NCBI GenBank assembly: GCA_030248295.1
Contig: JASANH010001278.1
Span: 365,501 to 429,500 of the forward strand
Length of the DNA: 64,000 bases
Origin: Mesodorylaimus sp. YZB2_4
Taxonomy: Eukaryota > Nematoda > Enoplea > Dorylaimida > Dorylaimidae
Reading direction: 5' to 3'
Below the pieces are notes generated by a model. It was not told the origin of the DNA. It ran no database searches and worked only from the letters and a program-made list of their open reading frames with translations. A program made the translations under genes and the position numbers. Shown here piece after piece: positions 1 through 64,000 of this stretch (the stretch's first letter is position 1; each line of letters opens with the position of its first letter).

Positions 1-385
1 ACTCCAAAGAGGCGAAGACTGCTAAGGCCCCCTGAGCTGTACAACCATGTTGACTCGCCCACGTCTACTCGTGGTAGGCTACGTAATCTACGCTGCATTA
101 CACAATACCACCCATGGCCAATATCACAAACACATCATCTTGAAGCCCCAACGGACCAAGCCCCGGCCTCCTAGCTCGAGAAGGTAGAGTCCCCAGGGTG
201 TGTCAAGAGAGCTTCATAATGCACTCTGCGAAAACAAAACATTCTCTGGGCTGATAACTCATTGCTCACTACTGTATCTAAATAGTGGACTGCCCAAAAA
301 TTTTTTTGACTATCAATTCACGCTGATTCACTAAAACTTTTCGAATGAGCACTAATAAACAGTCTCTTGCACTTAGCTAACTTAC
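1..385. other. Intronic or flanking DNA left of the channel exon
   Basis: This stretch follows the splice donor of the degenerin exon on the minus strand, so it should be intron of that gene. No further exon with conserved channel motifs was recognised before the window edge. Confidence 0.4.
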
Positions 386-1105
386 CATCAGAACGTAGCA
401 AACTCCATCGTCGTCAAGTGACTGTACCGCCCGAGAACAACAGTCGAACTCGTGTCCTTAAAAAAAACATCGTTTAAGAATGTTTTCGCACGGTGACAAG
501 GCCGCCTTTAAAAATTTTATCCAATCTAATAGTTGAGGATTCTCGCGCAAAATCATGCGCATGTAAAGCATTGCCGATTTATCAGTGCGCGGGCGCATCA
601 TTGGGGACAAATATACAGTGAACAAAGAATACAGATCGTCAATCGATTTCTTGGTTTGACGTCGATATTTTTCAGAAATTTTTGATGAAATTTTGACGTG
701 TTCTCTGACAAAAGTTTCATTAAAGTATGTTTCAGCGCAAATGGACACGTTCGAGAATGGCAGGGCTTCGACATTGAAGAAGTCAGTGATTTCGTCCTTG
801 TAGGAATTCCTGCGTTCCCACCAGCCAGCAATATTTTGATGCAAGCAGAAAAGACAGAATGCAGAAAGAATAAGCAAGACTATCTTGAAAAAGTGGCTGA
901 TCCACGTGATTTTCTCGCCAAATGCTTCTTTCCAGCCCGCAACGCTTACTTTCTCGACCAAGTCATCGTAGGCCCCATCGAGCTCAGTTTTGTTCGAGTT
1001 GCACTCATCATCAGGTTTGCTAGTGCTGGCCATTGGTCCACTTGTCGTTTTCAAACTGCTGTACATTTTTGTAATAGAATCAAGTACAGTAGAAGAGGTC
1101 AACTG
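386..1105 (-). pseudogene. DEG/ENaC (degenerin/amiloride-sensitive) channel N-terminal exon with in-frame stop
   Basis: The exon encodes the cytosolic N-terminus, first membrane helix and start of the extracellular domain of a DEG/ENaC sodium channel. Visible marks are a cytosolic stretch ending AGWKEAFGEK, a helix rich in I/L/F (about 25 residues), then LPFSNVSIC, matching the family's FPxVTxC signature after TM1. Further on come C-x(5)-C and G-x-x-F-x-C followed by GVCYVLM, matching the conserved G-x-C-Y-x-F-N region, and a GT donor (GTAAGT) just below 386. An in-frame TAA at 458-460, beside a run of eight T on the coding strand, sits between CFF and GHEFDCC, where the family has Asn/Lys/Arg; the same frame stays open to the donor. 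An acceptor (ctcag) at about 1106 suggests an upstream exon; otherwise the first ATG is at 1064-1066. The rest of the gene lies beyond the left edge. It is either a pseudogene or carries a sequencing or assembly error in the homopolymer. Family assignment is fairly sure; status is not. Confidence 0.75.
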
Positions 1106-1106
1106 A

Positions 1107-1900
1107 GCAGACCCGTCGAAATATTATTTATTTTTGACTATCTGGCTCTTTTTCGGTCATTTATCAAGAATTTTTCAGCAAATTATCAAGTGGTGACTCA
1201 CGATCTTGGTCCTTTAATCAGTTTCGCATTCAATACAGGTCACGTGGAAATCGACCGATATGGGGCATCAAACTTCTGTTCTGTAGTTTTATTCGTGTAG
1301 GGAGAGCATCTGTCTGGTATGCAATATTACCAGTAAGAAGCAATTCTCAGTTGCTGGATACTCCGCCTATCCGACTGTTCACAGTGGAGTACATATACAG
1401 TCTGCCTACACTATCTGTCGTGCTAGTAACTAAGTGTTATTACCATACCCTGTCGGGTGTCCACCGGGAAGGGGGAACTTTAATTTTAATAACAGGCTCT
1501 CCTGCTCCCTGAAGGTGGTTACATATTCAAATAAAGATAATGCAAATCGCGAGGACCAAACCCTTTGTGTCAGTAACAGTAACTAACTATATATTGACCC
1601 TATTATTGGGCCATGTCGGGAAATTGGTTTTGTAAAACGTACAGTAGCTTGTAGAGTCTCGACTCGAATATGTCCACTGTATGGGGCCTATTCTGTGGCA
1701 GGTCCCTTCGATTGTGTCCCTCTGAGCCCTTTTAGTGAAGACGATTGAGGACTCCAGCTTCGCTAGTCGACCTCGCTTCTGCATCTGACAATGGGTCCCT
1801 TCTGGGTGTACATGTATGTAGAATTTTGCTTGTCAGTTTGAAAAAATTGTGCCTTGAATATTTCAGTCATCCTGGACTTTTTTTGCCAGTTATGACTGTA
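1107..1900. other. Spacer without recognised genes
   Basis: Between the degenerin exon and the candidate exon at 1901. Short frames on both strands show no family motif, signal peptide or splice structure. Nothing else was seen. Confidence 0.4.
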
Positions 1901-2206
1901 TCAGAAGTCATTTGGCAACGAAGAAACAAAAAGTTGCGGCTTTAAAAGAACAGTTGCTGTACGTAAAGCGGTTGCTCGAACATCAAATTTTTTCTCTGAG
2001 ATATATTTAAAGCGCATAACTCGCGGGGTCTGACCGATGCGTTCATAAACCAGTTTTTGAATTTGCCGCTGCTCCGCTGAAATATCCGGATGCGAACTGG
2101 CCAACTCCAACAACATTTTTAATTGCTCTTCACGCGTTCTGTTGCTCCAGTGGTTTCTGTCGAAAAAATCATCGAAATCGTCAGAAACTGACTGAGCCAC
2201 TTCCAT
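1901..2206 (-). CDS. Possible single exon, unknown protein
   Basis: An ATG-initiated reading frame of 101 codons on the minus strand. The predicted peptide is acidic at the start (DDFDDFFDRN), then a charged helical stretch (TREEQLKMLLEL), then a basic part (RVMRFKYISEKKFD). I recognise no family. It lies upstream, on the same strand, of the degenerin exon and could be a 5' exon of it or a separate short gene. No convincing donor was found inside it, so it may be spurious. Confidence 0.25.
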   Translation of the reverse strand: MEVAQSVSDDFDDFFDRNHWSNRTREEQLKMLLELASSHPDISAEQRQIQKLVYERIGQTPRVMRFKYISEKKFDVRATALRTATVLLKPQLFVSSLPNDF

Positions 2207-2309
2207 CGCGTATAGTTTCTTTCTTCCCGATTTGAGTTATGCTTTGTTCCGTGACTTCAGGCGTTCTCTGGACTCCTCTCTTTGACATTCTTAAAAGTAT
2301 GATCGGATT

Positions 2310-2520
2310 GTAACCAAGCCTGGCAGGCGTAGGAGGGAGGCGGCTGACCGAAGTCGGCGGGACAAATACTCCGACTGGAGCAGGCTAGTTTTGCGACTAT
2401 ACCTACGGCTGAAATATCAACCCGAGGGGTTGACGTCTCCCAGCCAGGGGAGAGTATCGATTACTCTCTCCCACTCGCCATGGTCTACCAGGCACGAGGG
2501 TTACAGGATGAAGTCTCAAC
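2310..2520 (+). repeat. Dispersed repeat family R2, copy 1
   Basis: About 200 bases beginning CCAAGCCTGGCAGGCG and ending near CTCTCCCACTCGCCATGG. A second copy in the same orientation is at about 22670-22850, and an inverted partial copy at about 41580-41640. A fragment resembling the inverted middle is near 22970-23050. It has no coding potential and no terminal repeats were seen; it is probably a non-autonomous element. Confidence 0.6.
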
Positions 2521-2799
2521 CGTAGTCAAGCAGATTCTCTAATAGAACTAAAAACAGGCAGATCTACTGGAAATATATTTTTAACAATTTGAAAAATTTA
2601 AAATGATGAGTGTTCCTAGTTAAAAATAAACCCCACGGAGAGTTTTCCCAGATACTGTGGGAGTTGGGGTAACCTCATACCTTCCCGCGAGTTATGCGCC
2701 TTAATACCAACTGCATAGGCTTTTTGTCATAACCATCGTGGCAGCTTGGGCTCATGCTTTTGCGATTCCTCGTGCACTGCGAAGCCCTTTTCGCCTATG

Positions 2800-3300
2800 C
2801 AGTCCTGTGATGATAAGCGAGGCCGTGGTGTGAGCAGCAGCTCTCACAGCAGGTTCCCTCTGACGTCTCCGCTAGGAGCAACTCCGCTGAGGGAATCGTG
2901 ACAGCATCAGTCGCCCAGGATATTGGACGAAAAGGGAAACCCTTGCCAACTTCGAGAGCGTTTCGTTTGTTCGTTCGCTCGCTCTTTCGATGCCCGCCAC
3001 TCGGTGTTACCCCAGAGCCAGGTGTGCAAGGCCAGCGGCGTTGCTGGCCCAAGCGATGCGGTACCAGCGGTGCCAGGATGGTTCCCGGTATGCCGAACAG
3101 TATATCTGATTCGTTGGCAGCTTACCTTTCCGCCCCTATTTCTTGTACCAAGACTAGATTTCCCAAAATCCAGCCAACGCCTGAGAAATGGGGGTGGGAC
3201 AGAGAAGCTGCCATTGGATTACATAGAATAGACTTTTCAGTATATCGGGAAACGCTGGCCGCCTGTTTAACCAACTGAACCACCGTGGCTCATGGTGGAT
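2800..3300 (-). mobile_element. SINE-like element with tRNA-like head (minus copy)
   Basis: The stretch from about 2810 matches the reverse complement of part of the element at 5280-5720 (shared GATGATAAGCGAGGCCGTG-like block and the GGAGCAxCTCC block). Read on the minus strand, its 5' head at about 3265-3295 contains GGTGGTTCAGTTGGTTA, which resembles a Pol III A box. The body is divergent and no B box was clear in this copy. Confidence 0.5.
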
Positions 3301-3726
3301 GCAGGCTTATGCCACTGTGATTCTTCATGCGCTAAGCGAAGCCGTTTCTGACAAAAGTCGGCCAGCAAAAACTAAAAAGCTGTAAGGGAGCCTGGGGGAG
3401 CAAATTAGATTTATGAATCAGCGTATCATACTGTCATGCTGTGACAGTCAGCGTGATAACTGCCACCTTAATGGACAGCTCACAATCAGACAGATAATGG
3501 TTTTAACAAAAATAAAAGTCATTTATTTATTTGACCCAGCGCACAAAAAAATAACACCGACAAGGAGATGCAGCATAGCAAGGACAAAAAATGACATAAA
3601 GCAGCGGTCAAATTAAAATTACTACCTTCAATACGCTTGCCGCCGACGACAGAGAAAATACATGTTACACTTGCACAAATCAGGCATGAAAAATATTGTG
3701 TCTACCAAAATTGCTCTAGCATTCGC
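3301..3726. other. 3' flank of the diacylglycerol kinase gene
   Basis: Sequence downstream of the kinase stop codon on the minus strand, likely containing its 3' UTR. No polyadenylation site can be fixed from sequence alone. No ankyrin-repeat exon was found here, which bears on the apparent absence of ankyrin repeats in the kinase. Confidence 0.4.
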
Positions 3727-6700
3727 CTAAATTTTTGTTTCCTCATCTTCACTACTGAAAACAATTCGAACCGCCTCCGAGGCGTTAGCTAATTTCAAAT
3801 CGCGCAAAAGACACAACCTTTCGTTTCTCGATCCCGATCCCGTGCCTGATCCGAATCCATTCGTGGAGAACGCCAGTGGCTTGTGAAATCCAGGATGCAT
3901 GATTAACAATGTGTTGTCAATGTTGCAGATATCAGAAACTGATTGAAACGATTCTTGCGACTGGTTTAGCCGGAAGACGCTGTCGTTGCTTATGTCTGAA
4001 AAAGCTGCCAGTTAGACTGTAAATGGCTGATGAGACTGTTGTAATACGAGTTGGTCCGTATTACTGGAGGGAGCGACTGGTGGAGCTTTTGAACCACGCC
4101 AAAACCCCAGGGCAGCCTACCGAGCCCTCCGACATAGTACATGGCTGAAACGTCACCCTGACGGGTGACGCTGACGCTGACGCTCCCAGCTGCTGGCTCC
4201 GTGCAGAGTATCAATTGCCAGTCGAACCTCTACACTGTTTGCTCTTCTCAAAAAATTCTAAAGCATATTGACCCGACTGGTAAAAAACATAAAAATCAAT
4301 CCTGGTATGATTTTCGATGGAACTATTAGCCAGCAAGGTCAAAACCACACTTTTTTATGTCCGTGCCTATTTTTGCCGACCTGCCGACTCCAAGAATTTT
4401 GCTAGTGTGCTGTTAAGCTAGTTTCCGTTTAAATTTTGACCAGAAAACACAAATGGTTTAAGATGACACGCCTTTTTGGTTTTTTTTTTGTAGTCAAAGA
4501 GCGCGTCTTAACTTTGTCTTTGAGGTAATAGAGATAAAACGATTGGCGGTCACAAAAAAACTTAAATTGCTTTGAAAAATCACTTACAATCCAAAAACGC
4601 CCAATCGAGCAAATTCTGACATGGAAATAAATCCCTGTGATCGGCCAGCAATCGTTGGACAATTCCCCGCACTTGATCCAAGTCCGTCTCTGATTCCACC
4701 GTGATGTCACCAACGTAGACAGCTGAAATTAAAGACCAAAATAAAAAAACGAGATGAAAGAGGACAAAAATGAATACCTGATGCCAACAACTGATTTGTA
4801 TCTTGCTTATTGGCATCGTAATCATTCTTGCTGACAACAGCCACTGGCAAACGTAGCAAAACTGACGTATACAAGGCTCGAGCGCCGCATATACTACCCG
4901 GATCGCTGTTAATCAATGGGGCGTGCGATGAGCCGCGACGACTTTGCGTCTAAAAAAAATCAAGTGTAAAAAATTTCATGTAAAATCAGTAAAAAAAGCG
5001 CACCTTCGTTGAGATCCTTTGCAACATTGGCACTCTCGAATGGAAACGCATTTCAATCACTGAAGGCGCTAATCTGCATGGTTCGCCATCGACTTGAGCA
5101 GGAATCGCTTTGCGCGTGACAATTTTCACAACTGAACATTGCGCGATACGCTCGCCACGACCACCAACTTGAAGGGCTGCCTAAAAACAAGGTAGTCATG
5201 ACAATGGGCGCTAGGGTCGCTGATTTTTTCGTGGTTTCGGTAAGAGGCTCAAAATGTAGTGCTGTGTCTAGCAGGCAACACAGAGCATGAGTTGCGGTGC
5301 CTTAGTTAAGGCGTTGGTCCCGCATTGCTTGGGCCAGCAACACTGACTGGGAAGGCCGCAGTTCTGTTCCAGCTGAGGACGGCAGTTTAGTAACCCCGTT
5401 CTCAGAGTGGGAACCGGTCTTCAACAGCGCTCTAGTAAGTCCGTCGCTGGCCCTGCACACCAGGCTCTGGGCGAATCCCCAGCACGGTCAAGTGGCCGAC
5501 GCCGACGAGAAGAGAATCAGGAAACTGGTTCCTGAAAACCAGTCAGGAAGGTCCCTCCGTTCTCGCCCAGTATCATCCTGGGACGCTGGTGCTGGCACAG
5601 GATGCCCTCGTGTGGAGGTGCTCCTAGTGAAGGACTCGCAGAGGGGAGCTGCCATGAGAGCTGGTCACCTCACAGCCTTGCTTATCATCATGACTGCTGG
5701 CCGGCTAATGGCAAAACAGTTCCAGACGCACGGCTACAGTAACAGTTCCAGCCGTCAGAGTTATGTTTCAGGGAAAGCAGGTTAGACTAATCGTAAATGA
5801 AACCCCAAAGACCACTCGCAGGTCTGTGGCTGTTCTGGCATTGCTTCGATATGGCATGGCGTCGCCACGACGGCTTTGGAAAGATTGGAAAGCGGAAAGC
5901 AGAGGAAGGCCGAACCCAGACTTCCAGTACCAACGGCGTAACTTAGTTTCAGATAAGAGTTGCTACTCATCCTAGCCTAGGCGTGTCAGCGGACCCACCT
6001 TAGTCTCTCACGGGACTCCAGCACTTATTATGAGGACGATCGATTGGTGACGCCATTGAACCAAGCCCTGACGCGTGGCACTCTCGCTGTGTCTCCTCCT
6101 GGTCAGGCATTTATACAGTAGACACAGAACTGATGCCCACCCACACATACCAACGTGGCTGACGTAAATCCCAGCACTTCCACGCGTCCATCGCTGTAGG
6201 AAGGTGGCGAAAATTGAGGCGAATGCGAAGGGCTACTCTGACCACCATGCTGATGGCCAGTCCCGCCTTGGCCACCGCTGGACGAAGATGGATGAGTGGT
6301 GCCCCAAGGCAATGTGCCCCCAGCGTATCGAGGAATGTTCAAGAAAAGCAAGCAATGCAATTTCAGCTCTTGCACTTTCCACGTCATATCCACACCATCG
6401 CAGTATATGGAAATATGTTCGGACAAATCTTTCCAAGTGCGCTTGAACAAATCTTTCGTGCCAATACCACCGTAGAAGAGGCGATTTTTCAGGCGACTAT
6501 TAAACACTTCAGGATTTGCACCTAAAAATTCAATTTTTTGTTGTTCCGCTTGCCGCTTCAGAATAGCAGTAAAAAATGCAGCATCGAAACAGCCCGCTTT
6601 TTTTCTTCAAAAACGTATGCATGGGCTGGTCTTAAAAATTCTGATAAACACTAAAACTGCCTCGATAAACACTATGAAATCTATTCCTGCGAGAATGTCT

Positions 6701-9700
6701 CTAAGCGGGTAGGAAATTATCAAAAACTCATTGCGGTTCTGCTTTTAGTTGCGTACAGAAACTCAGAAAGCTTACTTCGAGATTCATGAAACTGTAAGGC
6801 CACGTGCGCATCTGCGCCAATGCTGAAGTAATTATTCATAACTGTCAATGGCAAATGTTGCACAGTGCCTTCGTCAGCATCCGCCTCCGGTTCGCCGATA
6901 GGATTCGGAGTTACTTCGATGATCCACCTGAAACAGCAAAATCAGGTTGCGCAAATAAAACAGCTACTTGCGGCAGTTTAGGTGGGTATTCCGTATAAAC
7001 AAAATTTCCCGCCATTTTAGAATTTGAATTGTTTTATCTCTTACCGCATAATCAAGAGCCGAAAAGTAAGATAACAGCAGGTGTGTTTAAAAACACGAAT
7101 TCACGGGTGAGTTGCCTAAATTCTTAGTGTCATACATAGAGCCAGCCCTCTCGCATTTATCAAATTCATGAACAATTAGACTTACCTGTCCAACTGAACC
7201 ACCATGGTCTCCTCGGCCACAGTCATCAGCAATTCTGACATGGGTTCGTCCGCGTACGAGGCTCCCCATCCCAGAGTGCGCGCAAGGTCGTTGCCCGTGC
7301 CCAACGGGATAATGCCGATGGGTGGATAAACGGGCCATTTCAGTGAGTCCAATGTTGATAAGACCCAACCAACAGTGCCATCCCCGCCACATACCAATAC
7401 CCGTAAGTGTGGTAATAATTTACGATACATTTCCAACCTACAAAACACAATAAAATTATGGCAGGAAATTCCAAAAATTCCATTTGATTTACCCATAACG
7501 GGGCCCGAATAATGCTGCCACATCAAAGACCTGACGCGGATTCACGAGCCATTGTAAAGTATGCAAAATTTTCGCTCCTTTATTGCCACCCGATTTTGGA
7601 TTGACGAAAATCAAGACAGGACAGCGAGGGCCATTTTCCAAAGGGGGTTGGGGCTTGACGACGAACAGTCTATCCGATGTGACCTGAAATAATTACCGCT
7701 GACTAACTTTGGTTAATATGTGAGAGGTCACTGCATGGATTCCACGCGTCCTGATATCGATTGGTGTTCTACCAGGATCATGTTATAGTATATATGTGTG
7801 TCGGAGACAGTTGAAATGGTCTTCGACAAGTTCAGGTGGACGACAGAGAACACAGGTGAAGGTGATCAATCAGAATACCCTTTGGTCTTGATCGACTGAC
7901 CCCATCGCACACATGGCATTGCCCTTAGCATCCCTTTCCCTAACCAGGTGGGGGTCAAGATGCAGATGTGCGTAACTGTCTGCCAACGTGAGGACGCGAT
8001 CAGCTTCCTCCTGTATGTATACAGAATTGCAGATGTATTGATACCTTTGACCAGCGCGCAGTCAAAGAGACTACATCACTGATTCAAATGTGCCCAGCTG
8101 TGTGGACTACAGTAATCCTGACATGTTTCCCCGGGATGGGGATAAAAGAGGCCCACCTGGAGAGAGATAGAGTAAGGTTCCTACAGGATTTCGAACAGCT
8201 CGTGCGTATAGCATACTGTAGCATCCGTACACATACACGTCAGCACCTCGCGGACACCAGTTTGCTCTAGAACCTCTGTAGGAACATTTTCAGTATATAG
8301 CTATGCTTTTCAATTTTAACAACGCAATTGCAACTAACCAATTTCTGTCTTGGTCTTCACCCTGGGGATGCGGGCGGTCAGAGCAACCACGACCGAGGCT
8401 GAGAGCAACTCAGTTACATCCCGCAGGCGCGCAGAATATTTGCACATCTTTGTCAGAGCTAGCGTCAGATTGCAGGTAAGAGATATTTCAACAGACGAAT
8501 TGAATTTGTATCATAAACAAGATGAATTTTACCTTTTTGGATCTTTTCCTTCTTTTGCCCGAATAATTATTGCTCAAATGTCTCTTCCTAATTGTGGATA
8601 TACGTCTCGGGGGCAATTTTATGACCCAAGATGGCGGAATCATGACATCCTTCAGTGGACCCATTGTACACGATTCCTCGATCTGTTTCATTGTGAAACA
8701 ACCATGTTTATTGTGATATGCAATTTTGCACCAAGAACAAGCGATGGCCACAAGTTCCTTTAAAAAAGGTTTGCAATTTAGCCAAAATTTATTATAAAAA
8801 TTGCAAAAATTTTACTTACTTTGTTGAGAAACTTTGATTGAAACGACTTTCCGCAGGCTTTACATCGACCTTCTTGTCGCCATTTATGCACCCAATGATG
8901 ATGTACGATAAAATTTTGCTCTTTTTGACATTTTCCCTGCGCTTCGCGATATGTCAATTTACAATTGAAATTCATCTGAAATAAAGTGTGTTTTGAATTT
9001 CCCGCCAAAACTCGTGTTGACATTCAGCTTCCTATTACAACTTTGTATTTCCATATTTTGGCAGTCTTTCACAAACATTGAGTTCTGAATTTGTCCTCCC
9101 CTCTGGACCGTCTAAGCATTATTTTCTCGGACCCATGATACTTTCGAAAAGAAATTATGAGCCAGTCCCCGAGGCTCGTCTTGTTAGACCCATGGCCATA
9201 TAACCGTTTGTCTAAGCTATCATGTGAAGGAATCCTGTCGTGGCGATGTTGACACCTGTCATAAAGCTACTTGCCCCCATGCAAAATACAGTGTCTCACG
9301 CACAACCTATTTGCGTCAAGCCAAAGGCGCCTGTCTAAGCGTAAGAAAAAACGTCACGTATAACCTTCCTATCAAGAAGGCCGGTGTCTGGAAAATGGAC
9401 AGGTGGACAGCTAACAGCTTTTAGTTCGTTCTTTTGAAAAATCTGAGTGAAAAAGTGGGCCGAAAAATTATAAAGGCATTTATCGATTCGACTTGAACCT
9501 AGTAAGTGCAGACTGCGTAAAAAAATTTTCAAGCTCCAAGCAGTAACGATGGAACAAAAATTTTAAGCAGCTGTAAACGCGAGACATGTTTTATTTGATC
9601 ACTTACCTTTCTTAAGTGTTGCAAGCATCCTTCGTGCACGATCACATGACATGCTGCGCACTTGACTTTGTCACCCGTTTTCGAACAATCCATCTCGCCG

Positions 9701-12700
9701 ATATAGCACTCTGTGCTGGCCCCCGTTGCGATCCATATATGCTCGCCCGCTGGCGCCGTTTCCTGCGAAATGGGCACAAAATGAGATCGAAAATGTTTCA
9801 ATGAACATTTCCGACTAAAAGACACGGAATATTCGCCCATGTCATTCAATTCTCTCACTTCCTCCACAGTTCATGTGCAAAACATAGTCAACACAATCCT
9901 TTCTCAAATAATACCCTTCGTATACTCTCGTCAGCCTACGCTTGTTCCAACAAGCAGCCACCATTCAATAAATGGTTAAGCGGGGCTCGCCTCTATGTTT
10001 TACTGGCGCACACCTAATCCCTCAGCATAAATCCATCTGTTTATGGCAGGGCTAGGACGACGCTCGAACAGACCCCCCACTCTACGCGCACTCATCCTCA
10101 AACAGGGGAACGTGTGTGGCCTTGCCTGCAAATAATCCTAGTCGAATTTCATGCATTACTAATCAATTTTATTTTGATACCAATCTAAGCCTTGCAGTTA
10201 ATCAAGAAGTGTTCAAAAGTGTGAAGTTAGAACTAGCAAAAGACACGTGGGGTGCTCGGACGGGAATTACAACAGAGAGTCTTCGTTCACACTAGGACCA
10301 TGATTTCACTGACAATGGCTATCAGGTTTCGCGCAAAATTCAGAATTTTGCGACAACTGGAACTTTTAGACTGCCTTGTCTGCAAAACAGCATGGGATCA
10401 CATACTTCGTGAAAAGTGAGATTGTAAAAGTTTTTTCTTCTGTTTAGTCGCTAAAAAATTTTTATGAACTTTAGGCGCAACATTTTGACCGTCTCCTTTT
10501 AATACGACTGGGTCCGTATTACTGGAGGGAGTGACCAGTGGAGCTTTTGAACCACGCCAAATGCTCATGGCAGCCTAGCAAGTCTTCCGGCCTAGTACAT
10601 GGCTGAAACATCACCCTGACGGGTGTCGCTCCCAGCTGCCGGTTTCGTGCAGAGCATCAATTGCCAGTCGGGTCGGGTCATCACTTATAGGCAGTTTGGT
10701 AGACGTCCACGGCATGGCCGAAGCCTAGTACGTTTTCCAAGCTTGGTCGACTCCCAAAACACTCAAACCTACACACAGCCAAATTTTGACACCAAGACAA
10801 GATTCTCAGGTTTGCCGCCAAATTTGAATTTCATGATTATTTTCTAGACGATTGATATTGACATACCGTAGACCCCGAGTCTGACATCAAACTATTAAAT
10901 TTCACTTACCGACCAATAACGCGTTGCGCGCTCCTTGTTCAGGTTTGCGAATAAATCCAGCTGTGCGTTTGTTCTTGCCAGTGGTAATGGAGATCTCGCA
11001 ATCGCTTTCCTAAATAGGAAAATCATTAACTTTCTTCTACGACTTGTAGCAGACTGATAAGAACAGGCCCTAAATCGAACCAGAATAAGAGATAAACATT
11101 CGGCTCTCTCATCCCGCTGATCCTACTTCTACTATCAAAGAGTAAAAAGCATTCTAAAAAGTGTTTTTTTGGAGAGCAACTCTTGTTGTGACTCGTGAAG
11201 GAGTCTATTCGTAACACAAGGAAAACATATTTGTCGCAGTCGGGGGTATTGTACTAATTCAAAACACAGGCAGATTCATCCATAATAACAGTCCACAATT
11301 ACGCATCGTCCGTCCACTCATTTCGACCCCCGTCGGTCATGGTTGTAGCCACAGAGCGGGCAGCTAATATGGCGCATCTGAGCTTATAATTGTTCGTTAC
11401 TCGCCTTATAGGGAAGCTGAGCGGAAAAATCGAAGTTGGACAAGGCAAGGGTGGGACCGCGCTGGCGAGACGAAGATACGTTTAGGGGTGGCTAAAAACT
11501 ACAATGCGTCTTTATATCCATTTATAGGCAAGGGAGTGCGTGCCTTGGAGTTTTATCGACTAAGAAATTGCTAAACAAACAAATTTAGATTTGGCTAAGG
11601 AAAGGCCCAGGGAATTTAGTTAGGGCTAGGGAGCGTATGCTCATCCGTTTAGGCTGATACAATTGACCTGAACAAATATGGAGTGAAAATATTGGAAATG
11701 GCCAGCATAGACACCAAATTCAAAGCGCAATGAAAAGGTGATTTAAAAAATGCCTTTGTCTGCAATTTCTGGCTGAAACCCCGTTTTTGAAGAGAGGGTG
11801 ATCAGATACCTGTTGTCAAGCTGGGCGGGGTCATTTGCATCAAGAATAAATTACAGGTGCAGTTGCTAGGACACTTAGTGATTGAGTGGTGGATGGCGGG
11901 CTCTTTGGGTTTAATCAACTATAATCAACAAAATGGATGGCATAGTTAGCTGCATTCGAAATGGTGCTTAAAAAATTGGAAGAAAAGCTGAAGCAATAAG
12001 TGAAAAGCCGCATCTTAGAATACGGAAATCAAAGGGAGAAAATGAAAGGAGGAGGAAGTGCATTTAAAATTGTTATTAAGGAAGACTATTCACTGTGGTT
12101 TCCTATAAATTTCGGTACAGTACGATGGGTGCAGTAGTTGTTATAATAGATTAGAGATCAAAACAAAGATCTGTTCGATATTTCAGGCATCTTTCAGTTC
12201 CAGAAATACCGACTTTTTTAAAATTTTGGTTTGGGAAGAAACTTCGCAAGAATTTTTTGAAAACGCTAGAGAATTTGCACCATAAACATGTTTATATTAT
12301 ACCATATTTAGGTTGAGGCAGGAGTAGGATGCTTCTGACGTAGAACTTTTACATTCAACAGCTTGGCAGATGCACAGCCAATAAAATCGTTGCTTACTGC
12401 AGGGTTGGAAAAAAAATCCAAGTCACTACATCTGCTTAAGACTGTGCGTAAAGGTCAACGGCTTTTTCCACTGCCAAAATCAGCATCGTACACCATCCCA
12501 TGGAACTCGACTGGCAATGAGGTTCCCAGCGACCTTTGGTGGTCTGATTCGTTATCACCCGCCAGTCAAGTGTTCTTGTTCGCATGCACTACCCACCCAC
12601 TCACTCACTCACTAAGTCATATGGAGGCATAGCTTCCCACTCAGTTCATTAAACCTATCACAACTTCGACAATAGGACTAAAAAAACCAGCAAAAATTAT

Positions 12701-15700
12701 AACTTGCGTAATAGATAAATTCATGGGTTTAAAAATAAAGTAAGCTAATATATTTCAGTTTCACGAAAGCACTTTTCGAGCTTATTTTTAAATTATATGA
12801 CGTTGGTACAAGCCTGTCGCACCTTGGTTATGTGCTGATCGAATGAGAAATGCACGTCTACTGAAACCCGTAACAAAAGCTTTGCGCGTATTCTCAACAC
12901 CCGGGCATTGAAGAGTGAGAAGAGTTAGCAAGGCCGAGTGTTAGCCCCCAGCGATGACAGCCAGCATTCAATGTCTCAAGCGGATTGGAGCACTGACGTC
13001 ACTGAAATCCTGCCGCGATTGCTCACGGTATGGGATTATGATTTAGAAAACTGCTCGAGAAAACTGAAAAATGAGCCAGAAATAAGAATCAGTGAAGTGG
13101 GAACAACGAAACGAAGCTGTTTGGGTGCAAAATCGAAAACATCCAAACCGAAGAGGGGGCAAGGTCTAATGCATTGTTCATGACATAGGTACAAGCGAGT
13201 CAAGACGTGAGGGCCTGTATGGGGCTATTATATAGTACACAACATTGTCCACGGGAGATAATGTTGACTATTCCGCTAAAAATCTATACATTTCACTGAG
13301 CTTAGGGTTGCTTGTGATGAGTGAGAGAAAACACGGCCAACGTACAGTGCTTCTAGGGCGTGCTGACTGGCTCTATCTTAATACCCCTATAATCATTTTC
13401 CTACAGAGAGCATGAGAAGCCGCTGTACAACCAGTGGCGGGTCGACCCAAAAATTAGGTCTGAGGACAGCGTGGGGGCCCAACTTGTCCGAGTCAGCGGC
13501 AGCATACAAATCTCCCAGAAGGCCTGTTTTTGAAAACATCTGCAAACCTGATCATAGATGTGATGACTTGGGCAGTCGAGGGTGATCTATGAGGGAGTGG
13601 TGACACGGCGGCCAAGTCCATAGATCGTGATCTTGATGTCCTCGCATCAAAGTCATCGATCGTCACTGATTTTTCGATGCAATGATGCAAAGATGGAATA
13701 TCGATCGATGATGACCTCGGATGCGGAGTATTCGCGTCCAGCGAGCTCATAAATGAGGCGTTTTGTACAGCGCTTTTCCCAGCGCAGAATAACGAAAGTC
13801 GTTGTCGAAATGGCTTCCTCGTTGTTGAACGAGAAGTCGATTTGGACGAAGAACGGGCGTGAATAGTTGTACATCGACTACTGATGCATGGAAATGGGAA
13901 ACTGCACCCAACGTGCCCGGAGCTAACGCTTTCGCAATGCGGCCGGGGACTCGGAGGTGGTGTTAGATTCATTGGCGATGGACAGTTGGTCGTGTTCTCA
14001 CTTTCCGACATGGGCCATGGCACCAGAGTGTCGGGTTCGGAAGGCACTGTCGTACTGATACTCTGAGAACGATTACTTCTCCAGGTGGCAACCGATGCCG
14101 CCGACTCATCGTTAAACATATCTGGGAATAAAAACGCGCGATCATCGGGTTGATTCGGATCGAAAAATTGTGTCACACTGATACTAGGAATCATAGGCAG
14201 GGTGATGGCGGGGAGGATCATTCCCTCGCCGCTATCCGTATCGCTGACGCTTGTCGTCCGAGGACTGGTGCTAGTCGAATTCGATCCACCGCTCCGACTT
14301 TTACAACGCGATCTCAATGTCCGCATGGATGACCACCCAAATCCGTTGGATATAGCCCCTTTGACGTTGGCCAAATTACCTAAACTACCCTTCTTAACTT
14401 TAAGTTTTCGAGGTCGCTGGCGATGATAATACTCGACGGGTGGCTGTTTGGAAATGTCATGGCTCTCATTTTCTGAACATGAATTACTTTGAGGTGGACT
14501 GGATGTCGGGGAAGATGGCGCCGTTTCAGAACCAGAGTCAGACGTGCTCGAGTCATAGAACGCGCTGACAATGATTTCTGGCTGCAATATCTTTTTGGAT
14601 AGTCCGCGGCTATTTTTTCGTTGTGGTTGATATGATCGTTGTTCTTCATTGTCAAATCCATTTTGTTGCTCCTGCTGCCTCTGTTCTTGCAGTTCCTGCA
14701 ACTGAAGCATGAGATCATCTTGCGCTAATCGCATGTCGTATTCGGCTTGCAACTGGCAATGAATGCACTCTCCTCGCCCACCACCTCCAGCCCCACCGCT
14801 CGATCGGCTCGACCTGGTACTGACTGAAATGAGTCTGACTGCCCACGGCATCATCATAGACAATTGTCTTGGACGCCGAACAGCCCATGATGAGGCCGCG
14901 TCCCAACTTCGTGATCGATGTTGTTTTCGTGGAGCGGGTACATCTAGCAGGCGACCCGTGCCAGTCGTGCTCGGCTGGTGGGTATCAGTTGAGTCCAAGG
15001 CCAACATATTCTGGCCTCCACTGCCTCGATTAATAGCGTTCATGAGCAAAGACGTGTACGACTGGCGATGATTGGCATTGTGTTCAACATATCGATCGTT
15101 ATCCGATTTTGTCCTCATCACCGCTGATCGACGGGTCGTCGAGGGCCAGCTTGGAGTTTGCAGCATTGTCATCATATTCGAAGATAAATTGGTCGAAAAG
15201 GAAGAAGTCGAGGCGCCTGCGTTCGTCTCGTATGATCCAACCAAACCCGAACTGGTTCCTGGTGCTGAACCAGTTGCGGGTAAATGTTGGCGTAAGTTGT
15301 CCAGCTGACGGCTGACCGAATCGATCATTTTTTCGAGCGAATTTGCTGAATATCAGCCAAAACGTGAGGATCGAATCTCTCGCTTAATTTTTATATGTGT
15401 AAAGTCTCTGAGTTAACAAAAAGAAATTTTTCCACTATCTCGATTGTCATAATCGATTAGGACGACTGACGGCGAACAATTCGATTTACATGGATTTCGT
15501 CGTAATAATGCTATCAGGACGTGACACGAAGTGGGTGCATACCTGCTCGCTCAACATAAAACGAGCGCATGTGGCACGATGATCGGGTTGAAAGGCGAGA
15601 CGTGGCTGCCGTGGACGCATTAACATCAGCGGGTGGTCGGATGGGCGAGCAAGCATTTCCATATTGGAAAGGATGAAGGCTTATAGGCCTCGTTTTAAAG

Positions 15701-18700
15701 CCGCCTACGAACGTTTAGAGTGACGCGTGACAGGAGAGTGTTGAACGCAATAATGGCCGAAATTGTTCATAGTCCATGAACAAATGCCAACAACGTCCGT
15801 CTAAAGGAAATAACTCTTTCGCCTCTACTCCCTTCGCCTTCTCGTTCCTGTGTCTTCAACCGATCGAATCCCTGCATCGATACGTACGTGCATGGTCACA
15901 AGGGCCGGACAGTGAAGACTTACGGCTTCAACGAACGTCCAACATCGACCTGTGCCGAAACCTAATCAAGAAAAATTGACGACAATGGCGTTTTGTTACC
16001 TACTCGATGAAGAATCGATGCTCACACGCGTTTCATTTCATTCCGTCTTATCATCCGAAACATGGTTAGAATATGAAATATTACTTTTTGATCACCCGTC
16101 TTGCACGCGATTCTGAATACATTACAAAGCCAGTCCGAATAGACTCTCGAAACAAGACAACCTGATGTTTCTTCAATCTCTTAGTTTGCATTCTTGCTCA
16201 AGAGGCACACAATGGAATCTTACCGAGAGTATCAGCTACCGACCCTGAAGGTTCTTTGAGTTTCGTATATCGCGTGTAAAAGACACATGTTCGTGAATGA
16301 ATTAGTACTCACGTCAGAAGCACATCCTGTAGCTGGATGCACCAGGGGCGTAGATTGAATGAGTTTGCACTCCTGGCTCAAACGACACCTCATCGTTGGT
16401 CACGTTAGGACAAGACATTTAGTCTGATTTAGCTCTGATGTCGAAGGGCTAGGGCGCAGTTAGAGAAATAAAGGTGAGTCATGACATAATGTGTTTCCTA
16501 ATGCTTGATCTTGATCTCTCCCAGCGCATAACCTCCAAAGAAAGCCACTCTTGAACTATATGGCGAGGCAGAGTGAAAGGTGGTGCGACTTGATCACCAT
16601 GGATACGAATTATTAGGAGTCAAAGGTTCATCTATCTCGGCCAAAGGAGGTTGAAGAGTGACATGGTCTCGACGGTACGGTAGTAAAAGATAATGAGCCA
16701 GAGCCGCTATAACACTAAGCCATAGTTGGCTCAGCATCACGTACAGTAGACGGGCACAGCTGGCCAAAGCATCAAGCGATAGCTAAATCGAAAGGTTATT
16801 CGGCAAGCTGAGCCAAGACCGCTTTTGATAAAAGCTCGATAAAATTTCAGTAAAAATGGAAATGAACTTTGTATAATTAATGAAAAAAGAGAATCTATTT
16901 TAGATTTTGCATGCGAAAATTGATAAAATGCATTGAAGAAAGACTGGCAAGAAAATGAGATAAAAGAAAGACTAATCATTTCTGAAGCCCGATATATCCA
17001 CTATGATTCAAAGAAAAGGTCGAAGAGTCCCAAATGCAGTATTCTCTATGCCCCTGTAAAAACTATCCAAGCACCTTTGGAGAAAACTTTGACGACTCGC
17101 TTTGCCTCTATAAGTAGAAGTGTGTACAGTGTATGTTTCCAGTATGGTTTCAGCATATGGTATCAGCAGACGCTAGAGCAGAAAGAGGAATCATCGTTTT
17201 CTATCAAGAGACACATACAAAAACTTTAGCTCTTAGCGGGATTCGAGCCCGCCCCTCTGGGATTGCCTAGCTAGACTCATTGCGCCCATGTGAGAATCCT
17301 ACCCAGAGATTATAAAAAAAAGGGGCTCAGCGCTTGGATACATCGGAACTTGACTGATGATGGGTCTATATACTGATTGCGAGACCACAAAGTTATTTGT
17401 TCGGCCACAAAAAATGATTGTGAAATATGTGTTCTTTGGCCCTAGAGTGCGCCTAATGGTGCTTGGCAATTGCCAAACAAAAAAACGTCTTGCCAAGAGA
17501 TGTGGCAAGAAATCTCCACCTCGGCAAGATCATGCCAAGGCCTGCCAAGCCATTACCATGAGAGGAAATGCGGGAAGGGATAAAGTATGACATGACAAGC
17601 CGGTCAATGTCGTTTCTCCAATGCAGAATGCAGGCACCCCAAGACACTCGTACTCACTCGTTATCTTCCTCCTCGTCGATCATTCTCTCCCTTGTGAGTG
17701 CTAGCTGTTGCGATCGGGACTCCAGCTTCGACAATTCCAGTAGTCCAGTGTCCGTCGATGCAGCCACGGGTAAGTCCCGAAGTCGCCGCCGCGGTAGCAC
17801 GGCCGACTTGCTGTTGGTACTGGTTGGAGTAGTTAAAGTCATACCCACATCCACGTTGCTTTTGACGGGCTCGATTTTTTGTGGTGCACCGAGAGACTTG
17901 TTGGTATCGTGGTCAATTACGAGTCCATTATTCATTGCGTTCGTAAGCGACTGGCGACGATAACTGCTGAGTGTTGGTCGACTCGGTGCCGCTGGAGCCG
18001 AAATGGGTTCACGTAAGAGAGAAGGTTCTGAAAGTGAATGAGGTACTCATCACTGATTGGGGGCTCACACAAGGCTATCTTATGTCACTGTAAGCCAAAT
18101 ATGCTCTGGAAAAACGTAATTCACAAGGACCATGACAGCATTCCAAAATAGCGGTCATAGACATTTTACACAGTGCTGAAATAGGGGGGGGACCACCACT
18201 GACGGGAAGCAGCGACGCCAAAACCATGTATGCACCAGCTTAAACGTAGGTTCTTGAACAGATTCAGGCTGCTGATATATACTGTATACACTGCACACAG
18301 TATGGTCAGCCTTCGCTTGACAAAGACCAGATTTTAAACCCGAGAAAAGTTTTAAGCTGTCAAAACACTTGAATTTCCATGCAATTTCTAAGAATAACAA
18401 GCACATATTGCAGGCCGAAAATTTCGCTTGTTTCCGAACAACGCAATTTAAATTTCGCGCTTTGAATAAATACGCGCGCGAAATTTAAATACTGTAGGCT
18501 TGCCTATTTGGGGATAAAGTGAAAATTTTGGTTTATGCTCATGATGCTTACAAATTCGTAACAGTCTTATAAACTCTCGTTTCTAGATAGCTTCGTGCAC
18601 ATCTCGGTTGAAATCTCCCTGCTACCCATACTCACAGTTTACTCGCACCTAACTAACGCGAATGCGCACTCTGGAGCTAAAAGACACGAACACTAAACCG

Positions 18701-21700
18701 AGACAGATAGGCATCTCATCATGCAGCACATCAACCAGCTTTTTTGCGTTTTTCGAAGTGCTTAGGGGCTGATAAGGGCATATGACGAGAATATGTTTGA
18801 CACCGCAGCAAAAGAATGTCTGACAGTCAAGGTTTTTGAGCCTTAGATGAGGTAAGGTAAAATATTGAAAAATCAAACTAGATACTGGCATATTTAGTCA
18901 GGAATTTTTGCCGATTCCAAGCAATAAAACCTGGGGAATTTCCACGTTGGGAGTTCGAAAACATCATAGCAGCTGAAGCAGCAAAATTTGTTCTTTGCAC
19001 TGTCACACATCCTGCAAGAATTCATGAAAAATATCGCACAGATCCACCCACGCATTCTTGAAATATTGTTGTCTATGTGGAGGTAGGTGCAATTATGAAT
19101 TTCACAAATTCTTTGAAGATCGGTCTATCATCAAGGTTTTAATAGAAGATGGCTCCAATCACAATTCTAATTTTGCGACAATCTGCGAAATGGTCTCAAC
19201 TAGTGAAATAATCTCTACACGTTTGATACTCACGATCAGTCTTGCTAGCAAAAAGGGCAGCTTACCTTCGATAGCATCCAATTCGCCATCTGATTTGCAC
19301 GCACTGCCGTGATTGTTCATCATGACAAAGTCCTTATTGAATTGTTGCCAATTCAAAATAGTCGCCGCTAATGTTGGCGACAATTCGGCTCCCAGACTCA
19401 ACGAATCGACGTGTATTTCTGATAAATCTAAAAAAATATCAAAATCTTTCATCTTCATTATATTCTTACATTTTAAACAGCTCAGGCCATCAAAACAAGC
19501 AGTCCCGTGAGGACGGATGGAGGAACTTGTAAATTACGTCTCCTATCCGGCATATTCATCTGAAGATGAGGAATTCAAGAACAAACACGTCGACAACAGC
19601 TGTTTGCCAAAGACACCTCTCGGAACCCGTCTACTAGCTGCTGTGTGCATTGACTGGCTGCGTGGAATTCGCGCAAGTCTTGCTCTCACAACGCATCGAG
19701 AACATACACCCGTAAATCCATTTACAAATGTTCAAAGAAATCCTGAATTCAAGAAAACGATTGAAGAAATATAATAAATAGCAAGCCATCAGCCAGCTCC
19801 TGCTGCTCAGTACAAACAGACGCAGTTAGATCTATCATCGCTGGTCTAGTCGAGCCCGATGTCATAACCGAGCACCTATGGTTACGCCCATTCACACTTT
19901 GACTACCATTCTCGCGAGCCCACGCAGTCATTGGGAATATTGAAAAACATCATCATCAGGCAGGGATAATGGATAATCCATAGTTACCAATTTGTCACAT
20001 CTACTAGACCACCAACGACAAACACTCATTAAACTAGCTTACTCGATAAATTACTGCTAACAATATTTCTCATTCCAAAAGAATATTGTTACACAAACTT
20101 AGAGGCCCAGCACTCATTAATTTCCTTCCTCATTGTTACTTAAAAAAATTGACGTCAACAAATGTCGAAATTCGGCGTTCCTGAAAACTTTGTACTGCGG
20201 TTTGTTCGACCTGACGTGAGGAAAAGATGTTTCTGCTTCGAGCTATGAAACATTGGTATTTGTATAGAAAAGACGTGGGTGATGTACCCCTAACAAGAGG
20301 AATAAACTTCTGTTCTGGTTGCTAAAACAAGCATCCATGGCGTTCTTCGGCATCAAGAATGAGCAGCAGTCGATATTTTTGAAAGTCTCCTTCAAACAAA
20401 TGATCGCCATAAAATAAAGATTCGTTGGCTGAACTGCCTACGATCTAATTAGCTCATTAACAAAAAAAACAAACAGGGAGGGTGTTCGGCGAAAATCTCA
20501 TTTCATAAACAAAAAAACAGAGGCAGAATTTCAGCAACGGCTGATCGATTTTGGCCCTGACTGTTATTTTAAAAAATTAATTCGAAAATTTGACAGTTTA
20601 AACCTTTTAGTTTTGGACCTCCGTTTCTTGAACATTTTCAAATTTAGTGCTTGCAGGATTCAATAAGTTTTCCCTTTCGATATGCCGTGAATAGTGCTAG
20701 AAATTCAGTGACATAGCATCTCAATAATCTATAGTTTCGACCACATTTTTTGGCTGCTAAGCTTTCAATGAAACATTAAACAACGGTTATTCTAAAATGG
20801 GCTCTGCATCAAAAAGTCGTGCGATGAACCTCACAAAGTCTACCACATGAAGAAACAGCAAATTGAATGATTTTCTTCAAGTCGACTCAAAATCAAAAAG
20901 TTTTTAAAAAAGTATATGCCGAAAGGTGTGAAATTTTAACAGCTGCGGTTATTTTCGTGACTTTAGCAATTCAATTGAAAAACTTTCAGCAGCATCCAGG
21001 AAACACAATTTTACAGGAATACTAGGTGGATGATAAAATTTTGCCAAACGTGAGAATACATGATCTTAAAATTATTATAATGGAAAAATTCATTCATTTG
21101 TGCACCCAAAATTCTTCAAATTAAATCTTTGCATTTGCGGAGTTAATACTAAACTAAATTAAAACCAGCGATCAGAATGTTATCAGTACCAACCAGAGGA
21201 AAGGCAAAGTGGGCAATCCTAGGAACAAACTTTGGAATCAAAGACACTGCAGGCCGTTGTCGACCAGAGAGTAGGTGAGAAGTTTAAATGGGGGCCGTTT
21301 TCCATGAAAGCGTGCCTAACGTGGCCTTTATCGAGCTAAGAATTTGTCAGCGGGGTGGCGTCTAGTGAAAAATTGCACATCGTTATCAAGGCGTCAAGTG
21401 CAAAGAAATAGCTGGCAAAGGCGAATAAAGTTGTTTTTATAAGAAAATCTTTCTCTTAATAGCTCCGAATACAGATATCAATTGGTTCAGTATTAAAAAT
21501 AGAAAAACATCATTTTCTTTTTTCGCATCCTATTCTGACAAGTTACTAATTTTATATGAGGTTCGGTAGATGCGTCAAATCCACACGGGGTAGCAGGAAG
21601 TCTTCGAGAAGTGAAGACAGTTTCCAATGTGTCAGCTAGGTGTTGTGGGGCGTGGGCGGGCTGCCTAGGATTCCGATTCAGAGCACAAAGCAGCGCTGAC

Positions 21701-24700
21701 GTGAGCCAACAACTACGCCATGCGATCGAATATAGCTCTGGCTAATGTCATAAGAAAGAGCGAATAAAAAAAGGGATTTAGAATTGTCAAAAGAGCTAGG
21801 TATGACGCCGGTGCAAAAGTATCAAATTTTGCCCCGCTCCGCTTTGCCATTTTACTCGCCCGCCGCCTACTTTTTTTATGCGGTAGAATAAATTAAGGTC
21901 AAAGGTCAAAACAAGTGCGAGTGCTTAATGAAATGCAGGCTTTCATGAAAGAGAAATCCAAATGCTAGGCACACAAATTTTTGGGAAATGGCAGACCAAA
22001 CAAAGCTGCTGCTTGAGACTAGTAAAAAATGGTTATTAGCGAAGATGAAACATTGTAAATTGAGTCCAAAATGGCATGAAGCCATGAGCAAGATAGGCCT
22101 GGACGAGTCTTCTATACGTGCAAGTTCCCACTGTGGCTAAAATGAAACCCGTTCAGCGAAAAGCGTGGGCACTGTACCAAAGCATAGGCGAGGGGTGTTT
22201 GAGTTCAGCAATCGTGGGTAAAGAAAGGCACCTAATGACGTGCGGTTTTTTACTTTTTTGCACCGAGTCTGAAAACCTACATTGCTATAAATTATAGAGT
22301 GCAAAAAAGGTCAAAATGTGAGCACACCCAGAGTTTGTCCCAGTAACACAAGATTCTTGCAAACATTTAAATATACGTATCACAGACGGGATCTTCCTTT
22401 ATTGTTGGGTCAAAGGGAAATCTTTAGAACAGAGAAGTGAAGATATAAACTTGAGACAAAATAATAAAAAATTCTTTTTCATACACAAGATTTAGATAGT
22501 GTTTAGCGGCGTAGAGCATCCGAAAGTCCTGTTACGCTGCAATCATATTAGGACCTCCCTGAAACCATATTTTACAGAATATGTGACTTAGAGTTGGAGG
22601 CATATTGCGCTATTGGCTTCCACGGTTAGCATGAATGCTTTTTACTAGGCAGGGCGGAGAATTTTTGCTGTTCCAACCAAGCCTGGAAGGCGCAGGAGGA
22701 AATACGGGGACAGATTCCGAGTGGAACAAGCTAAATCTTGCGACTGTACTCTCGGCTGGAACATCACCTCGAGGGGTTGACGATTCCGAGCTAGGGGAGA
22801 TCGATTACTCTCTCCCACTCGCCATGGCCTACCAGGCACAAGGTATTCTTGCTTGGGAGAATGAAAAATAATTCCAAGCAGGTGTGGCGTAATCAATAAT
22901 TAAAACCTCTTCCGACATCATAATTTCAATTCTGGATTGATTCTTTACAATACAGCGTTAAAAAGTAGTCGATCTCCCCTGGCTGGGAAACGGCAGCCCG
23001 GCGAGTTGATGTTTCAGCCATGACACGCGGCTGAAACAGCCAAAAAAACACTGAAACTTACAAAAGCTCCCCATCCTGGTTTTTAACATCTGATAAAGCA
23101 ATTTGTGTAAATTGATGGACATAAATCATGCAAATGGCGATTGCATGACAGGATTATTTTAGTGTTTTGGAATCCTAGCCGTTTAGTGTCATCCTACAGT
23201 ATAATCAGCAAAGTTTGTATTCCTTACAGAGTACACTACGGACCTGGCATGGTAAAATTCGTTGATCCTTCCAAATGAAATTTCACTCGTTGCATATAAA
23301 TTTGCGCTAAATTGGGAAAAATATGTAATCACCATTCGCCATCTTTTCTCATCGATCATTGAAGACCTGTTCCATGTCACAGTCAACTACACAAGCGAGG
23401 GTGCAGCACATTGTCTACACGCGCCTAACCAAGTAAGAATTCCTAAAAACATTGTAAAAAGCCTTTTATGGCTTGCCATACCTCATAGATATAAAAGAGC
23501 ATAAAAACCGTTTATTCCAATTTCGTCCCAAACTGTAGGCCCGAGGCTGGGAAAGCAAATGAGCAGTCTAGACCCGCCTTCAACTGCCGATCCTATTTTA
23601 TAGGCAATAATGCACAAACCGGAAGTCAACCGAGAATTCCAAATGCCCAATCACGCGCTAATGTAAAGATCGGCCGACATCAGGGCTTAAAATTTTCTGG
23701 TTTGTCAGACAATAATTTGAGCAAAGTGTGTGAAAAATTGACGAGGAAAAGGCACTTCGGCCAAAGGGATGAAATAGCCGAGCTGTTAAAATTAAAGGTC
23801 ACAAAATATAAAAACTAGCGTGGTAAAATTTTAGAACACGCCAGAAAGACAGCTTTCGCACTTTTAGAGAATGCTGTCCCATTTTAACGGCGAAAACGTT
23901 TTGCAAGTTTGCTAAAAATGTAAGGAAATGTTGATGCTAGAAGCTACTTCGAAAAAACCGCGATATTGCGCCTAATTCAAAAACTCAAAAAGCAAACGCT
24001 GGGTCTTCAAGAAGGTTCGTAAAAAGTAGGACTAATGGCTGTCAGAATTCCATTAAAACGAAGAAAAACTACAAATATTCAGAAACAGAACCCACCAAAT
24101 CGCCTAGCCTGGTGGTTTCAGCGATGCCGACATGGCATGGATAAAAACAAGTTCAGGTAGAACAGCTGTTGTTTGTTGTGTGAATAATTGTTTTCGTTGC
24201 CAGTGACAGAAGCGATTGATCTTTGCCCTCCATCGGCTTGCTTAGTCAAACGTCAAAGTTGCAGAAGCCCCAGGCTTGCATACCGTACTGCATACCTTGA
24301 GAAGTGCGAGCAAGTCTTGCTCAACTTTGTTTAACTCTTTTGAAAGAATAAACAGCAAAAATATTTGAAAAAATTGACATTTTTTACATACTTTAAAGAC
24401 AGGTTTTGTGAAAGGTTCGACCCATGTGAAACATAGGTTGCCAAGAGAAATTTATGACCCCACCTTTTTTATGTGTGAACATGAGTGGCGATAGTGATGC
24501 AGCAATGCTTTTTTGTGCACACTCGATTTTCGTGGGATAATCCCAAGAAACGTTTTTTTAAAAGTGCTTCGGCGATATCGGCCATGCCTCACTGGGTTTC
24601 AGTCTTTCCTGATCAACGACATATCAGCGTGTTCGCAAATGGACGAGGAGTCGAATGCTTGTCGCGAAAACTCTCTACCTTCTACCTATCTAAAGATATT

Positions 24701-26335
24701 GGGCGCCAAAGTAGGAGGTACCCTCCAAATTTACGACTTTTATACCTCCTATTCGTTAATGCTAACTGGGAGACGGAGTTTGACCAGCCTAAAATATGCC
24801 CTATCCATCTATCTTTCACCATGACCCCCCCTCCCTCGTATACACTTTAGATTTACTTTTAACATCAAAATATGCGAGAAACTGCGCCTAACTTACGGGA
24901 ATTTTGAGAAAAATCCATTTTTGAAAATCTTGCGAGACAGATCATGTAACCAGACATTTAGACGCGCCCAAAACCGCTTTGATGTCAAAAGTGGCGGACG
25001 AGCGGGAAATTCAAAAGGTGCGTACTTCTGGCACTTAGTGACCGCAACTTAAAGGTAAAAGGTAGAAACTTGAAAGGTAAAATTTTTTCGCGACAAGCAT
25101 TCGACTCCTCGTCCATTTGCGAACACGCTGATATGTCGTTGATCAGGAAAGACTGAAAGATCAGTGAGTTATAGCTGATATCGCCGAAGCATTTTTAAAA
25201 AAGTTTTTTGGGATTATCACGTGAAAATCGAGTGTGCACAAAAGGATTGTTGCGTCACTATCACCACTCATGGGTGCATCTACTGCACACATGAAAAAGG
25301 AGGGTCAAAAAAATTCACTTGGCAACCCCTGGGTCGGCCGTTACAGAAAGCCTGTCTTAATTGCTATTCGCACTCGATTACAGCGTTGCGCTGTAATGTT
25401 CGTTAGCGGAATGTAACTTTGTGGTTTAATATCAACTTTTTTCTCAGAACTACAATATTCATTAGATGTATCGTATTATTTATCAGAAATACAAAATTTT
25501 GAGCCGATCTTACTCGAACTGTAGAAAAAACACAGAAAAGCAGCAGAGAAATGGAAGATTATCTAAATATACAGAAGGGGTCTATTTCGCTTGAAGAAAT
25601 AAAACATCGCTCCTTCAAAAATTTTTGCATAAAAGGCGGTTTATAATCAAATGTGCCAATGAGCTCTGAAGTTATTTTGTGGTAAATTCGTGTAGCGCTT
25701 CATATTAAGCGAATTATTCAAAGTGGACCAAGAGACTCAAAAGTGGTAAATAAGCCACAAATTTGCTGTGTCCTGACCACACACCGATCTCTTCTGACTT
25801 GCATGCTCGAATCCATTTACAATTAAAACACTCTCTTCAACTTACCTTTCCCAATTTGGTTTCTCACTCCGCCTCGTCCCCGTCCGCACAACAATATTTT
25901 TTTGATCTTCGTCTTTCTCACATCGCTGGCCGTCGGTGTTTGCATTGACGAAGGGCCGGGTTGATTTCGGACGCAGACATCAAGGTGATGCATGTCGGTC
26001 TGGACGTAATCATCGCCGTCATCCTCGTCGTCGTCCTCGAATCCGACAGGAAAGTGACCAGTGCTCTCCGAGTACTTTCTCGATTTCCTGTGACCGCTGC
26101 GTCGTCGCGGCCTGCGTGAGCTCAATGATAAGGAGATTGTGGACACTCGCTGGGGGCGTCGAACTGGTTGGCGGGGCACTATGGCCACAGTGTCATCCGT
26201 GTCGGCCAGCAGGTTGGCCGTGGGCGAATACTCGTCCGTGTGATGTTTCACATATTTGTGATTATTATTGGGGCCTTTGTCCGAAGTGCATGCTCCAGGA
26301 CCCATTTTCCAACACCCAGCCATGGCAGCACGCAT
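3727..26335 (-). CDS. Type IV diacylglycerol kinase (zeta/iota class) with giant N-terminal extension
   Basis: The enzyme phosphorylates diacylglycerol to phosphatidic acid, damping DAG signalling. Sixteen exons join in phase, 5' to 3': 26335-25846, 19427-19266, 18027-17658, 15311-13548, 11009-10910, 9762-9607, 8975-8820, 8757-8533, 7683-7493, 7437-7186, 6927-6776, 6521-6151, 5180-5004, 4949-4778, 4722-4588, 3995-3727; total 5,142 nt, about 1,713 residues. In order: Ser-rich disordered region (1-928); RKAIARS (zeta/iota RKAI block); [13 protein letters not shown]; two C1 domains (about 970-1110); a basic MARCKS-like/nuclear-localisation patch [19 protein letters not shown] (about 1120-1141); catalytic domain with FVNPKSGG and [10 protein letters not shown] (about 1150-1290); accessory domain ([48 protein letters not shown]; about 1290-1522); the conserved post-catalytic segment; then ETKI-stop. 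No ankyrin repeats follow, unlike vertebrate zeta/iota. Exons from 15311 down are well supported; the three most 5' exons rest on splice sites and phase. Confidence 0.85.
4020..4230 (+). repeat. Dispersed repeat family R1, copy 1 (kinase intron)
   Basis: About 190 bases matching 10495-10680 in the same orientation: both share GGTCCGTATTACTGGAGGGA, GGAGCTTTTGAACCACGCCAA, CATGGCTGAAACxTCACC and ATCAATTGCCAGTCG. It carries a short GACGCT triplet expansion near 4165. It is located in an intron of the diacylglycerol kinase. Class unknown. Confidence 0.7.
5280..5720 (+). mobile_element. SINE-like element with tRNA-like head (plus copy)
   Basis: The best-preserved plus copy of the family. The head near 5293 contains GCGGTGCCTTAGTTAAGGCG, resembling a Pol III A box. 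The body includes ACCCCGTTCTCAGAGTGGGA and GGATGCCCTCGTGTGGAGG, then GCTGCCATGAGAGC and ATCATGACTGCTGGCCGGC. Related blocks occur at 52590-52960 (+), 2800-3300 (-), 41640-41880 (-) and 59020-59335 (-). It sits in a kinase intron. No open reading frame is implied. Confidence 0.6.
10495..10680 (+). repeat. Dispersed repeat family R1, copy 2 (kinase intron)
   Basis: Second copy of the R1 repeat (see 4020-4230), same orientation, inside the intron between the exons at 10910-11009 and 9607-9762. Both copies begin with AATACGA and a GTCCGTATT block that is self-complementary with it, suggesting a small stem at one end. Confidence 0.7.
11010..13547. other. Kinase intron, no other gene seen
   Basis: Intron between the large Ser-rich exon and the RKAIARS exon on the minus strand. 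Short frames on both strands lack splice-bounded or family-like content. A short CACT microsatellite lies near 12592-12612. Confidence 0.5.
13548..15311 (-). CDS. Large exon 4 of the kinase: low-complexity Ser-rich N-terminal region
   Basis: A 1.76 kb exon with continuous coding frame, open from 15328 (ATG) to 13493. The donor CAG|GTTTGC at 13547 joins in phase 2 to the exon at 11009, completing the M-I-R-K-A-I motif that vertebrate zeta/iota kinases carry as RKAI. The acceptor ggtcag at 15312 joins the exon at 18027-17658 in phase; initiation at the ATG at 15328 is an alternative. The content is disordered and Ser/Thr/Pro/Arg-rich, with RS-type phosphosite-like blocks (RSRSWD, RSRSMD), a Gln/Glu coiled-coil-like stretch after [11 protein letters not shown], and a basic patch [13 protein letters not shown]. 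No known domain was recognised. Confidence 0.7.
15312..17657. other. Kinase intron 3
   Basis: Non-coding on present evidence. A tRNA-like T-arm lies close to the 3' part of the plus sequence (see 17229-17300). The stretch just above 15312 may instead hold an alternative promoter and 5' UTR for initiation at the ATG at 15328. Confidence 0.4.
17229..17300 (-). other. tRNA-like T-arm remnant
   Basis: On the minus strand GCGGG-CTCGAAT-CCCGC forms a perfect five-pair T stem with a B-box-like loop. No matching acceptor 5' strand or convincing anticodon arm was found at the expected distance upstream. It is therefore a tRNA relic or SINE head rather than a working tRNA gene. Confidence 0.35.
17658..18027 (-). 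CDS. Exon 3 of the kinase gene (candidate)
   Basis: Open frame between an acceptor (actttcag) and a donor (GTGAGT). It encodes [17 protein letters not shown] at the start and ends with an acidic run (DEEEDN). It joins in phase 1 to the exon at 19427-19266 (GAA G|AA CCT) and in phase 2 downstream. No domain is recognised. It may contribute a short coiled-coil ([20 protein letters not shown]). Confidence 0.6.
19266..19427 (-). CDS. Exon 2 of the kinase gene (candidate)
   Basis: A 162-nt open segment with strong splice signals: acceptor tttttttag and donor G|GTAAGC. Both ends are phase 1, so it could be skipped without a frame change. It encodes [19 protein letters not shown] and more; no family is recognised. 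The upstream join (AAA G|AT TTA) to the exon ending at 25846 is in frame. Confidence 0.6.
19428..24392. other. Kinase intron 1, left part
   Basis: Largely AT-rich, without splice-bounded frames or recognised families apart from the R2 repeat at 22670-22850. Nothing else supported was seen. Confidence 0.4.
22670..22850 (+). repeat. Dispersed repeat family R2, copy 2
   Basis: Matches 2310-2520 in the same orientation, sharing CCAAGCCTGG, AGGGGTTGACG, GATCGATTACTCTCTCCCAC and CGCCATGGxCTACCAGGCAC. It lies in the kinase intron between exons 1 and 2. A further short fragment of the family lies near 22970-23050. Confidence 0.6.
24393..25360. mobile_element. Fold-back (long inverted repeat) transposon, family FB1, copy 1
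   Basis: The left arm (about 24393-24690) and right arm (about 25080-25360) are inverted copies: TCGCGACAAGCATTCGACTC on one side is mirrored by GAGTCGAATGCTTGTCGCGA on the other, and the outer ends read AAAGACAGG and CCTGTCT. TTAA is present at both edges, consistent with a TTAA target site. The interior (about 24690-25080) shows no transposase frame, so it is non-autonomous. It is inserted in the large kinase intron. The family is related to the copy at 51779-53973. Confidence 0.75.
25846..26335 (-). CDS. Candidate first coding exon of the kinase gene
   Basis: Open frame from an ATG at 26333-26335 (another in-frame ATG lies 4 codons on) to donor G|GTAAGT. It includes an Arg/Ser-rich basic block ([16 protein letters not shown]), an acidic block ([10 protein letters not shown]) and a Cys-containing start (MAGCW). 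It joins exon 2 in phase 1. No homologous domain is recognised. The start is chosen as the first ATG in the open frame; an upstream exon cannot be excluded. Confidence 0.5.
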
Positions 26336-29300
26336 CCGCGTTACAAAATTCAATGTGTGGAACGACTAGCACTACTAGAGCCGAAATCTCAGCTTCTGTA
26401 CACCGCACGTGATATTGGAGTTGGAAGAATGAAAATACGGCATCGGCAATAAGCTTTTAAATATATATGGAAGGTAACTCGATTAAGTCGCACTCGATTA
26501 AGAAATATCAAAAATAATCAAGGAAAATCAAATGTAAATTTGCCCTAGGCCCTCTTTTCGGAAGTTCAGTGCATGTCTTTAGGCGAGAATACACGTTATA
26601 GTGTGCACGAAATACGTGAACACGGATATGTCCGCCGCCATTTCAATGCTGGCCATCGAACGAAAGACAAGCCATCGCTTATAATTTAGCTAAAATACAT
26701 AAAACTAAAACTAGTCTAGGCAACGAACTACTCGAATTTCAAACCCTCGACGCGGTCATTCATGTTGACTCGAGGTGTACATTGGCGACACCCGTCCTCT
26801 TTGCCTCCTGGTCCGAGAGGAAATAAGAAATTGGAGCGGACAGTCGATCGAGTGCCTGCCCACACCCGTACCATACTCTGCTCCGGCCTTGCCTGTGACG
26901 TAGTAGACAGACGACGCGTACCGTGTTGTCAGATCTTGCCAGCGTAGCAACGACACTGGAACAACACGCGTTCTATACTCGCCCTACACCAACCACCAGA
27001 AAACCAGTATTCGTTGACAATTTCGCCAACTCGTGGCGGGAAGTTCGAAACGTTGTAATTGCCTGGTGTTCCATAAAACTGGTTCTTTTTAACAAATATG
27101 GCCAGATATACAGGAGATGGTGTATCCTGAAACGGAAAGAATGGAATGCAAAATGTAAAAATACATTGCCACGTTAACTACATTTTTTCTCCTTGATTTT
27201 ACTCGTGAGACACATTCGACAAGCAGTTCAAGAAGAGAACTATCTAAATAAGCTACAAAAGTGTCGCGAACGCGGGAAATTCGTGAACCCAAGAAATCTG
27301 GGGGGGGGGGGGGGGAAATTCCAAAGGCGTGGGGGTAAATTTTTTGAAAATTCATGAGTGAGCCCATATGACGTCAGGCAGATCCATTTGCGAATTAAAA
27401 GCTCGAAAGTAAGGAGTAGGCCGCTTGAATCCGTGGTTTTTCCTTCCTAATAAAGAACCTTTTCGACCAAATTACGCCGCTTTAGTCTCAAGAAATCTAC
27501 TCGGCCAGTTTGATTAGAGGGCGTGCTGGACGGGGGCAGTCGGTGAAAAGCGCCAATTTATTCAAAAGCAAAAAGCTAAATGACCAGGAAGAAGAAAAGT
27601 GCGAGCAAGAAACTAGAAGACGAGAAGGCCTGCGTTCGGCTCGATAAGGAATCGTCACCACCAAATAAGGACTCTAGACAGTCTTTCGAGAGTTCACGTA
27701 CTCAAGCGTGGTTTTTCTACTTAAGCACCCTCGGGGCACATTTCGAACGCCCGTTCGAGCGGACCTTTTCACACGAAATAAATTCAAATTAGCAAGAAAA
27801 TCCATGCAAACCTCTTTTTTATATTTCCTTCCACTTGCCTGACTTTTCTTTAGCGAAAAAACCATCGAGAGCAAGAATTCATTTTTCTAGCTAGCTCATA
27901 GCCAAAACATGGAGGCTTCCTTCTCTGCCCATTTCACAGTTCGATTCGGTTGAAAGTAGGTGCAAAAGTAAAATGGGCACTTTGCTAGCTAAAATGCTTG
28001 TTATGGATTCGTAAATGGCAGGCCGAGTCGAGGACGATAAGTGTCGGCGACCTTTTGACTAGACCCAAGGTCTGTGGTCAGGCACGTTCGTCTTGCTTGC
28101 TGAAATGCTTCAATCGTTGGGACGGAACCAAGTTAAAGCTAACGAGCGAGTCGGCCAGTGCATTCGTTGCCCAAACATTCCCGACGGACAAAGTGTTTGC
28201 CTTAGCAATAAGGCCCACAAATATGAGAAATGAAGCGAAAAATAAGAACCGACGCCTGAATACTCAATGAAGAGGCGGATAGTGTTTCACTTTCAGCTGC
28301 CCAGTGGATAACTGCCGTTGCAAATGCACCCCAGACACTTATCTACGTCAGTTAGAGTGTCGTCTAGCCGCACCAATGAAAGGCTGGGAATCATACTAGG
28401 TTACTTGGCCAGCTAACGAACTAGTTGGCCACTTTCTTCAATTTTAAGCTCTTAAGGGGGAGCGATAAAAGAATAGGAGAAAGTTCGAATTCGCGCTCTT
28501 TTTGAATGCAAAATCCTCAGGCTAATTTTGATCTCGTTTGCAGTGAAACGCAGGACTTGGCTGTCTGCAGTTTCCATTAGTTTTTCACAATCTCTTAATT
28601 TGAAACTTGCTCAGATCTCTTGAATTTTTCCAGCATAAAAAATTGGTGATAACGGATTGACTCCAACCTTTTGCCTCTCAGAGGTTTATCAGCAACTCCT
28701 TCCCACCACAGGATCGAACAGTGCGGTGTTCCACTCTCAGGCTCGTTGGGTGGACCATTTGTGTGTGTGTTCGTGACAAAAATAGGGTGAAGGCCCTATT
28801 AGAGGAGAGAGAGTGAGAGTTTGGAACTTGTTCATACTTGTGCGATTTCTTCCATGATCAAATTGAAATGTGCTACAAGCACTTCTTCACAATTCACCTT
28901 GGGGGGCAACAAATATTTGGAGAGGACAGAATGAGTATTCCTGAATTATTAAGACAATTTTTAATTCATTTCGTCCAGTCGAAAATATCCTTTATGGAAA
29001 TGTGGGTAACACAAATCCATGAGAGTTGGCTTTGAATTTTGTACTAGTGGGCTTTGCAATAAGCATGAAAGAAGGAGGATCTGCTGATGTATAGGTGCAA
29101 TACTCACACTTCGAACTGTAGCCTCACAAGCGCAAAAGCCAGCAGCATCGACCTTTGCGACCGCAACGAAATCATTTACTCAACTCGACTCAGCGCAACG
29201 AAATTTTATCGCTTTTCCGTGCGGCTTTCTCGTCAGTAGTCTCTTTACTGAGGCCGGCTTGAACGCGTATCTGCCTGGCAGGGTACCTACAGATTTGAAA

Positions 29301-29508
29301 TGCCTGCAGCACAGACGGCTAAGAGAACCGCCACACACACATGCAGGATATTTCCTAAACGACGTGACTTGGAAGTTTGATTGTGAAGTCATGTGAAAAG
29401 CAGTTTGCAACAAAACAGATAATGCAGGACAGGAGAATGCATCAATGGATGTTTACTCAAAAATTTTTGCACTGCACTCTAGGTACACTGCTAACTGTAT
29501 ATGTATGT
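26336..29508. other. Spacer upstream of the kinase gene
   Basis: No supported gene. It includes a run of sixteen G at 27300-27315. The part just above 26335 is the likely 5' region of the kinase gene, but no core promoter element can be defined. A short Lys-rich frame at 27580-27792 (+) has no splice or family support. Confidence 0.4.
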
Positions 29509-30290
29509 ATGTTGGCGGCAAAGGCCGAAATCAGGCATTCCGCGTAATGCCTGACCAGCCTCCGCGAGGGCATTCGACCTTTGCCGGCGCGGCCAGGCAA
29601 AGTTCGAAATGACCTCGCGAAGGCTGGTGATTACGCGAGTTGCCTGAGTGACCAGGCAAAACGCGGAATGCCGGATTTAGGCAAAAGTCGAATTTGGTCC
29701 ACAAAATGGGTTTCTACAAGCTCGGAACCAAAGACGGTTCCTTCTCCCGTACAAAACGACTTCGAAATTTGAAAAGAGAACCTTTTTGTAGCCGAAGACG
29801 TTTCCAGTAAGGAAATATTTTTGCCGGAACTGTCGCTCCTGCATCGATCACTGGAAGACTGCAAAGAGTTTTTGAAAAATGCAAGTGCAAGGGAGGTTGA
29901 CAAAGTAGATGTAAATGCAAGTCAGCTAATTTGTAGTGTAACAGTCGTTGTCATAAGCTCAAGCTGTCGTGTAAGTAAGCGTGGGCTTCTCATTCACCCT
30001 GTCCATGCTTTACAAATACAGTAAGTTATATGCTTACGAATCGAGAATGCACAAAGACAGACTAGAAGTACCTACAGCATTTTACTATTTCTAAGACGGG
30101 TTATATAGAATGCCCAACTTCGGGGTTTCAGCATTCCGCGTATTGCCTGGTCACTCAGGCAACTCCCGTAATCACAAGCCTCGGCAAGGTCATTTCGGCC
30201 TTTGCCTGGCCGCGCCGGCATTTTGCGAAATGCCTGGTGCTGGTCAGGCATTACGCGGAATGACTGATTTCGGTCTTCGCCGCCAACATG
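29509..30290. mobile_element. Fold-back transposon, family FB2
   Basis: The arms at about 29510-29705 and 30108-30290 are inverted copies of about 180-190 bases. Outer ends read ATGTTGGCGGCxAAGGCCGA and its mirror CGGTCTTCGCCGCCAACAT; deeper, GGCATTCCGCGTAATGCCTG is mirrored. The arms also contain internal GGCATT/AATGCC palindromes, so the tips can fold on themselves. The spacer (about 29705-30108) has no transposase frame. Confidence 0.75.
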
Positions 30291-30910
30291 TACACCAATA
30301 TGGCTTTGCCAGGACCCCCTAGGAAGACAACTGCTACTTATTAGGAGCACCTGCATCCGTGAAATATGAGTAAAATGATATACAAAATATTCGATGTGTC
30401 GACAGAAAACTGGTAAAAAGTTTATTACTAAAATGGATACAGACGTTGGGAAATTTGCTCATATAGACTGGGAGGAGAAGAAATTGAGTACATATCAGGC
30501 ATCGGTGCTTACGATGCGCGCGTTGTTTGAAATCCTATGATCTTATTCTCTTAAATGAGCTAGAACTGTTTTCATTGGAAGATGGTGAACATTCCTTGAC
30601 GACCTGCTGGGTTGATTCATGTTCATGTTTTACTGTGACACAAAGCAGCCGAAGCGTACTCACTGGGACAGAAACAAATATAAGATCAAATTTATTGCAG
30701 CTGTTCCAATAAAATATGCTGCATCTCTGCAGAATAACAAGTTTAAATTTACCGCTTTTATATCTAAAACCATTGGTACCTGAAAATCATACTCTTCACA
30801 TTGTACTGATAGGGCTGTCGGGATTCCCAGCAGAGCAGGCGAACGATCGAGCGAAAAGTGCTTGTCAAACCTTGACTAAACTCTTCGAGCATATCAACCA
30901 TTTCGTGATA

Positions 30911-32044
30911 ATGTCTCGCCCTTTCGACTCTGCCGCCCAACCAAGTACGCCTAAACCGTCCTCTCCACCGACTTTTTCAATAACATGGAAAATTGACTGG
31001 CAAGAATTCCGCGAACTCGCATCAAAAAATATTACAAAACCATTTATAACATCCCATAAAAATGTTGCTTTTCACTGGAAAACGGAAATGGCAGCTGGAA
31101 AAATCCAGCCTGGATTAAAATCGCGTAAATTCAGTTTTCGCTTGTTTTATGAAAACGGTCCTGTCGATATTTTAAAAAATTGTTCATTTCGCATGCGCAT
31201 CGTGAAGCCGGACGGATCGTGCATATCGGCATTTCGAATCGGTTTATTTAATGCCGAGAGAGGCGCGTTGCAAGGAATGGAAAATTTTGATGTTATGGAT
31301 TTGATCGAATTTCGAAACAAGTACGATCTAAACGCGTATTATCCGCTAGTCTATCGCATCATGATTAGTGTTCCGGCGTCCGCTTTTGATTATCACATGC
31401 ATTACCCGTTTTCTGGTGGCCTTCCATCTTGGCTCTCGTCTCAATACAAAGATATAAAAAACCCGAATTCAAAATATTCCGATATCCGATTGATGTCTGG
31501 CGATGGGAAAATATTTTATTGTCATCGAAACGTGATCGGTTTGCAATCGGAGGCTTTGGCGGCCATGATTCGCCATCCGACGACCGAAGATGAACAAAAC
31601 GGCATGTTTAGCTTTCCTTTAGTCAGTCATCAAGCCCTGCATGCGATTTTGGAATACCTGTACACGGGCGAAACATTGCTTACAGCCGAGGCATGCATCG
31701 TGGTCGAAGTAGCCGATTTCGCTGAACAATACGGTTTGAAAAAGTTGAAAGAATCTTGCGCCGCTTGCTTATGGGATAAAGCTGTAGAAAATTGGAAGGA
31801 CTGTATATTGATCGCTGCATTCTCAGACCTAAACAATGATTTGACTTGTTTGAAAGATCGCGCTTTTGATGTTTTGGTAGATAATTTTGAGAAAATACCA
31901 CCAGAACTACTTGAATTCAATCGTAGCTTCTCGAGCGGAAGAAAGAGCCGTCAACTTCGACAAGAAAATCCAAAAGAAGAGAATCGGCTGAGAAAAGATT
32001 TTTATCTTTTCATGTATCGTCGCGTGCAAGCTGTCCTTATTTAA
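30911..32044 (+). CDS. MATH-BTB protein (candidate Cullin-3 substrate adaptor)
   Basis: A single-exon gene of 377 residues. The MATH domain (about 22-155) starts FSITWKIDWQEFREL and should bind substrates. The BTB/POZ domain (about 188-288) contains YSDIRLMSGDGKIFYCHRNV and LEYLYTGE, typical of the dimerising, Cullin-3-binding fold. A short BACK-like helical tail (about 290-345) follows. The layout matches SPOP/BATH (MEL-26-like) adaptors of CRL3 ubiquitin ligases, which are expanded in nematodes. The start is the ATG at 30911, just before the MATH domain; the frame stays open to an upstream ATG at 30716, but that extension looks non-coding. The reading frame is intact, stop TAA. Basic C-terminus (SSGRKSRQLRQENPKEENR). 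The particular substrate cannot be told. Confidence 0.9.
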   Translation: MSRPFDSAAQPSTPKPSSPPTFSITWKIDWQEFRELASKNITKPFITSHKNVAFHWKTEMAAGKIQPGLKSRKFSFRLFYENGPVDILKNCSFRMRIVKPDGSCISAFRIGLFNAERGALQGMENFDVMDLIEFRNKYDLNAYYPLVYRIMISVPASAFDYHMHYPFSGGLPSWLSSQYKDIKNPNSKYSDIRLMSGDGKIFYCHRNVIGLQSEALAAMIRHPTTEDEQNGMFSFPLVSHQALHAILEYLYTGETLLTAEACIVVEVADFAEQYGLKKLKESCAACLWDKAVENWKDCILIAAFSDLNNDLTCLKDRAFDVLVDNFEKIPPELLEFNRSFSSGRKSRQLRQENPKEENRLRKDFYLFMYRRVQAVLI

Positions 32045-33400
32045 AGGGCACGAAGGCAAATTGCGCAAAATTTTTTAATATTATGATTTTTTTACATGTA
32101 AATGAATTATGTATACGAGAGGCCATGCACAGCGTCTATGAACTGCTTTTTCATTTACGGCACTAGCTAATTTAACCATTGCCTATGAAATACGGATACT
32201 GCCAAATTAGAGACTTGTGAATATCCTCTCAAAGACTTAATAGCTTACAAACGGTATTTTTTGGACTGAAACTAATTGTAAGAAACGTATATGAGGCTGT
32301 AAAAGTCCGTACCGGTAGGTCGCGATGAATTCAACACTGGTAGCCCCGTTGAGCGGGATTGCCCATCATGCTTTTGTTTCCGTTTGCAGTCATTGTGCGC
32401 CGCGTCCATATCATGGCTGATCCCAATCGATTGCTCTGCTTCTGCGCCAGACCCCGCGATGGACCACGAAATGACCGTCCAGATCACGTTGAACCCTTGT
32501 GTCGTCGGTGATTCCTGTCCACCAACTTCGACGGCTCAACCTTCGATTCATTGTTGTTGATCCCTAATCAACAGATCGACTGTCTGGTCAGTAACGAGAT
32601 GATGCTATCTGTAGCTCTCTCTAGCCACAAACACGATGGCCGATGATCCTATGATACCATGAAACGGGTCAGTCAGGCCAACATTGAACACTACCACCAG
32701 CTGAGGATGCGCCAGGTGCCCTATACGATTATGGGTGTCACCTAACCCTCCTTTTTTGCAGCCCGCTAGCTGGAACCTTACAAGTCGCGACACCATTCAA
32801 AATGCAGCTTCAATCGCGTCACAATTGAACGAGTCGGCGAAAGTAGTTCCTGGTTTGTCCAGCTCAACGCCGAATTGAGCAACCTCGCAACTATATGTAC
32901 ACCGTAGGCGATTCTAAGAGAATGCACCGAGGCCTCGCCATGGAAATCCATCATTGCTCAATGGTCTGCAGTCCAATTTCCTCTTGCTCAAGGCCTCTGA
33001 CCCAATCTCGAAATGTTTCATTTCATAGGGCTACTCTATTCGCCTTTTTTGGGCGAACGGCTCAATGATTTCTGTTTTCAACTGCCATCGCTTAAATCGA
33101 CATCAGAGCTGGCTTGTTTGCAGTCCTTCCTGTATCTGACTGATCAAGCGAGCGCGTGGCTTACCCAGTATTTCTTGTATGTACACAATACAGTATCTAA
33201 AACAATGTCCTGGTGAAAACATTCTTCAAAATATCAGGTCTAAAACAGGTTGGGAATCTTATTTGTACTTTTGTTAAAGCTTGACTGCCCAGATTCAAAG
33301 CCAGTATGTTGACCATGTGTCGGTGGATTGCCCATTGGGGTGACCTCGCCAATCCACATTTCTTGCGGCAGGGTATCCTTTTGCGACCTGCGTGGTCACT
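32045..33400. other. Degenerate element-like DNA after the MATH-BTB gene
   Basis: From about 32270 to 33200 the composition becomes more coding-like and GC-richer on the plus strand, with broken frames such as LACLQSFLYLTDQASAWLTQ near 33110-33170 that loosely recall retroelement gag. No intact gene was found. It is probably a decayed transposon, unassigned. Confidence 0.3.
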
Positions 33401-36400
33401 GTTGGATTCTTGCACGCACAGCACATTGGGGGAGGTCTTCTGCCCAAACGGATCCGAATTCGCATGCTGTGCGGCAAAAGTCAAAGATGAAGCCTGGGTG
33501 GAAATCTGGGAGTGTGTTGTTTATTTACTGATAGACTACGTAATAAACGTTGGTTCCAACGTTGGTTCCAACGCATGGATGCTATCAATGTCGCTCTCAC
33601 AGATAGTATTCCTCGGATACGGATTCGTCTTAAAAAAATAAACACCCTTGGATGACTCGGGAAGTATTGAATTTGGTCTTAGCAAAGAATGCGGCATATA
33701 AAAGTTGGCGCCGTAGCGGCGACTTGAGTGATCAGCAGCTATTCTTGACTTTGCGGCGGCAGTGTCGGGTTAGAATCAAGGAGGCGAAGTCGGAGTACAT
33801 CACGAAGACTTTCGCTGGTCGTTTTGGTCAGCTTTTCGCCAACTGTCACGTGACGACCGTTCTGTGCCTGACTTGCGACTCGACCGCGGCCACCCATTGA
33901 CCATGCCGAGTGAAAAATCGGCCATTCTTAACGATGCTTTTGCTAAGAATTTCAACACAACAGGGTACCTACGGACCTTACATGCCTCCTCCACTCGATT
34001 CTGATTACCCGAGAGATTATTCTGTGGCCCCCTCGCTCATTGAGAGAGAAATCCATCGTCTTCATGAAAACATTGCTCCTGGTGATGATGGCATCACTGT
34101 CCCTATTCTAAAGAAAATTGCGCCGCCCATCGCCCTAGCTGTGTCCATTCTTTTCACCCGTTCAATGGACAATGGAGAGTTCCCCTCATCGTGGAAATGC
34201 GCAAAGGTAATATTCCGGTCGGCAAGCCTGGTGGGGACCAGAGTTTGCCCTCATCGTATCGACCAATTTTCTTATTGCCGATCTTGTCTAAAGTCCTTGA
34301 GCGCCATGAGGACAAATTGCTTCGATCGTCCTTGCTTCTGTCTGACCAACAGCATGGATTTAGGCCGCGTCGTGGCACCAACGGGGCATTGATCCTTATG
34401 AGTCAGCGAATTCATGACTGGCTTCATGAAAATCAAGCTGGATGTGTGGCGGGGATCTACTTGGACTTGAAAAAGGCATTCGATCAGGTGCCTCATTCAA
34501 AACTCCTCGCCTCGCTGCAAACTGATCACAATGCATCGCCTAAATTGCTCCAGTGGCTTTGCTCCTATCTGATTAGACGCTCGCAAAGGGTGGAAGTAAA
34601 GAATTGTTTATCAGCGATTTTCACCTGTGCCCTTCGGGTGTTCCTCAGGGATCGGTACTCGGTCCGACCCTGTTTATTGCCTTTATTGATCCACTGTTGC
34701 GTCTCTTCGCCGATCGATTTCTTCAGCTTTTATTGCAAGCATATGCTGATGACTTGTGCTTGCTCGTCCCGGCAAAACGTCTGGAAGACGTGTCAGCTCT
34801 CGCACAGCCTGCATTGGATTTTATCGATCAGTGGATATTGAAATCAGGTTTTGAATTTAACGTGTCTAAGACTCAATGTATTTTATATTGGTATCGCTAA
34901 GGCGCCCTCGCATCTTCCCCCCAAGCTGTATCTGAATGGTCATCGTCCCGCCTTCGTCGATCAGATCAAATACCTGGGCGTCCTCTTCTCGGCTGATATG
35001 CGATTTTCTGAGCATGTTTCGACGACTGCCCGCAGTGCCATTGCAATGATTGGGGCGCTGACTAGGAAACTCGACCGCCATGTCCGCCCGCCCGTCCTCC
35101 AAACTGTCTATGACGCGTGCATCCGGGCGGAGTTGGAATATGGCGCTTGTGCCTGGGACCCTATTCTAATGTCGGCCATAAATGAGCTGGAGAGGGCTCA
35201 GAGATTGGCAGTTCGGCAATGCCTGCGCGAATGGGTGGTCAACTACGATGTGGGCTTTCTCAACTTGGCTGGAGTCGCCTGTATGATCGCCGCAAACGCC
35301 TGAAGCTGGTGCAATTTCACAAATTTTACTTTGGGCTCCACGATTTCCCCAATAATTTTACTCACATCACCCATCCCCATGCCACCAGAAACGCTAACCG
35401 GCATCAAGTTTTGTTGCAAGCAGATACCCGGCTTACGTATTCTAAAAATTTTTTATCGTCGACAGGTCTCTTGTGGAATAATTTGAGTGAAGATCTCGTT
35501 TTCTTTAAGTTTTCTTTTTTTCGTAACCGGGTTACTAAGATGACGTTTTCATGATTTGATGTTTTCAATTTCTTTGCAGACGTTTATTGTGTATTCATTA
35601 TCTGTGTCTGGGGTCCCTGAGTGTGCACAGGCGCTTGGCTACCAGTAAAATTGGATTGGATTGGATGTCCAGTCCAAATGTCCTGACAAAAAACAAAGGC
35701 AACAACCAAATTCATGTTTCACAACTGGTGACTGCAGTCTGCGACAATTTATACTTCGTCGCACACTGCTGGGCTTGGGTTTGGGCTTATTCATGCGGCA
35801 TCAAATAGTGTAGTATATTTTGAACGTTCCTTTTAATAATAACACAAGGTATCGATGAAATATTTAAAAATAATTGAGTCATTTAACTGCTCTTTCACTG
35901 ATGCGCCGGCAAACGCTGCTAGTTCTATCGCAGGACTGGAAATGATTAGTGTGCAGACATTGCACATAACATTTCTTGCGACAGGGTATCCACTTCCGAT
36001 TGCACATAGTGAGCACGCAGATTGGAAGTGGATACCCTGTCGCAAGAAATGTCATATGCAATGTCTTCACATTAATTATTTTCAGTCTTGCAGTAAAACT
36101 AGCAGCATTCGCCTGCGCATCAGTGAAAGAGCAGTTAAATGACGCAATTATTTTTAAATATTTCATCGATACCTGGAGTTATTATTAAAAGGAACGTTCA
36201 AAATATACTCTACTATTTGATGCCGCATGAATAAGCCCAAACCCAAGCCAAGCAGTGTGCGACAAAGTATAAATTGTCGCAGACTTCAGTCACCAGTTGT
36301 GAAACATGAATTTGGTTGTTGCCTTTGTTTTCAACTTCTGGACATTTGGACTGGACATCACGTAGTCTATCAGTAAATAAACCACACTCCCGGATTTCCA

Positions 36401-36490
36401 CCCAGGCTTCATCTTTGACTTTTGCCGCACGGCATGCGAATTCGGATCCGTTTGGGCAGTAGACCTCTCCCAATTACTTAAGTGTGCACG
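33400..36490. mobile_element. Large palindromic element, left arm split by a LINE
   Basis: The sequence is an inverted repeat centred near 36011. The right arm runs from about 36023 to 36480 without interruption. The left arm is 33420-33541 plus 35664-35999. Mirrored landmarks: GGAGGTCTTCTGCCCAAACG at about 33430 against its inverse near 36460; GATAGACTACG at 33531 against its inverse at about 36360; CGGCATCAAATAGT near 35796 against its inverse near 36220; GACAGGGTATCCACTTCC near 35982 against its inverse at about 36030. The left-arm pieces are separated by about 2.1 kb of LINE, absent from the right arm. No transposase is seen; it is probably a fold-back DNA transposon. Confidence 0.75.
33542..35663 (+). 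mobile_element. 5'-truncated non-LTR retrotransposon (CR1/Jockey-like LINE), frameshifted
   Basis: A reverse transcriptase relic spread over several frames. Landmarks: an upstream linker region with PWMTREVLNLVLAKNAAYKSW-like residues (about 33647-33710); DLKKAFDQVPH (about 34466); GVPQGSVLGPTLF (about 34637); YADDL catalytic box (about 34742); IKYLGVLFSADMRF and the helical thumb with ELEYGACAWDP (about 34965-35165). The 3' end is a short ATTGG tandem tail (about 35650-35664), as in some LINEs. No endonuclease domain is present, so it is 5'-truncated. At least three frame changes make it dead. It is inserted into the left arm of the surrounding palindrome. Confidence 0.85.
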
Positions 36491-36928
36491 AATCCCGGAC
36501 CTGGTCTCCCGAGCGTCGGTCAGAGTGGCTAGACTATTTTTCTGCCCATTTGAAATGTAAAACTCTTTGCCATCCTCTATCCTTTTTAAAAACCCGCCTA
36601 CAGCCACCCCACTCTTGTGCTTTTCCTCGTTTTTCTGATGCCATCGGAAACGCTCTTGCTGGTTAGACAAGCGAACATCTAAACTCACGAACAGCCGTAA
36701 GCTGGATGAAAAATTGTTCCTTTGCACCTCGACAATTGGTGCTCCCTGATCAACATATAAATTATCGAGATTTATAGCTGCAATCACAGCCCACCACTTC
36801 TCCAGCCTAAGCCAACATCAACTGTTGCAGCAAGCCTATCACCTTTCCACTCCAGTTTGCCTGTCTTTTAAGCTGGCATAGCTTGGTTCTTTGCGCCAGA
36901 ATAGAAATTCGATATTCATCGCTCAAAT
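36491..36928. other. Spacer and 5' region of the first Cys-rich gene
   Basis: Between the palindrome end and the first ATG of the cluster. It holds a short minus-strand frame without support. The last bases before 36929 should contain the promoter and 5' UTR of the gene. Confidence 0.4.
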
Positions 36929-37835
36929 ATGGATAAAATCGTACTGTCGATTGTGCTGTTGTCTTGCTTGAGTGCTGCATTGGCTCGAGACGAGACGGCA
37001 GCGTGTCGCGATATCACTCGTCAAACGTGTAGTGGATTCCAGCAATGTTGTGCAAGCAAATGCGGTGGTCCTCACCAAACATCGTGCACCGAAGGTGGCG
37101 GCCGAATTTCCCAAGCCTCGTGCCAGTGTGAAGGAAGGTAAAGAAGTGTGCATAGAGGTATGCGAAATTACAAACCTTGAATGATGTTTAGAGGCGGCAG
37201 CATAAGTCACGGACAGACCACTGACCACTCGACAATTTGCCGCTTGGCTGCTGAAGGATCGTGCAGGTCGTTCAAGACCTGCTGCGAGAACCGCTGCGCT
37301 CGTCCTGCTCGTTTTAGCTGTAGCTCACGTGGCTCTAGCTTAACTGAGTCTGTGTGCCAATGCCCAGCCTCCAGTTCGTCCAGTGGCCATGGACAGTTCA
37401 TTCAAACCACTCCACGATACAGCAGTGGTGGATCCCATCATGGGTAAGATGTCAAAATTTGATCTGCTGATGTCGCTGGAGGTTTTGTGGGTTGTGGGTT
37501 TGGTCAATCGCGGTCAATGCACCATCGCCAAATTGTTCTCTTTGGATCCATCCTTCTACAAATACTACAAATTTTGACAACTTTGGTTCCCTGCGGTCAT
37601 CTGCTCTGTAAATCCAAGATATGAGACAAAATTTTCTATCCTTTTTAGTGGTGGTCTGCGTGAAACAGCCGGCGAAGAAGATTACACTCAAACCTGCACC
37701 CGCAATTATCGCGACTGCACCGCTTTCCGCTCTTGTTGTCAGAACAGATGTTCTGGTCGTGGTGTCCAAAGTCAATGTCAAGAAAGCGGGGGCCATTTGA
37801 AGAACACCATCTGCAAGTGCCGTGCGCATTTCTGA
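36929..37835 (+). CDS. Secreted protein with three eight-cysteine domains (cluster gene 1)
   Basis: Three exons: 36929-37137, 37192-37443, 37649-37835 (648 nt, 215 residues), both introns phase 2. Residues 1-19 form a signal peptide (MDKIVLSIVLLSCLSAALA), so it should enter the secretory pathway. Each exon encodes one domain with the spacing C-x(6-7)-C-x(5)-CC-x(3)-C-x(7-8)-C-x(11)-C-x-C, enough for four disulfides. Domains 1 and 2 are joined by a short Gly/Ser/His stretch; domains 2 and 3 by a Ser/Gly/His-rich linker. I do not recognise the domain: it is neither ShK nor the nematode DB module by spacing. Function unknown; a cuticle, defence or excretory-secretory role would be a guess. First of four tandem plus-strand genes. 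Confidence 0.85.
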
Positions 37836-38657
37836 TCGTCAGAATACGATAAACCATAAAAGTGCTTGAAACTCTATGATAAATTGTAGATAGAAATGTG
37901 AAGTAAAAAAAAGTAGGCTTTGCACATCTCATTGAATAAGGTGGATAGAAATAAATTCGAGCAAATTGTGGCTTGAGAGCTGTCCGGTGTCAACTGCAGA
38001 GAAAAACTTGTGCCTGCCTGGTCAGAGCCGATGGATCACGAGTAGAGTTTTCTAAAAAGTTCTATGTAGGTCTCTGACAGAAGAAATGTGATTGAAGCCT
38101 TCGCTGCTAAGAGCTAATTTCAATGTAATTTCCCTTGAGTGGTGATAAGACTTGGACTTTTATTCATTTCGCAGCACGAGGACTCCTATTGGCGAGGCCT
38201 GACGCTAATTCTGAGTTCTTGCCACTGCCGCCTTATAAGAATATCAGATGGATGCAAAACTTTGGACACGAAAAAACGAAGAAATTGTCATAATTTCTTC
38301 AGGGCTGCCTTTTTAAATGTGGGAAGAAAATTGCCTCGCAATCCTGTATCTGCTGATGAATTCAGGAATTTTCCCATGCTTAGCTGTCTCCAACGACAAT
38401 AGGTTGAGGCCCCAAATCAACCAGCCTTAGCTCGTGACAACTGAGCAGTTCGAATTGCTTTGCACTAAAGTTTTTGCACCCCAGTAAAACCCAACTAGCA
38501 CTCCATTTATCATTCCCACAGTCGACGAAGAGCAGCTGCGGTTTTTGGCCAGACATTACGACTTTCCCTGGGCTAGCTGAACTAAAAGTTTCTGTTTTTG
38601 TTGGCGAGGTTCAAGAAATTACGAAGCTAACAATTAGCTTGAGAAAGGCTGACAGCA
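37836..38657. other. Spacer between cluster genes 1 and 2
   Basis: No further eight-cysteine exon was found on either strand. It presumably holds the 3' UTR of gene 1 and the promoter of gene 2. Confidence 0.4.
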
Positions 38658-40111
38658 ATGAAAGTTTTGGCTATTTGCCTGGTTTTTACCATAATATTGC
38701 AAGAACTAAAAGCAGGCGAAGATCAATCGGCGCAATGTCGAACTGGGAGTCGAACGGAAGATTGCAATAGTTTTGGTCGCTGCTGTGCCCGCCATTGTCA
38801 AGGCCCTCATGACTCGTCGTGCACTGAAGATGATGGGAGAATTGTGGCTAGCAATTGTTATTGCGAAGGGTATGCACTGTACACTGCAGATTTAATGATT
38901 TCACTTACTGCAGCTTACTGTGGTACTGCTTCACTGCACTGCACCACACTGTGCAGTGTCACAGCACTGATGCAGTGGCACCATTGCAATCACAGAACTC
39001 AGCCTGGTTTTTTGGATCATTATCACTGCATACCTAAAATGTTACGCTGGGGTCCATTGTCTTGTTGACCATTGTCTCATTTTAGCAATCCTCAAGATGG
39101 CGAGCAGAATATTGGCCTGGGCGACCTGAGCCGCGAAAGCGAGCAGACGTCCCCTGGTCGAAGAGGCAGTAGCGGTGGCAGTGTTGGCCACAGGGAGGGG
39201 TCGTTCGGTTCTACTGGGGGTCGACGAGAAAGCCAAGGCAGCATCAGCAGTGGTTTCGGCACAACGTCCTCCAGTTTGAGCGGTGGTGGCGGTTTTGGTA
39301 GTGTGGGCGATCACGCGAGTATTTGCAGGACCCGATCGCGTACTTGCGCCGATTTCATCAGCTGTTGCAATAGTCAATGTCCGAATCCACTGAGAGTTTC
39401 GTGTGCGCCTGGAGAACTGTATTACGCAGTGTGCCGGTGCCCTGGTGATGTGAGTATTGATAGTGAACGGCCGCTGAGTCCCACTGGCAGGCCAGGGTAA
39501 GCTATCGCCGGCAGATCGTGCTGAACTTAACCTGTGATATCGGGATCATAGACTTATCCCCACTTGAGCTACAACTAATGTTTCAGGTCAATTCGAGACC
39601 CGATTCGCGACCCGGGTGCTGATCACACAGCCTCGTGTAAGATTACAGCCAACAACGATTGTCTGGAATTCAAGCGCTGCTGTTCGACCACATGCGAACG
39701 AAAATATTCGTCTCGATGCAGCGGGGATGGCCGTGGTCGTCTAATGAGCGCCTACTGCCGTTGCACAACCACCACCACAACGTGAGTGTTTCCATTCAGA
39801 GCATCTCCTACTCATGATCTGGTCTTAACCATTCCTCTATGTATCTACACATTTCCAGGACGTTCGGTCGTCCTGGCTCTTTGTCGGACCCACCTCGACG
39901 CGGCGGTGATCCACTGCCTCCTCGCCGTGATACAATCGGAGGCGGTTTCCACGACCACTCCCAAACGTGCCGCGACCTGGCTGTGGGTGGATCGTGCGAC
40001 TCGTTTCGCTCCTGTTGCAACACGCGTTGTCGATCGGGTCGCAATCAAGATCAGTCGTGCAGTAGTCGGGATGGAAGGATAACTACTGCTGTGTGCACTT
40101 GTACTGATTAG
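38658..40111 (+). CDS. Secreted protein with four eight-cysteine domains (cluster gene 2)
   Basis: Four exons: 38658-38869, 39086-39496, 39587-39781, 39859-40111 (1,071 nt, 356 residues); all three introns are phase 2. The signal peptide is MKVLAICLVFTIILQELKAG (about 1-20). Each exon carries one domain of the family motif C-x(6-8)-C-x(5)-CC-x(3)-C-x(7-9)-C-x(9-12)-C-x-C. Exon 2 opens with a roughly 75-residue Gly/Ser/Arg-rich linker (GSSGGSVGHREGSFGSTGG), and exon 3 ends in a run of threonines that continues into exon 4. The longest member of the cluster. The linkers suggest flexible beads-on-a-string modules, perhaps O-glycosylated at the Ser/Thr stretches (inference). Function unknown. Confidence 0.85.
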
Positions 40112-40554
40112 CTGGTTTCAATACTCTAAAATTGTGTCTTTGATTTTTGGAAAAAGTAGTAGGTATCTTTGTGAAAACGAGGTGCTTTTCGGTCGTATTT
40201 GATATCTTTGCGCAATAATGATTTCCATAAGCTCTAGTGGTTCATACTGTTCAGTACCTCAAACTCTTAAACATACTAGCACAGTTTTACTTCTCACTTA
40301 GTCCCAACCACAGAATCATAGGCCAAACATTCTTCCCACGCACTTCTCTTTGAAATATGACCACGTCGAGAGCACGCGCTGGGGCAAGATCAACTTATCA
40401 GTTAAGCAGAGGGTAAAACTCTATCACGTACACCAGCCACCGGCGCGGCTAGCAGAAGAAAATTTTAGGCTTCACTCAAAACAGATCGCTGGCCCAACAG
40501 CTTATACCACTGAAAAACTAAGATCTTGCTCGCCTACTGTAACTCGAGAAGAAA
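40112..40554. other. Spacer between cluster genes 2 and 3
   Basis: No extra cysteine-domain exon seen. Likely the 3' UTR of gene 2 and the 5' region of gene 3. Confidence 0.4.
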
Positions 40555-41118
40555 ATGCAGTCGCTGGTGCTGGTATTTTGTTTATTAACCTGCATTATGC
40601 TGATTGTACCATCGAAATCAGATTTGTCATTGACAACGTAAGTCCAAGCAATTTGCATGGCTTGTATGAACAACAATTATTGTGCTCATGATTTTGCAGT
40701 TCGTATTCTTGGTTCGAAATATATGGAAAAAACATGCACTGTTTGGACTCTTCCCACACTTCTACACTACATGAGTCCATAGTATGGCTATTCAGACAAC
40801 ACCTGTGCAGGAAATGCGCCTTGCAGAGCCATCCTCTACCTGCACTACTCCACATTGTGCTGTGCACTTGAACGACATCTGCACTCAATTCTCAATTCTC
40901 TTTGGTATTTCAGTGAAAGGAGCGGCTTGCGAGAAACTGGCGATCATGGCGACGCGGATTATACTCTGACCTGCAATCGAGCCGGCCGCGACTGCACAGC
41001 TTTCAATCGATGCTGCAACGAAAGGTGTTCAAGGCGCGACGCGCGCATCGATGCCCGCACGTGCAACGATGGGCCTGACGGATTGAGCAATACTCTGTGC
41101 AAATGTCGAACTGCATGA
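40555..41118 (+). CDS. Secreted single-domain eight-cysteine protein (cluster gene 3)
   Basis: Two exons: 40555-40637 (signal peptide, MQSLVLVFCLLTCIMLIVPS) and 40914-41118 (one domain); 288 nt, 95 residues, phase 2 intron (AC|T). The domain follows C-x(6)-C-x(5)-CC-x(3)-C-x(10)-C-x(11)-C-x-C. Exon 2 is clearly related to the last exon of cluster gene 1: both start GLRET, have YTxTC then DCTAF, and end with NT-(I/L)-CKCR near the stop. That suggests gene 3 arose by duplicating that exon behind a new signal-peptide exon, or by loss of internal exons. Here the signal-peptide exon carries no domain, unlike the other three genes. An unrecognised exon in the 276-bp intron is not excluded. Confidence 0.75.
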
Positions 41119-41639
41119 TAAAACTCTGCATTCTGGTTTGGATAAAGTAGTAGCGATTTCAGCTTTTTAGTAGATGAGTGATTTTTTAAAATGCAGCATA
41201 ATCCTGTAGAAAACATTTTTCACTCGCCCTGTCTTGTCTCGTGCACTTTCTCGAGAAATTTTTTGGGGTAAGCAAAAGCAGCTCCTTTTAAAGCATTATT
41301 CCCGCATTTCCGTTCCTGACCTGGTCATGCACTTGGTCTCGACTAAAGCCCGGGGCCTGCAAATGGTCAGCATGCGGTACATAATTTACTCGTCTGGCAC
41401 AACAACCTTTGCACTCACAAATAATTCAATCTTTCCCATCCACCCCTGCCCTGACTCACTCTTCCCTCGCTAGTCAGTCACGTCTGAATTCTAAGTCCGC
41501 CATGGCAAATATAACTGTAAGATTGGTGCTTGCGCCTGGCATTCACTGTGCTCCATACAAGACCGGAAATGGTGTAACCGAAAGGCCTGGTAGGCCCCAT
41601 GGCATGTGGGAGAGTAATCATCTCCCTAGCTGGAATACG
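41119..41639. other. Spacer between cluster genes 3 and 4, left part
   Basis: Includes an inverted partial R2 repeat at about 41580-41640 (CCATGGCATGTGGGAGAGTA mirrors the R2 3' part). No coding feature seen. Confidence 0.4.
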
Positions 41640-41880
41640 TCAGCCCCTCAGGTTGGCGGTTCAGACGCAGATATTGCCGCCCAGCTCCCCTCTGGACTTG
41701 CAACCCGTCATGCCTATAGCCTGCAGCCACGGTATGATCGGCGAGGCCATGAGGTGACCAGCTCTCAAGACAGGCTCCCTACTCCAGTTGGACCCCCCTT
41801 TCGAGGGCATCCTGCCAGTACCAGCATCCCAGGATGATACTGGGCGAGAAGGGGCCCTTCCTGAGTGCGGTTCGAGAACA
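41640..41880 (-). mobile_element. SINE-like element fragment (minus copy)
   Basis: Reverse complement of part of the 5280-5720 element. Shared blocks are GCGAGGCCATGAGGTGACCA, GAGGGCATCCTGCCAGTACC and CCAGGATGATACTGGGCGAG. It lies between cluster genes 3 and 4. No clear Pol III box in this copy. Confidence 0.6.
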
Positions 41881-42386
41881 CTGCCTTGATTCTTTCTACC
41901 CAGTCAGCGTCCACCGCTACTTGCAAGACTTGCATTGCTGCGGTCGCAGTTTTTGCTTCTCTCTTGGTCCTGCCAGGTTAGGTCACAGTGGCATTCTCTC
42001 AGACACCATTATGCGATCCGCAAAGTGTCAGATATAGAATATTCATGTCTCACGAGTCAGTCAGTGAACGGGAGTCATGTGCATTCAAGTCAGTTTTTTC
42101 AGCGACAAAGCATTCTAACACTGTCGTTTTTATGCGCCAAAGAAAATATCACAATCGCTCACACGACTAGCGCACAAATTTTGGCAGTAAAACAGTTGCC
42201 TCTTGTGATAACAAAAGACCAATGCGAAGCGCTCTATCATTTTTCAGTTCCTCCAGGGAAAACAATGGGAGACAATATATCTTGCCACTATAGGCGCTAT
42301 CCCAGCATAAGACACTGCTAGAAGTGCATTTAGTTCGCTCAACTCGGCTTTCAATTCGCACATTTCTCCTAGCTAACGACGCGAAA
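41881..42386. other. 5' region of cluster gene 4
   Basis: No coding feature supported. The likely promoter and 5' UTR of gene 4 are in its last part. Confidence 0.35.
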
Positions 42387-43096
42387 ATGTGGACATCAGC
42401 GTTCCTATGTTGTATTTATTTTCAAATAGCATTATCGGCGCCATCAGGCACGACCAATTCGTGTTTGGCATCGGAATATCAAACTTGCAATCGTTACCAG
42501 CAATGCTGCGCTAATCGATGCGGTGGCCAATACGAGTCATCTTGCTCGGAAGAGAATAATCGCGTTCAGACGGCCTCGTGTCATTGCAAGAATTTTGGGT
42601 CAGTGTAATGAGTGCTTCCACAAAATTCTCTCAGCTGAATTTTCAAATCTAAAGGGGGTTACTTAGTAATGAACCAAAATTTCCTCAGTTATCCTGTTAG
42701 CCCTGCAGTTTACACAGCCAGCCTTTGACCAGGCATTATCAGCCAAATCATTGTGCTGCCCAACTTTCTTTTGATAAGCCAGAAACATGTGAGTTTTATG
42801 GCAAACAAAAAAAGCAGCCTCAGTCTACAGAAAATGTGATTTTTTGTTTTAGGGCTGTGCAAGTTCGAGTCACCGAGCCACCAACTTCCCATCATGGTAG
42901 TGGTCGCAACACAGGCACTGTTGGTGCCGGCAGCAGTGATGCTAATCACGTGTGCCGCACGCGTGTGGGCACAACTGGATCGTGCGACGCGTTCAAGCAG
43001 TGCTGCAGGAACCACTGCGCCCGTGGATACAGTCACTTCGCGTGTAGCGCGACCAACAATCGCATCTCGTCCTCCACCTGCACTTGCGCTCCTTGA
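42387..43096 (+). CDS. Secreted protein with two eight-cysteine domains (cluster gene 4)
   Basis: Two exons: 42387-42598 and 42853-43096 (456 nt, 151 residues), phase 2 intron (GG|G) with a GTCAGT donor and a T-rich ttttag acceptor. Signal peptide MWTSAFLCCIYFQIALSAPS (about 1-20). Domain 1: C-x(7)-C-x(5)-CC-x(3)-C-x(7)-C-x(11)-C-x-C; it is closest to domain 1 of cluster gene 1 (CC-(A)-x-(K/R)-CGG and SASC-like ending). Domain 2: C-x(9)-C-x(5)-CC-x(3)-C-x(8)-C-x(11)-C-x-C. A Gly/Ser/His linker (SHHGSGRNTGTVGAGSSDA) separates them. The first exon is the same length as that of gene 2 (212 nt) and 3 nt longer than that of gene 1 (209 nt). Last gene of the array; function unknown. Confidence 0.85.
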
Positions 43097-45264
43097 AGAG
43101 CGAATTCAGTTGAAAACGATCGACTGATCTTGAAATCTGGTAGTTTACTGTAGCTGCATAGTTTTGTCGATGCGCGTTTCTCGGTCAAAACTTCTGACAA
43201 AAGCTTTGCCATACAGTATGCGCTCCGCGTAAAAATATAAAACTTCTACTTTTGGACGCACGGTCAACAATTTTTTAATTTTTCTGTCGCCGCATGGCGC
43301 AGAACACAGAAAACAGACTACATTTTAAAACCATCACGATCAAGTTTCAGCTGTCAGCTTGTAGTCGTGTACAGGGTAGGTATCCTACCTTGCCACGGGT
43401 CTGACCCGGTGTTCGGTCTACGTGAAGACAAGAGACGAAGAGAAGGCGGCTGTTCTTGGCACAGGCAGCAACAGAGAGTGAGTAGGAAAAAAGGCATCCA
43501 CATGAACCAAAGAACGAGACAGGCCCAAACTGGTTAGACGCATAAATGAGACTTATGCTAATGAGCAACCGGTTAGGCCATGAACCCCATTATCACTACA
43601 AGCTTACAATCAGACTTTATTTGCTCCGATTCAGTGACAATGACCCGCACACATGTTAAGTAAAGGTCACAGCATATCATATAAACTGGCTCGAGGGAGT
43701 GGGGATGGCTGGTGGGTGTAGGCTTTACACTACGCCATACCCCTCACAGCACCCTGTGGAGCTCCTCTGTACTAGTAACATGGAATGTACTCTTATGGTG
43801 CACATCCTTGACAAGGCTGTGACAGCAACTAAATGTGTGCCCTCGCAACGCAGCAGAAGGGTTAATAGCAGAAATTCGTAAAAATTATGAAATCAAACTT
43901 CTTAGTTAATCGAAACCGTACCTCGTGATACCAACCAGTGATGGGATCTCAGTCATTAGTGGTCAATATCTTTGGTCTCTGTGATCCCTGAAGTACTGAA
44001 ATGGACCTCTACAACTGGTCTCTGTTGTGCATTCATTCGGCTCCCCTCCAATCACAGGGTCTCCCCAGGGCATTCTTTTAAGCTCCAGCGGCCGTGGTGG
44101 TGCAATGTTCAAGGTTACTAGGCACCCTTCAATAAGACACGAGAAAGCTGAACTTCAACCCACGAAAAGCAGAGGGCTGTACAAAATGAAGACGAAAGAG
44201 CAAAACAGCGGGCCCTGCCCCTCACGGCGGACTAGACGCCCAAAAATGACGACTCAGCGCTCGCTCGGTATCCCAGTTCGGGGCAGTGTCAGGTTGATCT
44301 TAATTCTACAAAAGGAACCATATGTAAGTGTAAAAATAAGCAGATAAAAGCATTAGATTACTTGCCTAACTCTTCAGCAAAGTCTTATGCAGAAAGGGTT
44401 TGGATCTCTTCCGATTAAATGAGACCGATTTGACTGTATGCCCTAATAAACTGTTATCCCAAACGGTCCGTTAATCAGCAACTGAAGCACGACATCAGCT
44501 TGCGAAATGCATCATATCAGCTGTTATCTAACGTTATCATGATTTCCCCAGGCTCGTTATCTCTTGGAAATTCTCGCATGTTTTAATCTTTGGCCAAGTT
44601 ACGCAGATAGCATGGCATAGTCGATAGTCACCCTCCATGTTACCCACAAATCACCTTGACCCAGGATAACTGCTTCGTTCGCAGAACCTGGCCATCCAAC
44701 AACGATAGTCACGAAGTGTAGGGCCGTTGACAATGATTGATTTGTATCATTCGTTTGAAATTACTTCACTAGGCCTCACTGGAAAAGGTCAAAACCGCCT
44801 CGAAACCAGTAGTTTCCAGCGGTCCTGTATGCGCAAGCGTGGGTGAACAAAGGAGGAAGGAGAACTGACCATGCGGGGTCAGGCGGAGGCGGGCGCAAGA
44901 GACCGAGAGAACCAAGTGAAGGCAATGAGGGAGCGCAGGACGTTCTCGCTGGGTTTTTTTCCCAGTCACCCCGTTATCTCCACGAACATTTTTTTGAGAA
45001 TACGATTTCGTACCAACTTTGCTCAGTGACTGTAAAATTAGACTCGGCTACAGGGAAACAGTGGCAACAAAACAGAAATAGCTATCCCAGTCAGCTCAAT
45101 GGAAAAGTGCTCGGTGAGCGAAAGATCTCGCTGGAGACCGCTTCGAGAATACGGCCTGAGGCAGCAAAGGAATTCAAAGCCAAGCGTCTAGATCGTTTGA
45201 AGGAGACAGACGAGCGGGCCCTGTACAATTTGTCGAGGCAAGGCCCCGCGTATGTGATTGATAG
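43097..45264. other. Spacer downstream of the Cys-rich cluster
   Basis: No supported gene or further family domain. Short frames lack splice sites or motifs. Confidence 0.4.
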
Positions 45265-45375
45265 GACTAAAGAACTGACCTCCATCACCGCTGATCGAAC
45301 CCAGGACGAGTCCAGCCACTCGCTACCACGCAATACGGAGAGACGAATGCCGAACTGCTGCACCACCGCGGTCGC
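45265..45375 (-). mobile_element. tRNA-like SINE head (minus copy)
   Basis: On the minus strand the stretch starts CCGCGGTGGTGCAGCAGTTC, with an A-box-like TGGTGCAGCAGTTCGG, followed about 60 bases later by a B-box-like GGGTTCGATCA. The first 29 or so bases match the head of the element at 59240-59335 almost exactly (GAATGCCGAACTGCTGCACC on plus). The spacing fits a Pol III type 2 promoter. Confidence 0.6.
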
Positions 45376-46639
45376 GCGTGTCACAATTTGTTGCTACATA
45401 GCTGCACATGACCTTTCTTTGCCCTTTTCTTCTGGCATAATGTACCCGCATAAAATATGCAGAGCCAAAAGAAAAATGAGTTAACACATAAGACATAATG
45501 TAGTTTTTAAGTCCGCTTGGTGGCTGAAACATAATCCCAATAGTTTATGTGCTAAGATGCGGCTCCTTTGAAGGGACGCTTGCCAGTCGAACCTTTACAG
45601 GATTACCTGACATTGTAGCTATGATGATGATGATGCCACCTGTGGCCTGTAGATTATTTAAGTAAGCGGGTTCATCCGGCTTGGGACGTTGACTTTCTTC
45701 TGCGGAAACCCAACATACTGTACAGGAATGTGGCAAACAATTATTCTTGTGGCATATAGACTATTATCAGGGTTTAAAAAGGGTATATTCAAGCCAACTT
45801 TGACGTGACTCCTTGGCCAGATGATAAAACGACGCTGCATGCTCTCTTCTTGACTTTTATGCAACAGGGCCTTTGAAAAGCCAGCCTGTTAGGACAATTC
45901 GTTCCAGGACAAAATGACGCATGAAAGGCCATTTTCAAGCAACAGGGACAAACCAATTTGTACTTCAAGCAGGATTCGTGAAAATCAACGGATAGTCGAT
46001 AATGGGTGGTTGTGACTTCATTGCATGCTTTTTTAGATTTTAATCTTCAAAAATTTAGTTCAGTGTGCAGCATTGCTGCTGTGGCTCGAACTTAGAAATT
46101 CTTGGGTGTTACGCGGCGCGCCGCAGATAATGGAGCATACTCAGCAATGTTGTGACCCCATACTTTGACGACGAGGCGAACAATAAGTCACCCCGTTTTC
46201 TAGCAAATATTCCTAATAGAAGTCATATACCCACATTTTCTAGATAGTTCTACAGTTTATCAGATAGGCCAAATGTGCGCCATTTTGTGCAGGTGATTAT
46301 AATATTCCCAGTTTGTGCCTTCTTCGTACTTTCTCAGAGCAATTTGCGAAGACGTTAGTTTCGTAATTACCGCGAATATAATTATGAATTTTAAATCTCT
46401 TGAAGATGAATTGGTAAGAACTCGTTGATTGTATGCGCAAGCGCTCTTTCAGAAGTTTCTTTGCAGAAAATCTCCTTTTATCATGCTTTGTGCTGAGGGG
46501 TTTTTGCAAACTGAGACAGTTTTCTCTTAAAAAAACGAGCACCTTGAGACAATTAGACCAAGTGCATAAATAGCGAGTAACTGGATTAGTTTTTGCAAGC
46601 TTTGGGTGATAATTGATTGAAAACTCGCTCATAAAGAAC
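45376..46639. other. Spacer before the intact chemoreceptor gene
   Basis: No gene seen; presumably contains the promoter of the receptor at 46640. Confidence 0.4.
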
Positions 46640-47626
46640 ATGAATAGCTCTGGTAACACAACCATTGTGGCACTGATCGACTTGACATTTGGTGTAACAT
46701 TCGCTGAACGTTATTTGCAATTCGTCGTTTACATGGCCTTTGGTATTAGCGCATTTGTGGGCAATGGATTGATGGCATTCGGCATTGTCGAATCAAAAGA
46801 AATGAGATCCCGATTCTACATTATTATTTCTTTTTTGTTGATATGTCGCGTCCTTATGAGCATGCAGCTTATGTTTCTGGCCACCTATCGATTTCTTCGA
46901 GTTTTAGATGTCATCAATTTTTCATCAAGACTCGTATGCGTATTTTTAGGAATTTTTGTGTTTCCAGGTACCTTAGAATTATTACTGCTTTTATACTTGG
47001 CTATCGACAGAGCCATTGCTTTGTTCGCTGTCGCTTTTTATCAACGTTTGACCAGGAGGCAAGCTGTGAGAGTATGTGCAGCAATTACCACAATTTTGTG
47101 TATTACCAAAATCGGTCTTATATTTGGCGTCCCTCCGCTATCGGCAACAGTCACATGCTTTTCGGTGTTTGACGGCTTGCCAACAAATGTTGTTCCTTTT
47201 AGTCAGAATTTTGACATGGCTTTGTTGCTTTTAGTATTGTCAATATATATTTCTATTTTGATAGCTCTGGCCCTCCGCTTGCACAAGTCAAGGGCATCGA
47301 CGGATGACGAAGCAACCCTGGCAGCACTGACCAGACACATGTCGGTTATGCCTACAACCAGAAATATTATTATTGTCCACTGCGCTTGGACATTATCGGC
47401 TAAAATTTTACTAAGTTTGGGCACAATGCCATTTGCGGTAGCTTATTCTGCCAGATTCGTTCTTTATGGTGGATTTTTCGTGGCGTCTGAACTGTTTGTC
47501 AACGTCGTTGTATTACTGTACACTAACACAGAAATACGAAAGGTTACTTTCTCGTGGTATCGAAAATCAAGCAGTCGTACAGTGACGCAAATGGCAGCGG
47601 GCGAAGCAGGTGCGATCACTAATTGA
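46640..47626 (+). CDS. Seven-transmembrane receptor, nematode srsx-like
   Basis: A single-exon rhodopsin-class receptor of 328 residues. The N-terminus has two N-glycosylation sequons (NSS, NTT). TM1 is about 27-50 with the family GN pair (VGNGLMAF). TM2 is about 58-83 and TM3 about 100-125, with a Cys at 100 for the usual disulfide and AIDR at 121-124 in place of the DRY motif. Later helices follow, with a short basic tail after TM7 (YTNTEIRKVTF). This matches nematode Srsx and related serpentine chemoreceptors, which act in sensory neurons. The reading frame is intact. I chose the ATG at 46640; the open frame runs nine codons upstream but without an ATG. It could instead be a peptide receptor; the ligand is unknown. 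Confidence 0.8.
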   Translation: MNSSGNTTIVALIDLTFGVTFAERYLQFVVYMAFGISAFVGNGLMAFGIVESKEMRSRFYIIISFLLICRVLMSMQLMFLATYRFLRVLDVINFSSRLVCVFLGIFVFPGTLELLLLLYLAIDRAIALFAVAFYQRLTRRQAVRVCAAITTILCITKIGLIFGVPPLSATVTCFSVFDGLPTNVVPFSQNFDMALLLLVLSIYISILIALALRLHKSRASTDDEATLAALTRHMSVMPTTRNIIIVHCAWTLSAKILLSLGTMPFAVAYSARFVLYGGFFVASELFVNVVVLLYTNTEIRKVTFSWYRKSSSRTVTQMAAGEAGAITN

Positions 47627-48690
47627 CGGGCCTTGGCAATCAGCAAGAATTCATGAGTTTTATCCGCGCATTCGAGAAATTTTGTACCCAGCTAGTGCGT
47701 CCAGAATTATGAATCGTTCGCCTTTCACACATTCTGTATATCTCGTTCAGTGTTCTGGCATATCATCTCCAGTGCTCTCGCATTACTTTTGTTGTAGAAT
47801 TTTCGAGTTCCACGTCTTTTTTTCATTTGGAAATTTTAAAATTCATTAAGACCGCTCACACACCAAAGATTTTGGCCCTCCTGCCTCTTACCACGTTCCT
47901 CCCCTCTGACGATGAGCCTGTACGCGGAAGGGATACTGTAAGTTAAGCATGCGATAATGAGTGAAAAGGAAGAAACTTATGAATGTTTGCGACTGCAACG
48001 AAAGCGTATACGCGGTAGTCGATGATTCCTAGGAGTGGAGGGAAAATAAAAGTGGCTAACGGGAGATGGAATGAAGGACCCTACTGCGAGTCAATCAGTT
48101 CCCTATGCAGTACAGTAGAGTAATCGCGAAGCCCGCAGCTGGGTTCAGAGGCTAAATATGCACCGCAGAATTTCTTCATATATAATGCTGGAAAATGCGT
48201 AAACCCAAAGCAGCCACAGCAGATATTTTGTCATGATTCATCTTCCTGTAGACAGACGTCCGGCAGTTTTATAGAGAAATGAGAAATCGGTTCTCCATTT
48301 AAAATCGGTCCTTTGTAAAAAGGGCGCTACTAATTCAGTAAACACATTTTATAACGGCACCACTTGTTAAGCCGCTATGAAATTTTCACTCACTGTCAGT
48401 GTGTTAGTGGCAGCTTGGGCAATGCTCACATGACGACGCTGAACAGGATTCTGTCGACATCTCGAACTTGCAAGAGGATGCTCTACTGTCCATAGGACTT
48501 TGCACGACAAACCACAAACTGGTCACAATCACCCTTGAGAGTCAGCAAGATGGTTACCGATACTGGACGCTCCAATGATGGTCACTTTGTATCCGCACAC
48601 ACTACTGCGCAAAAAAACCTAGGCGGTGCGCAAAAACTGCAAATTCACTTAGAATTTTTATGTTTTGGCATCTACTGGCAAATAGGACCA
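47627..48690. other. Spacer between receptor and transposon
   Basis: No coding feature supported. The first part should hold the 3' UTR of the receptor gene. Confidence 0.4.
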
Positions 48691-48759
48691 GCTTAAAAAT
48701 GCGTTCATCAGATTCGCAATCAAATTCTGACCAAACTGACATGTTTATTCTCTTATCAA

Positions 48760-49690
48760 CGATTTCTAGCGATCATCAGCATTTAAAAACAAGTAGTACC
48801 TCCTTATTCTTGATAACTGCCTCGAGACGACTGGGCATACTGGCAATAAATTTTCAATCAGTTCGATCGGCACGTTCTCGCAAATTATTTTTAAGCGTTC
48901 CCAAACTTGATCTAAATTCGGAAACTAAAAATCACGCAGTTTTTTCTCGCAATAAGCCCACCAATTCTCGAGCGGATTTAAATCTGGACTTTGCGGAGGC
49001 CAATCAGCAATAAAACTTATCGCTTGCTTTTTCAACCAAGATATCGATGATTCTGACGCGTGGCACAGAGCGCCATTTTGCATGTAGATGCAATCGTTCT
49101 TGGGATTATTGTCGTCGAGATATGGAACCAGATGATCCCGCATGACTTCTTGATGGACCCCGCTATCGATAGTAATCCTGGCTGGCACTCGATACATTCG
49201 ACTAACCCCTTTCCCGCTAAAGTAGGCCATACCATTACACCAGCCGCATTTTTGACTGTTTTGAACTCGGCAGTCCGATCGATATTCTTCAACCTTTCTT
49301 CTAATACATCTTTGCGTGTCATCGGAGATGATGCAAAATCTGCTTCCGTCCGACCAAACTACCGATTTCAAGAAGGCGGCTGACTTCGAGCGATATTTTT
49401 TGCCCAGGCTAATCTCTTTTTGTTGGCTTTCGATAACATAGAAACACGTCGGTATTGTCGGACATTCAAACCTTGTTCTTTCAACCGTCTTCGAACGGGA
49501 TCTCGACCTAATTATTGTCCATTCGCTGTTTCAAAGCGCCTTGACAAACTGGGAAGGGATTGCTTGCGGTTTGACAATGCTTCGCATTTCAACATTCCAC
49601 ATTTTTGTACACTATGCTCTCCACGATTCATAATAACGAGCCAGCGACTGATGCTGAATGATATTGTGACGAAGAGTGGTTCTTTTCTGT
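48760..49690 (-). pseudogene. Tc1/mariner transposase relic
   Basis: Minus-strand remains of a DD(E/D) transposase. In order: RRLKEQGLNVRQYRRVSML and KKRLAWAKN (about 49380-49500); VVWSDGSRF carrying the first catalytic Asp (about 49360); VPYLDDNNPKND; MQNGALCHAS, where the usual second Asp (MQDGAPCH) is Asn and Pro is Leu; then WPPQSPDLNPLENWW with the last catalytic acid. An in-frame TAG at about 48925 separates LRDF from FPNLDQVWERL, and a frame change lies near 49372. It is therefore inactive. The C-terminal part ends near 48760. Terminal inverted repeats were not identified with confidence. Confidence 0.85.
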
Positions 49691-49699
49691 AAAGCAGAA

Positions 49700-51457
49700 T
49701 ATTACGATGTATTGTGATATAGTTAGTTTGTTTGTTCTAGGCCTCGCTGACGCACCCCAGCATATCGATTTTCAGGTGATCCAGTCACAATGACATAAAT
49801 GTAGTTTTCCAGCTCGTCTTGATTATTTTTTCTCTGACTAGTTTTTATGCGTGGTCCTGACCAGATATTGTGTGTTCCCAACCAGTAGTCTTATTTGCAT
49901 AGGGAGCTCAGACTTGTATATAAGTAGCGCGTTTGTGTGTGTTGATGCCAGAGTGTGTCTCTGAAGAAGTCAGTATGCCACGCTTCGTAAATCGTCGTGA
50001 TTATCGTTCGTCGCCTTATTGGTCTCGTTCCATGAGTAAGTCGTATTGAGTGTAGCGAGTTCGGAGTAGGAAAAGCTATCTACCCAACTTCGTTACAGTA
50101 TTGCGTCAATGATTGACTGTGGTTTGATAATCTTTCAGTGTACTGTAGCCCTTAGCAGCTTTCTTGACAAAAGTGGTGCCCAGAAAGTAAATTAGACAAT
50201 CGCGATTCTGACAAGAGGAAACATCGAACTTTACAAATCAAAAACTGTAATACGCTCCTGGGTGCAAAAGAACGCTTTGTGAAAAATTTTAGAGGCGTCT
50301 GGCCAACTGGTCAGCAGTAGCGGTGGCCTAAAGTGCTGGGAATTTTTGAATGATTGCGTGGTAAGGAACCTAAGCGTTGAGAAAAACACGCAGGTTTCTT
50401 TGCAAACTTGGTTTTCGGTTTTCGATCTACTGTGATAGATGCATGTGCTTCTAAGTTTGCACTTTTTTTAAACATGCATGTAGAAAAGATCTGTATCAGA
50501 ATTTTCCTGCTCTGCATATCATGTCAACAGCATTGTCTCATGTTAGAATGTCGGATCGGATGATCTGATCCGAATTTTCGGATCTTAATTTTCCGGATCG
50601 GATGGGGAATTAAAATTTTAAATTCTTAAGATCAGGGATCCAAAATTTTTGTCGCCCCCTATAAAACGCAAATGCTTGAATGCAAATATCACACTCTTCC
50701 TTTCATATTCTGACATCAGCTCTTGATTGTGCTTCTTTTTTTAATAGCCAGTCATCCAACAAAGAAACACTTGCTATCAGGCTTTTTTCCACGCAGCAAG
50801 CTCTGTTCTACGTCCTTTTTATTCATTTCATACAAATTAGAAACATCGATCGACATTGCCCCCGCACATTCTTAGGGGGCCCATCAGGGACGACATCGCC
50901 CACAAACTTCCACTACTTGCGTCACAAATGGAAAACCGCAGAAAATTCATTCTTTCTTTCTCACGCTGCTCTGATTCATAGGATCGATTTGCCGCCAGAA
51001 GAGCACATAAACAGAGGAGTATCTGCGCTCACAACGCCCACGCCAGCACGAATCAGACACTGGGTATAAAGACTGTAGGCGCGGCCTTGCTGTTGAATGT
51101 TGAACGCGAAAGAGAGCGTTCTTTGGTTAGCCATTCTGGAGTTTTGAATTTAATATTTTAAAGTACGTTTTGGATTCCATTTTGTTGGACTGTTTTTTTC
51201 CCCAGAAATTAATCTCTTTCGTGCTTCTTTCAAAATCGTTGTGTAATAAATCTGATATTTCAATTATCTCTTGTTGAAGGAAAAAAATTTTGTGAAGCCA
51301 AGGGACTACTTTCTGGCATTGGCCATCGCCGATTTTGAGAATTTGCCGTCAAAACACTGGATTCAAAAATGGAAAATTAAAAATTTTTCCCTCCGTTTTT
51401 TTCCTATACTGACGAATTTGTCTTACAGTTTCCTGTGACAAAAATTTGTTTTAGGAA
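49700..51457. other. Spacer and 5' region of the LAPTM-like gene
   Basis: No gene seen. A GATCC/GGATC-rich low-complexity patch occurs at about 50550-50640 and shares GGATCGGAATTTTAAATT-like sequence with about 52410-52430. A T-rich tract with ttttag directly before GAAATGG at 51455 looks like a 5' UTR intron end or a trans-splice acceptor for the next gene. Confidence 0.4.
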
Positions 51458-54400
51458 ATGGCTATAAACGAAAATGATCGCCGTTATCGCAGTTGTTGCG
51501 GCGCTTGCAGAGCCAGAGTTGGTGCAATTTGGGTTGCAGCATTCGAAGCACTAGTAGCTTTGACTTTCCTCATTTTTGGTATCGTATGTCAAAATCATAC
51601 GACCGAAGAAGGACGACGTTATTACACCATCGCGGCACCGATATTTTATGTACTAGCAATTATCACTTTGATTTTTGTGGCTGTATTAGCGCTCGGTTTA
51701 GCATTTAGGAAGGTGAGTCACGCGTCTTGGTTCTGCTTTTTGGGAGCGTAGTAAGAAAAGTAAGTTACGGCTGATTTTTTAAGACAGGGTTTCTGTAAGC
51801 CTCGATCAAGACCTAGCCAAGTAAAAATTTTGACTCCATGATTTTTTGTGCTTAGTAGTGCGTCCCATACTACGTCTCCAATCTCATATCGACCTTTGGA
51901 AGAATGTCTGCTACGAGCGCGAAGGTGCACGGCTAACAGAAATAGTTAACTGGAAAAGTTGGGGGCCAAGGTAAAAGAGGGCCGTAGTGAGTACCCCATG
52001 AGTGTATGGTGATGCAGAAGTGAAAACTGTTTTTCACCCCTCCCCATGGAAACACGTAAAATGTGCTGCTTGGGCGATATCGCCCATATCCCCCCAACCG
52101 TGAGTCCTGGAATGATCTAGAATATATCAATATGACCACAAGATGATAAGCTATCGAATGCTATTTTCTCCTTTGTCTTGTCTTTCGTGAGATATCCCTA
52201 CCTAGAGTCAGAATTCAATTTTCAAAATTTTCAATTTCAATTTTTCAAAACATACATAGCTGTATCTGTAGCTCTGTAGCTGTAGCTTCTGTAGCTTTTT
52301 TTTCAGTCTGCAAGATAGGCTTTGTCTAGCGTCAATATCAGCCTGCGATCAGATTCGAAGCCAGCATAGACCGACCCACCGACCCGGCCGAACCGACCCA
52401 CTGATCCCGGCCGGATCGGAATTTTAAATTCCTGCCAAAATATCTTCTCTGGCGTCCAGTCATGTCTTCATGCAGGCAGCTAGGATCGACGCTTCAACTC
52501 ACTGGACTGGCCGCCCATGCATGACATGGCCTTTTCTTGCAAGTTTCGTCCCATCCATCTTCTGTCCACAGAGGAGCGCGGGGGCTGATTGGGCTTGTGA
52601 GAGGTTGATTGGAGGCAACCCTGGCTGAAACGCCTCAGTTATATTCTGGCTGAAGACGTCAGTTTAGGAAACCCGTTCTCAGAGAACTGGCTGTGGGCGA
52701 TTCACCAGGAATTCAATTGGAGGTGGAAGTGGTGCCCTCGATTGAGAAAACTTGTCCTAATTGCCAGTCGGGGCTCTGCGTTCTTGCCCTCTATCATCCG
52801 GAAACGCCGATTCTGGCGCAGGATGCCCTCGGCGATGATGCTCCAGCGGAGCAGCTTGAAAGGAGGCCATCAGAAGGAGCCTGCCATGAGACTTGATCGC
52901 CTCACACACTGCGGCACCCGTCATCACGACTGCTGGCTGGCAACTGGCAAAACCCATAGGAAATTGGGGTAGGTGGGGGCCAGCACAAAAAATTTAAAAA
53001 CCTGTCCTCATACCGGCCACCTTCCACTCTCAGAAGGCAATTCTAGAAGCGAAAGGGGACATTGCGAGTGCTGTTGGACAGTAAAAATTTGTGAAATTCT
53101 ACGCTGTCGCCTCAGACAGCATGAGGCAAGGGACGAGCACGTTAACTTAGTCCTAAAGTTCTCCTCCCCTGTCCGTTTTTGTCGGGAATCCGTCAGCCCC
53201 TTCCTCCTTGACTGTGGGTGTCTGGTGGTTCTTTATCGAAGAAAAAATGTGCATCATTCCAGAAAACAAATGGGTGGGCGCAATACAACGATGGGTCGGG
53301 TCGGGTCGGATCGGTTTGGTGACCTCACACCCGGGTTGGTCGATGCTGGATTCGAAGATTGTAAAATAAAACCATAGCTGGTAATTTTTCTGGTCTTTTG
53401 CGATTTTGACCCTAAGATGTACATACAAGGTATATAACACTACATGTTTTGAGAGCGGGTACCCGAGGTGCACATTCGGTGGAATTTTCACTGCGGGGTT
53501 TCTCTTTTCTATTTCGAGTTATTCGCAAAAGTATGTGGAAAAATTCGAATCTTGACTTTTGACGGGACTATCTCACTAACGATATGACAAAGGAGAAAAA
53601 GGCATTCGGTATCTTATCATCTTGTGGTCATTTTGATATATTCTAGATCATTCCAGGACCCACGGTTGGGGAGATATGGGCGATATCGCCCAAGCAGCAC
53701 GTTTTTACGTGTTTCCATGGGGAGGGGGTGAAAAACAGTTTTCACTTCTGCATCACCATACACTCATGGAGTAAACACTACTAAGCCAAAGCAGCATATT
53801 GCCCAAGCAGCACGTTTTTACTTGTTTCCATGGGGAAGGGACGAAGAGCATTTTTCGACTTTTGCGTCACCATACAGTCGTGGGGTACGTACTACTGAGC
53901 ATAACAAATCATTGGGTCAAAATTGTCACTTGACAAGGTCTTGGTCGACCCTTACTGGAACCCTGTCTTTTAATGAAGAATTCGACAACATTTTTTAGCT
54001 GCTGTTGCTGTTAAAAAACGTCGAACTTCATTGCTTGCAGCTGAAACCCACATGTCCCACCATTGTATCTGAAGCTATATTTTACACATTCCTCGCCTTA
54101 ACGGCGGGGAACAGCTTATTTCGAAGAATAGTACGGCAAAAGCCTTGAAGTGGCGTTCTTGCACCAGAGGTGTAAAATATGGTTTCAGCTTGATTTTGAT
54201 GAAGCAACAATTGGTAGATTCGTAGTCTTTGACTTGTGTTGCTGGCGATTACTCTTGTTGTTGTACTGTTTTATAACAACAGATTTCATTGATTTGTTCA
54301 GGGATGGCCATTGATTTTATACATGATCAAGTGTGGTGTTTTTATCGGTCTCTTATCCATTACCATAATTTTGGGCATAATGGTGATTGTGACGGCTGGA

Positions 54401-54763
54401 ACGGGTGCACTGGCCATAAGTGCAGTGGACGATGGCCGCGTTGACCACCCTCATCGCGACGCCAAGAACACCTTCGTGGCGCTGACCATGTTGGCCATTG
54501 TGATCGTGGTCATTCACGCTGTATTCGCTATTTTACAAATTTGGTTTATTTGTACTGTTTTGGCAGCTTATCGTGCTATTCGCGATTCGAGTAGTGGTCG
54601 AGCCGGTGTCGTCTTGTCACCACCACCGCAGCAAATGTCCATTGTTAGCACGTCCCCCATGCCGATAGGAACCGGAGGCGGTAGTGGGGCGTATCAAGCG
54701 ACCACTTACTATCCGAGTCAGCAACCCACTGCACCACCACCACCATACATGGAGAAAGTGTGA
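51458..54763 (+). CDS. LAPTM-like lysosomal four-transmembrane protein
   Basis: Two exons, 51458-51712 and 54302-54763 (717 nt, 238 residues), phase 0 intron (GTGAGT...ttcag). A Cys-rich cytosolic start (RYRSCCGACRARVGAIW) leads into TM1 (about 22-45). TM2 follows at about 55-83 (APIFYVLAIITLIFVAVLAL), TM3 at about 90-120 and TM4 at about 138-168. The tail is Pro/Ser/Gly-rich and ends PTAPPPPYMEKV. The CCxxC start before TM1, four helices and a terminal PPxY motif fit the LAPTM4/5 family, whose PPxY binds NEDD4-type ubiquitin ligases for sorting to lysosomes. Family assignment is by architecture and short motifs. TTTTAG lies four bases upstream of the ATG, suggesting trans-splicing or a 5' intron. 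The 2.6-kb intron carries a fold-back transposon. Confidence 0.65.
51779..53973. mobile_element. Fold-back transposon, family FB1, copy 2 (inside LAPTM-like intron)
   Basis: The left arm (about 51779-52220) is mirrored by the right arm (about 53540-53973). Outer ends read TTAAGACAGGG and CCCTGTCTTTTAA. Inner mirrored blocks include GGGCGATATCGCCCA, TGATCTAGAATATATCAA and TTCCATGGGGAGG. The right arm also has a tandem partial duplication: the AGCAGCACGTTTTTAC unit is repeated near 53695 and 53800. The spacer holds a SINE-like copy (52590-52960). Ends match FB1 copy 1 at 24393. No transposase seen. Confidence 0.75.
52590..52960 (+). mobile_element. SINE-like element nested in fold-back transposon
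   Basis: Matches 5280-5720 in the same orientation: ACCCGTTCTCAGAGAACTGG, CGCAGGATGCCCTCG, GCCTGCCATGAGAC and CATCACGACTGCTGGCTGGC. It lies in the spacer of the FB1 element at 51779-53973, so it is either nested within it or part of a captured spacer. Confidence 0.55.
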
Positions 54764-56258
54764 GCTGATCCAGCTCTATAGCCTAATTCCAACATTCATG
54801 ATGGTTTCTCAGAGATTTTTGGCGTTTTGTTGTGGATTACGGCATGCTGGCTGCTTTAGATGACATAGGATCTGACAGCGCACCATTCTTGCTTATTGTG
54901 TTTATCAGACAGTAGCGGAAAAAATAGCTAATTTGTACTTTTCTCATTCTTGATCTCCACTGCTCTCTAGTGGATCCACAGTGCATAAAAGTGATAGAAA
55001 GTTTTAGTTGCTGGATAAAATGACGGGTGTTTGTTAGAAATTTGCGCTGGCAGCTGATATGTACGCTTTCTATTTTGTGCAATTTCTGAGCTTTTTAATT
55101 ATAATATAGTATTGTGTACTCATCGTCAGAATGAAGAAGAAATGTAAACGCGAAGCACGTATCAGGGAGCCATCAGCACCAAGAGTGGCAGTGAAGTACA
55201 CAACATGGGGATAACATTGAATGGTATAGTGCAGATAGTGTTGTACACCATATGTACATGTACAGTCATGCGCAGTCACGCGAGTGCATGACTGACAGTC
55301 ATGCATGACTGTGATTTGGTGCATGACCAAATCAAATCCAAATCATCATGCACCAAGCCTTACCATGGTACTGGACATTGAAATGATCCAATTCTCAATG
55401 CAGACATAGATAAATTGGAACGTCCCAAAAATACGCTTTGCCCCTTCTGACCAAAGACTGGACTACAAACTCCACCACAGCCTTATTGGGATGCGGCTAG
55501 AGAACAATGGCTGATCGACGAAAAATTCTCAAGCGGTGTCAACTTTACAAATTTTTCTCTGACATGCATGATTACGATCAGATTCGCGTCAATCTGACTT
55601 CAGATCTGGGGGGCTAGTTCATGTCCCAATGACTGCCATCACCTTGAGCTAACCAAACCCAACTGGCACTGTTGCTTTCGAACAATCATTTGAGCACTCT
55701 TCACTTAATATATGAAACTCGATTCCACAAAACTTGACATTCTCTGCAGTCGATTAAAAAAAGATTAGTGTCATATGGTTACTTCAGAATATCACGTAGT
55801 ACAATCTTTTTCGTTTTTAAAATTATCGACTTTTCATGCTCTTCTTTTGACTTTCCATTTATCGTTACATGGTACGAGCAGTGTATCCCTCTAGGATGGT
55901 CTAACCTCATGAGGATAGAAAGTACTGCACAAGTGTTCGTTGCCCCACCTCACTGTAGTCGCTATGTGCCCCGATTTTCAGCGCCTGACGAGAGTTCAAC
56001 CGCCTGTTTCCCAGCCAGCGCGAGATTTTGTCAATTCGATAAGTATGCAGCTCTGCAACTTTTTAAATTTGGGCCTCGTGAAATATGCCTTCTTTAAGCT
56101 CTCTGCTCATGTCTTTAAGTTTATATACAGGCGTAAGTTTTTGCGTAATGTGATAAATATGGCGTGCTTATGAACAAATCGATTCCATTCAACATTGACA
56201 TCTGCATACTGTCCGTATTAGTTCTATTCTTCTTCACAAAAAAACCGGTGCAAAAACT
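54764..56258. other. Spacer after the LAPTM-like gene
   Basis: 3' UTR of the LAPTM-like gene and intergenic DNA. A cluster of CATGACTG/CAGTCATG words at about 55260-55325 can form small hairpins. No gene supported. Confidence 0.4.
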
Positions 56259-56422
56259 TCACTGATACTTAGTTGTAAATACAGAACGGTGAGATACTAG
56301 AAACTAACGATGAGTTGCCGCATTAGGTGAAAAACCCTGAAGAAGAATATAACTAGCTTGGCAACTCATCTTTAGGCTCTAGTATCTCACCGTTCTGTGT
56401 TTACAAGTAAGTATCAGTGAAA
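56259..56422. mobile_element. Hairpin MITE
   Basis: About 164 bases in which TTCACTGATACTTAGTTGTA at the left is mirrored by TACAAGTAAGTATCAGTGAA at the right. ACAGAACGGTGAGATACTAG and GATGAGTTGCC are also mirrored, leaving a loop of about 40 bases. It sits directly upstream of the decayed receptor gene at 56577. No coding content; target-site duplication not resolved. Confidence 0.7.
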
Positions 56423-56576
56423 GTGCTCGGAAGACACTCTCTGATCTGATCATGTCAGCCCGCTGGTTCCTGTCTGCTTGTTGCATGTCCACTGGATTTC
56501 TTTGATCAGCATTGGCGCAAATCAAAACTTACTTCAAACTAAGCCACCACAGACTATTCAATTGTTGGCTATCGAA

Positions 56577-57717
56577 ATGGAAGAGGCGATCAAAACTGCC
56601 CTGTCAATCTGCCCCTTGCACTACGTTGATTCTGCCATAATCAGCTTTTAGAATCATACTCGTTTTGTGAGCCCAGAATCCGATTTGGCCAAAGTCGCCT
56701 GCCTTCAAGCTGATGTCCTCTCGGGCCTCGATCGCCATCACAATCTTGTTTCCCCCAATATTTCTCTGGTTGGCTTCATCTTGAGCTTTGCGAGTTCTTT
56801 TCTGGCCCTCGTTGTGTTTTGGACGAAATAAATTCAAAGTAATACAGGATTTTACGTTTTTGTCATCAATATTCTTGTACTTATAAACGCAGTCGCAATG
56901 CTTGGGCGGTACAGCATGGCGACCTTTGCAAGGCACAACAAACCGACTTGGGAAGAAGAGGCTTATTCGACTTATTTTGTTGGGAAACTAGATCAAACTA
57001 TGCCATTTGCACTAGAACTTTTCATGCTGTGCATGGCTATCGAGAGAGCGATCATGTTCAACTTCCCAAATGCTTACAAAAAGTTTAAGAACTCTATCTT
57101 CGCGTGCACAGTAACATTAGCGTCGATTGTAATTGCATTCTGTCTGAACCTGTCCTCAGCACTCCTAGAATCTCTGGATTTGACATTTGGCGATAAAGTA
57201 TGAATCATCTCACACGTTTTGGTCAATCCGTGGGCACTTTTGGAATTCAGAAATTTCTCGGAGCGTTATGCTATTGCGAAGTTTTTCTGACTCTTTCAAC
57301 AGCTGCTGTAATTGGTCTGGGGCTCTTTCAAGTGCACAGGGCACTCAAAGCCGCCAAGCATCGACGTCGGTTAGAAATAATTTGAACGCTAAAACGTACA
57401 AGTGCTACTGCTTGTTTTTGCTGGCTGAATCGTTCCTTTTGTTGCTGAGAATTATTCTCCTGGGCGTCCTACGAATAATGCCGCCTGTGAGTTCATTGGA
57501 CAAGCTCACATTGCTATCCTTCGAGGAAGCCACGTATGACTTGCGGGTTATGCGTGCCTTGGTCACATACGTGGCACCTGGGCAAGAAATTTCAGAAGTT
57601 TTAACCCACAGCACGCATTTCTTGTGGTCCATGCTTTTTTCGCGATCATTTATGCGGGAGGCACGAGACAAAATCAGTCAGTTATTTCGAGTGACCCAAG
57701 AAACAGATACAAGTTAG
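56577..57717 (+). pseudogene. Decayed nematode chemoreceptor (sra/srab-like seven-helix receptor)
   Basis: A receptor-like coding trace in one frame is broken by stops. It starts at an ATG at 56577 (MEEAIKTALSICPLHYVDSA), meets TAG at 56649, then runs through TM1 (SLVGFILSFASSFLALVVFW). TAA follows at 56829, then TM2 (FVINILVLINAVAMLGRYS), TM3 with AIERAIMFNFPNAYKK (an ER motif with the typical basic loop) and TM4. A good 53-bp intron (57198-57250, GTATGA...ttcag) leads into TM5 (ALCYCEVFLTLSTAAVIGL). The frame then shifts near 57380, and TM6/TM7 continue in another frame to a stop at 57717. The arrangement resembles nematode Sra/Srab receptors. Two stops plus a frameshift argue for a pseudogene. 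Confidence 0.65.
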
Positions 57718-59019
57718 CAAAACGTGGGCCAGCCAACGACAGCACATGGAGAAGATGAACAGATAATCTGGGACAAATGGTGACCACCCAGTTGATGGGT
57801 GCACGATTTCGGACTGGATGGGATGGCCGAGTCGCGCGGTCTCAGAGACTCGAAGAGACAACGTTTAGCACCAGAGCAGCACCTGGGACGTGGCTAGAAC
57901 GATAGACAAACCTGGCTGAGTGTGAATGTCATTTCTCACCGTCTGTGCAAATGGCAAGACGGGCGGTCATGTGAATTGGTGAAAAGAATCATCAAATATG
58001 TTTTTGTTCGATTACTGATTTGCTTGGGTGCTGGGCACACAATCCATAGTCTGTGGTGGCGTAGTTTGAAGTAAATTTTTATTTGCGCAAATGCTGAACG
58101 AAGAAATCCAGTGGAGCAACAAGAAGGCAGGAACCAGCAGCTACAAGATAGGCTATTACTGATCAGCGCGAGTAATCAACAGTTAGGATTATCGATCTTG
58201 ATTAGCTAAAATTGCCGAAATGGGGCGCAGCTTATTTCACAAACGTGCTTGTACTGCAAAAGGTTAGTTGCACACGTTCTGTGAGAAAATGTTCTTAGTT
58301 CTATGGCTTTAAATTCGTTCTTGTTTATTACAAAAAGGCCAGAATTCCTGCTTTTCTGCATTGAAAGCTATGGCATGGGTTCCCCCACAGGTTTTGAAAT
58401 GTGGGACTTTTTGTCTATGCAAAACCGTCATGCGCGACTTTCAGCGGGAAATTTCGAAATTATGAGTTGTTTCAGGCATGTGAAATAGTCAATAAATGAC
58501 AAACACGTATTCTTCATGCTGGATTTTGGCGCGTGATTTTTAACCTTATTCAGAGGCTGTTTTTGGAACTGACTGTTTGGATTTGACAAAAATGACCAAT
58601 CGCTGCCCGCACCCAGGTGACTGTACCTATGGCGCCATCCATTAAGGGCTACCCTGTGGTAAGCCCCGGATCAGGTCAGGTATATTTTTGGGTCGAGTGA
58701 AAATCGGGTCGGCCCATTTTTAAACAAAAGAGAGGGCCAAGTGGTTCAAAATAGCTGAAACTTTGCAAGTTCCTAGTTTTAGCAGTTGAGTTGATGTTCG
58801 TAAAGACACTAGTTGATGTTCGTAAAGACACTTCGTAAAGAATATGTCAATACACTAGTTGATGCTGGGAGCAATGCTTTTTAGAGTGAATATTTGTTGT
58901 GAGAGTCTGCTAAAGTTAATGTCCATTTTTAAAGGACAGGTCAAGGTGAAATAAACGTCAAGTGGATAGAGGGTGGAAAAAGGCGGCGTGGGTGCAGGTG
59001 CGAGGATTAACAGACACAG
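57718..59019. other. Spacer right of the decayed receptor
   Basis: No gene supported. A roughly 22-base direct repeat (GTTGATGTTCGTAAAGACAC) occurs twice in tandem at about 58789-58832, with a partial third unit. Confidence 0.4.
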
Positions 59020-59335
59020 CAGCGACCCTCTGCGCGTCTCCACTAAGAGCACCTCCACGTGAGGGCATTCTGGACTGGACAGCGACTTCCTCGGACGATG
59101 GCGGGTGGCCAGTGAACCCTGTCGGTGTTCGACAGCCGAGACTGGCCCCTCATTCGGCTTTCATCTCTACACCAGGAGCACCTCCAGGGGTGACTCACCC
59201 ACGGCCTGGCGTGCAAGGTCAGGCAGTGGATGACTCACCCAGTACCGCGACTTCCATCATCAGGGATCGAGCCCAGCCACACATTCCAAAGCAATGCACG
59301 AATGCCGAACTGCTGCACCACCGCGGCCGTTAGTG
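59020..59335 (-). mobile_element. SINE-like element with tRNA-like head (minus copy)
   Basis: On the minus strand the head CCGCGGTGGTGCAGCAGTTC (59306-59327) provides an A box, followed by a B-box-like GGGCTCGATCCC (about 59262-59273). The body matches the reverse complement of 5590-5650 (AGAGCACCTCCACGTGAGGG, GAGGGCATTCTG). This copy connects the tRNA-like head seen at 45265-45375 to the body seen at 5280-5720. Confidence 0.65.
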
Positions 59336-59939
59336 CAGGGCAGTACAGCGGGAGCAGGGAAATTACTTCACTGTACATAAATATCAGCTTATCGTCAGCC
59401 AAAGCCGCTTTATTTTACGTCCTGTGCGTCATATGCAGACAACGACTGACACCACTACAATGTCAACCAATCATTTTCAGATGCACAAAAGCGCCATGCT
59501 TAAAAAGCATATGAACTTTGATTTTAAACAGTCAAAATTCTCGCAAAGCATACTCGATACTACGAAATTGCATCAAACACCAGTAAGCGCCAGCAATGCT
59601 TCCTTTAACCCAAAAAGTATCTCTATTTTAGGAAACTGGGCAGTGCCTTCAAAAAGGGCTTTTTTAAACCTGATCCAAAAATATATCCAATTTCAATTCG
59701 GAATTCAAGGAGAGAATGATTTAAAAAAGGTATAAGCAAAAATCCCATCAATTGATCACGAAATATATGATGTGTGGAAAAAATTTCAAATCACTCCATT
59801 CTACTTCTAATTCAAAGCGAAAAATTATCAAAACCACTAGAATGCCATCACTACTACGAATTTACGAAAATTTAATTTTTTCCTTCACCAAATCCACGAA
59901 AGTTTCTTCTTCTGCCACCACTGCTCGCTTGAGTTTCGT
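59336..59939. other. 3' flank of the galectin gene
   Basis: Sequence downstream of the galectin stop codon on the minus strand. No gene seen. Confidence 0.4.
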
Positions 59940-62740
59940 TTACTTGACGTGCACACCTTGCAGTTCCACGTCACCAGCGATTTTCAACGCTTGAATAGAA
60001 TTCGGGTCCGAACGATGCGCGAATGAACAGAAATGGTTGCCGTTAAAAAAAACCTGTTTCGTGAAGAAAATGTCAATAAATAAGTCACTTTAGTCAGCTT
60101 GTAATGGAGAAAGTCAAATTTCACTTATATTTGCACAAGTTGCTCAGAAGTTGCCTAGTCACCAACATCTGGCAATAAGGGGCCTGTGAAATTTAGCAGA
60201 CACAAAACTTCAGCACTCAAACTTTTCTGACAATGACTATTGCTAAATTTGGATTTTGAATTAGCCGAAAAATGTTGAAAAAACTTGAAAAATAGGGAAG
60301 ATTGCGGAAATAAATCTATTCTACTGAAAAATCTTATTTGAAGGCGAATCACACCACGGAACGTACTTGGAATGCGTACGGCTCATTGACGATAATCAAA
60401 TCGAAAGCAATATCCTTCTCCAATGGGAATTTGCCTTCTCTTTCTTCAGCTTGCCAATTTCCGCCTTGGAAGCTGTTTCGAATGACGTGCTAAAAAAACA
60501 AAGCACCAGAATTAAATGAGAACGCGACACTTTACAAGCCCTGTAAAACTGAGGGGGGTCATGCTTATGCAATTTGAACCGAATTTTCCTCCAATCAGAT
60601 TCACCTGTAATGTGTCCTGATTTGACAGTGCACTGTAAGTGACATTGAGTTTTACATATTTTAGGTTCCCTTCTTTTTTTGTAAGCAGGAGTCTCTGGAA
60701 GTCTTTCACACGCGCATCCATGACAGAGGCTAAAAATAGCAATCATTAAACTTCGCGTACCTTCTCGTCGAAACGCATGGATAAATGAAAAGCGATATCG
60801 TTACCATTCGACATCAAATTCACTTCAAATCGTTTCGCTTTCTTGTCTGGTACGCCCGAAACAAACAAACGCTTTCCAGGCGTAAAGCCGCCTTCGATTC
60901 CAGCTTGGTACGGCACCGGCTAAAAAAAACCAAAAACATTACCTAGCCTTCAATAAAATTTTCCAACACAAAATCGATCCATTCCTCATGCAAGCTACTG
61001 TGTTCAAACTAACTCTTAAAATGCAACCATCTTAAAAAATCGCTTTCCCCTCAGATTCTCGATGGCTCTTTAACTATTGAATGTATAGAAAAACTAAGAC
61101 CATTCGTACGAGAATTTAAGCTGGTGCAATCGAAACTTTGATGAATTTTCTTACCAGGCCGTGCCATAGTCTATTTTTAGCTTTTCAAAAGCGTCGGCAA
61201 CCGCTTTTGCTTTTTGTAGAAAGCGAAGAAGCGGGAAATCGATTTTTCACGTTTCGAGCACATGCGCACGTTGCTAGTAACAAACGGGATCCTATTTCGG
61301 CGGGTGTCCTCTATACAATTTGTCACGCATGAAAACACACCGCCTTTCCATTGCGCCAGTCAGAACTACGTCAACAAGATGGCCGAATCAAAAAGCCTGT
61401 GCACATTTTATCTGTATTTTGTATGGAAAGGCCTTTTTTTGCATGCATGTCGCGCAATGCATTTATCAACGCCCTTTTTACGTGACTCAAGTCTACCCTC
61501 CTCTTTTGCATTCCAATGCCCGCCCCTTACTGTAAACTACATCGTCGCTCGCCCAGATTTTAGCTATGATTGAGCTTATACACAAGCAAATGTGTGAAGG
61601 TCACCTCGACTTTCGCTGTTGCACCTGCGCAAACTTTAGCGTAACAAAAATGGCGAAAAAATGCTTACGTAATATTTGCCACCCCAGCTAACGTTGTGCA
61701 GTTCCAATTCGCCGGATATGAACAAGTGATTGATGGAATTCAACGGTTGACGGTATTCGAAATTCAGTAACTCTTTTTGATTAGCGAAAACCTAAAAAAT
61801 GGATTACGAAATCAAGCATATTTCGATTTTCTGCAAACTGTAAGGCAAGCATTTAGCGTTTTTCATTTTGCAAAATGCGCAAAAGCAGTAGAAATCGCAG
61901 TAAAGCATAATGCAAAAAAATCCTTAAAAAAGGTATGAAAGCTGTACACTTACTTCGAAATGATTATCGTGGGCACGAATGCGCAAATCGAATGGTTCGC
62001 CTTCCTTGAACGGATCCTTCTTTCTTTCTTCTTTTCCCCAAGCGCCATCAGCAAAAGTATTGAAAATGATAGCTTTTTCTTTTTGACGAACGCTGATGTG
62101 CAAAGGGGTGTTGTCTTGGGCGTATTTCGGACCGGCCAATAAATTCACATTGAATCTGAAAAGGATTTTTTGAATTTCCCGCCATCAAACATGCGATGCT
62201 CAGGTTACGTTTCGCCAGTTTGAATTCCCCGGATCACCACCGATTGGCCAGGTTGAATACCACCGCCTTCCAATTTCGACAAGTATGGAACGGGCTAAAA
62301 TGCAAAGGGAAATTGCTATATATTTGATTGTTAATTTCGAAAACCCAAAAAGCTTTAGCGGGAAATATAAAAATATTGTAAGTTAGAAAAACGCGTGGGT
62401 TGTCGAAAAAGTCGGATGAATAAGTGCGCAAACACCCTAGGATAATTTCGCCAGCCTGTTCGTCCAGAGGATGTTGATGTTTATCATTTTGTAAACATCG
62501 TAGGATTGACGGGAAAAGAGCAGGATCAAATTTAGCAAAGAACACGTCAACTTTATGCTGGTATTACGGTTCGCAATTTTTGAACGAGACTGCATCAGAT
62601 AGCGATAATAAAATTTTGACAGGGTTTTTGTGGGGGAAAAGAAAGGAAGGAGTCAAAAATATTTAAGATTCAAATAGTTTTTAGATATTTATAATTTTCA
62701 AAAAAAGACTTACCCAATGTTGCGCGCGTTCGGATGCCAT
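59940..62740 (-). CDS. Tandem-repeat galectin (two carbohydrate-recognition domains)
   Basis: A beta-galactoside-binding lectin. Seven exons, 5' to 3': 62740-62714, 62294-62209, 62155-61954, 61791-61669, 60919-60761, 60489-60367, 60053-59940; 834 nt, 277 residues, all joins in frame. Domain 1 (about 10-146) begins PVPYLSKLEGGGIQPGQ and ends ELELHNVSWGGKYY; domain 2 (about 147-277) begins PVPYQAGIEGGFTPGKR and ends DVELQGVHVK-stop. Sugar-contact residues: LHISVR and FHLSMR (canonical H-x-N-x-R, here Ser instead of Asn), the conserved N in IIFN and IRN, and W-x-x-E-E-R in both. Length and layout match nematode LEC-1-type 32-kDa galectins. There is no signal peptide (MASERAQHW), as usual for galectins secreted by a non-classical route. 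Introns are short with ttttag/ttcag acceptors. Confidence 0.92.
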
Positions 62741-64000
62741 TATGATTAAATTCGATTTCGAATTCGATGGGAATGCAAAAAATGCGACTTGAATTCAACC
62801 GCTAACGCAAAAACTGTCGATTAGAAATCGAAGATGATCTGCTGTAGCTGAAAATTAGAAGAAAATATCTTTACTAGCATACAAATTTTGCGGAGCTGAA
62901 TTAGCTAAGAGTTTGGGCCGAATTTTGGGGCGTCAAGAGATGGAGTCGATTCTTCTGCAAAAACCTAGCGGTTCAGGTTTTAAGAATTATGGAAAACAGT
63001 TCACTTTGACTATTACAGGCAACAGTAACGTTATTTTCTACCTCTCGCCTTAACTGAGTACAAAACTCGACAATTGCGAGGTCTCAAAAATTGTATTCGT
63101 TCTGGGTTGAAACGAAACTGGGACCTCCTTTCTAACAACACCCGCTCGCTTTTGAAAACATGGCGGGGGTATTTCAACTAAACCAGTCCCCCCCTCCATG
63201 CGCGTCGAGGTGGCCAATAGGACATTCTCCCGGGCGAGAGTTCTGGGCGACGGATCGTAAAACTCGCTCACGATCGTCGGAGCAGCTTGCGGAGTGGGAC
63301 GACGATGAGGATGAATGTTGTGTTTGCAATGTCGATGGCGGGACCGGCTAGCGGGGAGTAGTGTAAAAAGATGTCAGTCGACTATAAACCACGCACGGCG
63401 ACGTCGAAGGCAGAAATGGCTTCCATTCTGTCGATTCACCGGCAGAAACGAGGACCACGCCTGAATCTAACAATAACGAGCTAGCCCGGGAATGAGATGG
63501 CGAGAGAGCAGGGATCGATAGGACAACGCTCAGGGCCTATCGAGGCAGTGACGAGGCATGAATCAATCAAAAGAGAATCAGTAGCCAAGAAGTAGTTTCT
63601 TTTAACTGTACACATGCACGCGATGCTTGGGCGAGAGGGGGGAAGATGAAGATTGATCGCGGACTCCGCGGATGTTTATGTATACCTTCATGGGTGCCTA
63701 TTGGAATAGACATGACGCAAGACGGAAAGAATGTCGAGAAAATTCCATTTGGCTACTCACGACCGAAATACGGGGATGAGGTACAGAGGGTGGGTGAACA
63801 AGAAAATTGCTTTTTCATCCAACTGACGTGTCGAATTCTGTAGCACAGCCTGGGTAACTGCTCGAATCGCAGTGAACTGCGCATGATGCGTCAGAAATGG
63901 GATGATGAGTATTGGAGGCGGTTCTGGAAAAGTCCATATTAGGGCCGGTGCAGTAGGATGAGTGGATGTAGGGGCGGCTATTAGTTCGACACGTATGTGC
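62741..64000. other. Upstream region of the galectin gene and window end
   Basis: The first few hundred bases should hold the galectin promoter. Further right, GC-richer DNA with a short frame ending in an acidic Cys motif (DDDEDECCVCNV, about 63290-63345, plus) was seen but is not supported as a gene. Confidence 0.35.

Follow-up and report, generated by a model that had tools for sequence, protein, structure and literature searches.

Four neighbouring plus-strand genes (g1 to g4) at 36929..43096 of the window, i.e., the whole 64,000-nucleotide stretch of DNA that was analysed, carry ten eight-cysteine domains (D1 to D10), and they form one tandem branch of a nematode protein family that has not been catalogued. 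Since the module matched no curated family in the scans and recurs elsewhere in this genome, in secreted and in probably membrane-anchored proteins, it seems to be a genuine domain without a catalogue entry, and we hold it very likely that the family is real. The best overall explanation, which we hold with a little better than even confidence, is a tandem branch of such a family with a CS-alpha-beta-like core and a putative matrix or surface-coat function. The four genes and ten domains that the earlier note had described are all present in the sequence, as follows (domain coordinates include flanking residues):

36929..37835, plus strand: g1, secreted protein of 215 aa with D1-D3 (exons 36929-37137, 37192-37443 and 37649-37835)
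36986..37135, plus strand: D1 of g1
37220..37369, plus strand: D2 of g1
37677..37826, plus strand: D3 of g1, the domain used for the fold model
38658..40111, plus strand: g2, secreted protein of 356 aa with D4-D7 (exons 38658-38869, 39086-39496, 39587-39781 and 39859-40111)
38718..38870, plus strand: D4 of g2
39306..39446, plus strand: D5 of g2
39618..39770, plus strand: D6 of g2
39950..40108, plus strand: D7 of g2
40555..41118, plus strand: g3, secreted protein of 95 aa with D8 only (exons 40555-40637 and 40914-41118)
40954..41112, plus strand: D8 of g3, its nearest window domain being D3 (52% identity)
42387..43096, plus strand: g4, secreted protein of 151 aa with D9 and D10 (exons 42387-42598 and 42853-43096)
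42444..42593, plus strand: D9 of g4
42935..43093, plus strand: D10 of g4

All seven introns of g1-g4 are of the GT...AG type, lie in phase 2 and fall outside the Cys1-Cys8 spans. The N-terminus is hydrophobic in all four proteins, as determined by a hydropathy count rather than a signal-peptide predictor, which agrees with the signal peptides previously claimed for them. Rfam and tRNA scans of the 64-kb window gave no matches, and the presumption of a nematode host is confirmed by 133 Col_cuticle_N matches.

The ten window domains follow the consensus C-x(6-9)-C-x5-CC-x3-C-x(7-11)-C-x(9-12)-C-x-C, with a Cys1 to Cys8 span of 39-45 residues (longer in some distant members); this is the formula of the earlier note in all but the fifth spacing, which reaches 11 (in D8) and not 10. 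A slightly looser regular expression retrieved precisely D1-D10 from the six frames of the window and nothing from the random controls (60 first-order Markov sequences, 64 kb each). The spacings of 5 and 3 and the terminal C-x-C, which were said never to vary, are constant in the window, while among 52 regular domains C-x3-C is found in 51 (the remaining one has x5) and C-x-C in every one; since the patterns used for domain extraction demanded CC and C-x-C, this invariance is partly built in. Looser patterns, with 3-8 residues between Cys2 and Cys3, revealed no alternative spacing at that place, and all 58 domains compared (53, plus the C16, C56 and C35 rows) have F or Y at Cys2+3. The CC-x3-C pattern at the DNA level was uninformative genome-wide (9,800 forward and 9,936 reverse occurrences vs. 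5,520 and 5,563 in the reversed control).

The proposal of a repeat-expanded family holds for the ten window copies and also for relatives elsewhere in the genome; what had been missed is that the family extends beyond the cluster, that some of its members are probably membrane-anchored, and that the predicted fold is alpha-alpha-beta-beta with a CS-alpha-beta-like core. The larger family in the same genome comprises at least 19 genes with at least 32 domains on nine contigs, the window cluster being one branch; a second cluster encodes proteins with hydrophobic (GPI-like) tails, and many of the divergent relatives have such tails. Aligned by hhalign, the ten window domains and ten distant domains gave a probability of 94.2 (E 1.1e-7). 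In a shuffle test with the cysteines fixed, from which the three C479 domains and the C68 domain were left out, 17 of 18 distant domains scored above 187 or more of the 200 shuffles made of each; C21_810 outscored only 149 (51 of 200 scored as well) and did not pass convincingly. Some distant members were taken in on weak E-values (C78 0.0047, C399 0.048, C35 0.041, C56 0.19, C68 0.0067), and these also have in their favour the cysteine pattern, a hydrophobic N-terminus and, C68 excepted, the shuffle test. The C479 protein is 98% identical to C56, and the two may be copies of one locus; the C21_744 frame has no hydrophobic N-terminus, for which a further exon could perhaps account. A protein search with a GPI-type profile matched solely P0010, and thus no relative of the anchored branch was found by it beyond this genome.

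Intron-free relatives, taken as orthologues, were found elsewhere for g1 (eight, P0001-P0008), g2 (P0009) and g4 (P0010), with identities of 48-70%. The g1 relatives are 48-69% identical across 94-100% of the length, P0009 is 55% identical to g2 through all exon junctions, and P0010 is 70% identical to g4 through its junction; they sit on contigs, the longest of 0.6-1.4 kb, and are uninterrupted across the junctions. As they have no introns at these places, the exon joins of g1, g2 and g4 are supported, and reading through the intron positions suggests that the genes are expressed. No junction-spanning relative of g3 emerged from the protein searches, in which g3 was never the sole query and one of which scored only the 7,992 candidates sharing most words. 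Compared position by position, the g1 domains and those of P0001-P0008 are 40-86% identical outside the cysteines, while D1, D2 and D3 among themselves reach just 17-26%; such conservation of each domain position is more in keeping with distinct, fixed roles than with an arms race. In the linkers of g1 and of P0001-P0008, G, S, T and H make up 69% of the residues. The domain tree (52 columns kept, good support for 6 of 48 inner branches) is trusted for orthologue pairs only, and it pairs D9 and D10 of g4 with P0010, and D5 of g2 with P0009.

That the domain is unrecognised was upheld by a Pfam hmmscan of 23 proteins, in which no family reached its cut-off (P0010, C21_780, C21_744, C21_810, C479 and C68 were left out). 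The scan listed matches up to E 10, with HMMER filters removing most weak ones, and ShK, DB, EGF, Kunitz and TIL, from which the domain had been distinguished by its spacing, were not listed. NCBIfam gave nothing for the three of ten relatives scanned against it. There is a sizeable, albeit minority, chance that the family already has an annotation, be it as a nematode orthogroup of uncharacterised proteins or as a nematode domain outside Pfam, and is thus ordinary though nameless, as its relatives are present in public sequence; against this, no description of the eight-cysteine domain was found in open-licence papers.

The recurrent near-miss in the Pfam scans was PcF (PF09461), which covers the first half of the domain and was listed below its cut-off in all nine relatives scanned; its best score was 19.5 bits (P0007, E 0.0013) against a gathering score of 25, with 14.5 or less for the window proteins. 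Searched against PDB sequences, neither g1 by itself nor A7 had a match below E 1 and A1 had none whatever, while a 24-row profile had the single match 2bic (PcF; E 0.0077, profile positions 3-29 of 52). With PcF/SCR of oomycetes the domain shares F-x2-CC-x3-C with a preceding cysteine, as well as the nature of a small secreted cysteine-rich protein. However, PMC7327169 describes PcF as specific to oomycetes and as having six cysteines. The aligned stretch, moreover, lacks Cys2 and stops before the hairpin cysteines (Cys6-Cys8). Conotoxin (PF02950, gathering 25.1) was listed twice, with 17.2 bits on g3 (E 0.01) and 16.1 on one C21 protein, and WAP (PF00095) once, on the C56 protein (10.1 bits against 20.8, E 1.1). 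The WAP four-disulfide core has likewise eight cysteines and C-x5-CC-x3-C, but with two more cysteines upstream of this spacing and one downstream at x3, whereas the nematode domain continues as Cys6-x(9-12)-Cys7-x-Cys8. It seems improbable that the module is truly, if distantly, homologous to one of the known families of small disulfide-rich proteins (PcF-like, WAP or knottin) and was scored poorly because profiles of this kind are short and cysteine-rich: no candidate is at its curated cut-off, and the shared motif is helical in the D3 model. Insulin-like peptides, which have CC-x3-C-x(7-10)-C in common with the domain, and hevein-like domains, which have eight cysteines with CC as the third and fourth, were rejected since their other spacings do not fit and neither is listed by Pfam. 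For the GPI-like members, a Ly6/three-finger fold was dropped in view of the helices in the modelled domain, which is a window domain and not a GPI-like one.

Fold prediction, which had been proposed as a check, gave a confident AlphaFold model of D3 with pLDDT 90.3 and pTM 0.69 (from a ten-row alignment), in which a short helix is followed by a long helix and a beta-hairpin; the P0001 model shows three repeats of these elements. Helix 14-25 holds C-x3-C and strand 40-48 holds C-x-C, the bonds themselves not being visible in the model. With Cys2-Cys5 within one helix, the fixed spacings are explained. We infer four disulfides among the eight cysteines, where the long helix would be a hub bearing Cys2, Cys3, Cys4 and Cys5: Cys4-x3-Cys5 would bond the Cys7-x-Cys8 of the last strand (Cys4-Cys7, Cys5-Cys8), Cys2 would bond Cys6, and a Cys1-Cys3 bond would pin the extra N-terminal helix, giving a CS-alpha-beta-like core plus one helix and one bond. 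In a crude simulation of 24 helix-hub pairings, this pairing had the lowest single energy and, in each of two hairpin registers, the lowest median (4-5 runs), a small margin in favour of the equivalent of the CS-alpha-beta reference bonds (C2-C6, C3-C8, C4-C9).

In the CS-alpha-beta signature, the helix cysteines are spaced C-x3-C and those of the strand C-x-C. The helix and strand cysteines of this signature, with the cysteine-stabilised helix as given in PMC5116183, are found in the domain pattern and in the D3 model. Like insect defensins, nematode ABF/ASABF, macins and drosomycin, the module is small and secreted; its predicted helix, which contains C-x3-C, precedes a beta-hairpin that has one cysteine in its first strand and C-x-C in its last. 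It differs from them in the added N-terminal helix, the adjacent CC in the helix, the tandem arrangement on linkers and the GPI-like forms, as well as from ABFs in having no cysteine after C-x-C. No significant sequence or fold match to the superfamily was found, and Foldseek gave nothing at E <= 0.001 with the three-domain model or against viral proteins. A CS-alpha-beta-like core is nevertheless somewhat more likely than not.

To hypothesize, this resemblance could point to a secreted defence family, i.e., derived antimicrobial CS-alpha-beta modules directed at microbes of the gut or cuticle, which they would bind or disrupt. The signature, the alpha-beta-beta order in the D3 model and the tandem duplication speak for it, as do the expanded AMP sets reported for free-living nematodes in PMC10506718. 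We find it unlikely, however, since the net charge (K+R minus D+E) of the window domains ranges from -4 (D4) to +4, the D1 segment including signal-peptide residues, with no uniform cationic character; the GXC gamma-core at Cys6 (usual, not universal, in CS-alpha-beta) is missing in all ten; and conservation is strong position by position. As for the matrix or surface-coat function, which we tentatively regard as the likeliest role, the secreted proteins would be beads on flexible linkers rich in Gly, Ser, Thr and His, every bead with a lasting partner of its own, so that they may serve as multivalent extracellular proteins, and the GPI-like relatives would display the same module on cell surfaces. 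A more doubtful evolutionary reading is that a CS-alpha-beta-derived module with a disulfide-pinned extra N-terminal helix radiated in nematodes, whereby a free peptide would have become a reusable extracellular domain, set in tandem via phase-2 exons in secreted proteins and carried single, paired or triple on GPI-like tails.

A curated domain entry would unite 19 or more genes of the present nematode with their relatives in other worms. If the CS-alpha-beta-like core is true, a defensin-type scaffold would have been put to use as a modular building block anchored at the surface, and if the matrix role is true, the surface or cuticle proteins of nematodes would gain a new class.

With exons joined at GT-AG boundaries after reading of the sequence, the cluster at 36929..43096 consists of the four plus-strand genes with ten eight-cysteine domains that the earlier note had claimed; g1 to g4 encode 215, 356, 95 and 151 residues with 3, 4, 1 and 2 domains (D1–D10), respectively. 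All eight cysteines are common to all ten domains, and the residue three after Cys2 is phenylalanine in nine of them and tyrosine in D9; the spacing formula proposed in that note is correct except for its fifth interval, which reaches 11 residues (D8). A slightly looser cysteine pattern gave 10 matches in the window and none in 60 random sequences, each 64 kb long and equal to it in nearest-neighbour composition. All seven introns are in phase 2 and separate one domain from the next or the signal peptide from a domain, with none inside the Cys1–Cys8 span; therefore, most domains are on exons whose shuffling would not cause a frame break.

The search of 5.8 billion predicted proteins found eight relatives of g1 (P0001–P0008, 48–69% identity) and a clear relative of g2 (P0009, 55% identity), and a further search, for which the query was an alignment of two domains, picked up one relative of g4 (P0010, 70% identity); no relative of g3 was matched, none of the searches having g3 as sole query. 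As these relatives come from short contigs (the longest being 0.6–1.4 kb) and run uninterrupted across the intron positions of this genome, they support the predicted exon joins of g1, g2 and g4, and suggest that the source contigs, whose labels are silent on this, are transcripts.

The host, previously only presumed to be a nematode, is one, since the N-terminal domain of nematode cuticle collagens is matched 133 times in its assembly (145 Mb, 1067 contigs). The window corresponds to C12:365501-429500 of that assembly. Other frames in the window are the following:

458-1123, minus strand: frame weakly matching the amiloride-sensitive sodium channel family (ASC; 24.9 bits against a cut-off of 23.6)
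30713-32044, plus strand: BTB/POZ protein frame
34089-34841, plus strand: reverse-transcriptase (RVT_1) match in an open frame
46613-47626, plus strand: Srsx-type chemoreceptor GPCR, single open frame downstream of the cluster
48925-49530, minus strand: DDE_3 transposase-like open frame

The next frame after RVT_1 (34842-35303) had no match. Just upstream of g1 there is an inverted repeat (35690-36000 and 36021-36331; arms of 311 nt, 93% complementary, gap of 20 nt), which resembles a foldback or MITE-type element. There may also be a dispersed repeat between g3 and g4, because the peptide RPVSSWDAG is common to a frame in that gap (41661-41903, minus strand) and one near the window start (5306-5785, plus strand).

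The family is bigger than was visible from the window. Protein searches of this genome with ten members (six found en route), followed by reading of the matched places, revealed eleven domains in eight genes on contig C21 (about 744 to 810 kb), plus one gene each on C78, C399, C16, C56 (three domains), C479, C35 and C68. Together with the window this makes at least 19 genes and at least 32 domains, since only the best candidates are scored in such a search. All nine C21 and C78 proteins have a hydrophobic C-terminal stretch (best 12-residue mean hydropathy 2.2–3.2), as do, judged by eye, those of C16 and C56, and these tails are putative GPI signals; the four window proteins and that of C399 are without such an end (0.36 or less). 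The three-domain, hydrophobic-tailed members at C56:559301-560245 and C479:47633-48577 are 98% identical, and the pair is a recent duplicate or an unmerged haplotype.

Since eight cysteines at fixed spacing could be convergent, a profile of 40 window and P-protein domains was applied to each distant domain and 200 shuffles of it with cysteines kept in place. For 17 of 18 distant domains no more than 13 of the 200 shuffles did equally well, a check rather than a blind test, as these members were found by similarity; the C21 member near 810 kb was unseparated from its shuffles (51/200). Profile-profile comparison of ten window with ten distant domains gave a probability of 94.2 (E 1.1e-7, 40 columns), and an aromatic residue is present at Cys2+3 in 58/58 domains examined.

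That the domain was unrecognised holds after a Pfam scan of 23 proteins, in which no family passed the cut-off, and an NCBIfam scan of three proteins, which returned nothing. PcF, an oomycete family according to PMC7327169, appeared repeatedly below the Pfam threshold (best 19.5 versus 25 bits; seen in P0001–P0009), and its structure 2bic was the sole PDB sequence reached by a 24-row profile (E 0.0077), the resemblance being limited to the first half of the domain, with the shared motif F-x2-CC-x3-C. Rather than membership in PcF, we see in this likeness either convergence or a very distant relationship. Searches of open-licence papers found no account of the family.

At the same domain position, g1 and its eight relatives share 40–86% identity outside the cysteines, while D1, D2 and D3 are 17–26% identical to one another; Gly, Ser, Thr and His make up 69% of their linkers, which are of variable length, with a twelve-residue unit present three times in that of P0002. 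Fixed, distinct domains on flexible linkers suggest multivalent extracellular binders or scaffolds. A matrix or surface-coat role is ranked first, as a tentative reading of the sequence, and a defence role second, as a rather unlikely one. The family is not obviously included in the nematode antimicrobial groups named in PMC10506718 (cecropins, CS-alpha-beta, diapausins, nemapores and glycine-rich peptides).

The eight-cysteine domains form a nematode family that is real, conserved and apparently uncatalogued; it is itself new, its kind being the familiar one of small disulfide-rich extracellular modules, and it has a candidate, testable link to the CS-alpha-beta scaffold.
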